Shown in pieces: positions 1 through 39,799 of a DNA stretch of 39,799 nt (positions within the stretch are counted from its first letter, which is position 1; each line of letters begins with the position of its first letter). The DNA comes from a virus. The notes under the pieces are model-generated. The model saw nothing but the letters and a program-made list of their open reading frames with translations. It ran no database searches and was not told where the DNA came from. The translations under genes and the position numbers were made by a program. The stretch spans positions 1-39,799 of the IMG/VR virus record IMGVR_UViG_3300022744_000058. One strand, given 5' to 3'.

Positions 1-18
1 GTTACCATTTGATTTCAT

Positions 19-387
19 TCAGACTTTTAACCTCCCCCTCCTTGCCTCTTCTGCCGTCTTCATTCGATGACATGATCTGCACAGTCCTTGGGTATTGTCT
101 TCGGTGTCTGTTCCACCACTTGCTAGGTTGATGATGTGATCCCGCTCGGTAGCCAGTGTTATCCTTCCTTCTGCTTCACACATGGCACACAATGGCTTGG
201 CGTAAAACAGTGCCGCTCTCATTTCAGTAAGCCGCCTTCCTCTTACTCGCTGTTCTTGCGTTTCTTTCTTCTTACGCTTCCAGCCTGCTGATGTGTCATG
301 TCTCTTGTGTTCCTCACACCAGCCGGGTTTGGCTATCAAGGCTTTGCAAGAAGGGAATTTACAGATTGACTTGGCACGAGCAGGCAT
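19..387 (-). CDS. HNH endonuclease next to the terminase genes
   Basis: A 122-residue HNH nuclease. Zinc-binding pairs are visible at C67-x2-C70 and C103-x2-C106, with the catalytic D83-H84 and N98 between them. The N-terminal CKFPSC...WCEEH segment is a second cysteine cluster usual in phage HNH proteins of this type. In HK97-like cos phages an HNH protein is encoded beside TerS/TerL and assists cleavage of concatemers; here it would lie just before TerS if the window ends are joined. I chose the ATG at 387 because the protein then begins MPARAKSICK like its family. An in-frame TTG at 462 would put a terminator hairpin inside the gene. No Shine-Dalgarno is visible, since the U-tract of that terminator touches the ATG. 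Confidence 0.85.
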   Translation of the reverse strand: MPARAKSICKFPSCKALIAKPGWCEEHKRHDTSAGWKRKKKETQEQRVRGRRLTEMRAALFYAKPLCAMCEAEGRITLATERDHIINLASGGTDTEDNTQGLCRSCHRMKTAEEARRGRLKV

Positions 388-411
388 AAAAAAAGCCAGC
401 GCTTGGCTGGC
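388..411 (-). terminator. Intrinsic terminator abutting the HNH start (tR'-like)
   Basis: On the minus strand GCCAGC and GCTGGC form a perfect 6-bp stem (406-411 with 395-400) around a 5-nt loop, followed at once by seven T residues (394-388). It lies between the Q-like gene and the late genes, where lambdoid phages place the terminator that Q overrides. Confidence 0.75.
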
Positions 412-461
412 CCGGTAATCTGGTATTGCAGTGCGTACTTCGGCTACTACTACAGTTGACA

Positions 462-490
462 AGTATATGGTATAGATATACTGATCCTAA
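462..490 (-). promoter_or_regulatory. Candidate late promoter (PR'-like)
   Basis: Minus-strand TATACT (467-462) is a good -10 hexamer. The matching -35 (TTAGGA, 490-485, 17-nt spacer) is poor. Transcription would start near 455 and meet the terminator at 388-411 after roughly 45-65 nt, as in the PR'-tR' arrangement. The weak -35 keeps this tentative. Confidence 0.3.
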
Positions 491-508
491 AGCGTTTTTT
501 CCTGTTTT

Positions 509-919
509 TTATTCTGCGCTAACTCTTGCTGCTTCCCTGTATCGGTTAGCCTGATCGTGCATTCTTGCCAGTTCACTAACCAGCAACTGATGACCATGCA
601 TCACATTGATAGTGTACGTCTGTCTTGTTGTTCCGGTTCTCTTTCCAAACCATTCCAGCGATCTTCCCTCATACTGCCAGAACAATTCTACTGCTTGCCT
701 GTATCGTATCTGCAACTTACCCAATGCTTTACTTGTATCTTCTGCTTCACCTAACGTAATCGGCGCTCTAGACGTGTATCCATCTGATGATCCGCCACCT
801 ATATCCTGATAGATACCACTAATAACGCTGTCATATCCTACACCTGAATTGCTCCTTGCCCAGTTCCTCATGCGTATGATGAAACCTTCAGATAGTTCAG
901 AATAGACTTTATTAGTCAT
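509..919 (-). CDS. Q-like late regulator with sigma-region-4-like HTH
   Basis: A 136-residue protein whose N-terminal part (FIIRMRNWARSNSGVGY) resembles the start of phage late antiterminator/Q-type proteins. The later stretch around residues 75-110 (RYRQAVELFWQYEGRSLEWF, then KRTGTTRQTY) looks like a sigma-70 region 4 style helix-turn-helix. Its position supports a late regulator: last gene of the early leftward operon, followed by a promoter-terminator pair and then the late genes. It starts in a TAATG overlap with the previous gene and has an AAGGT upstream. Assignment is by motif style and context only; it could instead be an uncharacterised HTH protein. Confidence 0.6.
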   Translation of the reverse strand: MTNKVYSELSEGFIIRMRNWARSNSGVGYDSVISGIYQDIGGGSSDGYTSRAPITLGEAEDTSKALGKLQIRYRQAVELFWQYEGRSLEWFGKRTGTTRQTYTINVMHGHQLLVSELARMHDQANRYREAARVSAE

Positions 920-1101
920 TACAGTACCTTATTAAATAGATGTGGATACATCAGCCTGACCTGATAGATAGCGTCACGAACAATGCATTCACGTACTGGA
1001 TGATCCTCCGGCTTACCGGTCATAGCCGCCCGTCTTGCTGCCACTCTCAGTATTTCTACCGCATCATCTGGCAATTGCCTGCTTACAAGTTTTGATATCA
1101 C
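919..1101 (-). CDS. Small hypothetical protein
   Basis: A 60-residue, mainly helical basic protein starting at GTG (1101). The start overlaps the stop of the upstream Ref-like gene by four bases (GTGA), and its own stop overlaps the next start (TAATG). This tight coupling is the main evidence that it is translated. No domain is recognised; it is flanked by a recombination nuclease and the putative late regulator. Confidence 0.65.
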   Translation of the reverse strand: MISKLVSRQLPDDAVEILRVAARRAAMTGKPEDHPVRECIVRDAIYQVRLMYPHLFNKVL

Positions 1102-1367
1102 CAGTTCTCCATATATTGGTTTACTAACTCCATAAGGTGATACTCTGTAGCTAATCCATTCGCAGCAAGAAACCGCTTTGTTCCTCCATGAAATCCTGTT
1201 GCGCCTCTATGATGTTCTGGACACAATGGCGCGATCATGTAGTCGCTACGCTTTCCCGATCCTTCGGCAATGTGATGTATTTCTGCAGGTGTGTGGTATC
1301 CGTGCTTCCGGCAGATGACACAGCCAATATCTGCTACCTTGGACATGTAGCGCTTTTTGTGCGTCAT
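1098..1367 (-). CDS. Ref-like recombination enhancement nuclease (HNH)
   Basis: An 89-residue HNH-fold protein with C16-x2-C19, the motif EIHHI at about residues 29-33 and LCPEHHRGATGFHG at about 48-61. This pattern matches the phage Ref family; P1 Ref is a RecA-dependent HNH nuclease that cuts displaced strands. It lacks the long N-terminal arm of P1 Ref, like the shorter homologs common in phage replication operons. It begins 4 bp after the rtcB stop and overlaps the next gene, so it belongs to the same operon. It could act with RusA and the ERF/YqaJ pair in recombination-dependent replication. Confidence 0.75.
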   Translation of the reverse strand: MTHKKRYMSKVADIGCVICRKHGYHTPAEIHHIAEGSGKRSDYMIAPLCPEHHRGATGFHGGTKRFLAANGLATEYHLMELVNQYMENW

Positions 1368-1371
1368 AAGA

Positions 1372-2568
1372 TTACCCTTTCACACACAGAACCTGCTTCA
1401 GTCTGTGCAACACATCCACAAGATCAGACTGATGTTCCATTACCACATCAATATCTTTATAAGCACTGGGTATTTCATCCACAACGCCCTTGTCTTTTCG
1501 GCAGATAACGCCATCTGTCTGCTTCACAAGATCCTCTGCCGTAAATCTCTTTTCTGCTTCCGTCCTACTCATCTTCCTGCCAGCACCATGCGAACATGAT
1601 GTAAAGCTTTCCGTATTGCCCTTACCTTTAACAATGTAGCTTCTTGCCCCCATGCTTCCGGGAATAATACCCACATCACCATCACGCGCCCTGATTGCTC
1701 CCTTCCGTGTTACCCATACGTTTTCATTGAAATGATTCTCTCTTGCCACATAGTTGTGATGGCAATTAACCGCTTCCGTTGTGACAGTAAATGACGGCAA
1801 ATGCGTTCTTAATACCTTTAATACCAGATCAAGCATTGCCTTCCGGTTAGCTTCTGCAAAATCCTGCGCCCATGAAACAGCCTTTATGTAGTCCTCAAAG
1901 TGTTCGGTACCTTCCGGGAAGTAAGCCAGATCATTGTCTGGAAGGTGAATCATCCAGCGCTCCATGTCCTTTTTTGCTAACTCAATGAAGTAACTAGCCA
2001 GAGCATTTCCGATTCCCCTACTTCCAGAGTGCAGCATCACCCATACCTGATCAGATTCATCCAGGCACACCTCGATAAAGTGATTACCACCGCCAAGCGT
2101 ACCCATCTGATTCATCCACTTGTTACACCTTTTCAATGCCTTTAGTAATTCTGGATGACGGTCAGTCATTTCCTTCAATCCTGCATAAAACGGACTAACA
2201 GCATCAATCAGCATACGATCATCAGGATGCTGGTATCTTCCAACCGGAACTGCTCTGGTTATTTCATGAAAAACATTCTTCAATGATTCCTCATCCAAAT
2301 CATTCGCAGTCAGAGACAACCGGCAAGCAACCATACCGCATCCGATATCTACTCCAACAGCAGCAGGTATGATTGCCTTGTGAGTAGCGATCACCGATCC
2401 GATAGTTGCTCCTATCCCGTAATGCACATCCGGCATGGCAGAAACGTGATGATGGATGAATGGCAGACTGGCTATATTCTCCAACTGCTTCTTCGATTTC
2501 TCGTCAGCATCGTCAGTCCAGATCTTTACCGGCACTCTCTGCGATAAAATCACCTCTTTGACTGGCAT
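1372..2568 (-). CDS. rtcB: RtcB-type RNA ligase
   Basis: A 398-residue GTP-dependent RNA ligase that joins 2',3'-cyclic phosphate or 3'-phosphate ends to 5'-OH ends. The full set of motifs is present: VDIGCGM with metal ligand C77, GNHFIE at 161-166, LHSGSRGIGN at 179-188, NCHHNY near 268-273, and SCSHGAGR with H327, which corresponds to the guanylylated His of E. coli RtcB. The C-terminus QVLCVKG is almost that of E. coli, and length (408 in E. coli) agrees. The start ATG at 2568 has AGGAG 7 nt upstream and overlaps the rusA stop; an adjacent ATG at 2571 is equally possible. No RtcA or RtcR gene is nearby. Its place inside a phage replication operon suggests repair of phage or tRNA breaks. 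Confidence 0.95.
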   Translation of the reverse strand: MPVKEVILSQRVPVKIWTDDADEKSKKQLENIASLPFIHHHVSAMPDVHYGIGATIGSVIATHKAIIPAAVGVDIGCGMVACRLSLTANDLDEESLKNVFHEITRAVPVGRYQHPDDRMLIDAVSPFYAGLKEMTDRHPELLKALKRCNKWMNQMGTLGGGNHFIEVCLDESDQVWVMLHSGSRGIGNALASYFIELAKKDMERWMIHLPDNDLAYFPEGTEHFEDYIKAVSWAQDFAEANRKAMLDLVLKVLRTHLPSFTVTTEAVNCHHNYVARENHFNENVWVTRKGAIRARDGDVGIIPGSMGARSYIVKGKGNTESFTSCSHGAGRKMSRTEAEKRFTAEDLVKQTDGVICRKDKGVVDEIPSAYKDIDVVMEHQSDLVDVLHRLKQVLCVKG

Positions 2569-3011
2569 CATATATCTCCTTTTTTGTCTGTTTCGAGATC
2601 GGAAACAGTCACATACGCACCATCTGCATTGTTTGAATACAGTTTCTTGGCATAAACGATAGACACCTGCGAATCGTCTTCCCACGCCACGCCATTCATG
2701 CCATCCTTGATTGCTTTAACAAGATTATCCAGATCAGGCGTAGCCGTATGCGCTAACGGAACCATTTCCTTCTGTTTCTTCGTCCAGCTTTTCGGTACAG
2801 CAAACCTGAAGATAATCTCAAGAGATACCGGGCCAGTTAGCTGCTTAACTTTCGCTCTAGCCATAGCCTGCTTGCATATCAACCCAACACATGCCTCGTA
2901 AGTGCTGGTTGTTGCATCAGAATAAATAAATGGCTTTCCTTTCTTCTTACCTATAGCAGCCCTGCCCCTTGCCTTTGCTACAGGTTTTCCCGGAACGAAA
3001 AAGGTAATCAT
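2568..3011 (-). CDS. rusA: RusA-type Holliday junction resolvase
   Basis: A 147-residue RusA family protein. It opens with MITFFVPGKPVAKARGRAA, the usual RusA strand and basic segment. The acidic active-site motif PDLDNLVKAIKDGMNG lies at about residues 91-106, followed by WEDDSQV, which supplies further catalytic aspartates. RusA resolves branched recombination or replication intermediates as a dimer. Its start overlaps the upstream gene by ATGA, and its stop overlaps the rtcB start. Confidence 0.93.
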   Translation of the reverse strand: MITFFVPGKPVAKARGRAAIGKKKGKPFIYSDATTSTYEACVGLICKQAMARAKVKQLTGPVSLEIIFRFAVPKSWTKKQKEMVPLAHTATPDLDNLVKAIKDGMNGVAWEDDSQVSIVYAKKLYSNNADGAYVTVSDLETDKKGDI

Positions 3012-3301
3012 CTATTCCTCAGCGTTGCGTTATTCTTCAAATCTTCCGCGATCATTGCTATAGCCCGGTTATTCGTTCCGATCAGTTCACAGTGCGCCTG
3101 ACAGACTTCTCCATGAATGTACTGGAGCGCGTCCCGCCGAAAATTCTTGTTAAGCAATACATCCATCACTGCCTGTACGTTAATTTCCACCAGAAGCCTT
3201 CTGATCGGATCTGGTGTGCCTTCCCTGATATACTCAGATGTGTTGCATATAGCCTGAAAAATCACCCGCCTCAGAACGTGCCTGTTTAATACTGGTTTCA
3301 C
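3008..3301 (-). CDS. Hypothetical protein
   Basis: A 97-residue protein, probably all helical, with no signal peptide or membrane segment. It is coupled on both sides by ATGA overlaps to the DUF1367-like gene and to rusA, so translation is very likely. Two cysteines and two histidines (VCQAHC near 66-71 and the first histidines) do not form a convincing zinc site. I do not recognise a family; the context implies a replication or recombination accessory. Confidence 0.7.
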   Translation of the reverse strand: MKPVLNRHVLRRVIFQAICNTSEYIREGTPDPIRRLLVEINVQAVMDVLLNKNFRRDALQYIHGEVCQAHCELIGTNNRAIAMIAEDLKNNATLRNR

Positions 3302-3759
3302 TTCAGATCAGGCATCACGCCTGCCATTTTTTCTATCGTTTCCGCATCCAGATCAGGCCAGTACTTCTGCGCTATGTGATCGCAGAACCTGCCCACAAGC
3401 TTCCTGAATTTTTCTTCTTCCATGTTTTTGAAACTGATACTCTCTGGCATCCGTATCGGAATTTCCGGCATTCCCGGAATCAGCCTTGCCATGATTACCT
3501 TGCAGCAGATATCACCCTCGATCTGTACACGCTTTATCACGTCATGAGCATCCATGCCTTCCAAGTCGCTGATATTGTCCGCACATATCTTGGCAATGGC
3601 GTGCAGATACCGATGCATGGCCACGCTGCGCTTATCACGTACCACGATGTGTATGGTCTGCCCCAATCCAAGCCCGAGCGCGCGCAATTTTTGCCCAGCA
3701 TCAGCGTCCAGTGGTGTTAACGTACCCTTCCCGACTTTCATTGCCACCAATTCAGACAT
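3298..3759 (-). CDS. DUF1367-like phage protein
   Basis: A 153-residue protein. It begins with a strand-rich part ending in the basic RDKRSVAMHRYLHAI (about residues 42-56) and carries the C-terminal motif PESISFKNMEEEKFRKL near residues 107-123. This arrangement is that of the phage DUF1367/NinB-like group, whose members sit in replication-recombination operons next to RusA; no reaction is established. I chose ATG 3759, with GGGAGAG upstream, over an in-frame TTG at 3801 that lacks a ribosome site. It is the first gene after the structured gap. Confidence 0.6.
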   Translation of the reverse strand: MSELVAMKVGKGTLTPLDADAGQKLRALGLGLGQTIHIVVRDKRSVAMHRYLHAIAKICADNISDLEGMDAHDVIKRVQIEGDICCKVIMARLIPGMPEIPIRMPESISFKNMEEEKFRKLVGRFCDHIAQKYWPDLDAETIEKMAGVMPDLK

Positions 3760-3919
3760 TTCTACTCTCTCCCGGTCGCGCCGTTTTTTTCTTCGCTTCA
3801 ACCATAGTCTCTCTAAACCTTTTATGCCATTGTCATCCTGTATCCTGGACGAAATATGGTCTTTTGAGAATATAAACCAACTTCAAAGTCAAAATCTAAA
3901 CCTTCGTATCATCAACCAG

Positions 3920-4120
3920 AATCGCTTTTGGTGAGCATGATGCAGCCATCCTCACAAGGAAGGATGCACCTTTACAATTTCGCTCTCGGAGCCGCAATTG
4001 ACGCGTCAGTCTTTCGATTCATCGGCACTAACTTCGCCACCGATCCGGGTTTCTCAAATCTTTCCCACAGTACCCGGTTATCCCGTCACCCCTGCCGTTG
4101 AGACCCCGACAAGTGACGCG
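3920..4120 (-). ncRNA. Candidate structured RNA in a 366-bp gap
   Basis: No credible coding frame covers 3760-4125, yet the stretch is full of pairable segments. Read on the minus strand: CGCGTCA (4120-4114) with TGACGCG (4008-4002) closes the domain with 7 perfect pairs. CCGGGT and ACCCGG pair (4077-4072 with 4050-4045). The loop of that hairpin holds a segment (4057-4052) complementary to TCTCAA at 4103-4098, allowing a pseudoknot. ATCGGT/GCCGAT pair (4044-4039 with 4026-4021). A hairpin spans 4000-3975 and CATCCT/AGGATG pair (3966-3961 with 3952-3947). Such a set could be a regulatory RNA, a processed operon leader, or a replication-origin structure. No known RNA family is recognised and strand is inferred from the operon. 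Confidence 0.45.
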
Positions 4121-4125
4121 GCTGA

Positions 4126-4968
4126 TTACTCAGCTAACTTCACCATCTGACGTACAGCCTGAACCACGTTAAAGATTCCGCCTGACAAGTGAACATCGTT
4201 CCAGTCCTGACCAACGATCTCCGGCATTAAGTAGGGAAGTCCTGTAGACTGCGCGGCGCGCTCTCCCGTACCGGATTTATCGTTATCTGCCGCAACAACA
4301 TCACCAATCAGCTTGGCAACCTTCACCATGTTTCCTGCTGAAAAACACACGACGATGGACACATCCATACAACCCATCTTTACTGCTTTAGCGAGTGACA
4401 AGCCAGTGGCATACCCCTCGCACAAAATATTTACCTTGCCACGACCAATGCGATGCACTGCGTACTCAGCCCTCATGCATGGTGCAAAACGCTTGTGGAA
4501 CATGCCTTCTTCTTCGGATATGTACTGACACCCTGTCAGTTCATCGGCGGCTACGGAGTACATTGGAATAACAAGGAAAGAACGGTTCTCTGTAGTGATA
4601 ACCAGCCCCTTTTCATCTTTGAAACCTTTTTCTTCCAGATAGGAATGTTCTAGCAACTCACACGAATTAAGAACCTTTGCCGCATTGATGGCAGCTTCTC
4701 TGCGAGCCTTTGCAATAAGCTTGTCCTGCTCACGCTTCTTCGCTGCCCATGCTGCTTTTTCTGCTGGAGTGAATTCTTTATCACTCTCGAACCATACTGG
4801 CTCTTCTGCAAATTCCCAGTTCTGAACCCATCCACCTTTACCATCAAAGCAATACGAACCATTCTTTGTGTTCGGATGCGATTCAGTGCCGCACCGCTTG
4901 ATGCTCCCAGATGTATCCAGATGACGGATGACTAAGCCGTGACTTTGGGCGAATTGCAGGAAACTCAC
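4126..4968 (-). CDS. Phage DNA primase with TOPRIM domain
   Basis: A 280-residue primase-like protein. The N-terminal part has a zinc-finger-like segment (RCGTESHPNTKNGSYCF, about 25-41) resembling primase template-binding domains. A charged helical linker follows at about 68-100, then a TOPRIM fold with the glutamate motif LCEGYATG at 182-189 and the metal-binding ADNDKSG at 227-233. The end GQDWNDV is typical of phage Toprim primases. It probably lays RNA primers at the fork with the neighbouring helicase, whose stop it overlaps by four bases. It is shorter than gp4-type primase-helicases and has no helicase domain, consistent with a separate helicase gene. Confidence 0.88.
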   Translation of the reverse strand: MSFLQFAQSHGLVIRHLDTSGSIKRCGTESHPNTKNGSYCFDGKGGWVQNWEFAEEPVWFESDKEFTPAEKAAWAAKKREQDKLIAKARREAAINAAKVLNSCELLEHSYLEEKGFKDEKGLVITTENRSFLVIPMYSVAADELTGCQYISEEEGMFHKRFAPCMRAEYAVHRIGRGKVNILCEGYATGLSLAKAVKMGCMDVSIVVCFSAGNMVKVAKLIGDVVAADNDKSGTGERAAQSTGLPYLMPEIVGQDWNDVHLSGGIFNVVQAVRQMVKLAE

Positions 4969-6485
4969 TTGCGCCCCCTTGCAACACTTCTTGCATATGC
5001 AATCTGTTTCTGTTTGATCTTGCCGTATACAAGAGTACTGACAGGCACATGTTCTGCTGTGATAAAATTAAGTGATGACGGTGGCTTTGATCCTGTAATG
5101 TCCTGATAGATGTACCAAGCTCGTTTGCTTGCCGTATCTGGATTCCCGTTCAGTCTGGTATAGGTACATACCTGATTCCATATTTCAGATTCATCGAACC
5201 CAGTGCGCTTTTTAACTGGAGAAACCTCAATCAGAGTTCCTTCCTCATGATCAATAAGGTTGCGTTTCTTTCTCTCATACCCGCATGACACACAACGCTG
5301 GCCGCATGGGCTGTATCCACATTCAGGACACTTCGGCGGATCTTTCTCGTCCATATCCTTTCGGACTTCCTTGTCCATGCGTTCGCCAGCATCAAGTTCA
5401 CTTATCCCATTGAAATAAATGTCTGCATAATCGTTAGCGAATCTGACAATGTTTCCGCTAAAATCAAGCAGCAAACAATCTTCTTTATTTGAAGCAGAAC
5501 GCATTCCCCTGCCCCACATCTGAATCGCAGTAGAAAGTGATTTGCGAAGCGGACGGCAATCCATGACGCATGACACGTCAGGCACATCAAAGCCCTTTGC
5601 AAGCGCTTCTACGCTTACCAGTACGCGAATTGCACTGTCAGGCTTTCTGAATTCCTTGAGCAGAACATCGCGTTCCGCATCAGTAGTATTCGATGAAAAC
5701 ACAGCGGCCATAACACCGGCCTCGTTGAACTGCTTGCACATGGCTTCGCAGTGACCAATGGTCGCTCCGAATAATATGGACTTTCTTGATTGAGCTACTT
5801 TCAACCACTCTTTAACAACGTCACCGATGATCTCCATACCGCGCTTTGCAGCCGCGCCATCAGTCCATTCACCGCCAATAGTCTTGGCCCCTTCCATATT
5901 TATCTTCACGCCAGAAAAGACACGCATAGGAACCAACACGCCAGCTTGCGTTAATTCATGCATGGATGACGCGTTCACTACTCTGGAGAATATCTTTCCG
6001 AGACCTTTTGAGAATGGCGTTGCACTCAGTCCAATAACAACAGCGCTACACGATTGCACGTGCTCAGTCCATGCTGAATACATCGTATGCGCTTCATCAA
6101 TGATTATTAAGTCTGCTTCAGGCCATCCACGCCTGGCCAATGTTTGAACACTGCCGATCTGGAATGGAGCGTAAAGATTAGTTCGCCAGTGATTGGCTTG
6201 AATGATTCCGTGATTTGTTAATCCATACTTATCAGAAGTATCTGATGTCTGACCGATCAGGGTTGTGCGGTCACAAGCAAAGATGACGCGCTTGTATTTC
6301 TTTGTTGCTTCCGCAGCCAGCATCAGTCCTATATATGTCTTGCCTGATCCAGTCGGAGACATAAGCAACTGACAGCGATGGCCATCACGCAAACCATGAC
6401 GTAGCTTTTCCAGCGCAGCAGCCTGAAACTCACGCGGCGGCGGGAACGATCCATCAATCTGCTGTGTCATGACGGACTCTTGCAT
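4965..6485 (-). CDS. SF2 DEAH-box helicase with C-terminal zinc finger
   Basis: A 506-residue superfamily 2 helicase of the phage UvsW/RAD25-like type. Walker A is SPTGSGKT at 43-50, the Walker B box DEAH at 130-133, motif III SATP at 154-157, motif VI QMWGRGMR at 322-329. A four-to-five-cysteine zinc ribbon (CPECGY...CVSCGY) lies at 386-403, and a C-terminal helical part is present. It is predicted to unwind DNA for replication with the adjacent primase. Start: ATG at 6485, 2 nt after the ParB-like stop; a second ATG at 6470 is possible and neither has a strong Shine-Dalgarno. Confidence 0.9.
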   Translation of the reverse strand: MQESVMTQQIDGSFPPPREFQAAALEKLRHGLRDGHRCQLLMSPTGSGKTYIGLMLAAEATKKYKRVIFACDRTTLIGQTSDTSDKYGLTNHGIIQANHWRTNLYAPFQIGSVQTLARRGWPEADLIIIDEAHTMYSAWTEHVQSCSAVVIGLSATPFSKGLGKIFSRVVNASSMHELTQAGVLVPMRVFSGVKINMEGAKTIGGEWTDGAAAKRGMEIIGDVVKEWLKVAQSRKSILFGATIGHCEAMCKQFNEAGVMAAVFSSNTTDAERDVLLKEFRKPDSAIRVLVSVEALAKGFDVPDVSCVMDCRPLRKSLSTAIQMWGRGMRSASNKEDCLLLDFSGNIVRFANDYADIYFNGISELDAGERMDKEVRKDMDEKDPPKCPECGYSPCGQRCVSCGYERKKRNLIDHEEGTLIEVSPVKKRTGFDESEIWNQVCTYTRLNGNPDTASKRAWYIYQDITGSKPPSSLNFITAEHVPVSTLVYGKIKQKQIAYARSVARGRK

Positions 6486-6487
6486 GT

Positions 6488-7393
6488 CTATGCAGCCGCC
6501 CTTTTGGTTTCACGCTCCAGCTTTTCAAAACGCGCCTTGTAAGTCTTGGCAGTTCTGATTGCTTCGTTGCGCGCATTAATCAAACCAGTGACTTGCTCGC
6601 GCAACATCCTGATTTGCTCTTTCAGGTCTTTATTTTCTTTAACCAGCGCTTCTTCACCTTGCAGACTTGCAATCTGGTACGACTCGTTTTCATCCATCAA
6701 TTCCTGATAGATACGCATCGTTTCTTCATACTGATATTTATCAATCTCAATCATTTCAGGCTCTGGCCCTTCTGGAGGTTCTTCAGCCCTTTCCACAACA
6801 TCAATACCGCAAAGCTTTTCCAGAGCCTCTCTATCGTCTTTAGCCTTCTTTTTCTTCGGCTCTTTCTCTTTCACAATCTCCAGAGCCTTCGGAAGACTGA
6901 TTTCACCCTTGGTTACCTTGGCCGCAAGTTCAGGATCAGCCTTCGCGATTTTGTCGGCATTGCGTTGTGTCTTATCGCTAACTCCAGATAGTGCCGCCCT
7001 GTCCGCTACCGTTGATAAACCGGTAACGTTACCGATTTCTTTACTCTTTGATTCATAAGCTTCTTTTGCTAACGCCCCGATCGGATGTGCGTCTCTCCAG
7101 TCCTGAACAGTAGCCACAGCAGCAGCCCGTTGACCGGGTTCCATATGCCGCCTATTTAAATTCTGCGATAGCACATAACTGGCAACATCAACCCGGTCGT
7201 ACTCAGTGAATCTAGGCTGAACATTTGTTTTAATGCAGGCTGCATACCGATTCTGTCCGTCAAGAATCTTTCCCTGATACAGAACAATCGGATTACGCAG
7301 ACCGTTCAAACTGATGTCGTTGCACAGATCTTCAAACTCTTTTCCCTTCATCAGGGGGAACATTGCACAAAGTTCGTGAAGTTCGTATTCCAT
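6488..7393 (-). CDS. ParB/sulfiredoxin-fold protein
   Basis: About 301 residues from the chosen start. The ParB N-terminal domain is clear: FEDLCNDISLNGLRNPIVL followed by GKILDGQNRYAAC. The following helices (NRRHMEPGQRAAA, then AALSGVSDKT) resemble a ParB-type helix-turn-helix. The last about 100 residues are an acidic linker and a long coiled coil rich in E, K and R. The role is probably DNA binding in phage replication or its control rather than partition, since no ParA is nearby. I chose ATG 7393 because AAGGA lies 7 nt upstream and homologous proteins start at this depth; in-frame ATGs at 7453, 7438 and 7399 are alternatives. Confidence 0.75.
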   Translation of the reverse strand: MEYELHELCAMFPLMKGKEFEDLCNDISLNGLRNPIVLYQGKILDGQNRYAACIKTNVQPRFTEYDRVDVASYVLSQNLNRRHMEPGQRAAAVATVQDWRDAHPIGALAKEAYESKSKEIGNVTGLSTVADRAALSGVSDKTQRNADKIAKADPELAAKVTKGEISLPKALEIVKEKEPKKKKAKDDREALEKLCGIDVVERAEEPPEGPEPEMIEIDKYQYEETMRIYQELMDENESYQIASLQGEEALVKENKDLKEQIRMLREQVTGLINARNEAIRTAKTYKARFEKLERETKRAAA

Positions 7394-7528
7394 GTTCATA
7401 TCCTTATCTGGCACAGCACTTGCTGCATGTTTATTCATGAAGTCGTAAAACATGGTTATTTGTAATATTTGCCGACAAATGAAAATCCATACCAAGGAAT
7501 GGCCTGTAAACCATCATGGATTGCTTGG

Positions 7529-7759
7529 TTATTCATTGTTTACAAGTTCCGGCCAGATGCTCTGCCAGTCGTTAGGGCGTAAATCTTGCCTGGACACAAC
7601 ACCTGCCGTTAATTTTTCAATTTGTACTGCTCTGGCTGGAGAAATAGATGACTTGCCGTTCGCAAGCTGCCAAAGATGAGGAAGAGAAATACCCATTAAC
7701 TTGCACAGATCGGTTGATGTTCCGCGCTGACCTGACTGTATATAATCTTTGAGGTGCAT
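7529..7759 (-). CDS. Cro-like YdaS-type HTH repressor
   Basis: A 76-residue protein of the YdaS/Cro-like class. A helix-turn-helix spans about residues 14-45 (STDLCKLMGISLPHLWQLAN, then the ISPARAVQIEKLT helix), and the family end RPNDWQSIWPEL follows. It is the first gene of the leftward operon, divergent from cI, with GGAG 9 nt before the ATG. Operator copies lie immediately upstream, so it likely acts as the lytic antagonist of CI and represses both outward promoters. Confidence 0.85.
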   Translation of the reverse strand: MHLKDYIQSGQRGTSTDLCKLMGISLPHLWQLANGKSSISPARAVQIEKLTAGVVSRQDLRPNDWQSIWPELVNNE

Positions 7760-7830
7760 TAGTGTTTACTCCACTGAATGCCGATAAGTTTACCGTCCAC
7801 TTAACAAAAAGTAAAGTGTTTGCTTGTTTA
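7760..7830. promoter_or_regulatory. Operator array between cro-like gene and cI
   Basis: Three copies of one partly palindromic motif: TAGT-N9-ACTG at 7760-7776, TAAGT-N9-ACTTA at 7785-7803 (perfect arms), and AAGT-N9-TTTA at 7814-7830. The first and third share the inner GTTTRCT. The same motif recurs at 9401-9419. They are the likely binding sites for CI and the Cro-like protein. Confidence 0.65.
7787..7815 (-). promoter_or_regulatory. Leftward early promoter (PR-equivalent)
   Basis: Minus strand TTTACT (7815-7810) and TAAACT (7792-7787) with a 17-nt spacer. The -10 lies inside the operator at 7785-7803 in exactly the same register as the -10 of the rightward promoter lies in its operator. 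Transcription would start about 20 nt before the cro-like ATG. Confidence 0.6.
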
Positions 7831-7854
7831 GTGAATAATTATCAAAATCCAGTT

Positions 7855-8520
7855 ATGGATAAAGAAAAACTAAAAGCTCTGCGGAGAAAGAATCTATTGA
7901 GATGGCTTGAAGGAAGAACTATGCCTCCAGCAGAAAAAAGTTATTTTTCTCAATTAAAAAAAGGTGTTGGATCGTTCGGAGAGACAGCGGCCAGGAGGCT
8001 TGAGAAAGACTACAATATGGGCGATTTCTATCTTGATCAAGATCATTCAGATCCCAATACTTCAGATGAAATAACTACTAAATCAGAAGATTACATAACT
8101 CTTGATCTATTAGATGTGGCAGCTTCATGCGGTCATGGATATATCCCTGACGAATTTCCAGAGGTTGTGCAGAAAGTAGAAGTTTTACGAGAATGGGCAG
8201 AAATAAACCTGCGGACTGTACGACTTTCTAATGTCAGGGTGATCACTGCAAAAGGAACATCCATGAAGGGAACAATAGAGAATGGAGACCTTTTATTTAT
8301 TGATGTTTCAGTTAAGTATTACTCTGGAGATGGGGTATATGTAATCTACCGTGACGGGCATGTGCTGGCAAAGAGGTTAGAAAAAATGCACGGTAACAAG
8401 CTGGCAGTAATAGCAGATAATCCACTCAGCAGATCAGAAGAATTAAACGCCAATGATGCTAATGACGTTGTGATATGTGGTAAAGTCGTGGCCGCTTGGA
8501 CTTTGAAAACCTTCTGGTGA
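7855..8520 (+). CDS. CI-type repressor with S24 peptidase domain
   Basis: A 221-residue lysogeny repressor. The N-terminal about 60 residues form an atypical HTH domain (LKALRRKNLLRWLEGRTMPP, then SQLKKGVGSFGETAARRLE). The C-terminal half is a LexA/CI S24 domain with nucleophile S136 in GTSMKGT, general base K173 in HVLAKRLEK, and a probable self-cleavage site C92-G93. RecA-stimulated cleavage would give SOS induction. I chose ATG 7855, which starts the HTH domain, although no clear Shine-Dalgarno precedes it; the open frame extends upstream through the operators to 7762. The lipoprotein gene follows 4 bp after its stop. Confidence 0.88.
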   Translation: MDKEKLKALRRKNLLRWLEGRTMPPAEKSYFSQLKKGVGSFGETAARRLEKDYNMGDFYLDQDHSDPNTSDEITTKSEDYITLDLLDVAASCGHGYIPDEFPEVVQKVEVLREWAEINLRTVRLSNVRVITAKGTSMKGTIENGDLLFIDVSVKYYSGDGVYVIYRDGHVLAKRLEKMHGNKLAVIADNPLSRSEELNANDANDVVICGKVVAAWTLKTFW

Positions 8521-8524
8521 TGCC

Positions 8525-8761
8525 ATGAAATACATATTAGCAATAGCCACCATACTTTCCATATATGGATGTGCTGCTACCAAAGTGAACTGGATACACC
8601 CGCACAAGCCAGACTCAGCGTTTACTGGTGATAACTATGACTGCGAACAGGAATCAGGAGTATATGCCGCTTCGATAGGTCTAGCCGGTAATCCGTTCAC
8701 AATGGGAAGGCGCTGGAACGAATGTATGCGCCTTAAGAAAGGCTGGCAGACATATGAATAA
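8525..8761 (+). CDS. Small lipoprotein downstream of the repressor
   Basis: A 78-residue protein with a 15-residue hydrophobic signal ending in the lipobox IYGC, so C16 should be lipidated after cleavage. The mature part is small, with two further cysteines (C40 and C67) that could pair in the periplasm. It lies 4 bp behind cI on the same strand, so it should be made in the lysogen when most phage genes are silent. That is the place where lambda keeps rexAB. The likely role is lysogenic conversion or superinfection exclusion, but no family is recognised. Confidence 0.75.
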   Translation: MKYILAIATILSIYGCAATKVNWIHPHKPDSAFTGDNYDCEQESGVYAASIGLAGNPFTMGRRWNECMRLKKGWQTYE

Positions 8762-8772
8762 ATAATGTCTGC
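8746..8772. repeat. Inverted repeat across the lipoprotein stop
   Basis: GCAGACAT and ATGTCTGC (8746-8753 and 8765-8772) are perfect 8-bp arms around 11 bases including the stop codon. There is no T-run on either side, so it may stabilise the 3' end of the cI transcript or be a weak terminator. Confidence 0.4.
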
Positions 8773-8808
8773 ATATGCTAGCTTTCCTGCTATATAGCCA
8801 CAAATCAA

Positions 8809-8892
8809 ATGACGCCAGATCAGAATCCAAAACCATCAAACCCGATACCTCAGCCTGGGCAGACTGAAAAGAATCAGAAACCAAAAAAATAG
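8809..8892 (+). CDS. Possible 27-residue proline/glutamine-rich peptide
   Basis: A short frame from ATG 8809 to TAG 8892 encoding a very hydrophilic peptide rich in P, Q, N and K (starts MTPDQNPKP, ends QKPKK). There is no Shine-Dalgarno and it converges with the membrane-protein gene, whose 3' end it overlaps. The strong composition bias makes it look less random than most short frames, but evidence for translation is weak. Confidence 0.25.
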   Translation: MTPDQNPKPSNPIPQPGQTEKNQKPKK

Positions 8893-9323
8893 ATCGACAG
8901 AGCAATGGACGGAGTAAGGCATAAAGCTATCAAACATCGGTTATATAACTTGCTTCTCTGGAGATTGAGACGTGTACCATCTTCAATGCGCTCTTGAATG
9001 TTCTGGATCTCGTAACAACGCAACTCTTCTAATTTATATCCAGGCTGATCCAGATTTTTTGGATAATTCCATATTCCCGGATATCCACGCATTCTTTTCC
9101 CCAAAACCGCAATAATCATTGCAATGCCAAACAACCACACGGCCACGCATAAGCTGGCAATAGTGTAGGCGTCTTGCTTTGTTGAAAGAACAAGAGCAGC
9201 ACCACCCCCTGACAAACACAAAGTCAGCAACACATTCAGTTCACTTCTTATCAAATCTCCTGTACCAGCAACTTCTGTCATACATTCAATCGCAGCCCTT
9301 TCCAGCCAGTCTGTCTTTTCCAT
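8874..9323 (-). CDS. Three-helix membrane protein in the immunity region
   Basis: A 149-residue protein with hydrophobic segments at about residues 28-46, 54-74 and 128-148. The first two form a hairpin and the third ends the protein; a charged region of about 50 residues lies between. AGGA precedes the ATG by 6 nt. It is transcribed leftwards, away from the rightward promoter at 9389-9417 and opposite to the recombination operon. Such a position, outside both lytic operons and near cI, is typical of exclusion or abortive-infection genes (lambda sieB is an analogue in place, not in sequence). No family is recognised. Confidence 0.7.
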   Translation of the reverse strand: MEKTDWLERAAIECMTEVAGTGDLIRSELNVLLTLCLSGGGAALVLSTKQDAYTIASLCVAVWLFGIAMIIAVLGKRMRGYPGIWNYPKNLDQPGYKLEELRCYEIQNIQERIEDGTRLNLQRSKLYNRCLIALCLTPSIALSIYFFGF

Positions 9324-9378
9324 AATTCATCCTAAAAAGTAAGAATCGTATCAAATTACGAACATTTCCGTGAAATTA

Positions 9379-9419
9379 CTTAATTTGCTTGACTTTCTGT
9401 TAAGTGTTTGCTAAACTTC
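9379..9419. promoter_or_regulatory. Operator pair at the rightward promoter
   Basis: TAAGT-N9-ACTTC at 9401-9419 matches the operators beside cI, including the GTTTGCT core. A weaker copy at 9379-9395 keeps TTTGCT and the ACTT half. The two are centred about 23 bp apart and cover the -35 and -10 of the promoter. Confidence 0.6.
9389..9417 (+). promoter_or_regulatory. Rightward early promoter (PL-equivalent)
   Basis: TTGACT at 9389-9394 and TAAACT at 9412-9417 are separated by 17 nt. Both hexamers are inside operator-like sites, so CI binding should block it. It would drive the 9.4-17.6 kb operon, with transcription starting near 9424. Confidence 0.75.
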
Positions 9420-9423
9420 TTCC

Positions 9424-9680
9424 ATGCTCAATTGAGCAACGAACAAACGAAGTACCGGCCATAAGTCGTAAGCGCAGGCCGGGAAGTAACAAAGGTTTGG
9501 TAGCGGTAGTGGCACTCCTTAGGAAAACAGGGCTAGGTTTGCCGCCAGCATGGATGCCCGGAATGGTCTGGTTATCGGCTCCGCAATGTGCTTATCACCG
9601 ATGACTGAGAACGCAACGGCTTGCCACGTAATGATTGAAAGCTGGAATTCCGGGAAAGGCAATTTTTACAGGAGATTCGT
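9424..9680 (+). promoter_or_regulatory. Structured leader of the rightward operon
   Basis: About 255 nt without a convincing gene. At the very 5' end is a perfect 14-nt palindrome TGCTCAATTGAGCA (9425-9438). CCGGCC/GGCCGG (9455-9460 with 9477-9482) forms a 6-bp stem. GTTATCGG pairs with CCGATGAC (9571-9578 with 9598-9605). In lambdoid phages such leaders hold nut or put sites for early antitermination; no boxA is evident, so a put-like RNA or another regulatory leader are both possible. Confidence 0.45.
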
Positions 9681-9912
9681 AATGCATGTGTACTGGATTA
9701 AGTACCCCGATCCCGAATCGGTAACAAGATGGATGATTTTGACGGCAGATTTTTCGAAACAGGAGGAATCATGGAATGTAGCGCATCAGCAGCAGAACTC
9801 AAGTATGACGGAGGCGGTGAAGTCGAATATAACCAAGAAGAAATCACGGAGTGGATTCGCGAAAATATGGCAGAAGGTGGAGAGTTTTATCCTTGGTCAA
9901 AGGATCAATTGA
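9681..9912 (+). CDS. Possible small protein overlapping the next gene
   Basis: A 76-residue frame starting MHVYWIKYPDP with AGGAGA 5 nt upstream. Its first half looks protein-like; its second half is basic and overlaps, out of frame, the better-supported gene at 9771. It is either a genuine short first gene of the operon or the remnant of one. No family is recognised. Confidence 0.35.
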
Positions 9913-10079
9913 ATGAAGCAATGGAAAACTTCTGTTTCGGCGACATTGCAAAAGTGCTTGAGCTTGGAGACTACTTGGAAGCTGGCAAATGTATAGCAAA
10001 CCATGTGCTGGTCTACTTCAATCAGCAAGCGGTTTTGGCAGCAATGGACAGAGACATAGGCCGCCACAACGTGGACTGA
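9771..10079 (+). CDS. Hypothetical acidic protein
   Basis: A 102-residue, acidic, probably helical protein. ATG 9771 has AGGAGG 4 nt upstream, which decides the start over an in-frame ATG at 9729. It contains aromatic-acidic stretches (EEITEWIRENMAEGG) but no known motif. It precedes several other tiny genes in the early rightward operon, a place where phages keep host-takeover or anti-defence genes; no function can be assigned. Confidence 0.65.
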   Translation: MECSASAAELKYDGGGEVEYNQEEITEWIRENMAEGGEFYPWSKDQLNEAMENFCFGDIAKVLELGDYLEAGKCIANHVLVYFNQQAVLAAMDRDIGRHNVD

Positions 10080-10081
10080 AT

Positions 10082-10228
10082 ATGAAAACAATAAACGAGA
10101 TTCGGGAAGCGGAAAAAGATATGGAACGCGATCCTTTGTATGCACTGGTGCTGGCTCTTGCAGTGTTGGTCGGTGCGATAACCGGATTTGCTTGTCGCGG
10201 ATTGATTGAATGCTGTGGGTGGATGTGA
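10082..10228 (+). CDS. Small single-pass membrane protein
   Basis: A 48-residue protein from ATG 10082. A charged N-terminal helix (INEIREAEKDMERD) is followed by a hydrophobic segment at about residues 20-40 and a short tail GLIECCGWM. It begins 2 nt after the previous stop, and its stop overlaps the next start (TGATG). The tight packing supports translation; function unknown. Confidence 0.5.
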   Translation: MKTINEIREAEKDMERDPLYALVLALAVLVGAITGFACRGLIECCGWM

Positions 10229-10407
10229 TGGAAAGAATATTGCACAACTTCGATACCGCCATGATTCGCGGTCTGGTCAAAGCATCAAAACGATACTTTA
10301 AAACCAAGCGTGACCGGCATCAATGGATACGCAACACGTATCAGCTAAAAATTCGGGGGAAGCATATTACTTCGCAGGAGAGGATTGGGACATGGAAGCC
10401 AAGCTGA
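10228..10407 (+). CDS. Small basic hypothetical protein
   Basis: A 59-residue, strongly basic protein (KASKRYFKTKRDRHQW in the middle) starting at ATG 10228, coupled to the previous stop by TGATG. The basic character suggests nucleic-acid contact, but no motif is recognised. Confidence 0.5.
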   Translation: MERILHNFDTAMIRGLVKASKRYFKTKRDRHQWIRNTYQLKIRGKHITSQERIGTWKPS

Positions 10408-10423
10408 TTTTTGGGGGAAAGCA

Positions 10424-10900
10424 ATGAAAATCACATCAAAAAAACTAAAAGAGTGGAAAGCCTGCGCAGATGGTTATAACTGGTTCATGGAGCATTTCCA
10501 GGCAGGAGAAGCAGAGTATCAAGATGTGCTCAATGCTCTGGCTGATGATGACAGGCCAGATTACGCATACTGGTTGATGAGTCGCGCTGGTGTGGATAAA
10601 GAAGCTGTATTAGAGGTAGACGAAGTAACAGATAGAAAGCATTTGTTTGTTGCTGGAAGTTTGATCGTGAAATTAGGCATCAGAGTGTCTGGCTGTCTGT
10701 GTGCTGGTAGTGGCATTAAGGCTGGTAGTGGCATTGAGGCTGGTGATGGCATTAAGGCTGGTTGGGGCATTGAGGCTGGTAGTGATTTTGCAATCTTTGC
10801 CGGTCTGAGAGTAAAGATAACACTCTGGAAATCTCATGCGCTTGTCATAGCAAAAACAAAACCCAAAAATCTTATGAGCGGTCACTGGGAGCAAGGATGA
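10424..10900 (+). CDS. Phage protein with hexapeptide-like AG-G-I repeats
   Basis: A 158-residue protein. The N-terminal about 80 residues (KITSKKLKEWKACADGYNWF onwards) are helical. Residues about 97-124 contain alternating AGSGIKAGSGIEAG-type units that should stack as a short left-handed beta-helix. The repeats are encoded by near-perfect 18-bp tandem DNA repeats. Proteins with this pattern are common in phage early regions and differ in repeat number; their function is unknown. ATG 10424 is chosen, with GGGGGA upstream; the stop overlaps the next start (ATGA). Confidence 0.75.
   Translation: MKITSKKLKEWKACADGYNWFMEHFQAGEAEYQDVLNALADDDRPDYAYWLMSRAGVDKEAVLEVDEVTDRKHLFVAGSLIVKLGIRVSGCLCAGSGIKAGSGIEAGDGIKAGWGIEAGSDFAIFAGLRVKITLWKSHALVIAKTKPKNLMSGHWEQG
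10715..10790 (+). repeat. Four tandem 18-bp coding repeats
   Basis: Units of the form GGCATTRAGGCTGGTDRT follow each other four times, beginning near 10715, 10733, 10751 and 10769, differing at only a few positions. Each codes for one six-residue turn (GI-K/E-AG-x) of the repeat domain. Such arrays change copy number easily. Confidence 0.75.
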
Positions 10901-11052
10901 ATAATCAACTGAAAACCATACGACTGATTTATCTGACAGCAAAACTCAAACGCGTTGAACTGCTGACTATGTTTGAGTCCACAACGCAAGCAATTAAGTA
11001 CGTAATGGGTCTGGGCGCAATTGAAGCTACGGCATACGAGGTGATGCAATGA
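10897..11052 (+). CDS. Small hypothetical protein before the annealing protein gene
   Basis: A 51-residue helical protein (starts MNNQLKTIRLIYLTAK). Its ATG overlaps the upstream stop, and its stop overlaps the ERF gene start as ATGA, a chain of coupled overlaps that strongly supports translation. No family is recognised. Confidence 0.6.
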   Translation: MNNQLKTIRLIYLTAKLKRVELLTMFESTTQAIKYVMGLGAIEATAYEVMQ

Positions 11053-11654
11053 ATAGAAGTGAACAGATAAATGAACTGGCAACCGCGCTGGCAAAGGCAC
11101 AGTCGGTAATCAAAGGCGCGATGAAGGATTCGGATAATCCTTTCTTCAAGAGCACCTATGCTGATCTGACAAGTGTATGGGAAGCCTGCAGGAAGCCACT
11201 CACAGATAACGGATTGTCAGTTACGCAATTACTTGGTGAATCAGATAGCGGAGTTGTAATCGAAACAGTGCTGCTGCATTCGTCCGGGCAATGGATATCA
11301 AGCAGCTACAGCATGCCGGTAGTCAAGCAGACACCGCAAGATTACGGCAGCGCCATCACCTATGCAAGACGATACGCCCTTGCGGCGATTGTAGGGGTAG
11401 CACCGGAAGATGATGACGGCAACCGAGCCTCTGGGCGTGAGATAGCAGCAAAGCAAGCAGACCCGGCAAAGCCAAAGACCAAGGCGGCATACAGTGAAGA
11501 AAAATTTAACGAGAATTTCGAGAATTGGAGAAAGCTGATTTTGTCAGGATCAACGGCATCAGACATTATCAACAAGATTAAAACCATGTACACGCTGACG
11601 CCAGAACAGATAAACGCCATACAGGTTTTGGAGAAAACACATGATCACGCATGA
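11049..11654 (+). CDS. erf: ERF-family single-strand annealing protein
   Basis: A 201-residue ERF superfamily recombinase. The family pattern is visible: N-terminal helix with LAKAQSVIKGAMKDSDNPFF, then KSTYADLTSVWEACRKPL (about 34-51), the core strand region and the late motif QDYGSAITYARRYAL near residues 97-111, followed by APEDDDGN. It anneals complementary single strands made by the exonuclease encoded immediately downstream, which overlaps it by 14 bp; together they form the phage recombination pair. The C-terminal third is variable and linker-like. Confidence 0.92.
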   Translation: MNRSEQINELATALAKAQSVIKGAMKDSDNPFFKSTYADLTSVWEACRKPLTDNGLSVTQLLGESDSGVVIETVLLHSSGQWISSSYSMPVVKQTPQDYGSAITYARRYALAAIVGVAPEDDDGNRASGREIAAKQADPAKPKTKAAYSEEKFNENFENWRKLILSGSTASDIINKIKTMYTLTPEQINAIQVLEKTHDHA

Positions 11655-13200
11655 CATAGAGCAAGGCACGCCAGAATGGCATGAGTTCCGGCAGAAACAT
11701 TTTAATGCATCAGAAGCAGCCGCAATGCTTGGTATATCTCCCTACATGACACGGGACGAACTGCTGAAGAAAAAGGTTTATGGCATTGAAAAAGAGCATA
11801 GCGAATATACGCAGAAGCTTTTTGCAGAAGGTCACAGGCTGGAACAAATGGCAAGGCTGGAAGCAGAGAAAGAATTAGAAATGGAGTTATTTCCTGCCGT
11901 TGGATCAAATGGGGTATGTGCCGCCAGTTTTGATGGGACCAGCATGGACGGAAAGGCTATATGGGAACACAAGATCATCAATTCTGACTTGAGAAAAATT
12001 GTTTACGGTCAACCTGAAACCTTGCCGGATTATTACATGGCACAGGTTCAGCATCAGTTATATGTGTCTGGCGCAATGTATTGTTTATTTACTGCTTCAA
12101 ATGAAAAAGAAAATAAAGCTGTTTATATCGGGCCAGATGAAGGGTGGTTTGAAAGGATTACAACCGGATGGGCGCGATTTGCAAAAGACATGGGAACTTA
12201 CATTCTGGAAGAAACCAAGCCACAAGTAACCGGAACAGCACCAGAGCAACTCCCTGCCCTGTTTATTGAGTTAACCGGCAAGGTCACTGCAAGCAACCTG
12301 CAGGAATTCAGGGAGCGCGCTATGGATGTGATCGGTGCAATCAATACAGACTTGCAGACCGATGAAGATTTTGCTGATGCGGACAAGACGGCAAAGTGGT
12401 GTAAGGACGTTGAAGCAAGGCTGGATGCTGCAAAGCAACATGCGCTGGCGCAAACACAGTCAATAGACGATCTATTCAAGACACTGGATGCTGTTCGGGA
12501 AGAAGCCAGGCAGAAACGGTTATCTCTGGAAAAACTGGTGAAGGAACGCAAGGATTATCTGAAGGCGCAGATTATCCGCGATGGTCAGGACAAATTCAGA
12601 AGCATGATTAGAGTGCATATGCTCGATTTGCTGATGTCCCTGAATGAGCAATGCAGGGATTCTCTTTTGCGCAAGATAGAGGAAAAGTTTATCGGCGAAT
12701 TCGTTGCGGCAACAAAAGGATTGAAGACGATAGATAGCATTAAGAGTGCTGTTGATGCCACACTATCCAAAGCATTCTCTGATGCGCCTGTGTTGATTTG
12801 TGATTACAAAAGCATGGTTGAATGGCTTGCATCTTCCGGGCATGCAGAATATGAAAACACATTGTTACGTGATTTGCCAGAACTGCTGTTCAAATATTCT
12901 AAAGACATAGAAGCATTCTATCTGGTTGTGCAATCCAGAATCTCAGAGCATCAGAAACTGATTGCAGCACAGGAAGAAAAAGCGCGTATCGCTAAAGAGC
13001 AGGCAGAGAATGTCCCGGAAGTAAAGCCAGAGCCAGAAAAGAAGCAAGAGCATATTTTGATACAGGCAACATCATCAACAAGATTTGGCAATCCGGTGGA
13101 TGCGTTCCTTGCCACATATGGCCCTGATTCCAAGAAAAGATACAACGTAATACTGAATAATTTTTACAACTATCTGAAGGATAACGGCCATGTTAAATAA
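11641..13200 (+). CDS. YqaJ-type exonuclease, extended C-terminus
   Basis: A 519-residue protein. The first about 210 residues are a YqaJ/lambda-Exo-like nuclease domain: QGTPEWHEFRQKHFNASEAA (about 9-28), the active-site strand IWEHKIIN near residue 103, and the helix MAQVQHQLYVSG near 131-142. It should resect double-stranded ends for the ERF protein. About 300 further residues are mostly coiled-coil and helical, much longer than the usual 200-350 residue YqaJ proteins. This tail may bind DNA or partners or be a fused second domain; I do not recognise it. Confidence 0.88.
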   Translation: MITHDIEQGTPEWHEFRQKHFNASEAAAMLGISPYMTRDELLKKKVYGIEKEHSEYTQKLFAEGHRLEQMARLEAEKELEMELFPAVGSNGVCAASFDGTSMDGKAIWEHKIINSDLRKIVYGQPETLPDYYMAQVQHQLYVSGAMYCLFTASNEKENKAVYIGPDEGWFERITTGWARFAKDMGTYILEETKPQVTGTAPEQLPALFIELTGKVTASNLQEFRERAMDVIGAINTDLQTDEDFADADKTAKWCKDVEARLDAAKQHALAQTQSIDDLFKTLDAVREEARQKRLSLEKLVKERKDYLKAQIIRDGQDKFRSMIRVHMLDLLMSLNEQCRDSLLRKIEEKFIGEFVAATKGLKTIDSIKSAVDATLSKAFSDAPVLICDYKSMVEWLASSGHAEYENTLLRDLPELLFKYSKDIEAFYLVVQSRISEHQKLIAAQEEKARIAKEQAENVPEVKPEPEKKQEHILIQATSSTRFGNPVDAFLATYGPDSKKRYNVILNNFYNYLKDNGHVK

Positions 13201-13597
13201 AGTCATGCTCATTGGAAACGTTGGTAAAGACCCGCAGATGCACTACTCGCAGGGCGGCAATGCAGTAGCCAGTTTCAGCATAGCAACGGTTGAAAAATGG
13301 AAAGACAAGTCCGGTGCAAAGCAGGAAAAGACTGAATGGCACAACGTTGTAATCTTTGGAAAGCTGGCAGAGGTAGTTAGCCAGTATGTCCACAAAGGAT
13401 CGAAGCTGTATGTTGAAGGAAAGTTACAGACTGACAAATACACCGATAAAGAAGGTGTAGAACGCTACACAACCAAGGTTATAGCTAACAGCATGGTGAT
13501 GCTGGACGGCAAGAAAGATGACGTAGAACAGGAATCAGGTGGTGGAATTGATCCTGCTGATCCGATGGCAGGTATGGAAGACGATATTCCTTTTTAA
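13190..13597 (+). CDS. ssb: Single-stranded DNA-binding protein
   Basis: A 135-residue SSB. The OB fold starts MLNKVMLIGNVGKDPQMHY and carries the conserved EKTEWHNVVIFGKLAE and GSKLYVEGKLQT segments. It ends in DDIPF, the acidic tip that recruits recombination and replication partners. The linker is short, so it is smaller than the chromosomal form. It overlaps the exonuclease gene by 11 bp. Confidence 0.95.
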   Translation: MLNKVMLIGNVGKDPQMHYSQGGNAVASFSIATVEKWKDKSGAKQEKTEWHNVVIFGKLAEVVSQYVHKGSKLYVEGKLQTDKYTDKEGVERYTTKVIANSMVMLDGKKDDVEQESGGGIDPADPMAGMEDDIPF

Positions 13598-13610
13598 TGG
13601 AGTTTGAAAA

Positions 13611-14261
13611 ATGACAGATGAATACATAACAGTGAAAATATCAGAACATATATTAGTTGCGTTGACTGTGTTTACTGCAAGCGATGACGAAGTTAGAGAG
13701 CATATCCGTCACATGATGATAGAAATAGGCAAGGAAGAGGTCAGAATTGTTGCAAGCGATGGTTGTATTCTGGCCTGTTACAGGCAGAAAATGCAAGAAA
13801 CGATTCCAGATAATACTGAATTGCCGATATCTGCATGGATTCCAATCAGTGCGTTTTTCTTGATGAAAGAATGGTCAGAGACAGACGTTGAAATTAGAGT
13901 GTCACTGTTATCAGATGGTCATGTCAGAAAACTTATGGTTGATGGTGAAAAAAGAAAGTGGTACGGATTGTCTTTTGACCATGATCCACTTAATTATAGA
14001 AAATGTATTCCTGAATCATCATCTGGTGAAGGAGCCAATTACAGCTTTCCATTAGTCAAAAGACTACGGAAAGCTTTTCGTATTTTCCACAAAGAAGAAA
14101 AAAGTGAATATTTTTTTGGCCCGGCAATTTTATGCAATGGAGAAAAAGCCGCCTTTGTGGATTTTAGATCAGATGATTTTGCCGCAATCATAATGCCTTT
14201 CATGGATCAGTATCGCACGCAGGCAGAAACAATGTCTTGGGCAAAACAACCAATTAATTGA
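13611..14261 (+). CDS. Hypothetical protein, possibly DNA sliding clamp-like
   Basis: A 216-residue protein. Residues about 38-60 (IEIGKEEVRIVASDGCILA) closely resemble the beta-clamp strand-turn segment that ends in a TDGHRLA-like motif. Near the C-terminus AAFVDFRSDDFAAIIMPFM mimics the clamp ending in which a V-x-P-M-R-like strand closes the fold. Length would fit two clamp domains, against three in DnaN. It follows ssb by 13 bp in the recombination module. This is pattern recognition, not a proven family; it could be an unrelated replication accessory. Confidence 0.5.
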   Translation: MTDEYITVKISEHILVALTVFTASDDEVREHIRHMMIEIGKEEVRIVASDGCILACYRQKMQETIPDNTELPISAWIPISAFFLMKEWSETDVEIRVSLLSDGHVRKLMVDGEKRKWYGLSFDHDPLNYRKCIPESSSGEGANYSFPLVKRLRKAFRIFHKEEKSEYFFGPAILCNGEKAAFVDFRSDDFAAIIMPFMDQYRTQAETMSWAKQPIN

Positions 14262-14274
14262 TTATGGAAGGCAA

Positions 14275-14487
14275 ATGAGAAAAAAACTGGTATCCGTTGA
14301 ATCTCGCATGGTCTGGATGTTCGCATGGATTGTTGCAGCAGCGTGGCAGCTAGATGGTTATTCGTTTGCAGCGTTTGCTGTTGGTGTAGCCATACAGGCG
14401 ATATCAGATTGTCTGGGATGGCAGTCAGTGTACTCGGAATTGGCTGCTCATTATGCGATCAAGAAAGACGGAACATGCAACAGCTAA
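14275..14487 (+). CDS. Small membrane protein
   Basis: A 70-residue protein with GGAAGG before its ATG. A hydrophobic hairpin runs over about residues 12-50 (MVWMFAWIVAAAW and FAAFAVGVAIQAI), with a short polar tail. It overlaps the next gene by 13 bp. Function unknown. Confidence 0.55.
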   Translation: MRKKLVSVESRMVWMFAWIVAAAWQLDGYSFAAFAVGVAIQAISDCLGWQSVYSELAAHYAIKKDGTCNS

Positions 14488-14861
14488 GCCCATCAAAAAC
14501 AAAACTGGCAAGAACAATGGTGCGACCATATACGCCTGTGCTGGATAGATTTGAGGAAGTATACGGAAGGAGTTTTAGTAAATTGAAACAATTGAAAATC
14601 AATGATGATGGAACTCATGATGATCTTTTGCTATTTGATTTATATAAAAGGCACACGTTATTTGCTTGGTGTTCTGGATTTGTGCAGGCCGTAGAGGAAA
14701 AAACTGCTAGCTCTTATATGACTTATGTAAATGCAGAATTGAAGGTTCTTGACATGTATTTCCGTTCCTTGCTATCGGTAATTGACCCAGTAGAAATGAA
14801 GTATGTTTTCAGAGACAAGAAAATGAAATGGATGTACAAATCTCAGAGAGGTAAAAGATGA
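14475..14861 (+). CDS. Hypothetical protein
   Basis: A 128-residue basic protein from ATG 14475 (GGA upstream); an open frame reaches back to 14325 but lies over the preceding gene. It is helical, ends in a basic tail (KMKWMYKSQRGKR) and has no recognised domain. It is linked to the next gene by an ATGA overlap. Confidence 0.6.
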   Translation: MQQLSPSKTKLARTMVRPYTPVLDRFEEVYGRSFSKLKQLKINDDGTHDDLLLFDLYKRHTLFAWCSGFVQAVEEKTASSYMTYVNAELKVLDMYFRSLLSVIDPVEMKYVFRDKKMKWMYKSQRGKR

Positions 14862-15304
14862 GTGTTATCAAACTCACAAGTGCAGATGGATCGATGTTTA
14901 ACATATCTTATAAAGACATCCTGAATGTATCGCAATATATTTTAGATGGAAAAGAAATGCATGGGTCTCATGTCACTTACCTTGACCGCTCCGTTTCTGG
15001 TATGACGATAGAACGTAGCAGGTTTCCTCTTGAATCACCAGATGAAGTGAAAGCATTAATCAGGAATGCTTATGCAGAAGAAAAGACTGCATCAGATGAC
15101 CCATTCAAAAAACAAGTTGGCGGTGATCACTATAAAAAGCTGGCGATCCAGCCAGTCGTATATATACATAAAAACAATATTGGATTTTGTGCTGGGTCAG
15201 CGATCACGTACCTGACCCGTTGGCAAGACAAAGGTGGAGTAGAAGATTTGAAGAAGGCAAAACATTTTATTGAATTGCTGATAGAGATGGAAGAAAAGAA
15301 ATGA
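14858..15304 (+). CDS. DUF3310-containing protein
   Basis: A 148-residue, two-part protein. Residues about 1-75 are unrecognised. Residues about 88-145 match the phage DUF3310 pattern: VGGDHYKKLAIQPVVYI, then FCAGSAITYLTRW and KGGVEDLKKAKHFIE. DUF3310 proteins occur widely in phages, sometimes fused to nucleotide-metabolism enzymes, and their role is not settled. Coupled by ATGA overlaps on both sides. Confidence 0.8.
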   Translation: MSVIKLTSADGSMFNISYKDILNVSQYILDGKEMHGSHVTYLDRSVSGMTIERSRFPLESPDEVKALIRNAYAEEKTASDDPFKKQVGGDHYKKLAIQPVVYIHKNNIGFCAGSAITYLTRWQDKGGVEDLKKAKHFIELLIEMEEKK

Positions 15305-15798
15305 CACCGGTCAAGCAGGTTAGATACTGGACTGAAGAAGAAATATCAAAGCTAAAAGAGTATGTGACGTCAATGACGTTGCTAGAATCTGTTGCTAAAT
15401 ATGCTCAAGACTATGGCTTTGATAAGATGGCAGTACGATCAAAGATTGCCAGAATGTCCAGAATAGAATCAGGATGGACAGATAGAAAGGTACGTAATCC
15501 AGACAGACAATATTCATCTACCGAAATAGCGTTACTGCGAAAACTATCTGTCAATTCAGACACAGAAAAAACAATCAAAGAATTTGTTGCCAGAACTGGC
15601 AGGAGTGCTGAATCTGCAAGAATTCAGTTGCGAAAAATCCAACCTATCAAGAGAAAGAAGAACTGTAGTAATGGTGATAGGGCAATAAAAGAAAAAATAG
15701 ATATGGAAAATGTCATTGAAAAAAAAGACACGCAAAACGGCACGCTATATACGTGTCAGAAAGATGGGCGTGTTGTTCATATACATGTTGGGAGGTGA
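15301..15798 (+). CDS. Hypothetical protein with Myb/SANT-like segments
   Basis: A 165-residue, very basic protein. Residues about 9-53 (YWTEEEISKLKEYV, then an AVRSKIARM helix) look like a Myb/SANT-type three-helix DNA-binding unit. A second similar unit follows at about 75-112 (YSSTEIALLRKLS, then SAESARIQLRK). The C-terminal about 45 residues are linker plus a short strand region. It may bind DNA as an early regulator; this is an inference from the repeated pattern. Starts in an ATGA overlap. Confidence 0.55.
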   Translation: MTPVKQVRYWTEEEISKLKEYVTSMTLLESVAKYAQDYGFDKMAVRSKIARMSRIESGWTDRKVRNPDRQYSSTEIALLRKLSVNSDTEKTIKEFVARTGRSAESARIQLRKIQPIKRKKNCSNGDRAIKEKIDMENVIEKKDTQNGTLYTCQKDGRVVHIHVGR

Positions 15799-15799
15799 C

Positions 15800-16012
15800 A
15801 TGAATATACAAGAAGCAATACGGGAAATGCAGATTGGGAAGAAGGTTATTAGGGCCGCATGGAAGCAATACGACACAATCCTACCTGTGGTTATAGCACG
15901 TAAAGATTCGCCAGAAGATGTGCAGGTAATCACGCTGAAAAATATATGGGGGTATGCTTGGTCAGCATCAGTAGCCGATCTACTAGCAGACGACTGGGAG
16001 GTGGTGGAATGA
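15800..16012 (+). CDS. Tad2-like anti-Thoeris protein (DUF2829)
   Basis: A 70-residue protein with the whole DUF2829/Tad2 layout: opening MNIQEAIREMQIGKKVIRAA followed by W at residue 21, a central strand region, and the ending SVADLLADDWEVVE that mirrors the family's DxLAxDW closure. Known Tad2 proteins form tetramers that trap cyclic ADP-ribose-type signals made by Thoeris ThsB and so prevent NADase activation. ATG 15800 has GGAGGTGA upstream; it sits in an early operon, as needed for immediate counter-defence. The middle is divergent, so which signal it binds cannot be judged. Confidence 0.82.
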   Translation: MNIQEAIREMQIGKKVIRAAWKQYDTILPVVIARKDSPEDVQVITLKNIWGYAWSASVADLLADDWEVVE

Positions 16013-16185
16013 CGATAGAAACAGCATTAACGCTTTTAACTTTTCTCACTTTACTACTTTTGTGTTTGCTGATTATTCAACTGGTACAGCTTCAAGTGGA
16101 ATATGAAAAAGCTCTGATATTGATGCAGAGAACTCTTTATGCTGCCAACAAAATTCTAGACGACAGAAATGAATCTTCAACTTAA
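16009..16185 (+). CDS. Small single-pass membrane protein
   Basis: A 58-residue protein from ATG 16009, overlapping the Tad2-like stop (ATGA). An N-terminal hydrophobic helix with a leucine-rich run covers about residues 7-27, followed by a charged helix. Its end overlaps the excisionase-like gene by 17 bp. Function unknown. Confidence 0.5.
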   Translation: MTIETALTLLTFLTLLLLCLLIIQLVQLQVEYEKALILMQRTLYAANKILDDRNESST

Positions 16186-16417
16186 CAAAGCCCAGCTCGA
16201 ACAGATCATCACTGACACTGCTGTACGTGCTGCTCAGGAGACGGTGTCGCGATTCGTTGTGGCACATCCTAGACCGCAGTTTGTTAGCGCAAAACAAGCC
16301 GCAGAAATGATTGGAGTATCACGTTCTACGATCAGTACTTTCATTAAGACTGGCAGGCTCAAGTACAACAAAGCCGGGTTGATTTCTATTGGTGATGTGG
16401 ACGAATTACTGAAATAA
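16169..16417 (+). CDS. Excisionase-like HTH protein
   Basis: An 82-residue protein whose C-terminal half is a winged-helix excisionase/MerR-type domain: FVSAKQAAEMIGVSRSTIST at about 39-58, then RLKYNKAGLISIGDVDELLK. It lies immediately before attP and the integrase gene, where recombination directionality factors are encoded. The N-terminal 35 residues form an amphipathic helix. It may steer Int towards excision or act as a regulator. Confidence 0.75.
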   Translation: MNLQLNKAQLEQIITDTAVRAAQETVSRFVVAHPRPQFVSAKQAAEMIGVSRSTISTFIKTGRLKYNKAGLISIGDVDELLK

Positions 16418-16618
16418 GGCACATAAAAGGCACATGTCTTTTACAAGTATTTGATACTGAACGACTTAGAGTGCCCGGAGCCGGAATCTGCTAATCATAC
16501 ATATTTGTCACGTGGCGAACAGATATGCTTTGTTTCAACAGCTTAGTCACTCATAGCCAAGCATAATTTGACATTAAAAGCGTAGAATTGTACTGTGCTC
16601 GGGCACACATCGGGCACA
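16416..16618. other. Candidate attP: arm sites around a tRNA-derived core
   Basis: The core TGCCCGGAGCCGGAATC (16472-16488) is, on the minus strand, the 3' end of a bacterial tRNA: the distal T-arm strand plus the acceptor strand TCCGGGC, as in some tRNA-Leu or tRNA-Phe genes. The motif GGCACA occurs twice on the left (16418-16423 and 16429-16434) and twice on the right (16602-16607 and 16613-16618), each pair exactly 11 bp apart. This is the usual look of paired arm-type integrase sites. It lies between the excisionase-like gene and int. Confidence 0.6.
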
Positions 16619-16622
16619 GTAC
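16568..16622 (+). promoter_or_regulatory. Candidate int promoter with inverted repeat
   Basis: TTGACA (16568-16573) and, 17 nt later, a poor -10 TACTGT (16591-16596). The perfect 9-bp inverted repeat GTACTGTGC/GCACAGTAC (16590-16598 and 16614-16622) overlaps the -10 and ends just before the int ribosome site. It could be an operator for Int or Xis self-control, or part of the P' arm. Confidence 0.4.
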
Positions 16623-16632
16623 AGGACGCGCA

Positions 16633-17610
16633 ATGGCAACAATAAAAAAGACACCTGCCGGGTATCGTGCATTTGTCAAAGTCGGATCGGCCAGACCATC
16701 ACAGTGCTTCCGGACAAAACGTGAAGCAGAAGCGTGGGCGGCGGCAACGGAGACAAAGCTGCGGTCACAGATCGGGAAACCTGCATCAGTATATACCCTT
16801 GCTGATGCTCTTAACAGATACCGGGACAGTGTCAGCCCTACGCACAAAGGCTTCAAATGGGAGTCGGCAAGAATCAATCACATGCTCACACTGCCAATTT
16901 CCACGCGCAGACTGGACAAGCTAACCCCTGATATCTTGGGTATCTGGAGAGATACTAGACTTACTGAAGTATCAGCAGGATCGGTCATCAGGGAAGCTGG
17001 CTTGCTTTCTGCCGTGCTCGAAGAAGCCAGGCGGGAATGGCGGTGGCTAGCCGAGAACCCTATGCGTGATGTTCGTAAACCACCGGAACCAAACCATAGA
17101 GAAATCACCATTACGCCAAGGCAGGTATTGTTGATCCTTAGAACTATGAAACACTCCCCCGGATCACAGACAGAAACGATCACACAATCTTGCGCCAGAA
17201 TATTTTTAATTGCTATCCGTACCGGAATGCGGGCTGGTGAAATATGCGGACTAAAGTGGTCAGATATACATGCGGACTACTGCCATCTGCCAGAAACAAA
17301 GAGTGGATACAGCAGGAGCGTTCCTTTATCAAAGCGCGCATTACGAATATTGAACAGGCAGAAAGGATTCCATTCATCTCTTGTATTCAATGTGAAACCA
17401 CCTGTTCTGGACGCGCTGTTCAGAAAAGCAAAGAAGCAGGCAGGATTACAAGACCAGTTCACCTTCCACGATACCAGGCATACGGCAGCGACAATGCTGT
17501 CTGGAAAACTGGACGTACTGGACTTGTGCAAGATGTTCGGTTGGCGCAATACCAAGCAGGCTTTGACGTACTACAATCCAGCGGCTTCTGATATAGCGAA
17601 GAAGCTATGA
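16633..17610 (+). CDS. int: Tyrosine-recombinase integrase
   Basis: A 325-residue integrase. The N-terminal strand-rich arm-binding domain is about residues 1-50, the core-binding helical domain about 55-145 and the catalytic domain 155-325. Catalytic residues: R200 in TGMRAGEICGL, H279 and R282 in FHDTRHTAATML, W304, and tyrosine Y313 or Y314 in QALTYYNP. It integrates phage DNA at the candidate attP just upstream. ATG 16633 with AGGA 6 nt before it is chosen over an upstream in-frame TTG at 16588. It is the last gene of the rightward operon and converges with the lysis genes. Confidence 0.95.
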   Translation: MATIKKTPAGYRAFVKVGSARPSQCFRTKREAEAWAAATETKLRSQIGKPASVYTLADALNRYRDSVSPTHKGFKWESARINHMLTLPISTRRLDKLTPDILGIWRDTRLTEVSAGSVIREAGLLSAVLEEARREWRWLAENPMRDVRKPPEPNHREITITPRQVLLILRTMKHSPGSQTETITQSCARIFLIAIRTGMRAGEICGLKWSDIHADYCHLPETKSGYSRSVPLSKRALRILNRQKGFHSSLVFNVKPPVLDALFRKAKKQAGLQDQFTFHDTRHTAATMLSGKLDVLDLCKMFGWRNTKQALTYYNPAASDIAKKL

Positions 17611-17647
17611 AAAACGAAAGGCTACCGGCATTACCCGACAGCCTTTC
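17611..17647 (-). terminator. Terminator of the late operon
   Basis: GAAAGGCT and AGCCTTTC (17616-17623 with 17640-17647) form an 8-bp stem. On the minus strand it is followed by GTTTTTC, so it works for transcripts leaving the spanin genes. It starts 1 bp after the int stop, and on the plus strand it lacks a T-run. The rest of the gap to 17712 is GC-rich with no gene. Confidence 0.6.
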
Positions 17648-17712
17648 ACCCGACCGGGTTCCCCCAATCCGTACTACTCGCCCGGGTACCCCCAGACTAC
17701 GAGACGATTATA

Positions 17713-18195
17713 TTACTTGCTGCCGGTATCACCAACTTGCAACGCCCAGTCTCTGACCGCACTTAGTTCGCCTGCGGCCTGATCGCACTCTCTAGCGATT
17801 GTTGAAACCTCGTCATCGAGTCGTTGTAGCGCTGCTGATAGTTCGGCTGCCTTGCAGGTTGCTTCAGGCTTTCCGGCAAAGGCGGTTTGGATGGACACGG
17901 CACGGCTACGGGAACGGTCGTCGCGCAACCGCTTAGCAAGATCGTCGTTAGCAAGAGTAAGAGTAGTGATTGCATTGTCGGTATCCTTTTTCAAAGTGTT
18001 GTACTGCTTCTCGGTTTCAGCATTCTTGGCTATAGCTGCTTCGCCCAAAGCCTTCTGCGTTGCTTTAAATCCGTTGTATTCGGCCGTAACAGCGTCCAGT
18101 TGCGATGACGTAATCCACGCATAGGTTGATATCACCAGCAGTAAAATAATCAATCCTGCGAGCACGTAGTGGAGCGGGTTTAAGCTAAATGGCAT
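17713..18195 (-). CDS. Rz: Inner-membrane spanin (Rz)
   Basis: A 160-residue type II membrane protein. One N-terminal transmembrane helix (about residues 9-30) is followed by a periplasmic coiled coil (about 35-150). This is the i-spanin layout; it joins the outer-membrane lipoprotein Rz1 and fuses the membranes in the last step of lysis. Rz1 is encoded inside it in another frame, the classical arrangement. It is the last gene of the late operon and overlaps the preceding gene by 11 bp. Confidence 0.88.
   Translation of the reverse strand: MPFSLNPLHYVLAGLIILLLVISTYAWITSSQLDAVTAEYNGFKATQKALGEAAIAKNAETEKQYNTLKKDTDNAITTLTLANDDLAKRLRDDRSRSRAVSIQTAFAGKPEATCKAAELSAALQRLDDEVSTIARECDQAAGELSAVRDWALQVGDTGSK
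17763..17975 (-). CDS. Rz1: Outer-membrane spanin lipoprotein (Rz1), nested in Rz
   Basis: A 70-residue lipoprotein entirely within the Rz gene in a shifted frame. The signal peptide MQSLLLLLLTTILL ends in the lipobox LSGC with C17 lipidated. The mature part is proline-rich near its start (VAVPCPSKPPLPESLKQP), as in other o-spanins. Signal, lipobox, proline content and nesting together make this secure. Confidence 0.9.
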   Translation of the reverse strand: MQSLLLLLLTTILLSGCATTVPVAVPCPSKPPLPESLKQPARQPNYQQRYNDSMTRFQQSLESAIRPQAN

Positions 18196-18526
18196 TGTCG
18201 CCTCCGAATCGGTGTTGATACTCTGCCGGGTTGTAGATCATCCGTCTGACTGTCTGATCTTTTCTAACCCTGTCAAAAATGAATTGCGTGTAACCCTGCG
18301 TATGCAGGTACTTCAGAATCGTTTTGAATTCCTCGCGGCTTGGCCCCGGATCGCCAGCAAGCGCTTTCGCTTCGCACACGTCAGGACTAATGTGCTTGAC
18401 TATCATTGACCAGTGGTAATGCGGAAGGCCGTCTGTAAAGTCTCCATCATGACCGCGCATGATGTGCATCTTTCCTGTGACTGTTTCTGCTGATACACAA
18501 CCCTCTACCCAGTCAAATGTGATCAT
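18185..18526 (-). CDS. Hypothetical protein in the lysis cassette
   Basis: A 113-residue soluble protein rich in H, D and aromatic residues (MHIMRGHDGDF, LPHYHWSMIV). It overlaps the endolysin stop by ATGA and the Rz start by 11 bp, so it is translated with the lysis genes. There is no signal or membrane segment and no family is recognised. Confidence 0.65.
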   Translation of the reverse strand: MITFDWVEGCVSAETVTGKMHIMRGHDGDFTDGLPHYHWSMIVKHISPDVCEAKALAGDPGPSREEFKTILKYLHTQGYTQFIFDRVRKDQTVRRMIYNPAEYQHRFGGDNAI

Positions 18527-19140
18527 GCGAACAGAACCTTAAGAGCCTTGTCATACCCTGCCATGCGTTCAGCCATGCCAACATTTCCCCCGTTGATTGC
18601 TTTTGATACAGCGCCGATACCGTGGCGTCTTAATACACTGCCGAGATAGTTGGCTTGCCAGAACCAGATAGCAGACTTAATAGCCATGCCGATCTCAAGC
18701 AGACGATCTGGATCAGATATCAGGTCTACGCCGATCCAGTCACCACATGCCCTATAGTTATCCTTGCCGGTAAGCTGGAATATTCCACGGCCTCTATACC
18801 TCCACCCGTCACCAGATTCTTCCGGGCCATTACCCATGCGGTCTGCATATACTCGATTCGCCAGCTTGGCAGGGTTTCTGGTATACGGCAATGCGCTGGC
18901 TTCATCGTGAAAACGTGACGGCCATACTTCCACCAATCTACTTGCTTGTGAGTAATAAAGGTTTTCAGACAACCTGGTGAACCCATTGCTCTCGTGTGCT
19001 GCTTGAGATACGAATGCGGCTATCTCTTTCGTGTCGATGATCCCGGCTTTATAGATTTCATCAGAGATCAGCTTGGCATATTCCGAGAGCCTTGGCTCGG
19101 TCAGAAAAGGCGCAATAGCGTGAAGTTCACTTGCCTTCAT
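18523..19140 (-). CDS. GH19-family endolysin
   Basis: A 205-residue glycoside hydrolase family 19 (chitinase-like lysozyme). The catalytic Glu is E50 in SQAAHESNGF and the second likely Glu is E59 in LSENLYYS. The family signature YRGRGIFQLTGKDNY is at 115-129, and AINGGNVGMAER follows near the end. It cleaves peptidoglycan glycan strands. There is no N-terminal signal or SAR helix, so it needs a holin to reach the wall. The start lies inside the preceding gene (14-bp overlap). Confidence 0.92.
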   Translation of the reverse strand: MKASELHAIAPFLTEPRLSEYAKLISDEIYKAGIIDTKEIAAFVSQAAHESNGFTRLSENLYYSQASRLVEVWPSRFHDEASALPYTRNPAKLANRVYADRMGNGPEESGDGWRYRGRGIFQLTGKDNYRACGDWIGVDLISDPDRLLEIGMAIKSAIWFWQANYLGSVLRRHGIGAVSKAINGGNVGMAERMAGYDKALKVLFA

Positions 19141-19696
19141 TCGCTGCGTCCTCAGCGTCTGCCTTTTCGATTTCCTTACGCATTGCCGACATTTTCAGGC
19201 ACCTGATGGTACTTTCAGAATGCTTTGACTTGCACAATACTTCTGCGGCCGTATCACGATCACCGACATTCATCCACATTCTTGCTGTCTCGGCGATCAG
19301 ACATTCATCCAGTGTCATAGAGCCGTTCACGCCAGCGCCACCAAATATAAACAATGACAGGAACCCACCCATCGGAGCCTGACAAGGAGCAGTCGGCATG
19401 GCAGCAGACATAAATACGGAAGGCGCCTGATGCGGATTGCTGAACGAGACATTGCCACCAACCGCATTCCCGCCATTGCCACCGGTAGCATTGCCGGAAC
19501 TGGATAGCTGCGTGCTCATGTTGCTGGTTAGTGCATTGTGAGTTTGCAGCAGGTTGCTGTTCGATTGCAGCGGCTGGTATACGTTGTTAATACCTTTTGC
19601 CAGATCAACAGTTGATACAAAACCATCGGCCAATGCGTTCCCGAAAACAGAAAAAAGAAACATGACACCGGCAATACGTACTTTCTTGAGACTCAT
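19127..19696 (-). CDS. Secreted hypothetical protein of the lysis region
   Basis: A 189-residue protein with a clear Sec signal peptide (hydrophobic residues about 8-22, likely cut after ALA at about 21-23). A low-complexity G/N/S segment follows (SGNATGGNGGNAVGGN, about 68-83), then a hydrophobic stretch near 105-125 (GGFLSLFIFGGAGV). The C-terminal part has four cysteines that may form disulfides (C130, C152, C163 and a neighbour). It is placed between membrane-protein genes and the endolysin, so it may influence the envelope during lysis; no family is recognised. Confidence 0.65.
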   Translation of the reverse strand: MSLKKVRIAGVMFLFSVFGNALADGFVSTVDLAKGINNVYQPLQSNSNLLQTHNALTSNMSTQLSSSGNATGGNGGNAVGGNVSFSNPHQAPSVFMSAAMPTAPCQAPMGGFLSLFIFGGAGVNGSMTLDECLIAETARMWMNVGDRDTAAEVLCKSKHSESTIRCLKMSAMRKEIEKADAEDAANEGK

Positions 19697-19992
19697 AACG
19701 TACCTCTATTTGGAAAGATTAAAGTAATCAGATCAGTGAATGTTTCGCACTTGAGTTTTTTCTTGTACATGATGTAGATATGCCGGATTTGCAACGCGGC
19801 AACTGCCGGGTAAATGCTCTGGCTGATCGTGTTGAACTTCAGGTCACCAGCTATAGCCTCAAGGAACCCGACAAGTCCTGATACAGCCAGAACAAAGAAG
19901 ATCACAGAACCACCTACCCCGTGCTTGTAGTCTTTGGTGATAACGAGATAGGTAGAGATAATGCTGATAACCAATAATGACACGGTAATCAT
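19693..19992 (-). CDS. Membrane protein, holin-cassette candidate
   Basis: A 99-residue protein from ATG 19992, with GGAGGAGG upstream and an ATGA overlap with the previous gene. Two hydrophobic segments lie at about residues 3-17 and 25-45, with a basic C-terminal part. It belongs to a run of four small membrane-protein genes between fibre and endolysin; any of them could be holin or antiholin. Confidence 0.6.
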   Translation of the reverse strand: MITVSLLVISIISTYLVITKDYKHGVGGSVIFFVLAVSGLVGFLEAIAGDLKFNTISQSIYPAVAALQIRHIYIMYKKKLKCETFTDLITLIFPNRGTL

Positions 19993-20336
19993 TTTCCACC
20001 TCCTCCAAAGAATCCGCGCACGGTATCCCAATCGGTAGACTTTATCAGCCCGATAACCGCTGATACCATGCTCAGGCCGAACAACCCAAGGCACCACGCG
20101 ATTGCTTCCTGATGGTCAAGAGCACGACCACCGAACCAGTGCGCCACCGGAAGTGTTCCATAGTTCGCTATTGCCATACTCGATGCCAGAACAGCACACT
20201 TTCCTTTCATAGTCAGATCGGTATAGTGTCTTAAGGACACCGCACCGCCTATGGCTCCGGCTATCAGTGCGGAAAGGTTCTTTATTCCAAATGCGGCAAG
20301 CACGGCATCCACATCAGAAAACCTTTCCAAAGCCAT
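19989..20336 (-). CDS. Membrane protein, holin candidate
   Basis: A 115-residue protein with three likely membrane helices (about residues 21-37, 46-64 and 78-98) and a glycine-rich tail GFFGGGGK. Three helices and a charged end are the class I holin layout, and the place just before the endolysin fits. Two neighbours share these traits, so the assignment of holin to this gene is a best guess. Confidence 0.55.
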   Translation of the reverse strand: MALERFSDVDAVLAAFGIKNLSALIAGAIGGAVSLRHYTDLTMKGKCAVLASSMAIANYGTLPVAHWFGGRALDHQEAIAWCLGLFGLSMVSAVIGLIKSTDWDTVRGFFGGGGK

Positions 20337-20538
20337 ACCCGATCAGCAGAAGTGACACGCCGAATCCAATGCAGATCGGCATCGACCATTTTGACATAGC
20401 AAGCTTGACCAGCCATTTGTCCATTGCTTCATCAGCAGTATTCATAGCAGACTCTACCTTGCCACGTACATCATATGAATCCGTCATGTTTGCAATAGAC
20501 TCCAATTCTTCTTTGATCTTGTCGATAAAATTTGACAT
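20314..20538 (-). CDS. Small membrane protein with charged N-terminal helix
   Basis: A 74-residue protein from ATG 20538 (GGAG 9 nt before). An acidic helix of about 50 residues is followed by one C-terminal membrane helix (about 53-70). It resembles tail-anchored proteins found beside holins. It overlaps the next gene by 23 bp. Confidence 0.55.
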   Translation of the reverse strand: MSNFIDKIKEELESIANMTDSYDVRGKVESAMNTADEAMDKWLVKLAMSKWSMPICIGFGVSLLLIGYGFGKVF

Positions 20539-20557
20539 GGTTTTTTGCTCCAGATAG

Positions 20558-20794
20558 TTAAAGAAAAACAAGCAGCAACGCACCTACAATCGCCCCGGCA
20601 TAAGCAAACGAAAGATCAAGGTTCCACAACGTGACGCGATCATGCTGGTAGTATTCCCGTGCTAGCGCGAACATCACAGCAGGTATTGCTGACATAGCCG
20701 GGTGTATCAGGCACAGAATTACCGGAATAAATACCATCAGGAAGTGCAGTGGCTGGTCGATGAATTCTTTGTATTGTTTATAAAAATCTTTCAT
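20558..20794 (-). CDS. Small multi-pass membrane protein
   Basis: A 78-residue protein from ATG 20794, which overlaps the fibre stop as TAATG with AGAGG upstream. Two hydrophobic regions lie at about residues 17-38 (HFLMVFIPVILCLIHP) and 60-77 (SFAYAGAIVGALLLVFL). It is the first gene of the lysis cassette and a possible holin or antiholin. Confidence 0.55.
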   Translation of the reverse strand: MKDFYKQYKEFIDQPLHFLMVFIPVILCLIHPAMSAIPAVMFALAREYYQHDRVTLWNLDLSFAYAGAIVGALLLVFL

Positions 20795-22302
20795 TACCAT
20801 GACCTCTTTACAATAAACCTGCATTTCCAGCTTGTCAGAACAGGATTAAAAGCAACACCAGTTGTTTTATTCCCCAAACCCCATGCAGCAGCAGCAGTTG
20901 CCCCAACCGTATTGTTAGACCGTCTGATAAACGTTGGAAAGATATAAGTAGCATTTGCCTGTGCTGTAATACATATGGAATCACCAACAGAGAACCCACC
21001 ATCGGCGACTACGCATTCTTGCTCAGTATTGCAATCAACTCCGTAGGTAAATCCAATATTCGACGAAGCCTGAAACGCAGTGCCAGCAGCAGGAAGCGGG
21101 TTAATCCATTGCCCCGTGTATTTCGCCTGATAAGCATATGCAACTGTACTTGTTACAGTGGTTGCGTTCGTTACCGCTTCACCAACATACACTCTGTATG
21201 TCTGGACAGCAGACGAACCATTCCCTACAGACAGATACATTTCTGATACATTGAAAGTAGCCTGACCATTAGTGACACTTCTTGTTCCTCCGAACTGATA
21301 CACTGGAGCAAGCGTAGTAGACCCGGTAGTTAACACACCATCTGTGCTGATATTGACATACAAATAATTCGTGGTATTGGCAGTCAGACCTGACCATGTA
21401 AGATTTGATGTTGCGCTTCCAATCAGAGTAGTCAATGCATTCGCTGAATTGACAATCAGCGGTATAGTGCCGGTAATGTTTTGAGAAGTCAGTGACAGAC
21501 TGGCTGATGTTGCCGGAAGAAAAGAAGGATATCCATTGCTGTCTACCGGGCCATAAGATACTGTCTGTCTGACACTGATATCAGCAGTAACCAGATTCGG
21601 CAAAGGATCAAGAATCACAAATTCAGTGCCGTCATATTCAATATCGGCCAACTGGTTCAGTGTCACTACAGCAGGAACCTTGGTTCCTTTGTAGTCATAT
21701 TGCTTGATACTTAGAGCACCTAATCCGTCTCTGTTTAGCGTATTACTTCCTGTAGTTCCTGCTGCATGAAACTTTACGCGCATTCTCTGACCGGCAACAT
21801 GAGCACCATATGATGCCGCTGTAGAAACAGTGAATGCAGGAGCAGTACCAGCAGAAGTGAACCCTGTTTTAGCTTGCTTCTGTAGATCAGAAAGTGTAAA
21901 ACCAACGCCAGCATTTGATACTGCAAGCGATACAGTCCATGCAGCAAAAGTGCCAGATCCCTGTATAACGTTTACCGATACAACCAGCGCTCCGGTTCCT
22001 GATGTATATGCTGTTACATCACCAAGCATCCAGTTTGTCGGGCTGGCCGTGCTGGCAATCTTTACCGTCTGACCGACAACATATCCCTTGGCAGTCTGCA
22101 CTGTCAGTGATATTGATCCAGTAGCAATAAGAATAGATGTTGTGCTTGTCGAGTTGGTAGAGTTGTTATTCATTGCAATAGATGCAAGATCAATCTCACT
22201 AGCAAGCTGCGGCAATGCGCTCAAGAAAGTATCAGCAGTAGTTGCGAATAATTCAGCCGCCATGCTTCTGTTTGGCGGTGTTGGTAGTGGTGTAATTGCC
22301 AT
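20794..22302 (-). CDS. Tail fibre / receptor-binding protein candidate
   Basis: A 502-residue protein rich in S, T, A, N and V with little charge, typical of trimeric fibres. Residues 1-45 (MAITPLPTPPNRSMAAELFA onwards) match the N-terminal part found in many phage fibres that attach to the tail tip. The middle is strand-rich and the C-terminal about 80 residues contain four cysteines. It is the last tail gene before the lysis cassette, where the host-range protein is usually placed. Confidence 0.75.
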   Translation of the reverse strand: MAITPLPTPPNRSMAAELFATTADTFLSALPQLASEIDLASIAMNNNSTNSTSTTSILIATGSISLTVQTAKGYVVGQTVKIASTASPTNWMLGDVTAYTSGTGALVVSVNVIQGSGTFAAWTVSLAVSNAGVGFTLSDLQKQAKTGFTSAGTAPAFTVSTAASYGAHVAGQRMRVKFHAAGTTGSNTLNRDGLGALSIKQYDYKGTKVPAVVTLNQLADIEYDGTEFVILDPLPNLVTADISVRQTVSYGPVDSNGYPSFLPATSASLSLTSQNITGTIPLIVNSANALTTLIGSATSNLTWSGLTANTTNYLYVNISTDGVLTTGSTTLAPVYQFGGTRSVTNGQATFNVSEMYLSVGNGSSAVQTYRVYVGEAVTNATTVTSTVAYAYQAKYTGQWINPLPAAGTAFQASSNIGFTYGVDCNTEQECVVADGGFSVGDSICITAQANATYIFPTFIRRSNNTVGATAAAAWGLGNKTTGVAFNPVLTSWKCRFIVKRSW

Positions 22303-23201
22303 TAGATAAGCCCCTCAATTTCTAGTGTGCATACTGATAACTTCGCATATTGAATAGTCATAGCAAAGTCCTTAAAGAATCCGTAGATGTATGTAGATCC
22401 GTAGGAAGAATCTGCAACATACAATGCAGGCCTTGCCCGGTATTGAGATAGAATAGAGTAAACTTCATCAACATTTGCAGACTCTACCCATGTAGTGAAT
22501 CTTCCTGCTTTGTTATATGCCCTCTCCAGTATTCGATAGTTACCGAAGTCATCGCGCTTCTTAACGCTATAATCCTGAATTCCTACAGATGCGCCCAGTT
22601 CTGTTCTTCCGATCCCCATTCCCTGACCGCATATCAGAGCACCACAAGCAACCGTTTCACCAGTGCCATTTACCTGCACATCTATACGTGTTCCTGCATA
22701 TTCCGGCATGTCTTCAAATACAATGTCTTTACGTCTATATACTGGAGCAAAGAAGTATTTATACCAGTCCGTAATGCCAGCGAATGATTTTGCAGATATC
22801 GTCTTGTCATAGACAATACCGTTCGCACCATCAGTCATTGCCACTCGTATTGACTGACAGGAAACATTTAATGCAGCTGCCATATTTACGCGACCAGGTA
22901 TAAGAAGTGACACGCTTATCTGATCTGCATTGGTTGTTTGAGTAGTTACTGAATCATCAAACATTTTCCAGCGATTTGTGGCGCTTACATCAATCCACCA
23001 TGTAGTAGATGTAGCAGGGTCATGGTTAAGATTGGTATTTTGCAAAGACTCATAGATACGATGTACATTAGATCCAACAACTATCACCCTTGCGCCAAGT
23101 GCATACGTTGTCGTAACCGAGTAAAGCGGGTAATCATCTTCTGCAATATTGCTATCCAGCAGAACAGAATCGGTAACAGCGTTAGGGATGACTATCTTCA
23201 T
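22302..23201 (-). CDS. Distal tail protein candidate
   Basis: A 299-residue, strand-rich protein. Residues 20-75 hold a chitin-binding-like aromatic segment (YSVTTTYALGARVIVVGSNV, then ATSTTWWIDV). The C-terminal part (FTTWVESANVDEVYSILSQY and YGFFKDFAMTIQY) resembles tail-tip adaptor proteins encoded just after the tape measure. It overlaps both neighbours by one to four bases. It would link tube and fibre; family is not certain. Confidence 0.6.
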   Translation of the reverse strand: MKIVIPNAVTDSVLLDSNIAEDDYPLYSVTTTYALGARVIVVGSNVHRIYESLQNTNLNHDPATSTTWWIDVSATNRWKMFDDSVTTQTTNADQISVSLLIPGRVNMAAALNVSCQSIRVAMTDGANGIVYDKTISAKSFAGITDWYKYFFAPVYRRKDIVFEDMPEYAGTRIDVQVNGTGETVACGALICGQGMGIGRTELGASVGIQDYSVKKRDDFGNYRILERAYNKAGRFTTWVESANVDEVYSILSQYRARPALYVADSSYGSTYIYGFFKDFAMTIQYAKLSVCTLEIEGLI

Positions 23202-26200
23202 ATAACCCTTGTTGCCGGCAGTCCGTCACCATCCCATCTACGTTGTATCCTTGCCGATTCACCTGTATTTTGTGCAATGGCAATATTTGCTGCCTGCATT
23301 TCAGCGCGTAGCTGTCTGACTTCTTCGATAAGCACGACATTGCTGTCTGTTGCTGTAGATGCAGACTGACCTATACCTGGGATACTTACCGTTGCAGTAT
23401 TTGATAACGATCCTTGATCCGGCATAAATATCGGAGCCTCTGCACCGATACCTTGATTCGCAGCCAGTCTGATATATCTTGTGTAATCCACAACATTCTG
23501 GAAGGAATCAGTTCCAAGTAGCTGGAACTCTTTCCGCAAACGTTCTGCCGAATCAGCAATCTGCGAGAATGCAGGAGACAATTGCAGAAGTGATGCGAAC
23601 ATTTCCTGCCCGGACTGCGTACTCAAGTCCTGCGACTCGACCAGCTTGCGGTATGCTTCTTTTGTTTGCGGAAGCGTGTCTATGCCAAGCTTCTGTAACT
23701 CTTTAGATAGCAGTCTTACACCGCTATCCATACGTTCAGAATCAGAGTAGAACGACTGGTAAAATGCGCCCAGCGATTGCGATGCAGTATCTACACCGCC
23801 AAGCAACTGAATCAGGCTATCCCGCAATCCAAGAGACTGTGATCCGATCTTGCCGAATGTCTGTCCGGTCATGTCCAGAAGCTGGTTTGTTACTGCCACC
23901 TCCTTCTGCATGCGGATAGCAGTGTCAGTCAGCTTTTCATTTTCCTGCTGTACCGCAACCAGTTGCGGAATCATGAAAACGCCCATCGACTGACCAACAT
24001 CAGCAAACAGTTGCTTCTGTTCTTCTGCCGTTGTGTAAGTGCGATGTACTGCGAATGACCAGCCAGCCAATGATTTCTTTGATTCATCAAGAGAAGAAAT
24101 CAGCGAATCAAATATCTTTCTGGTAGGCGCTACTACACCATCCAATGCCGCCTCTACAGATGCCTCTAACGCACTGATCTGATATCCTTTTTTCTTTGCT
24201 CCAGAAAAGAACCCGACTTTTCTAGACCAAGGCGTTTGCATGACTCCATCAAACCCGCTTTCGCTAAAACTGCCTTTTAATTCTGGAGTGCCAAATTTCT
24301 TTGGGCCTTTCCCGAACAGAGCAGCAGCAATACCAAAGATTGGCATGACAGTTGTCAGAAGACTATTGCCCTTTATACCAAATAGCTTTTTGTCCCCAGC
24401 CAGAGAACGCGCAATCGATCCAGCAGCAATGATAGCTCCAGCAACCGGTACAGCCGCACTAAGACCAGCCATCATGCCACCACCACCGCCAGTCATAGAT
24501 GCAAACAGCGAACCGCCACCAGCACTGGAACCAGCACCGAACATACTTGCAAGCATTCCGCCACCAGACGGAGCGGCTGCGGCAGAACCTGAACCAAACA
24601 TGGAGAAGATAGAACCAAGTCCGCCGAGCAATGACTTTCCGCCAGCACCGCCAGATATTCCGCTCAATGCTTCTGTAATTGGACGAACTATGCTTTCTTC
24701 AATCACTGGCCGAAGCAATAGCGTCTTGAACATATTCTTGATCGTGTCGATCAGGTTCTGTCCGAGTGACTTACCAGACTCAAATCCTCTCAGAAGTGCA
24801 TCTGTCAGAGACCTGCTGATATCCCGTGCTGTATTTTCCCAGTACCGCGCTGTTTCTTCAGCAGCGCGTCTGGCAGCCTCCGCAATGGATTCCTGTTCCT
24901 TCTGTAGCGCCTTGGCAGCTTCTTCATTTCTCTTGAATTCTTCTGTTGCATCAGCCCATGCCTTTGCATTCTCCATGATCAACATGCGCTGTGATTCCAA
25001 TGGAGCATTACCAGCTTCTCTGGCTGCATTCAGCATCCGAACCTGTACAGTTGTCAGTCCTATTTCTTCCGTGTCTTGTCGTATAGACTCGGCATACCTA
25101 ATTGCGCTTTCAGACAGACGAATGAATATCTTTTCCTGTTCCTGTAATTTCTTGGCTTGTTCATCTAAAGCAGCATTAGTTTTTTTCTTCTCGAATCCGG
25201 TAACGTAATCGGCTTGCGGTTTGTTATTCAGAGCAGTAACAGATTTCATTGCTTCATCATTTGACATGACAATCTGTTTGACAAATGCTTCATAGTCTTT
25301 CTGTGCCTGACCTATGTTGACCGTCATGGAACGTCCAATCAGACCAATATCAGAAAAGTTGCCTTTCAGGATTGCTTGCAAAGACTGTCCGGCAGCACCA
25401 ATAACATTTCCAAGCGTCTTGAATACCATAGATACAACACCGCCACCTATCGCCAGCCCTTCCAGAGCTTTCGATAGAACAACAGCAACATTGGTAAAAA
25501 ATGATGAGGAACTGGACGAACCAGTCATTGCGCTGGTAATCTTGATGAGTGTTGGTAGCAACCCCTGAATCATTTCAGACCATGCGCCAGTTACTTGCAG
25601 CTTGAGCAACCCCATGTTGTCGGAAAAGGCCGTTGCACGTAACGCTGACTCTTTGGATGTTGCCGAAACCCGATCAAAGTTATCTGCCATGTCATTCAGT
25701 ACGGGCAGCAACTCTGCACCACTCTTTCCAAAAAGGTCTGTAGCCAAAGCAGTCTTGCCAGCGCCATCGGAATAACCTTGCAGATTCTTGGCAATGTCTT
25801 TTAATACTTCTGAAGGGTCACGCAATGCGCCAGTCAAATCATCTCTTGCAGATACCTTCAGAAAATCCAGCGCCTTATTGGTTTTGTTTGTTTCGCTATC
25901 TACCGAAGCCATTCCCTTGGCCAGCTTATCCAGACCAGTTGAAACGGAATCAAAATCACCGCCGAATGCCGATGTGATCTTGCGTATCTTGGATAGATTC
26001 TCAATAGATGATCCCGTCTTTTGCGATGCATCATCCAGCTTGGTGAGGCCGTCGATAACGGTATTAAATGAATTCATGATGCCGTTAATACTAAACCCGA
26101 TACCTAACAAACCAAGGGCATTGGTTGCCAGCCTCGCTGACTTCTCGATGCTGGCAGTATGGCGCGTGACAATGCTTCCAGCCTGCTTCATATCGCGCTC

Positions 26201-26251
26201 TAGTCGCGCAACATTAGCAATCATGTCAATGGTCAGTGTGCCAATATTCAT
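23198..26251 (-). CDS. Tape measure protein
   Basis: A 1017-residue protein. It is mostly helical and coiled coil, with a glycine-rich hydrophobic centre (about residues 545-640, many GGG and membrane-like helices such as AAVPVAGAIIAAGSIA). The starting MNIGTLTIDMIANVARLERDM is typical of siphovirus tape measure proteins. Its length sets tail length; at about 1.5 angstrom per residue the tail would be around 150 nm. Position after the tail chaperones confirms the role. The C-terminal coiled coil probably interacts with the tail tip. Confidence 0.93.
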   Translation of the reverse strand: MNIGTLTIDMIANVARLERDMKQAGSIVTRHTASIEKSARLATNALGLLGIGFSINGIMNSFNTVIDGLTKLDDASQKTGSSIENLSKIRKITSAFGGDFDSVSTGLDKLAKGMASVDSETNKTNKALDFLKVSARDDLTGALRDPSEVLKDIAKNLQGYSDGAGKTALATDLFGKSGAELLPVLNDMADNFDRVSATSKESALRATAFSDNMGLLKLQVTGAWSEMIQGLLPTLIKITSAMTGSSSSSSFFTNVAVVLSKALEGLAIGGGVVSMVFKTLGNVIGAAGQSLQAILKGNFSDIGLIGRSMTVNIGQAQKDYEAFVKQIVMSNDEAMKSVTALNNKPQADYVTGFEKKKTNAALDEQAKKLQEQEKIFIRLSESAIRYAESIRQDTEEIGLTTVQVRMLNAAREAGNAPLESQRMLIMENAKAWADATEEFKRNEEAAKALQKEQESIAEAARRAAEETARYWENTARDISRSLTDALLRGFESGKSLGQNLIDTIKNMFKTLLLRPVIEESIVRPITEALSGISGGAGGKSLLGGLGSIFSMFGSGSAAAAPSGGGMLASMFGAGSSAGGGSLFASMTGGGGGMMAGLSAAVPVAGAIIAAGSIARSLAGDKKLFGIKGNSLLTTVMPIFGIAAALFGKGPKKFGTPELKGSFSESGFDGVMQTPWSRKVGFFSGAKKKGYQISALEASVEAALDGVVAPTRKIFDSLISSLDESKKSLAGWSFAVHRTYTTAEEQKQLFADVGQSMGVFMIPQLVAVQQENEKLTDTAIRMQKEVAVTNQLLDMTGQTFGKIGSQSLGLRDSLIQLLGGVDTASQSLGAFYQSFYSDSERMDSGVRLLSKELQKLGIDTLPQTKEAYRKLVESQDLSTQSGQEMFASLLQLSPAFSQIADSAERLRKEFQLLGTDSFQNVVDYTRYIRLAANQGIGAEAPIFMPDQGSLSNTATVSIPGIGQSASTATDSNVVLIEEVRQLRAEMQAANIAIAQNTGESARIQRRWDGDGLPATRVI

Positions 26252-26673
26252 TTCTTTTTTCTTGCGTTATAAGAATCTTGCAGAAGCTCTATGCCCATCT
26301 TGAAATGCTTGGAAATATCTTCATCCGTTATTTCATTTAGATAGTACGGAGCATCAATATCTTTCTCGGCTTCGCGTGACATGGTTGCGTATTCACTCGA
26401 CAACCTTCTGATCACACCCACTTCCCAAGGTGTCAGCACTACCTGTTTCAATCGTTGCCATGCTTCTATTTCACAGAACGATATGACCGTTGCGGCCATA
26501 CCGCCCATACCAACCACACCCATATCGAGAAGGTGATTGATCAAATCAAAACGATAATCAACAGAAGGAAGTGGCGGCTCTTCTTCTTCCGTTTGATATT
26601 TCACTATCCTTGGAAGATTCTGAACGCCACTCTCTGTACTCCATGAAGCATTTAGCCAGGCCAATTGCTTCAC
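26248..26673 (-). CDS. Tail assembly chaperone, downstream frame
   Basis: A 141-residue helical frame from GTG 26673. The same frame is open further upstream and overlaps the end of the preceding gene, so it is probably made mainly as the C-terminal part of a -1 frameshift fusion, like lambda gpGT. It has no Shine-Dalgarno of note. It precedes the tape measure gene, overlapping it by ATGA, as expected for the T part that binds the tape measure protein. Confidence 0.75.
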   Translation of the reverse strand: MKQLAWLNASWSTESGVQNLPRIVKYQTEEEEPPLPSVDYRFDLINHLLDMGVVGMGGMAATVISFCEIEAWQRLKQVVLTPWEVGVIRRLSSEYATMSREAEKDIDAPYYLNEITDEDISKHFKMGIELLQDSYNARKKK

Positions 26674-26693
26674 ATACAGAACTAATCTATTGA

Positions 26694-27086
26694 TTATTTC
26701 GTCGTAAAATTTGCCCAGTCACCCGCTTCCTTCATTACCTGACCAGCGATAAAACCAATGGATGCATCAAGATAACAAGCCAGAAACAGTTCCTTTCCTT
26801 CTTTCGAGTTGTCATACTCAAAGTTATTGAATGACTTGGTAATCGAAGCAAGAAATTCAGCATCGTCAAAGAATAATGTAGAATCTTTCTTGTTAGCCTT
26901 GCGCTTGAAAGACTCCATAATCTTTGCATTCCGTTCTGCCTGTGCAGCAGCAAACTTTTTGGTTCCAGGACCGTATACAGTAATGGTCATTGGCTTACCA
27001 TCATCGGTATACATCGGTTCCCCTTCGCTGTTTTCGATGTGAATGTCAGCGGTGTCTGCCACTGCAAGCTGCTTGATGTTGAACAT
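26694..27086 (-). CDS. Tail assembly chaperone, upstream frame
   Basis: A 130-residue protein (gpG-like position and size). It opens MFNIKQLAVADTADIHI, contains a charged helix AAQAERNAKIMESFKRKANK and ends DWANFTTK. It lies between the major tail protein and tape measure genes. A slippery heptamer nine codons' worth of sequence before its end would shift some ribosomes into the next frame. GAGG lies 9 nt before its ATG. Confidence 0.8.
   Translation of the reverse strand: MFNIKQLAVADTADIHIENSEGEPMYTDDGKPMTITVYGPGTKKFAAAQAERNAKIMESFKRKANKKDSTLFFDDAEFLASITKSFNNFEYDNSKEGKELFLACYLDASIGFIAGQVMKEAGDWANFTTK
26706..26712 (-). promoter_or_regulatory. Programmed -1 frameshift site AAATTTT
   Basis: In the frame of the upstream chaperone the codons read GCA AAT TTT ACG, so A-AAT-TTT fits the X-XXY-YYZ slippery rule (26712 to 26706). 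After a -1 slip translation continues ...NF-YDEIINRLVLYVKQLAW and joins the downstream frame without a stop. The zero-frame stop is 10 bases further on at 26696-26694. Confidence 0.7.
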
Positions 27087-27108
27087 GTGGTTTTATCCTC
27101 AATAAGAA

Positions 27109-27564
27109 TTAGATATAGACGAACAGGTTTGTTCCGGATGCTGGAGCAGTTACAAGTAACTTTGTTTTCAGCATCACAAAGTTATTGGCATTAGAGCGAT
27201 CAATCCGGTAGTCAGAAACCTGCGCCACAAAATGGGTCTTGGTTCCGTCCTGATCGGTAACCTTGAACGAATAATTGTTATCTGATGTGGATGCAGTTTT
27301 CAAAAGAGCCTGACCTGCATCAGCACTATCAAATGCGAACTCTGCGCCGATATCACCACCATCCCATGCACCTTTTCGCTTGATACGCATACGGGAATCC
27401 ATCAAATCCAGCGTCACAACTTCATTAGTGATACCGAATTCAGGGAGACTGGATAGCTTTCCCACATTGGTATAAGTAAGCGCTGTGTATCCTGCTGCGT
27501 CATACGTTGCTGGTAGCGATGCAGACATACTGATTGTTGCACCGGCTGCTGTTTGAATTGCCAT
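27109..27564 (-). CDS. Major tail protein (tube)
   Basis: A 151-residue protein starting MAIQTAAGATISMSASLPATY, with strand-rich segments (VVTLDLMDSRMRIKRKGAWD; HFVAQVSDYRIDRSNANNFV) that match siphovirus tail-tube subunits of the lambda gpV/TP901 type. ATG 27564 has GGAGGG 7 nt upstream; the longer frame would run through two terminator hairpins. It precedes the tail chaperones and should be one of the most abundant virion proteins. Confidence 0.85.
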   Translation of the reverse strand: MAIQTAAGATISMSASLPATYDAAGYTALTYTNVGKLSSLPEFGITNEVVTLDLMDSRMRIKRKGAWDGGDIGAEFAFDSADAGQALLKTASTSDNNYSFKVTDQDGTKTHFVAQVSDYRIDRSNANNFVMLKTKLLVTAPASGTNLFVYI

Positions 27565-27582
27565 TTTGCTGCCCTCCAAATG

Positions 27583-27604
27583 AAAAAACCCGCCGAAGCG
27601 GGTT
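27583..27604 (-). terminator. Second of two tandem intrinsic terminators
   Basis: Minus strand AACCCGC-TTCG-GCGGGTT stem with a UUCG tetraloop (27604 to 27587) followed by a T-run (27588 to 27583). It lies 19 bp before the major tail protein ATG. Confidence 0.9.
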
Positions 27605-27619
27605 CTGATTGCACAAATG

Positions 27620-27640
27620 AAAAAACCCGCCGAAGCGGGT
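27620..27640 (-). terminator. First of two tandem intrinsic terminators
   Basis: Minus strand ACCCGC-TTCG-GCGGGT (27640 to 27625) followed by a T-run. It is an exact copy of the terminator 37 bp further on: the two share a 26-bp direct repeat (27578-27603 and 27615-27640). Confidence 0.9.
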
Positions 27641-27665
27641 CTCATTCATTACGTTTTAAATAGTT

Positions 27666-29429
27666 TTACTCTGATCCTGCGATAATCAACGTGTAGTTGC
27701 TGGTTGATGCTCCTGCATTGGCTATTTTCAAAATATCAGCAGTTCCTGCTACAACGTCATATCCTGCTTCTGAAGATGCCCGGAAGAATCCTCCAGGCTT
27801 AACTTTTACAATGTCATTACTATTTCCGAACAATGAAGACACTGCATTTGCAGCTGCGCCACCTACATTCAGATCATTCGTTGTTTCAGACACTACGATC
27901 AACTCATATATCTTTGACAGATAAATGACTTCTCCAAATGCATTTGTCAGAGATCCATTCAGAGCAATATCCTCTGATGCCGACGCAGAAAGACTTCTCT
28001 TAGATGCGAATATATGTGTTGCCTGACCAGTTCTCTTTCCTACCGTGTAACTGTCCATATTCTGGTAGTACACAGGGTAATTTACTGGCATTGAATTAAC
28101 CGTATCCGTCAGCACTCCAGATATTTCAGATTTAACAGTTGCTGTCAGCTTGGTTGCATAGTCATCAACAGCACCGATATTCGGATTAGTGAACAGCTTC
28201 TTTCCGTAGTAGTCTAATCCTGAATACGTTGCACCAGTTCTACGGTACTGCGCTGATCTTGGTCTATACAACGAATCCAGATCAGGATCAACATAGATTG
28301 CACCCTGCTCTACTGCACAACCGCCACCAATACATCCTTGGTTAGTTGAACATCCGAAATACCCATTATTTGATCTGATTGCGGCAGAAGTGACAGACGC
28401 AGCAGTCAGGCAATTGATAAAGATGTTATTTTGAATCTTGGTTGTCGCATCAACAGCAGAGATAAACAAACCAGCACCGGTACAGTTCAGAAATGTGTTG
28501 TTGCAAACATTCGTTCCGGTTCTGGTTGTGTTATCAGTAGAGATTCCAACATATGCACTATCTATAATGTTCCCGTAGATCAGAACATTATTAGTAGCAG
28601 ACGTGATGCAATTCGGAGCACCAAACAATTTATTTCGCCTGATGATTGTGCCTGGTTGATCAATAAAGATACATGCTGTTCCTCCGGTAGAGATCACTTG
28701 ATAGATAACTGTATTACCTTCAATAATCCCGCCACTACCAGAGCCTGCGCTGGAGACAATAATTCCCTGCTTCTCATTGGTATTGGCATGATCTATATAA
28801 TTGTTGGCAATGTAGAATGCTCCTGCTGTAGCGCCAACGCCATTAATCTGTATACCGTCACCCGTTAATCTGGCTACGTTAGTGCCAATTCTAGTGAAAC
28901 GACAGTTTGTTATTCTGGCATTAACGCCTTCTACCCATATCCCGTCATCAGGAACATTATCTACAATACAATTATCTATTTCTGCATCAGAACTCTGCGC
29001 CCATATCCCGTCGCAATCACCTGTAGCATTGTCTCCGATGTCATGTATATAGCAGTTTGTGATCCTGACATTAGCAACAGTTCCGCCTGCATAGATACCA
29101 AAGTTGGTAACTCCGGGTTGAGATGCCCCATAACATTCAAAGTTATCAATCGTTACATAATTGATATTTGTAAAAACACGAATAGACCATCTTTGCCCAA
29201 CTGCATTAATCTTTGGCTTGTCACCTGTACCGTATGATCCTAGCTTTACCCGCACCGCACTGGATGTGCCACCAACATTAACTGTGATTGATCCGTTAAA
29301 TGTCGTGCCACACTTTTGCAGATAATCATTGCCAGCAGCAAATACTACAGAAGCCCATGTGTTATATGGTGTAGCGAGTGATCCATCACCATTCGTTACC
29401 TGTGACGGATCAATATATATGGTCGCCAT
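27666..29429 (-). CDS. Beta-helix protein with duplicated neck-domain C-terminus
   Basis: A 587-residue virion protein candidate. Residues about 1-30 (YIDPSQVTNGDGSLATPYNTW) and 75-370 form a right-handed parallel beta-helix, with many ITNCYI/ISGN-like rungs (IDNFECYG, ITNCRFTRIG, IANNYIDHA, IIRRNKLFG, IYGNIIDSA), as in pectate lyase-like tailspikes. Residues about 425-587 repeat the whole sequence pattern of the 167-residue protein encoded just upstream. It starts 2 nt after that gene. Place between head-tail connectors and tail tube suggests a neck or head appendage that binds or cleaves surface glycan. Confidence 0.75.
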   Translation of the reverse strand: MATIYIDPSQVTNGDGSLATPYNTWASVVFAAGNDYLQKCGTTFNGSITVNVGGTSSAVRVKLGSYGTGDKPKINAVGQRWSIRVFTNINYVTIDNFECYGASQPGVTNFGIYAGGTVANVRITNCYIHDIGDNATGDCDGIWAQSSDAEIDNCIVDNVPDDGIWVEGVNARITNCRFTRIGTNVARLTGDGIQINGVGATAGAFYIANNYIDHANTNEKQGIIVSSAGSGSGGIIEGNTVIYQVISTGGTACIFIDQPGTIIRRNKLFGAPNCITSATNNVLIYGNIIDSAYVGISTDNTTRTGTNVCNNTFLNCTGAGLFISAVDATTKIQNNIFINCLTAASVTSAAIRSNNGYFGCSTNQGCIGGGCAVEQGAIYVDPDLDSLYRPRSAQYRRTGATYSGLDYYGKKLFTNPNIGAVDDYATKLTATVKSEISGVLTDTVNSMPVNYPVYYQNMDSYTVGKRTGQATHIFASKRSLSASASEDIALNGSLTNAFGEVIYLSKIYELIVVSETTNDLNVGGAAANAVSSLFGNSNDIVKVKPGGFFRASSEAGYDVVAGTADILKIANAGASTSNYTLIIAGSE

Positions 29430-29430
29430 C

Positions 29431-29934
29431 TTATTCCACGCCGATCACAACAATCGTATATGTGACAGCAGTACCAGCACCACTATTAGCAACCTTAAGC
29501 AAATCTGCTGTAGTAGCTGTGATTGCATATCCAGCATCTGGTGCAGTAAGAGTAATACTACCTCCCGGCTTTACTCTCAATACATCAGATACATCACCGA
29601 AGAATGATCCAGCTTGAGCAGATGCAGCGCCACCAACCAGAACATCGTTAGTATTGCTCGCAGCAGCAGATACCATCAGTACCTTAACTTTTGTAAAAGC
29701 GGTCGTAGTATTGAATGCATTCCCCATGCTGCCACTCAAATCAAGATTCTCTGATGCCGATGCAGTCAGTGTTCTGGTAGCAGTAATGCCCTGATTCGCC
29801 TGATACGATCCGGTTCCAGAAGTAAGAACACTTTGATTTATATATGATATTGGATAACTTGCCTGACCGATACTTTGCGTACTTGTCAGTTCGCCCTGAA
29901 TGGATACAGCTACTGACCCGGTGAAATTCGCCAT
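29431..29934 (-). CDS. Neck-region structural protein, paralog of the next gene's C-terminus
   Basis: A 167-residue, A/S/T/G-rich, strand-forming protein. It shares with residues 425-587 of the next protein the segments LTASASENLDLSGSMGNAF, NDVLVGGAAS, VLRVKPGG, DAGYAI and TTADLLKVANSGAGT. It probably is a structural subunit on neck or head, to which the beta-helix protein was related by duplication and fusion. AGAGGTAGG precedes its ATG. Confidence 0.6.
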   Translation of the reverse strand: MANFTGSVAVSIQGELTSTQSIGQASYPISYINQSVLTSGTGSYQANQGITATRTLTASASENLDLSGSMGNAFNTTTAFTKVKVLMVSAAASNTNDVLVGGAASAQAGSFFGDVSDVLRVKPGGSITLTAPDAGYAITATTADLLKVANSGAGTAVTYTIVVIGVE

Positions 29935-29943
29935 GTCCTACCT

Positions 29944-30345
29944 CTACTCAATATAGGTGATTCGATAATCCTGATTACTGCTCCATAGCCCTGTGTCAGC
30001 ATCGCGTACCGCTACCGGAGAAGATGGTTCACGGGTGATGATCACTACAAACTTTCCTGCTATGGTTTGCTGATGCACAAACTCAAATACACTTTTAATC
30101 GCATCGTGTATCTGGTCTACTTCGCCAAGCGTCTTTGCTACCGGGTTGAACTGAACCCGGATATCTATAGGTTCTGTACTTGTATAGTTCATGAACGGTA
30201 TAGGAACTGAACTAATGAAGTCATATACCAGTGCAGGCATTGCACAACCTTGTGGCAACTGTGCTTGCGCCTTGCGAGTTCCGATCAATGCTGTAATTGC
30301 CGGATACTCAAGCAGAGTCTTTACAATCAGGTTGTGTGCGCTCAT
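29944..30345 (-). CDS. Tail terminator / DUF3168-like protein
   Basis: A 133-residue protein. The start MSAHNLIVKTLLEYPAITAL, the proline-led PALVYDFISSVP and the strand segment TEPIDIRVQFNPVAKT are typical of DUF3168-type tail-completion proteins, which cap the tail tube at the connector. It overlaps the upstream gene by ATGA and comes after the gp10-like protein as in HK97-like phages. Confidence 0.75.
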   Translation of the reverse strand: MSAHNLIVKTLLEYPAITALIGTRKAQAQLPQGCAMPALVYDFISSVPIPFMNYTSTEPIDIRVQFNPVAKTLGEVDQIHDAIKSVFEFVHQQTIAGKFVVIITREPSSPVAVRDADTGLWSSNQDYRITYIE

Positions 30346-30815
30346 TTCTTCAGCAATTCTTTATTGACTCTCTTTCTGGCATAAGCAGCCATTTCTCTCA
30401 ATGCAAGATGCCTTCCAGCATCCAATGCTGGACGCATGAATGGCTTCATTCTTGCTCCCGGATGCATAACTGTTTTTGCAAATATTCCTTGCAGAAATTC
30501 CAGCACACTCTCTGGCTTTGCGTTAATTACATGCGGCTGTGTTCCGAACTCAACAAGATGAGCGTGCTTGGCCCCCTTTCCACCAGCCTTGAGTGTTACC
30601 TTTAACTCTGACCCTCTCTTGCGTGAGGATATGCGTATGCTCTTTAGCAGCTTTCCTGTTTTAACAGGAACACGCGTCTTGGCTTCTGTTTCAATCACTT
30701 TCACACCAGCCCGCAATGCACCACGCATCACATTGGCTTCTATGTTTGCAGGTAGCCTATTGAGTAGCTTCTGGATTTCATCTAATCCAGTTATTGTTAC
30801 TTCGTTATTGCCCAT
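30342..30815 (-). CDS. HK97 gp10-like head-tail connector protein
   Basis: A 157-residue protein with the HK97-gp10 layout: EVTITGLDEIQKLLNRLP at the start, a helix with ALRAGVKVIETEAKTRVPVKTG (about 36-57), KLLKSIRIS, the central VEFGTQPHVI and the late PGARMKPFMRPAL. Such proteins bridge the head connector to the tail terminator. ATG 30815 with AAGG upstream is chosen over two earlier in-frame ATGs. Confidence 0.85.
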   Translation of the reverse strand: MGNNEVTITGLDEIQKLLNRLPANIEANVMRGALRAGVKVIETEAKTRVPVKTGKLLKSIRISSRKRGSELKVTLKAGGKGAKHAHLVEFGTQPHVINAKPESVLEFLQGIFAKTVMHPGARMKPFMRPALDAGRHLALREMAAYARKRVNKELLKK

Positions 30816-31161
30816 CTTGCGTACCTTCATTCGCAAGCATTTCAATCATGATGTTTCGCTCATCAATATTCATGACGCTGACAATATTCATGATCCTGCT
30901 TCCAGTCGTGATACGCCATCCTGCCATAACTTGAGTATTCAAGAATTCATTCCTGTATCGCATGGTGACTTTATGAGTGACGATCATGCTTTGAGCATTC
31001 GATCTCACGAACTCTGAAGCGCTCATTGGTTGTACTTGTGCAGGTTCGTCTGCCAGAACAGTTACCCATCCTGCAGACTCTTGGCCGTAATCATCAAGCG
31101 TTACAACCTTCTTCTGGATGGTTACTCTCTGCCGTAGATTACCTGCCCTTACTGGTTTCAT
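30805..31161 (-). CDS. Head-tail adaptor (SPP1 gp16/HK97 gp7-like)
   Basis: A 118-residue protein with the Phage_H_T_join pattern: AGNLRQRVTIQKKVVTLDDY at residues 5-24, WVTVLADEPAQVQPMS, VTHKVTMRYRNEF and a short strand-rich end GSRIMNIVSVMNIDERNIMI. It acts as a head-completion stopper ring under the connector. Overlaps both neighbours. Confidence 0.85.
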   Translation of the reverse strand: MKPVRAGNLRQRVTIQKKVVTLDDYGQESAGWVTVLADEPAQVQPMSASEFVRSNAQSMIVTHKVTMRYRNEFLNTQVMAGWRITTGSRIMNIVSVMNIDERNIMIEMLANEGTQDGQ

Positions 31162-31727
31162 ATTTCATAGACTTTGAAATGATCCAGCAAACCATTAGCA
31201 GCAAATTCACCAACAATCGTTCCAATAACAAGCGATTCTCTATTTGCAAACATGTTTCCAATCTGCAGCATCATCCATTGCTTAACCACTCTAGGTACAT
31301 TTGCCGCATTGATATATCCAGACTGATACCTAACCACTACAGAGTTCGCTCTGCCATCTTGTGTAGACGGGAAAGACTTTCCCGGCATTGGCAAACACCA
31401 GTGAGCGCTTGTACCTGCTGCGTTATCCAGCATATAGTCTTGCGGATCGAGTGTTTTCTGTACGCCTGCAGTGTCGTAGTACGTCACGCTGATGATTGAC
31501 GTTACATTCGGCCGAAGAATGATCGTGTCCGGGAAGTAATCTCTTGTTGCTTCGCGTGTCTGACTTATCATGCAGCGCTTGGTTAATCCTTCTGCCGCTT
31601 CCCTTGCAAACGTAATCAGCCCTGTTATGTAGTTGTCCTGATCAGCAGCGGTGTACTGCAAATGCTCTTTCGCTTCTGCAAGAGTAATCGGTTCAATTGT
31701 CGGAGCTGCAACCAGTTTATCTATCAT
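31158..31727 (-). CDS. Head-tail connector protein (gp6-like)
   Basis: A 189-residue protein from ATG 31727, whose start overlaps the previous stop (TGATG). The family pattern is present: EPITLAEAKEHLQ near the N-terminus, DNYITGLITFAREAAEGLTKR helix, and the late VPRVVKQWMMLQIGNMFANRE helix. This is the gp6/gp15-type connector that binds the portal. The open frame upstream of 31727 runs over the repeat gene and is not used. Confidence 0.88.
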   Translation of the reverse strand: MIDKLVAAPTIEPITLAEAKEHLQYTAADQDNYITGLITFAREAAEGLTKRCMISQTREATRDYFPDTIILRPNVTSIISVTYYDTAGVQKTLDPQDYMLDNAAGTSAHWCLPMPGKSFPSTQDGRANSVVVRYQSGYINAANVPRVVKQWMMLQIGNMFANRESLVIGTIVGEFAANGLLDHFKVYEI

Positions 31728-32992
31728 CAGTGTGTATACCGTTTCTGTATCTGCGTTCTGATTCGAGAACCATAATGTTTTCTGGCAACTGTTCCAATTC
31801 CATCTGGCGCTCTGGTATATGTAGTTACTGCCAGAAGGTCTGCATATCCTGTCGTGGTACATGCACCATTCGCAGCAAGTCGTATCCCTGTTGTCAGGAA
31901 AGCTGTGCCAGTAGTTACCGAGAATCCCGCTGCAGATAATCCTGCTGAACCTGTATTCAGATTAGCCGTTCCGGTTGATACTGCATTGCCGGAAGCCAGC
32001 AGCGTGATCTGTGTTGTAAGACTGGCGAATCCTGTTGTAACTGACTGCCCAGTTGCAGATAGTCCAGCAGATCCAGTTGTCAGACTTGCAGATCCTGTTG
32101 CTACTGAACTTCCTGATGCTGAAAGCGATATTGCTGTTAGCAGGCCACCTGTTCCGGTAGTGATAGCATTACCAGAACCAGACAGGGATATACCTGTTAG
32201 CAGGCTCGCCGTACCAGTAGCTACCGAACTACCACTTGCAGATAATCCAGCGCCAGCAGAAAGGTTAGCCGTGCCTGTAGTAACAGCATTACCTGATGCA
32301 GCTAGCTTTATGCTTGTCGCAAGTGCTGCCATTCCGGTAGCTACTGCAATCCCAGAAGCGGCAAGATTTATGCTGGTAGATAAGTTAGCGATACCAGTTG
32401 CTACCGATGATCCGCTTGCGCCAAGTAAAGCACCACCAGCCGCAACACCCTCTATATATAGATGGGCAAGATAAGTCTGGTTTGTTCCATTGCCAAGCTT
32501 GAAACGGGCAATCTGTGATGCAAACGTCTTGGTTACTTTGGTGTTGCCAGCAGGCCATGCCGCCGCTGTTAGTTCTGCATCGGTCGCATCCCGAAACTTT
32601 CCGCCTGCCGTTGTACCGTTTGCAACCAGAATTCCGAGTGACGTAGTATCGTCAAACAGTTCAATCTTGAGACCGGAACGTGCATATGAATTATCACCAG
32701 CAGCAATGCGTATATCGTGTGAACCAGAATTTGGCAGGTCTACCCGATACGTCAGAACATCTGATGCGGTTGTGTTAAAGCAAGTTCCCGCCAGGCGAGT
32801 ATCTATACTTGTACTGCGGTTTCGTGTCTGCGGGCCGCTAGTTCCGACCACTTCCCAGCCAACAGTAAATCCCTGCGGTGTTGTCCTCGGGTAATTTGCT
32901 GGAGTACCAAATAAAATCTCATACGTATGATCTGTGCCATCTGTGACGTATCCAGCAGTATTTCGGAAATTAATACCCTGCTTGATCGGCAT
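31727..32992 (-). CDS. Head-region protein with ten 20-residue repeats
   Basis: A 421-residue protein of unknown function. Residues 1-185 form a strand-rich domain (HTYEILFG; VDLPNSGSHDIRIAAGD) that looks like a jelly-roll or carbohydrate-binding fold. Residues about 191-391 contain ten repeats of 20-21 residues with consensus SGSSVATGTASLTTGISLAA. The end is basic (RKHYGSRIRTQIQKRYTH), possibly the anchoring part. The position between capsid-linked genes and connectors suggests a head decoration or neck fibre. No catalytic motif is visible. Confidence 0.65.
   Translation of the reverse strand: MPIKQGINFRNTAGYVTDGTDHTYEILFGTPANYPRTTPQGFTVGWEVVGTSGPQTRNRSTSIDTRLAGTCFNTTASDVLTYRVDLPNSGSHDIRIAAGDNSYARSGLKIELFDDTTSLGILVANGTTAGGKFRDATDAELTAAAWPAGNTKVTKTFASQIARFKLGNGTNQTYLAHLYIEGVAAGGALLGASGSSVATGIANLSTSINLAASGIAVATGMAALATSIKLAASGNAVTTGTANLSAGAGLSASGSSVATGTASLLTGISLSGSGNAITTGTGGLLTAISLSASGSSVATGSASLTTGSAGLSATGQSVTTGFASLTTQITLLASGNAVSTGTANLNTGSAGLSAAGFSVTTGTAFLTTGIRLAANGACTTTGYADLLAVTTYTRAPDGIGTVARKHYGSRIRTQIQKRYTH
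31820..32422 (-). repeat. Ten degenerate 60-63 bp coding repeats
   Basis: Tandem units encode the A-S-G-x-x-V-A/T-T-G pattern; GCA-AGT-GGT-like and GTA-GCT-ACT-GG-like DNA words recur every 60 or 63 bases. Units 3 and 8, and 1, 4 and 6, are closest to each other, which suggests internal duplication. Confidence 0.75.
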
Positions 32993-32997
32993 GATGA

Positions 32998-33420
32998 TTA
33001 CTCAATAGGCCAGAGAGACACCGGTTTGTCTATATAAGCCAGAATCTGGTCACAAGCGGTTATAATGGCCGCATAGCTTGATTTGTCTATAGTTACAAGC
33101 TGATTGGCTACCGTATTAAATGGTGTCATCAGGCTGGTAAACTCGGCAGCAGTTCCACCCCATACCGTCCACAGCGCAACCACTGCATTCCATGCAGAAG
33201 TATTCGCCTGTAATGTCGGAAGCCATCCTAGCCGTGTCTGATACGCTGTTGCTGCGGAACTCATATCACCAGCAATACTGGCAACCGTTGCAGATTGAGC
33301 TTGTGCCAAAGCCTTCCATGCCAGCGCATTCAACCTGAAGTCAGACTGCAATCCGTTCAGGTTTACAGATACCTGCGTCATGATATTTAATGCCTGCAAG
33401 CGAGTGAAAGGAACGGCCAT
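32998..33420 (-). CDS. Hypothetical helical structural protein
   Basis: A 140-residue, A/T/W-rich helical protein with almost no charge in its centre (AWKALAQAQSATVASIAGDM; AWNAVVALWTVWGG). No signal is seen. It lies between the cupin-like and repeat-protein genes in the head module and is likely a virion component or assembly aid. Its start is directly coupled to the upstream stop. Confidence 0.6.
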   Translation of the reverse strand: MAVPFTRLQALNIMTQVSVNLNGLQSDFRLNALAWKALAQAQSATVASIAGDMSSAATAYQTRLGWLPTLQANTSAWNAVVALWTVWGGTAAEFTSLMTPFNTVANQLVTIDKSSYAAIITACDQILAYIDKPVSLWPIE

Positions 33421-33788
33421 TACTCGCCCCTCTCTATCCAGCCATCACCCCACATGCACAGCACTTCTCCGATTTCATCATCACGTGCATGGATCAGTGT
33501 GAACTTGTGCTTGTAGTACTTTGGAATAGTGATGCGGTTCCCGATTGATCTGGTTGATCCAAGATCAGGTGCACCCATAACAAATCGCTCACGGGCCCCA
33601 TCAGGGGATTCTGTCTCTACTTCAAAAATCCCCTGCGTTACCAGAGCAACATGGTCATAACTATGCTCATGCAGCGGGATAACAGAATCAATCCCTGTTA
33701 CCACATTAGAACGAAACTGTATCCCGCACTCTGCATACATATTTATGACGCGGCTTCCGTCACGCTCAATGCAATCAATGCAGGACAT
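33420..33788 (-). CDS. Cupin-fold protein in the head module
   Basis: A 122-residue protein with a single cupin barrel. The first motif PLHEHSYDHVALVTQGIFEV lies at about residues 38-57 with H39, H41 and a candidate acidic ligand. The second, ITIPKYYKHKFTLIH, is at about 86-100 with H94. The histidines could bind a metal ion. Cupins in phage structural operons are known in decoration or receptor proteins, but an enzymatic role cannot be excluded. Overlaps both neighbours by one base. Confidence 0.65.
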   Translation of the reverse strand: MSCIDCIERDGSRVINMYAECGIQFRSNVVTGIDSVIPLHEHSYDHVALVTQGIFEVETESPDGARERFVMGAPDLGSTRSIGNRITIPKYYKHKFTLIHARDDEIGEVLCMWGDGWIERGE

Positions 33789-34225
33789 TAATTATCTTCT
33801 TGCATCGTGAATGATCCTGCTGGGAAACTTGGAGCAGAATCACCGTTGTTGATTGTCTTGCTAGCGGTCAACGCACCGTAATAGGTCATATTTCCACCGG
33901 ATGCCGCATCGAACACAGCCCAGTGCGTCACCACTCCCCAGTTAGCTGTAGGGGCAGGGAATGTAATTGCAACATTGTTGCTGGTAGTGCCAGATGTTCC
34001 TGTGCTTGCCGTAGTTGTTCCTGCTCCTTGCGTACCTGCAAAGTTAGCCAATGAGCATGTAACTGCTACCCGTGCATAACTACCACCAGTTACTTCAGTT
34101 CCGGTTCCTGTTTCAGTAGATGCCGCAGTAAACAATGCAAAATAAGCGGTAGTAGGCGTATATGCCTGACCACGCCAGAGACTGTCGATGCACTTGTTTT
34201 CCATAAAGTCTGTTTTCGATGCCAT
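33788..34225 (-). CDS. Conserved phage structural protein
   Basis: A 145-residue protein with the widely seen start MASKTDFMENKCIDSLWRGQ, then TGTEVTGGSYARVAV, ITFPAPTANWGVVTHWAVFD and the ending SFPAGSFTMQ. Homologous phage proteins of this style are often labelled tail fibre, but here the gene lies next to the major capsid gene and more likely encodes a head decoration or appendage subunit. Strand-rich and low in charge. Confidence 0.7.
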   Translation of the reverse strand: MASKTDFMENKCIDSLWRGQAYTPTTAYFALFTAASTETGTGTEVTGGSYARVAVTCSLANFAGTQGAGTTTASTGTSGTTSNNVAITFPAPTANWGVVTHWAVFDAASGGNMTYYGALTASKTINNGDSAPSFPAGSFTMQEDN

Positions 34226-34227
34226 TG

Positions 34228-34413
34228 CTAACCCTCCATATTTTCGGCATACGCAACTGCATCCGGGTCGGCATCAACTACGCCTATCTCTTGCAGCTTC
34301 GTCATCAATTCCTGTTCAAGCTCAATCACCTCTCCGGGCTGGTATGTTTTTCCTTCAAACACCCAAGCAGAGAGCACACGCGCCCTTCCGGGCCGTTCCG
34401 TTTTTTTCTTCAT
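34228..34413 (-). CDS. Small hypothetical protein after the capsid gene
   Basis: A 61-residue protein, starting with a basic run (MKKKTERPGRAR) and ending acidic. The middle (FEGKTYQPGEVIELEQELMTK) looks like a small barrel seen in short proteins encoded after phage capsid genes. A terminator stands 14 bp before its ATG, so it depends on read-through. Function unknown. Confidence 0.6.
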   Translation of the reverse strand: MKKKTERPGRARVLSAWVFEGKTYQPGEVIELEQELMTKLQEIGVVDADPDAVAYAENMEG

Positions 34414-34427
34414 GATTTTTTGGCAAT

Positions 34428-34451
34428 AAAAAAGGGAGCCGAAGCTCCCTT
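34428..34451 (-). terminator. Intrinsic terminator after the major capsid gene
   Basis: Minus strand AAGGGAGC-TTCG-GCTCCCTT stem (34451 to 34432), 8 bp with a UUCG loop, followed by TTTTTT (34433 to 34428). It lies 20 bp after the capsid stop and would give a strong 3' end to the most-needed mRNA. Confidence 0.9.
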
Positions 34452-34471
34452 GTTTTGAAGTGACTTAAGTA

Positions 34472-35674
34472 TTAAGTAGCGCTGTGCTGATACAGTTTTA
34501 CTGCTGCGGTATCCAGCAAGTTTCCACCGGTACGCGCCCATGCCAGAAAGCCAACCTGCCCCTTTGATGCGAACGGCGAATCATCGAATCGGAACAGAGT
34601 AAACTGCATCGCGTCACGGATTTGATACTTGCTGAAGTCGCCGAATGCAATCGACTTGGCATTGGCAGCAGGCACAGGCATATCGTTGTTGATTTGAACA
34701 GCGTATCCAAGTACGTTATCTACCAGAGCACCAGCGATACCAGCGTCATAGCTTGGTGTCCAGATCGGACGACCACTGGTGTCCTTGATCTTGCGAATAA
34801 CCTTGCGTACAGATTGCGAGAACATGAACTTAAAGTTAGCTTCATGGTACGCAATATCCACTGAATCAATCAGATCAACCAAATCGTCGTAAATGACTGT
34901 CAGTGTCTGACCAGTTGTACCTGTCTTGCCAACGGTTGCAGCGGTAACCAATCCACGCGGCTGTGCAGCACCAGTACCAGTCGTGAAACCGACATTGCTG
35001 ATGCGACCAATACGATCCGTCAGGCGCTGGCGAACCAGTCCTTCAATGTCAATATTGGCGTCTTGCAGCAGTTCAATAGGAATCGTGATGATCTTGGACG
35101 ATGCTTTGAACACGTTCAATGCAACGGTTCCGAAAGTAGGATCAGCAGAATTGGCGGCCACGTTTTCAGCAACCCACTCACCAGTCTCTGATGTTCCGTC
35201 AGTCGTCGGGAAGTTCATCGGATTTCCTTGAGCGGTCGTAATCTGGCTGGCTACATTCCGCATACCTGCGTAGCTTTTCAGCGCATCAACATAAGCCGAA
35301 GCAATCTCGGTCTGAACGGTAAAGCCACCTTCAGAACCAGTCGTTGTGCTCGTAGTGTTGACGATCTTCCATTCTTCTGGGGTGATAGCCTTGAATCCAT
35401 CGCGCAGAAACTTCTTGTAAATGGCACGATGTGGGGTATCTTTCTTCTCATCCTTGACTTCGCGCTCGATCACAACGTCAGCAGCATTTTCCATGTTGAC
35501 CTTATGCGCCTGAATTTGCGAATCCAGCAATTCGATTTTGTCAGCGATAGAATCAAAAGATTCTTTTTCCTCTTTAGTCCAAATCTTTCCGCCAGCTTTT
35601 TCCAGCATAGCGTTAGCCTGACGTGCGTATTCCTGACGATGACCAGTCAATTCTTTCATTGCGGTAATATCCAT
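34472..35674 (-). CDS. Major capsid protein (HK97 fold)
   Basis: A 400-residue HK97-type capsid protein. Residues about 1-100 are the coiled-coil delta/scaffold domain (TGHRQEYARQANAMLEKAGG; FDSIADKIELLDSQIQAHK) that the protease removes. The mature part begins near GFKAITPEEWKIVNT and contains the E-loop (WVAENVAANSADPTFGTVAL) and the usual late motifs DTSGRPIWTP and GYAVQINNDMP. ATG 35674 has AGGAG 10 nt before; a TTG at 35683 is closer to that site and cannot be excluded. Confidence 0.93.
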   Translation of the reverse strand: MDITAMKELTGHRQEYARQANAMLEKAGGKIWTKEEKESFDSIADKIELLDSQIQAHKVNMENAADVVIEREVKDEKKDTPHRAIYKKFLRDGFKAITPEEWKIVNTTSTTTGSEGGFTVQTEIASAYVDALKSYAGMRNVASQITTAQGNPMNFPTTDGTSETGEWVAENVAANSADPTFGTVALNVFKASSKIITIPIELLQDANIDIEGLVRQRLTDRIGRISNVGFTTGTGAAQPRGLVTAATVGKTGTTGQTLTVIYDDLVDLIDSVDIAYHEANFKFMFSQSVRKVIRKIKDTSGRPIWTPSYDAGIAGALVDNVLGYAVQINNDMPVPAANAKSIAFGDFSKYQIRDAMQFTLFRFDDSPFASKGQVGFLAWARTGGNLLDTAAVKLYQHSAT

Positions 35675-35701
35675 TTTCAACAATCTCCTATATAAAATTA
35701 A

Positions 35702-36406
35702 TTAGCGTATGCCAAGCAACTGCAATCGCTTCTCTGCGTTCGCCTGTACTTCCTGCCACTCATTGACGTTAAAGTCTGCTGCTGGCTTTGGCGCATTGTC
35801 ATAAACAGATAAATCGAATCTGTTGCTGGCAATATTTCCTTCCACAACGGAATCGGCGAATCCCATTGCTACTGCTTCCTCTGCATTCATCCACGTCTCA
35901 GCATTCATCAGCGCTGCGATCTCTTCAGCAGGCTTACCTGTCTTGCTGACGTAGTCATTGATAATTGTCTGGTCAATCTTGTCCAGCAGGCTTGCCATCT
36001 TGGTCATGTCTGCTTTATTCCCGACAGCAATACCCCAAGCGTTGTGCACCATGAACATTGATCCGGTAGCGATATTCAGCTTGTTGGCTGATGTGGCAAC
36101 ATACGTTGCAGCACTGGCCGCAAGACCGTCAACGTAGGAAGTGACATTGCCATGCGCCTTGATAGCCGTGGCCATCGCCCTTGCTTCGAATACATCACCG
36201 CCTGGACTATTGATTCGCAGATTGACTGTTTTGCCTTTTGCTGACTCCAGTGCCTGAATCAGGGTCATGGCGCTGATGCCGTAGTACCCGGACGAATCAA
36301 TCGCGTCATACAGGTAAATGGTTGTTGCCGTGTCCGTAGACTCAGCGCGTAGTTCAGGCTTGCTGGTTGTCTGGCCCCGCATTAGTGCCAGTATCTTTTG
36401 GTTCAT
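35702..36406 (-). CDS. Prohead protease, ClpP/S14 type
   Basis: A 234-residue ClpP-like serine protease. The oxyanion region is LRINSPGGDVFEA (63-75), the catalytic Ser is S98 in GLAASAATYVA and the His is H121 in FMVHNAWG; the Asp should follow near residue 170. It removes the capsid delta domain during maturation. ATG 36406 with GGAGGGG is chosen; the gene overlaps the portal end by 53 bp in another frame. Confidence 0.92.
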   Translation of the reverse strand: MNQKILALMRGQTTSKPELRAESTDTATTIYLYDAIDSSGYYGISAMTLIQALESAKGKTVNLRINSPGGDVFEARAMATAIKAHGNVTSYVDGLAASAATYVATSANKLNIATGSMFMVHNAWGIAVGNKADMTKMASLLDKIDQTIINDYVSKTGKPAEEIAALMNAETWMNAEEAVAMGFADSVVEGNIASNRFDLSVYDNAPKPAADFNVNEWQEVQANAEKRLQLLGIR

Positions 36407-37619
36407 TAGCCCCTCCAATCGGGTCATAAATTTCATCACCGCCGGCAATTGACGGCAGGTTGTTAATCTTTCTGATCTCGTTAAGCGTCATCCATCCCGG
36501 CCCTTGTGATCCGCCTCTAGCCTGACGCAATGATTCTCCCTCTGCCTTGGCATCGCCTTTCAGCAAACCTTTCAGATTGAATTCGACAAACATATCGCTC
36601 TGTGTATCGAACAGTTTTCTATTCAGTTCGTCCTGAATGCGCTTCAAGTATCGCGAGAGAGTGAACCGGACAAAGCCGATGGTCATCTGCTCGATACCGG
36701 TACCCCATGAAGTGGTTGTTTCCTGTGCGCCGATCATGAACGGCGGCACACCGAACGCTCTGGCAATGTCGATAACCTGATACTTGCGACTGGCAAGAAG
36801 CTCTGCATCTACTGAAGACATGCTCAATTCCTGCACATCCATTCCTTCAGTAAGCACCATTGGTGATCCGTAATTCGATATTCCGGTGTACTTCTCTTTC
36901 CAGCGATTACGCAATGCCTGAACCTGTTCCTCAGTGAGTACCCCGGGAGCCTTCAGCGCGTGCTTGGTTGTCACACCATTACTGAAGAAATTCTCGCTGT
37001 GATTGTCTGAAGCGATAGCGATACGAATAGATGAAGCGGCATCACTGATTACCGATCTGCTTGTGCCAGTAGTTCCGTCATATCCTGCACCCGGTATATG
37101 CAACATACGGAAGTCAGGTATTACCCGTTCCTTCTTGCTTCCGACAACCTTATAAATAATGTGCCCGTCTTCCAGAACCACCGGAGTTACCGTAGCCGGG
37201 TGCAATGGAACAAGTCTTGATACATTACCGAAGCCATCACGGATGATCTCTGTATAAGCATCGCCACGTAACGCTACGCATCTGATCCACCACTCAACCA
37301 TTGCCGATGCTGTCCATGCAGGGCATGGCTCTACATTCAGTAATGTGGATAGCGGTGTCTTTACCCTCTCCCGATCTTCTTCACCAATATTCCGGTATAT
37401 ATGTATCGGAAGGCTTGCAATAGTTCCGCCCAGTATCTGGATACATGCCGATACTGCGGATACCTGCATGGCGGTCTGTTCGTTTACTGCTATGCTCCCA
37501 GCATTTACACCGAACAGTTCCAATACCTTCGGATCTCCGGAAATGACCAGCGTAGAATCATTGCGGAAAGCAGACTTCACGCGCCCGACAAGACGCTGAA
37601 AGAATCCTTGCTTTTCCAT
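36354..37619 (-). CDS. Portal protein (HK97 type)
   Basis: A 421-residue portal of the HK97 family. Characteristic parts: AVNEQTAMQVSAVSACIQIL (about 43-62), the wing region, the FGVPPFMIGA motif (about 302-311) followed by TSWGTGIEQM, and the stem helix FTLSRYLKRIQDELN. It forms the 12-subunit vertex ring through which DNA is packed and released. It starts next to the TerL stop. Confidence 0.95.
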   Translation of the reverse strand: MEKQGFFQRLVGRVKSAFRNDSTLVISGDPKVLELFGVNAGSIAVNEQTAMQVSAVSACIQILGGTIASLPIHIYRNIGEEDRERVKTPLSTLLNVEPCPAWTASAMVEWWIRCVALRGDAYTEIIRDGFGNVSRLVPLHPATVTPVVLEDGHIIYKVVGSKKERVIPDFRMLHIPGAGYDGTTGTSRSVISDAASSIRIAIASDNHSENFFSNGVTTKHALKAPGVLTEEQVQALRNRWKEKYTGISNYGSPMVLTEGMDVQELSMSSVDAELLASRKYQVIDIARAFGVPPFMIGAQETTTSWGTGIEQMTIGFVRFTLSRYLKRIQDELNRKLFDTQSDMFVEFNLKGLLKGDAKAEGESLRQARGGSQGPGWMTLNEIRKINNLPSIAGGDEIYDPIGGANEPKDTGTNAGPDNQQA

Positions 37620-39331
37620 TACAGAACGACAAACCCTTGCTTCATGATGCGAGTATCTTCTTCCTTCAATGCCACAGCCCTTGCCATAGCCATGAACGCA
37701 GCAATACCGCCGTCAATTTTCTGATGTGCTTTCTGCTTCACTGGAATCATCAATCCTTTCTTGCTAGGCTTGCCAACCATATTGGAAAAGCACCAGTTAG
37801 TTATCTCATTCCCATCATGATGAAACCGGCCATCTTTCAAGGCGGCTGTCAGTTCATCAACAGGTACGGCAAAGTTGGTAGAATTCTGAATAAACTCAAC
37901 GCATTCAATACCTTCCTCCATATACTGCTGTACCATATGGGTAGCATTGAACGGGTCGTATACGATCTCTGTAGGCTTGTACTCAGCAGCAAGCAACAGG
38001 GTTTCTGCTATGATCTGGTCGAAGTCGACAGTCGCACCATCAGTCTGTGTGAGCAGGCCCATCTTCACCCACTTCACATAACTTGACCGGTTCGTTCCGT
38101 ATTCCTCAATCGCGTCTTCCGGTAGCCAGTACTTTCCGAACAGGTAGTAATGTGGCTGTCCATTCACCTGCTTCCTGAACAGGATCTGCAGCGTAGAAAG
38201 GTCAACCTTGCTGGCCAGATCAAATGCAAACCAGCAATCTTCACCCTTCAATTCATCCATGCTCAGCATCGGATCTGCTGCTAATGTCCACAGCTGCATG
38301 TTCACCAGCCCGGACATAACATTCGTCCAGACATTCAGATGCTTCGTCTTAAACTTGTTTTGCTGTACCGGATTGAGTAGCGCCTGACGCTGTTGCGCTT
38401 GCAGCCATTCTTCTTCTACCGATACACCATAGTTCGGGTTTGCCTTGATTAACGACTTAGGATCAGACCAGTCGTCATCGTCATCTATCCCGTAAATACA
38501 ACCATATAGCTGATTATTCTCAAGTGTTTTATCAAGTACTTTCCGTACTTCATCATGCTTGTCATGGCATGGCCCGGCTATGTTCGCCCCGGCCGTTGTA
38601 ATGATTACGATCATGGGCTGCTCACGCGCACCCATACCCGTCTCCATCGTGTCGTACAGGATAGGCGTGTTGTGCTCGTGGTATTCGTCAATGATCGCGC
38701 AGGACGGACTTGCACCGTCACCCGGATTGCCAATCACCGGCTCGAACTTGCTTGCGTCTCGAAACCGAACCAGTGTCTTGGCGTTAACAGACACGCCCAA
38801 CACATCTGCGAATTCTTTATTCAGCAGCATCATCTGTCTGGCCGGCTTGAATACTTCCCATGCCTGCCGCTCTGACGTTGCACCTGAATACACTTCACCA
38901 CCATGCTCTCCGTCAGCGGTCAGCATGTACAGCCCGATACCTGCAGCTATCGTAGACTTGGCATTCTTTCTAGGCACTTCCAGATAGATGACGTTGAACC
39001 GTCTCTTGCCATTAGCCTTCTTCTTCCAGCCAAACGGAACAATGATCTGGAAGCATTGCCATGGCTCCAGCTTGATGTCCTCATTCTTGGCAGCCCACTT
39101 ACCTTTGATGTGCGGCAGGTTCTCAATGAACCTGCATACCCTAGCTCCAGCGTCAGCATCAAACGTATACGGGTATTGCTTCTGTTTTGTTGCCTGCAGG
39201 TCATCAATATGACGCTGCACTGCCAGCTTTACATACTTGCTTGCCGGCACCTTCCCGGACAAAACATCAGCACAGTACTGTTCGGCCAGATTTGCATGAT
39301 CACGCGAATTCTTGATATGGGCTTTGCTCAT
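37619..39331 (-). CDS. terL: Terminase large subunit
   Basis: A 570-residue packaging motor. The ATPase has a Walker A-like RKNAKST at 121-127 following VIYLEVP, and Walker B with glutamate in SCAIIDEYHEH at 210-220. TTAG follows as the coupling motif. The nuclease half has CWFAFDLASKVDLSTL (about 346-361) with the first metal aspartate, and EIVYDPFNATHM near 452. It belongs to the HK97-like (cos-type) TerL group. It overlaps TerS by 32 bp. Confidence 0.95.
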   Translation of the reverse strand: MSKAHIKNSRDHANLAEQYCADVLSGKVPASKYVKLAVQRHIDDLQATKQKQYPYTFDADAGARVCRFIENLPHIKGKWAAKNEDIKLEPWQCFQIIVPFGWKKKANGKRRFNVIYLEVPRKNAKSTIAAGIGLYMLTADGEHGGEVYSGATSERQAWEVFKPARQMMLLNKEFADVLGVSVNAKTLVRFRDASKFEPVIGNPGDGASPSCAIIDEYHEHNTPILYDTMETGMGAREQPMIVIITTAGANIAGPCHDKHDEVRKVLDKTLENNQLYGCIYGIDDDDDWSDPKSLIKANPNYGVSVEEEWLQAQQRQALLNPVQQNKFKTKHLNVWTNVMSGLVNMQLWTLAADPMLSMDELKGEDCWFAFDLASKVDLSTLQILFRKQVNGQPHYYLFGKYWLPEDAIEEYGTNRSSYVKWVKMGLLTQTDGATVDFDQIIAETLLLAAEYKPTEIVYDPFNATHMVQQYMEEGIECVEFIQNSTNFAVPVDELTAALKDGRFHHDGNEITNWCFSNMVGKPSKKGLMIPVKQKAHQKIDGGIAAFMAMARAVALKEEDTRIMKQGFVVL

Positions 39332-39686
39332 CTTTCTTCTTGGCTTGTACCCGCGAACGGTCAGATGGTGTCATACCGAGCTTCCCGAGCAATGACTCGA
39401 TACGGGCAAATACCTTGATATCTATCTCTGTTGTGGATCTCGATAACGCCAGCGTCCTTGCCAGCGCTTCCACTACAATCCTATCTGCGTAACACAGCAC
39501 TCCCGGATACGATATTTCTATGATGTAGTTCCAGCATTCCAATTCTTCAGGAGTAAGTGACTCTGGAGCATTCCCGATTTCACCGTTATGTGCAGGCTCA
39601 TTCTTTCTATCAGCCAGCCTGCCAGCGTTATGCTTCAAAGAACCATTTAATTTCAATACATTAGTTGGCTTTCTTATGTTAGGCAT
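39300..39686 (-). CDS. terS: Terminase small subunit (P27 family)
   Basis: A 128-residue small terminase. The opening PNIRKPTNVLKLNGSLKHN and the following EPAHNGEIGNAPESLTPEEL-like stretch, then the helical oligomerisation part ALARTLALSRSTTEI and the late GKLGMTPSDRSRV, match P27-type TerS. It recognises the phage packaging site and hands DNA to TerL. First gene of the right-hand block. Confidence 0.92.
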   Translation of the reverse strand: MPNIRKPTNVLKLNGSLKHNAGRLADRKNEPAHNGEIGNAPESLTPEELECWNYIIEISYPGVLCYADRIVVEALARTLALSRSTTEIDIKVFARIESLLGKLGMTPSDRSRVQAKKKDEQSPYQEFA

Positions 39687-39799
39687 AAATATCGTTTAGA
39701 ATCAATGATATATAATTTCTTATGTCTGGAATATGACCGCATGAAAACAATAATATTGTTTAAAATAAATAATTTAAAGTGAGTATATGAAAATGTGGT
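39687..39799. other. AT-rich gap before terS with a perfect palindrome
   Basis: No gene is seen in this 113-bp edge. AAACAATA-A-TATTGTTT (39745-39761) is a perfect inverted repeat, and long A/T runs follow to 39780. If the genome is circular, this gap plus bases 1-18 separates HNH from terS, a place where cos or TerS-binding sites can lie. Confidence 0.4.

Follow-up and report, generated by a model that had tools for sequence, protein, structure and literature searches.

In a 39.8-kb virus record, taken over its whole length and called the window here, the replication operon on the minus strand is interrupted by a gap between a primase gene and the gene that follows it, and the locus raises the question of what this gap encodes. 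An earlier reading made from the sequence alone described the gap as free of genes, and this was confirmed: from the primase stop (4126) to the TTG at 3801 that begins the next gene, the sense strand has no open reading frame of at least 60 amino acids. The sole open reading frame overlapping the gap is antisense (3554-3934, plus strand), and if a later ATG served as the downstream start, the gap would be about 40 nt longer. The same reading saw the gap as richer in G and C than its surroundings, which did not hold overall, G+C being 0.470-0.486 in segments covering the gap versus 0.44-0.52 nearby; only a 120-nt core is raised (0.57). No tRNA or tmRNA was found in the window. Downstream of the gap and on the same strand is a gene for an RtcB-type RNA ligase (1372-2685; PHROG 1075, 6e-150); it did not cluster with any gene from the other loci.

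The minus strand from 4120 to 4001 matches the Rfam family RF02932 (Betaproteobacteria-1) with a score of 103.5 bits, compared to a gathering cut-off of 49.4 bits (E 1.3e-18), and the match includes the conserved CUGUGGGAA and GGUGGCGAAG motifs. The 5' end of the RNA is only a few bases past the primase stop codon. A structured RNA within the replication operon, as the sequence-only reading had proposed, is therefore supported both by this score and by covariation among homologs; the proposal that it was new is not, since the family is already catalogued. RF02932 is typed as an sRNA in Rfam, with no recorded function, and a literature search returned no paper naming RF02932 or Betaproteobacteria-1. 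A blastn search of phages with the window sequence gave no match. The RNA is nevertheless present, unannotated, in two public phages, MW202545 and the isolated Acidovorax phage AP1 (OM049504, at about 11856-11979 of the record); both were reached only via the RNA of a relative or via gene homology. Homologs were obtained from about 150 loci overall. A motif search of viral contigs gave 60 and then at least 120 stretches, with a few chance matches in coding sequence left out from the first 60; 106 distinct homologs were aligned for the analysis of mutual information, and formal pair counts were made on 54 diverse homologs, including those of AP1 and MW202545.

Table 1 Features of the gap and its neighbouring genes in the window (positions in window coordinates; percentages paired and changes refer to homologs).
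Feature	Position	Strand	Remarks
Helicase gene, same operon as primase	4965..6485	-	PHROG 16, 2e-75; Pfam ResIII and Helicase_C
Toprim primase gene	4126..4968	-	Directly upstream of the RNA; PHROG 2249, 8e-31; Pfam Toprim_3
Full conserved RNA element, about 199 nt	3922..4120	-	5' end 4120, 3' end is the u2 word; Rfam core and 3' extension conserved in homologs
RF02932 match	4001..4120	-	Model positions 1-120 of 120, full length
Helix H1 (4117-4112 with 4090-4085)	4085..4117	-	82.7% paired; both-side changes in 6/6 pairs
Pseudoknot 1 (4095-4092 in H1 loop with 4070-4067 at H2 loop start)	4067..4095	-	99.0% paired; both-side changes in 3/4 pairs
Helix H2 (4076-4072 with 4050-4046)	4046..4076	-	Inner four pairs 97.6% paired, compensatory changes in all
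Pseudoknot 2, H5 (4060-4058 in H2 loop with 4018-4016)	4016..4060	-	99.4% paired; both-side changes in 3/3 pairs
Helix H3 (4043-4040 with 4025-4022)	4022..4043	-	Interlocked with H4 as pseudoknot 3; 96.8% paired; compensatory changes in two variable pairs
Helix H4 (4032-4028 with 4009-4005)	4005..4032	-	95.6% paired; 33 double changes in one pair
Hairpin H7 (4000-3996 with 3979-3975)	3975..4000	-	Loop holds u1; covarying columns in 106 homologs
u1: CTCCGAGAGCGA	3980..3991	-	In H7 loop; direct-repeat partner of u2; concerted evolution
Hairpin H8, between u1 and u2	3941..3968	-	Predicted; variable hairpin at same place in homologs
u2: CACCAAAAGCGA	3922..3933	-	3' end of conserved element; following sequence unconserved between homologs
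Gene-free stretch after u2	3802..3921	-	AT-rich with short purine-rich repeats in homologs; a group property, weak in the window
NinB/Orf recombination gene	3298..3801	-	Directly downstream; PHROG 319, 2e-19

Each of the three helices in the Rfam model (H1, H2 and H4) shows compensatory changes in the 54 homologs. Pseudoknot 1, pseudoknot 2 (H5) and helix H3, which are absent from the Rfam structure line, bring the supported fold to six helices and three pseudoknots. Its 27 pairs are formed in 93.0% of cells, compared to 68.6% after shuffling, with 349 doubly changed cells (99 shuffled); the covariation score is 0.640, as against 0.180 after shuffling and no more than 0.117 for slid versions. 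The helices were picked partly by mutual information on an overlapping alignment, so these counts are not fully independent of discovery; the distance of the fold score from the slid controls makes this a minor concern. That the RNA of the gap is an RF02932 RNA with this six-helix, three-pseudoknot fold is near certain.

The specific long-range stems drawn in the sequence-only reading are not part of this fold. Its 7-bp closing helix (4120-4114 with 4008-4002) can be formed in the window sequence; among the 54 homologs 46.7% of its cells are paired versus 47.2% after shuffling, with no covariation, and its strands fall in two other helices. A pseudoknot with 4103-4098 is likewise present in this sequence and behaves similarly in the same homologs (52.5% paired, 49.5% shuffled, no excess of covariation). 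The energy advantage over shuffled sequence is weak, with z-scores of -1.98 for the 120-nt core, where 8 of 200 shuffles did at least as well, and -0.70 for 3820-4125, and minimum energy was set aside as proof of an RNA for this reason. The reality of the RNA is shown by covariation, not by energy. An apparent likeness, by eye, to motifs of group I introns was also dropped; the motif positions vary and no Rfam match accompanied them.

Conservation extends approximately 80 nt past the Rfam model, to about 3922. This 3' domain comprises, in order, hairpin H7 with the loop GGCUCC-G.., a GAAGG-like motif, the variable hairpin H8 and the end CACC-A... The H7 loop holds a word of 5-9 nt (u1) that is repeated at the 3' end of the RNA (u2), and this word varies widely between RNAs (e.g. 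AAGCAA, AGGTATC, TCCAGCA, GGGTAAC) while matching within each. In the mutual-information scan of the 106 homologs, u1/u2 column pairs rank among the base pairs and agree by identity, not by complement. The mean shared word is 6.72 nt, compared to 4.09 nt (s.d. 0.13) when partners are permuted (0/20,000). Furthermore, in 48 disjoint pairs of close relatives identical substitutions occurred in concert 70 times at the true offset, compared to 2-10 times at nine control offsets; at 68 sites in these same pairs one copy alone had changed, so that agreement is strong, not perfect. The shared word of the window is short (AGCGA and a flanking near-match), and the rule thus rests on the family, not on this copy. 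Judged by these alignments, the identity of u1 and u2 is an unusual and statistically strong rule.

Identity maintained by concerted change, with no complement nearby, calls for a partner common to both copies. The complement of the word was not clearly enriched in the RNA or its flanks (48 loci with an ungapped word), and 16 contigs contained neither a systematic complement nor a systematic third copy of the word elsewhere in the phage. An antisense or internal-guide model was rejected on the first of these grounds. A host RNA is an unlikely partner because the word differs between close relatives, and a protein is a possible one that would need to follow every change of the word. With no enriched complement and no systematic third copy, the DNA strand itself is left as the natural partner: as u1 is identical to the non-template strand at u2, the template strand there is automatically complementary to u1. 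The word is about three quarters purine, compared to 54% in coding sequence, as expected for stable RNA:DNA hybrids.

In phages, the RNA was present in exactly one copy in each of the 20 virus contigs searched, and it is co-oriented with its neighbours almost throughout: with cro-like genes in 52 of 54 cases, and with primase (28/28), helicase (28/28), ParB-like (24/24) and downstream early-region (31/31) genes in every case. Its place in the operon is variable, either after cro or after primase. The sequence behind u2 is 66-70% AT with a positive GC skew of up to 0.40; the words ACAGTA, TACAGG and TATATA are enriched there, and short direct repeats occur in 65% of loci versus 37% after shuffling. 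In two thirds of loci a T-run immediately precedes the RNA, often as the end of a second structured unit.

This second unit, approximately 100-130 nt in length, adjoins the 5' side of RF02932 in many loci and is absent from the window. It consists of a 5' hairpin, an inner stem and an intrinsic terminator, with a pseudoknot between loop and 3' strand that was recognized by eye (examples are L005:4079-4182(-), L086:7464-7559(+), L010:441-539(-) and L124:6884-6977(-)). A sigma-70-like promoter precedes it in several loci. A model built from 12 sequences matches more than 40 of 80 sources, and a permissive search of one locus gave no Rfam family match. Other observations concern single phages. 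In Pseudomonas phage PS-1 (AP014684), the place held by RF02932 in other phages is taken by 613 nt of gene-free sequence, flanked by cro and helicase/primase (L223:2852-3464), which folds far more stably than shuffled sequence (z -3.04, 0/100 shuffles) and has no Rfam match. A viral contig with RF02932 contains a match to the Hammerhead type II ribozyme (L086:4325-4382, plus strand) at 38.1 bits, just above the cut-off of 37 bits, and five or six tRNA genes are arrayed between primase and RNA in MW202545 (L171, 2209-2781).

A replication-origin element was among the functions suggested for the segment by the sequence-only reading, and it is the mechanism that we rate highest, as a tentative proposal held at well below even odds: the u1 loop would pair with template DNA at u2 and form an R-loop that starts phage replication, as in ColE1. 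The RNA would be made within the early or replication transcript and act in cis. With the polymerase at u2, the already folded RNA would present its u1 loop, which could then pair with the template strand of u2. This pairing would stabilize an RNA:DNA hybrid that extends into the sequence after u2, rich in AT and purines, and the R-loop might provide a primer, an open strand for loading of the adjacently encoded phage helicase and primase, or both. DNA pairing, the R-loop and priming are steps that we infer, starting from the observed fold, u1/u2 rule and location. Some observations count against such an origin. AT- and purine-rich stretches are also usual before genes. The structured unit with a terminator-like T-run just upstream in many phage loci raises the question of how the RNA is transcribed there. 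Moreover, the RNA also occurs in several copies on chromosomes, with a conserved upstream block, which is unlike replication origins. The GC-skew minimum, located within 10% of the contig's extent from the RNA in 9 of 16 contigs, is too confounded by gene strand to serve as origin evidence.

Of 398 genomes from one Burkholderiaceae-type family, 57 have such chromosomal copies above the cut-off, often 2-4 per genome and sometimes several within 3-40 kb (multi-copy loci L225-L273, L172 and L178). In the copies that were compared, a conserved block of about 100 nt precedes the RNA, u1 and u2 are mostly intact, and about 70 nt more follow; the outer flanks are unrelated and lie beside ordinary genes, and some copies are broken. 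A few are found next to defence genes (type I restriction-modification, Hma), and most are not. In one locus (L066) genes that by eye resemble a type I restriction-modification operon follow the RNA at a distance of 470 nt on the same strand, and in another (L218) the copy adjoins HmaC of the Hma defence system. A counter-defence role, also put forward earlier, found nothing in the analysis to support it. The multi-copy chromosomal RNAs weigh most heavily against a role in replication alone, and favour explanations by a trans-acting or a mobile RNA.

The RNA could be a free-standing, trans-acting non-coding RNA of phages and chromosomal elements, working as an RNA-protein particle or regulator, with u1 and u2 as identical sites for one partner. 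The dispersed copies with unrelated flanks and a conserved upstream block, the sRNA type in Rfam and the stable pseudoknotted fold are consistent with this explanation. Strict co-orientation in the early operon would be needless for such an RNA, however, no conserved protein accompanies it across all contexts, and a protein reader would have to follow a word that changes in step even among close relatives; we consider this explanation rather unlikely.

The early-operon position, often directly after cro and only in sense orientation, and the nearby terminator-like T-runs, seen in two thirds of loci, would also suit a cis-acting antitermination or anti-pausing RNA, which stays on the polymerase as nascent RNA so that early-operon terminators are read through. 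HK022 put is a precedent for this, with about 70 nt and two stem-loops (PMC9378689). The RF02932 RNA does not have this form, it often lies late in the operon, after primase, and the identity of u1 and u2 would be left unexplained, making antitermination an unlikely function.

A guide-like RNA of a recombination system or mobile element, in the style of the IS110 bridge RNA, would use its u1 loop to recognize its own end or insertion site at u2. Several chromosomal copies per genome with unrelated flanks point in this direction, as do two genomes that have the left flank and RNA in common and diverge within about 30 nt after u2. At one chromosomal locus (L261, position 13455, plus strand) the left side of u1 seems joined to the right side of u2 with the middle lost, as by recombination; simple slippage between direct repeats would explain this deletion as well. 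Against a guide function, neither recombinases (the DEDD type among them) nor transposases turned up beside the RNA in phage loci, judged by a scan of twenty proteins of the window and by the most frequent gene clusters near 150 loci, and the phage contigs carry a single copy of the RNA each. A search for mobile insertion via joined flanks in two genera found no empty site, and some broken copies occupy the same ancestral site. We regard a guide of this kind as improbable. A ribozyme cutting or joining RNA at two similar sites (u1 CUCC/G and u2 CACC/A) is more improbable still. The interlocked pseudoknots, which resemble ribozyme cores in general form, and the presence of two similar sites in a single RNA speak for it; against it, the RNA contains no guide complementary to the shared word and matches no Rfam ribozyme family.

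Pairing of u1 with the DNA at u2, the reading we prefer, would have a wider meaning. Although the odds are against it, the RNA may recognize its own DNA locus through a pseudoknot-supported 3' hairpin whose loop repeats the sequence of the RNA's own 3' end, the word drifting freely as long as the two copies agree. This would be an undescribed form of RNA-directed self-recognition, used in phages for the start of replication or for acting on their own operon, and shared with free-standing chromosomal RNA genes. RF02932, an orphan entry with no function, now has a full fold, a place in phage replication operons and a concerted u1/u2 word that makes it directly testable. If the word reads DNA, it would be a new example of RNA-directed self-recognition and would point to an RNA-based start of replication for phages that encode helicase and primase, and in which none of the genes was recognized here as an initiator.

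Compared with known systems, the window RNA is a clear member of RF02932 with an anatomy much richer than recorded. It matches the Rfam entry over its full length, its homologs recover the three consensus helices, and both are found in Burkholderiales genomes and viral contigs; the entry ends after the first 120 nt and includes just three hairpins, to which the homologs add three pseudoknots, the 80-nt 3' domain and the u1/u2 rule. Like HK022 put, it is a cis-encoded structured RNA of phage early operons (PMC9378689). In contrast to the RNA described here, put is limited to about 70 nt and two stem-loops, and has no repeat resembling u1/u2. In the bridge RNA of the IS110 family, a loop sequence equals a DNA stretch of the same element, as u1 equals u2. 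The RF02932 RNA differs in that no recombinase gene was found with it, it is single in each phage contig, and its loop matches one place, beside the RNA itself. The parallel for the proposed mechanism, ColE1 RNA II, has a spacing of about 250 nt between the corresponding segments, compared to approximately 50-60 nt between u1 and u2. Fold and sequence differ as well, and priming by the RF02932 RNA is a step that we propose. In ColE1, a stable R-loop requires the interaction of an rG stretch in the transcript with a dC stretch in the template (PMC4412123). Both ColE1 RNA II and the RF02932 RNA are structured transcripts near replication functions, and in both an upstream segment of the RNA matches sequence further along its own non-template strand (PMC4412123).
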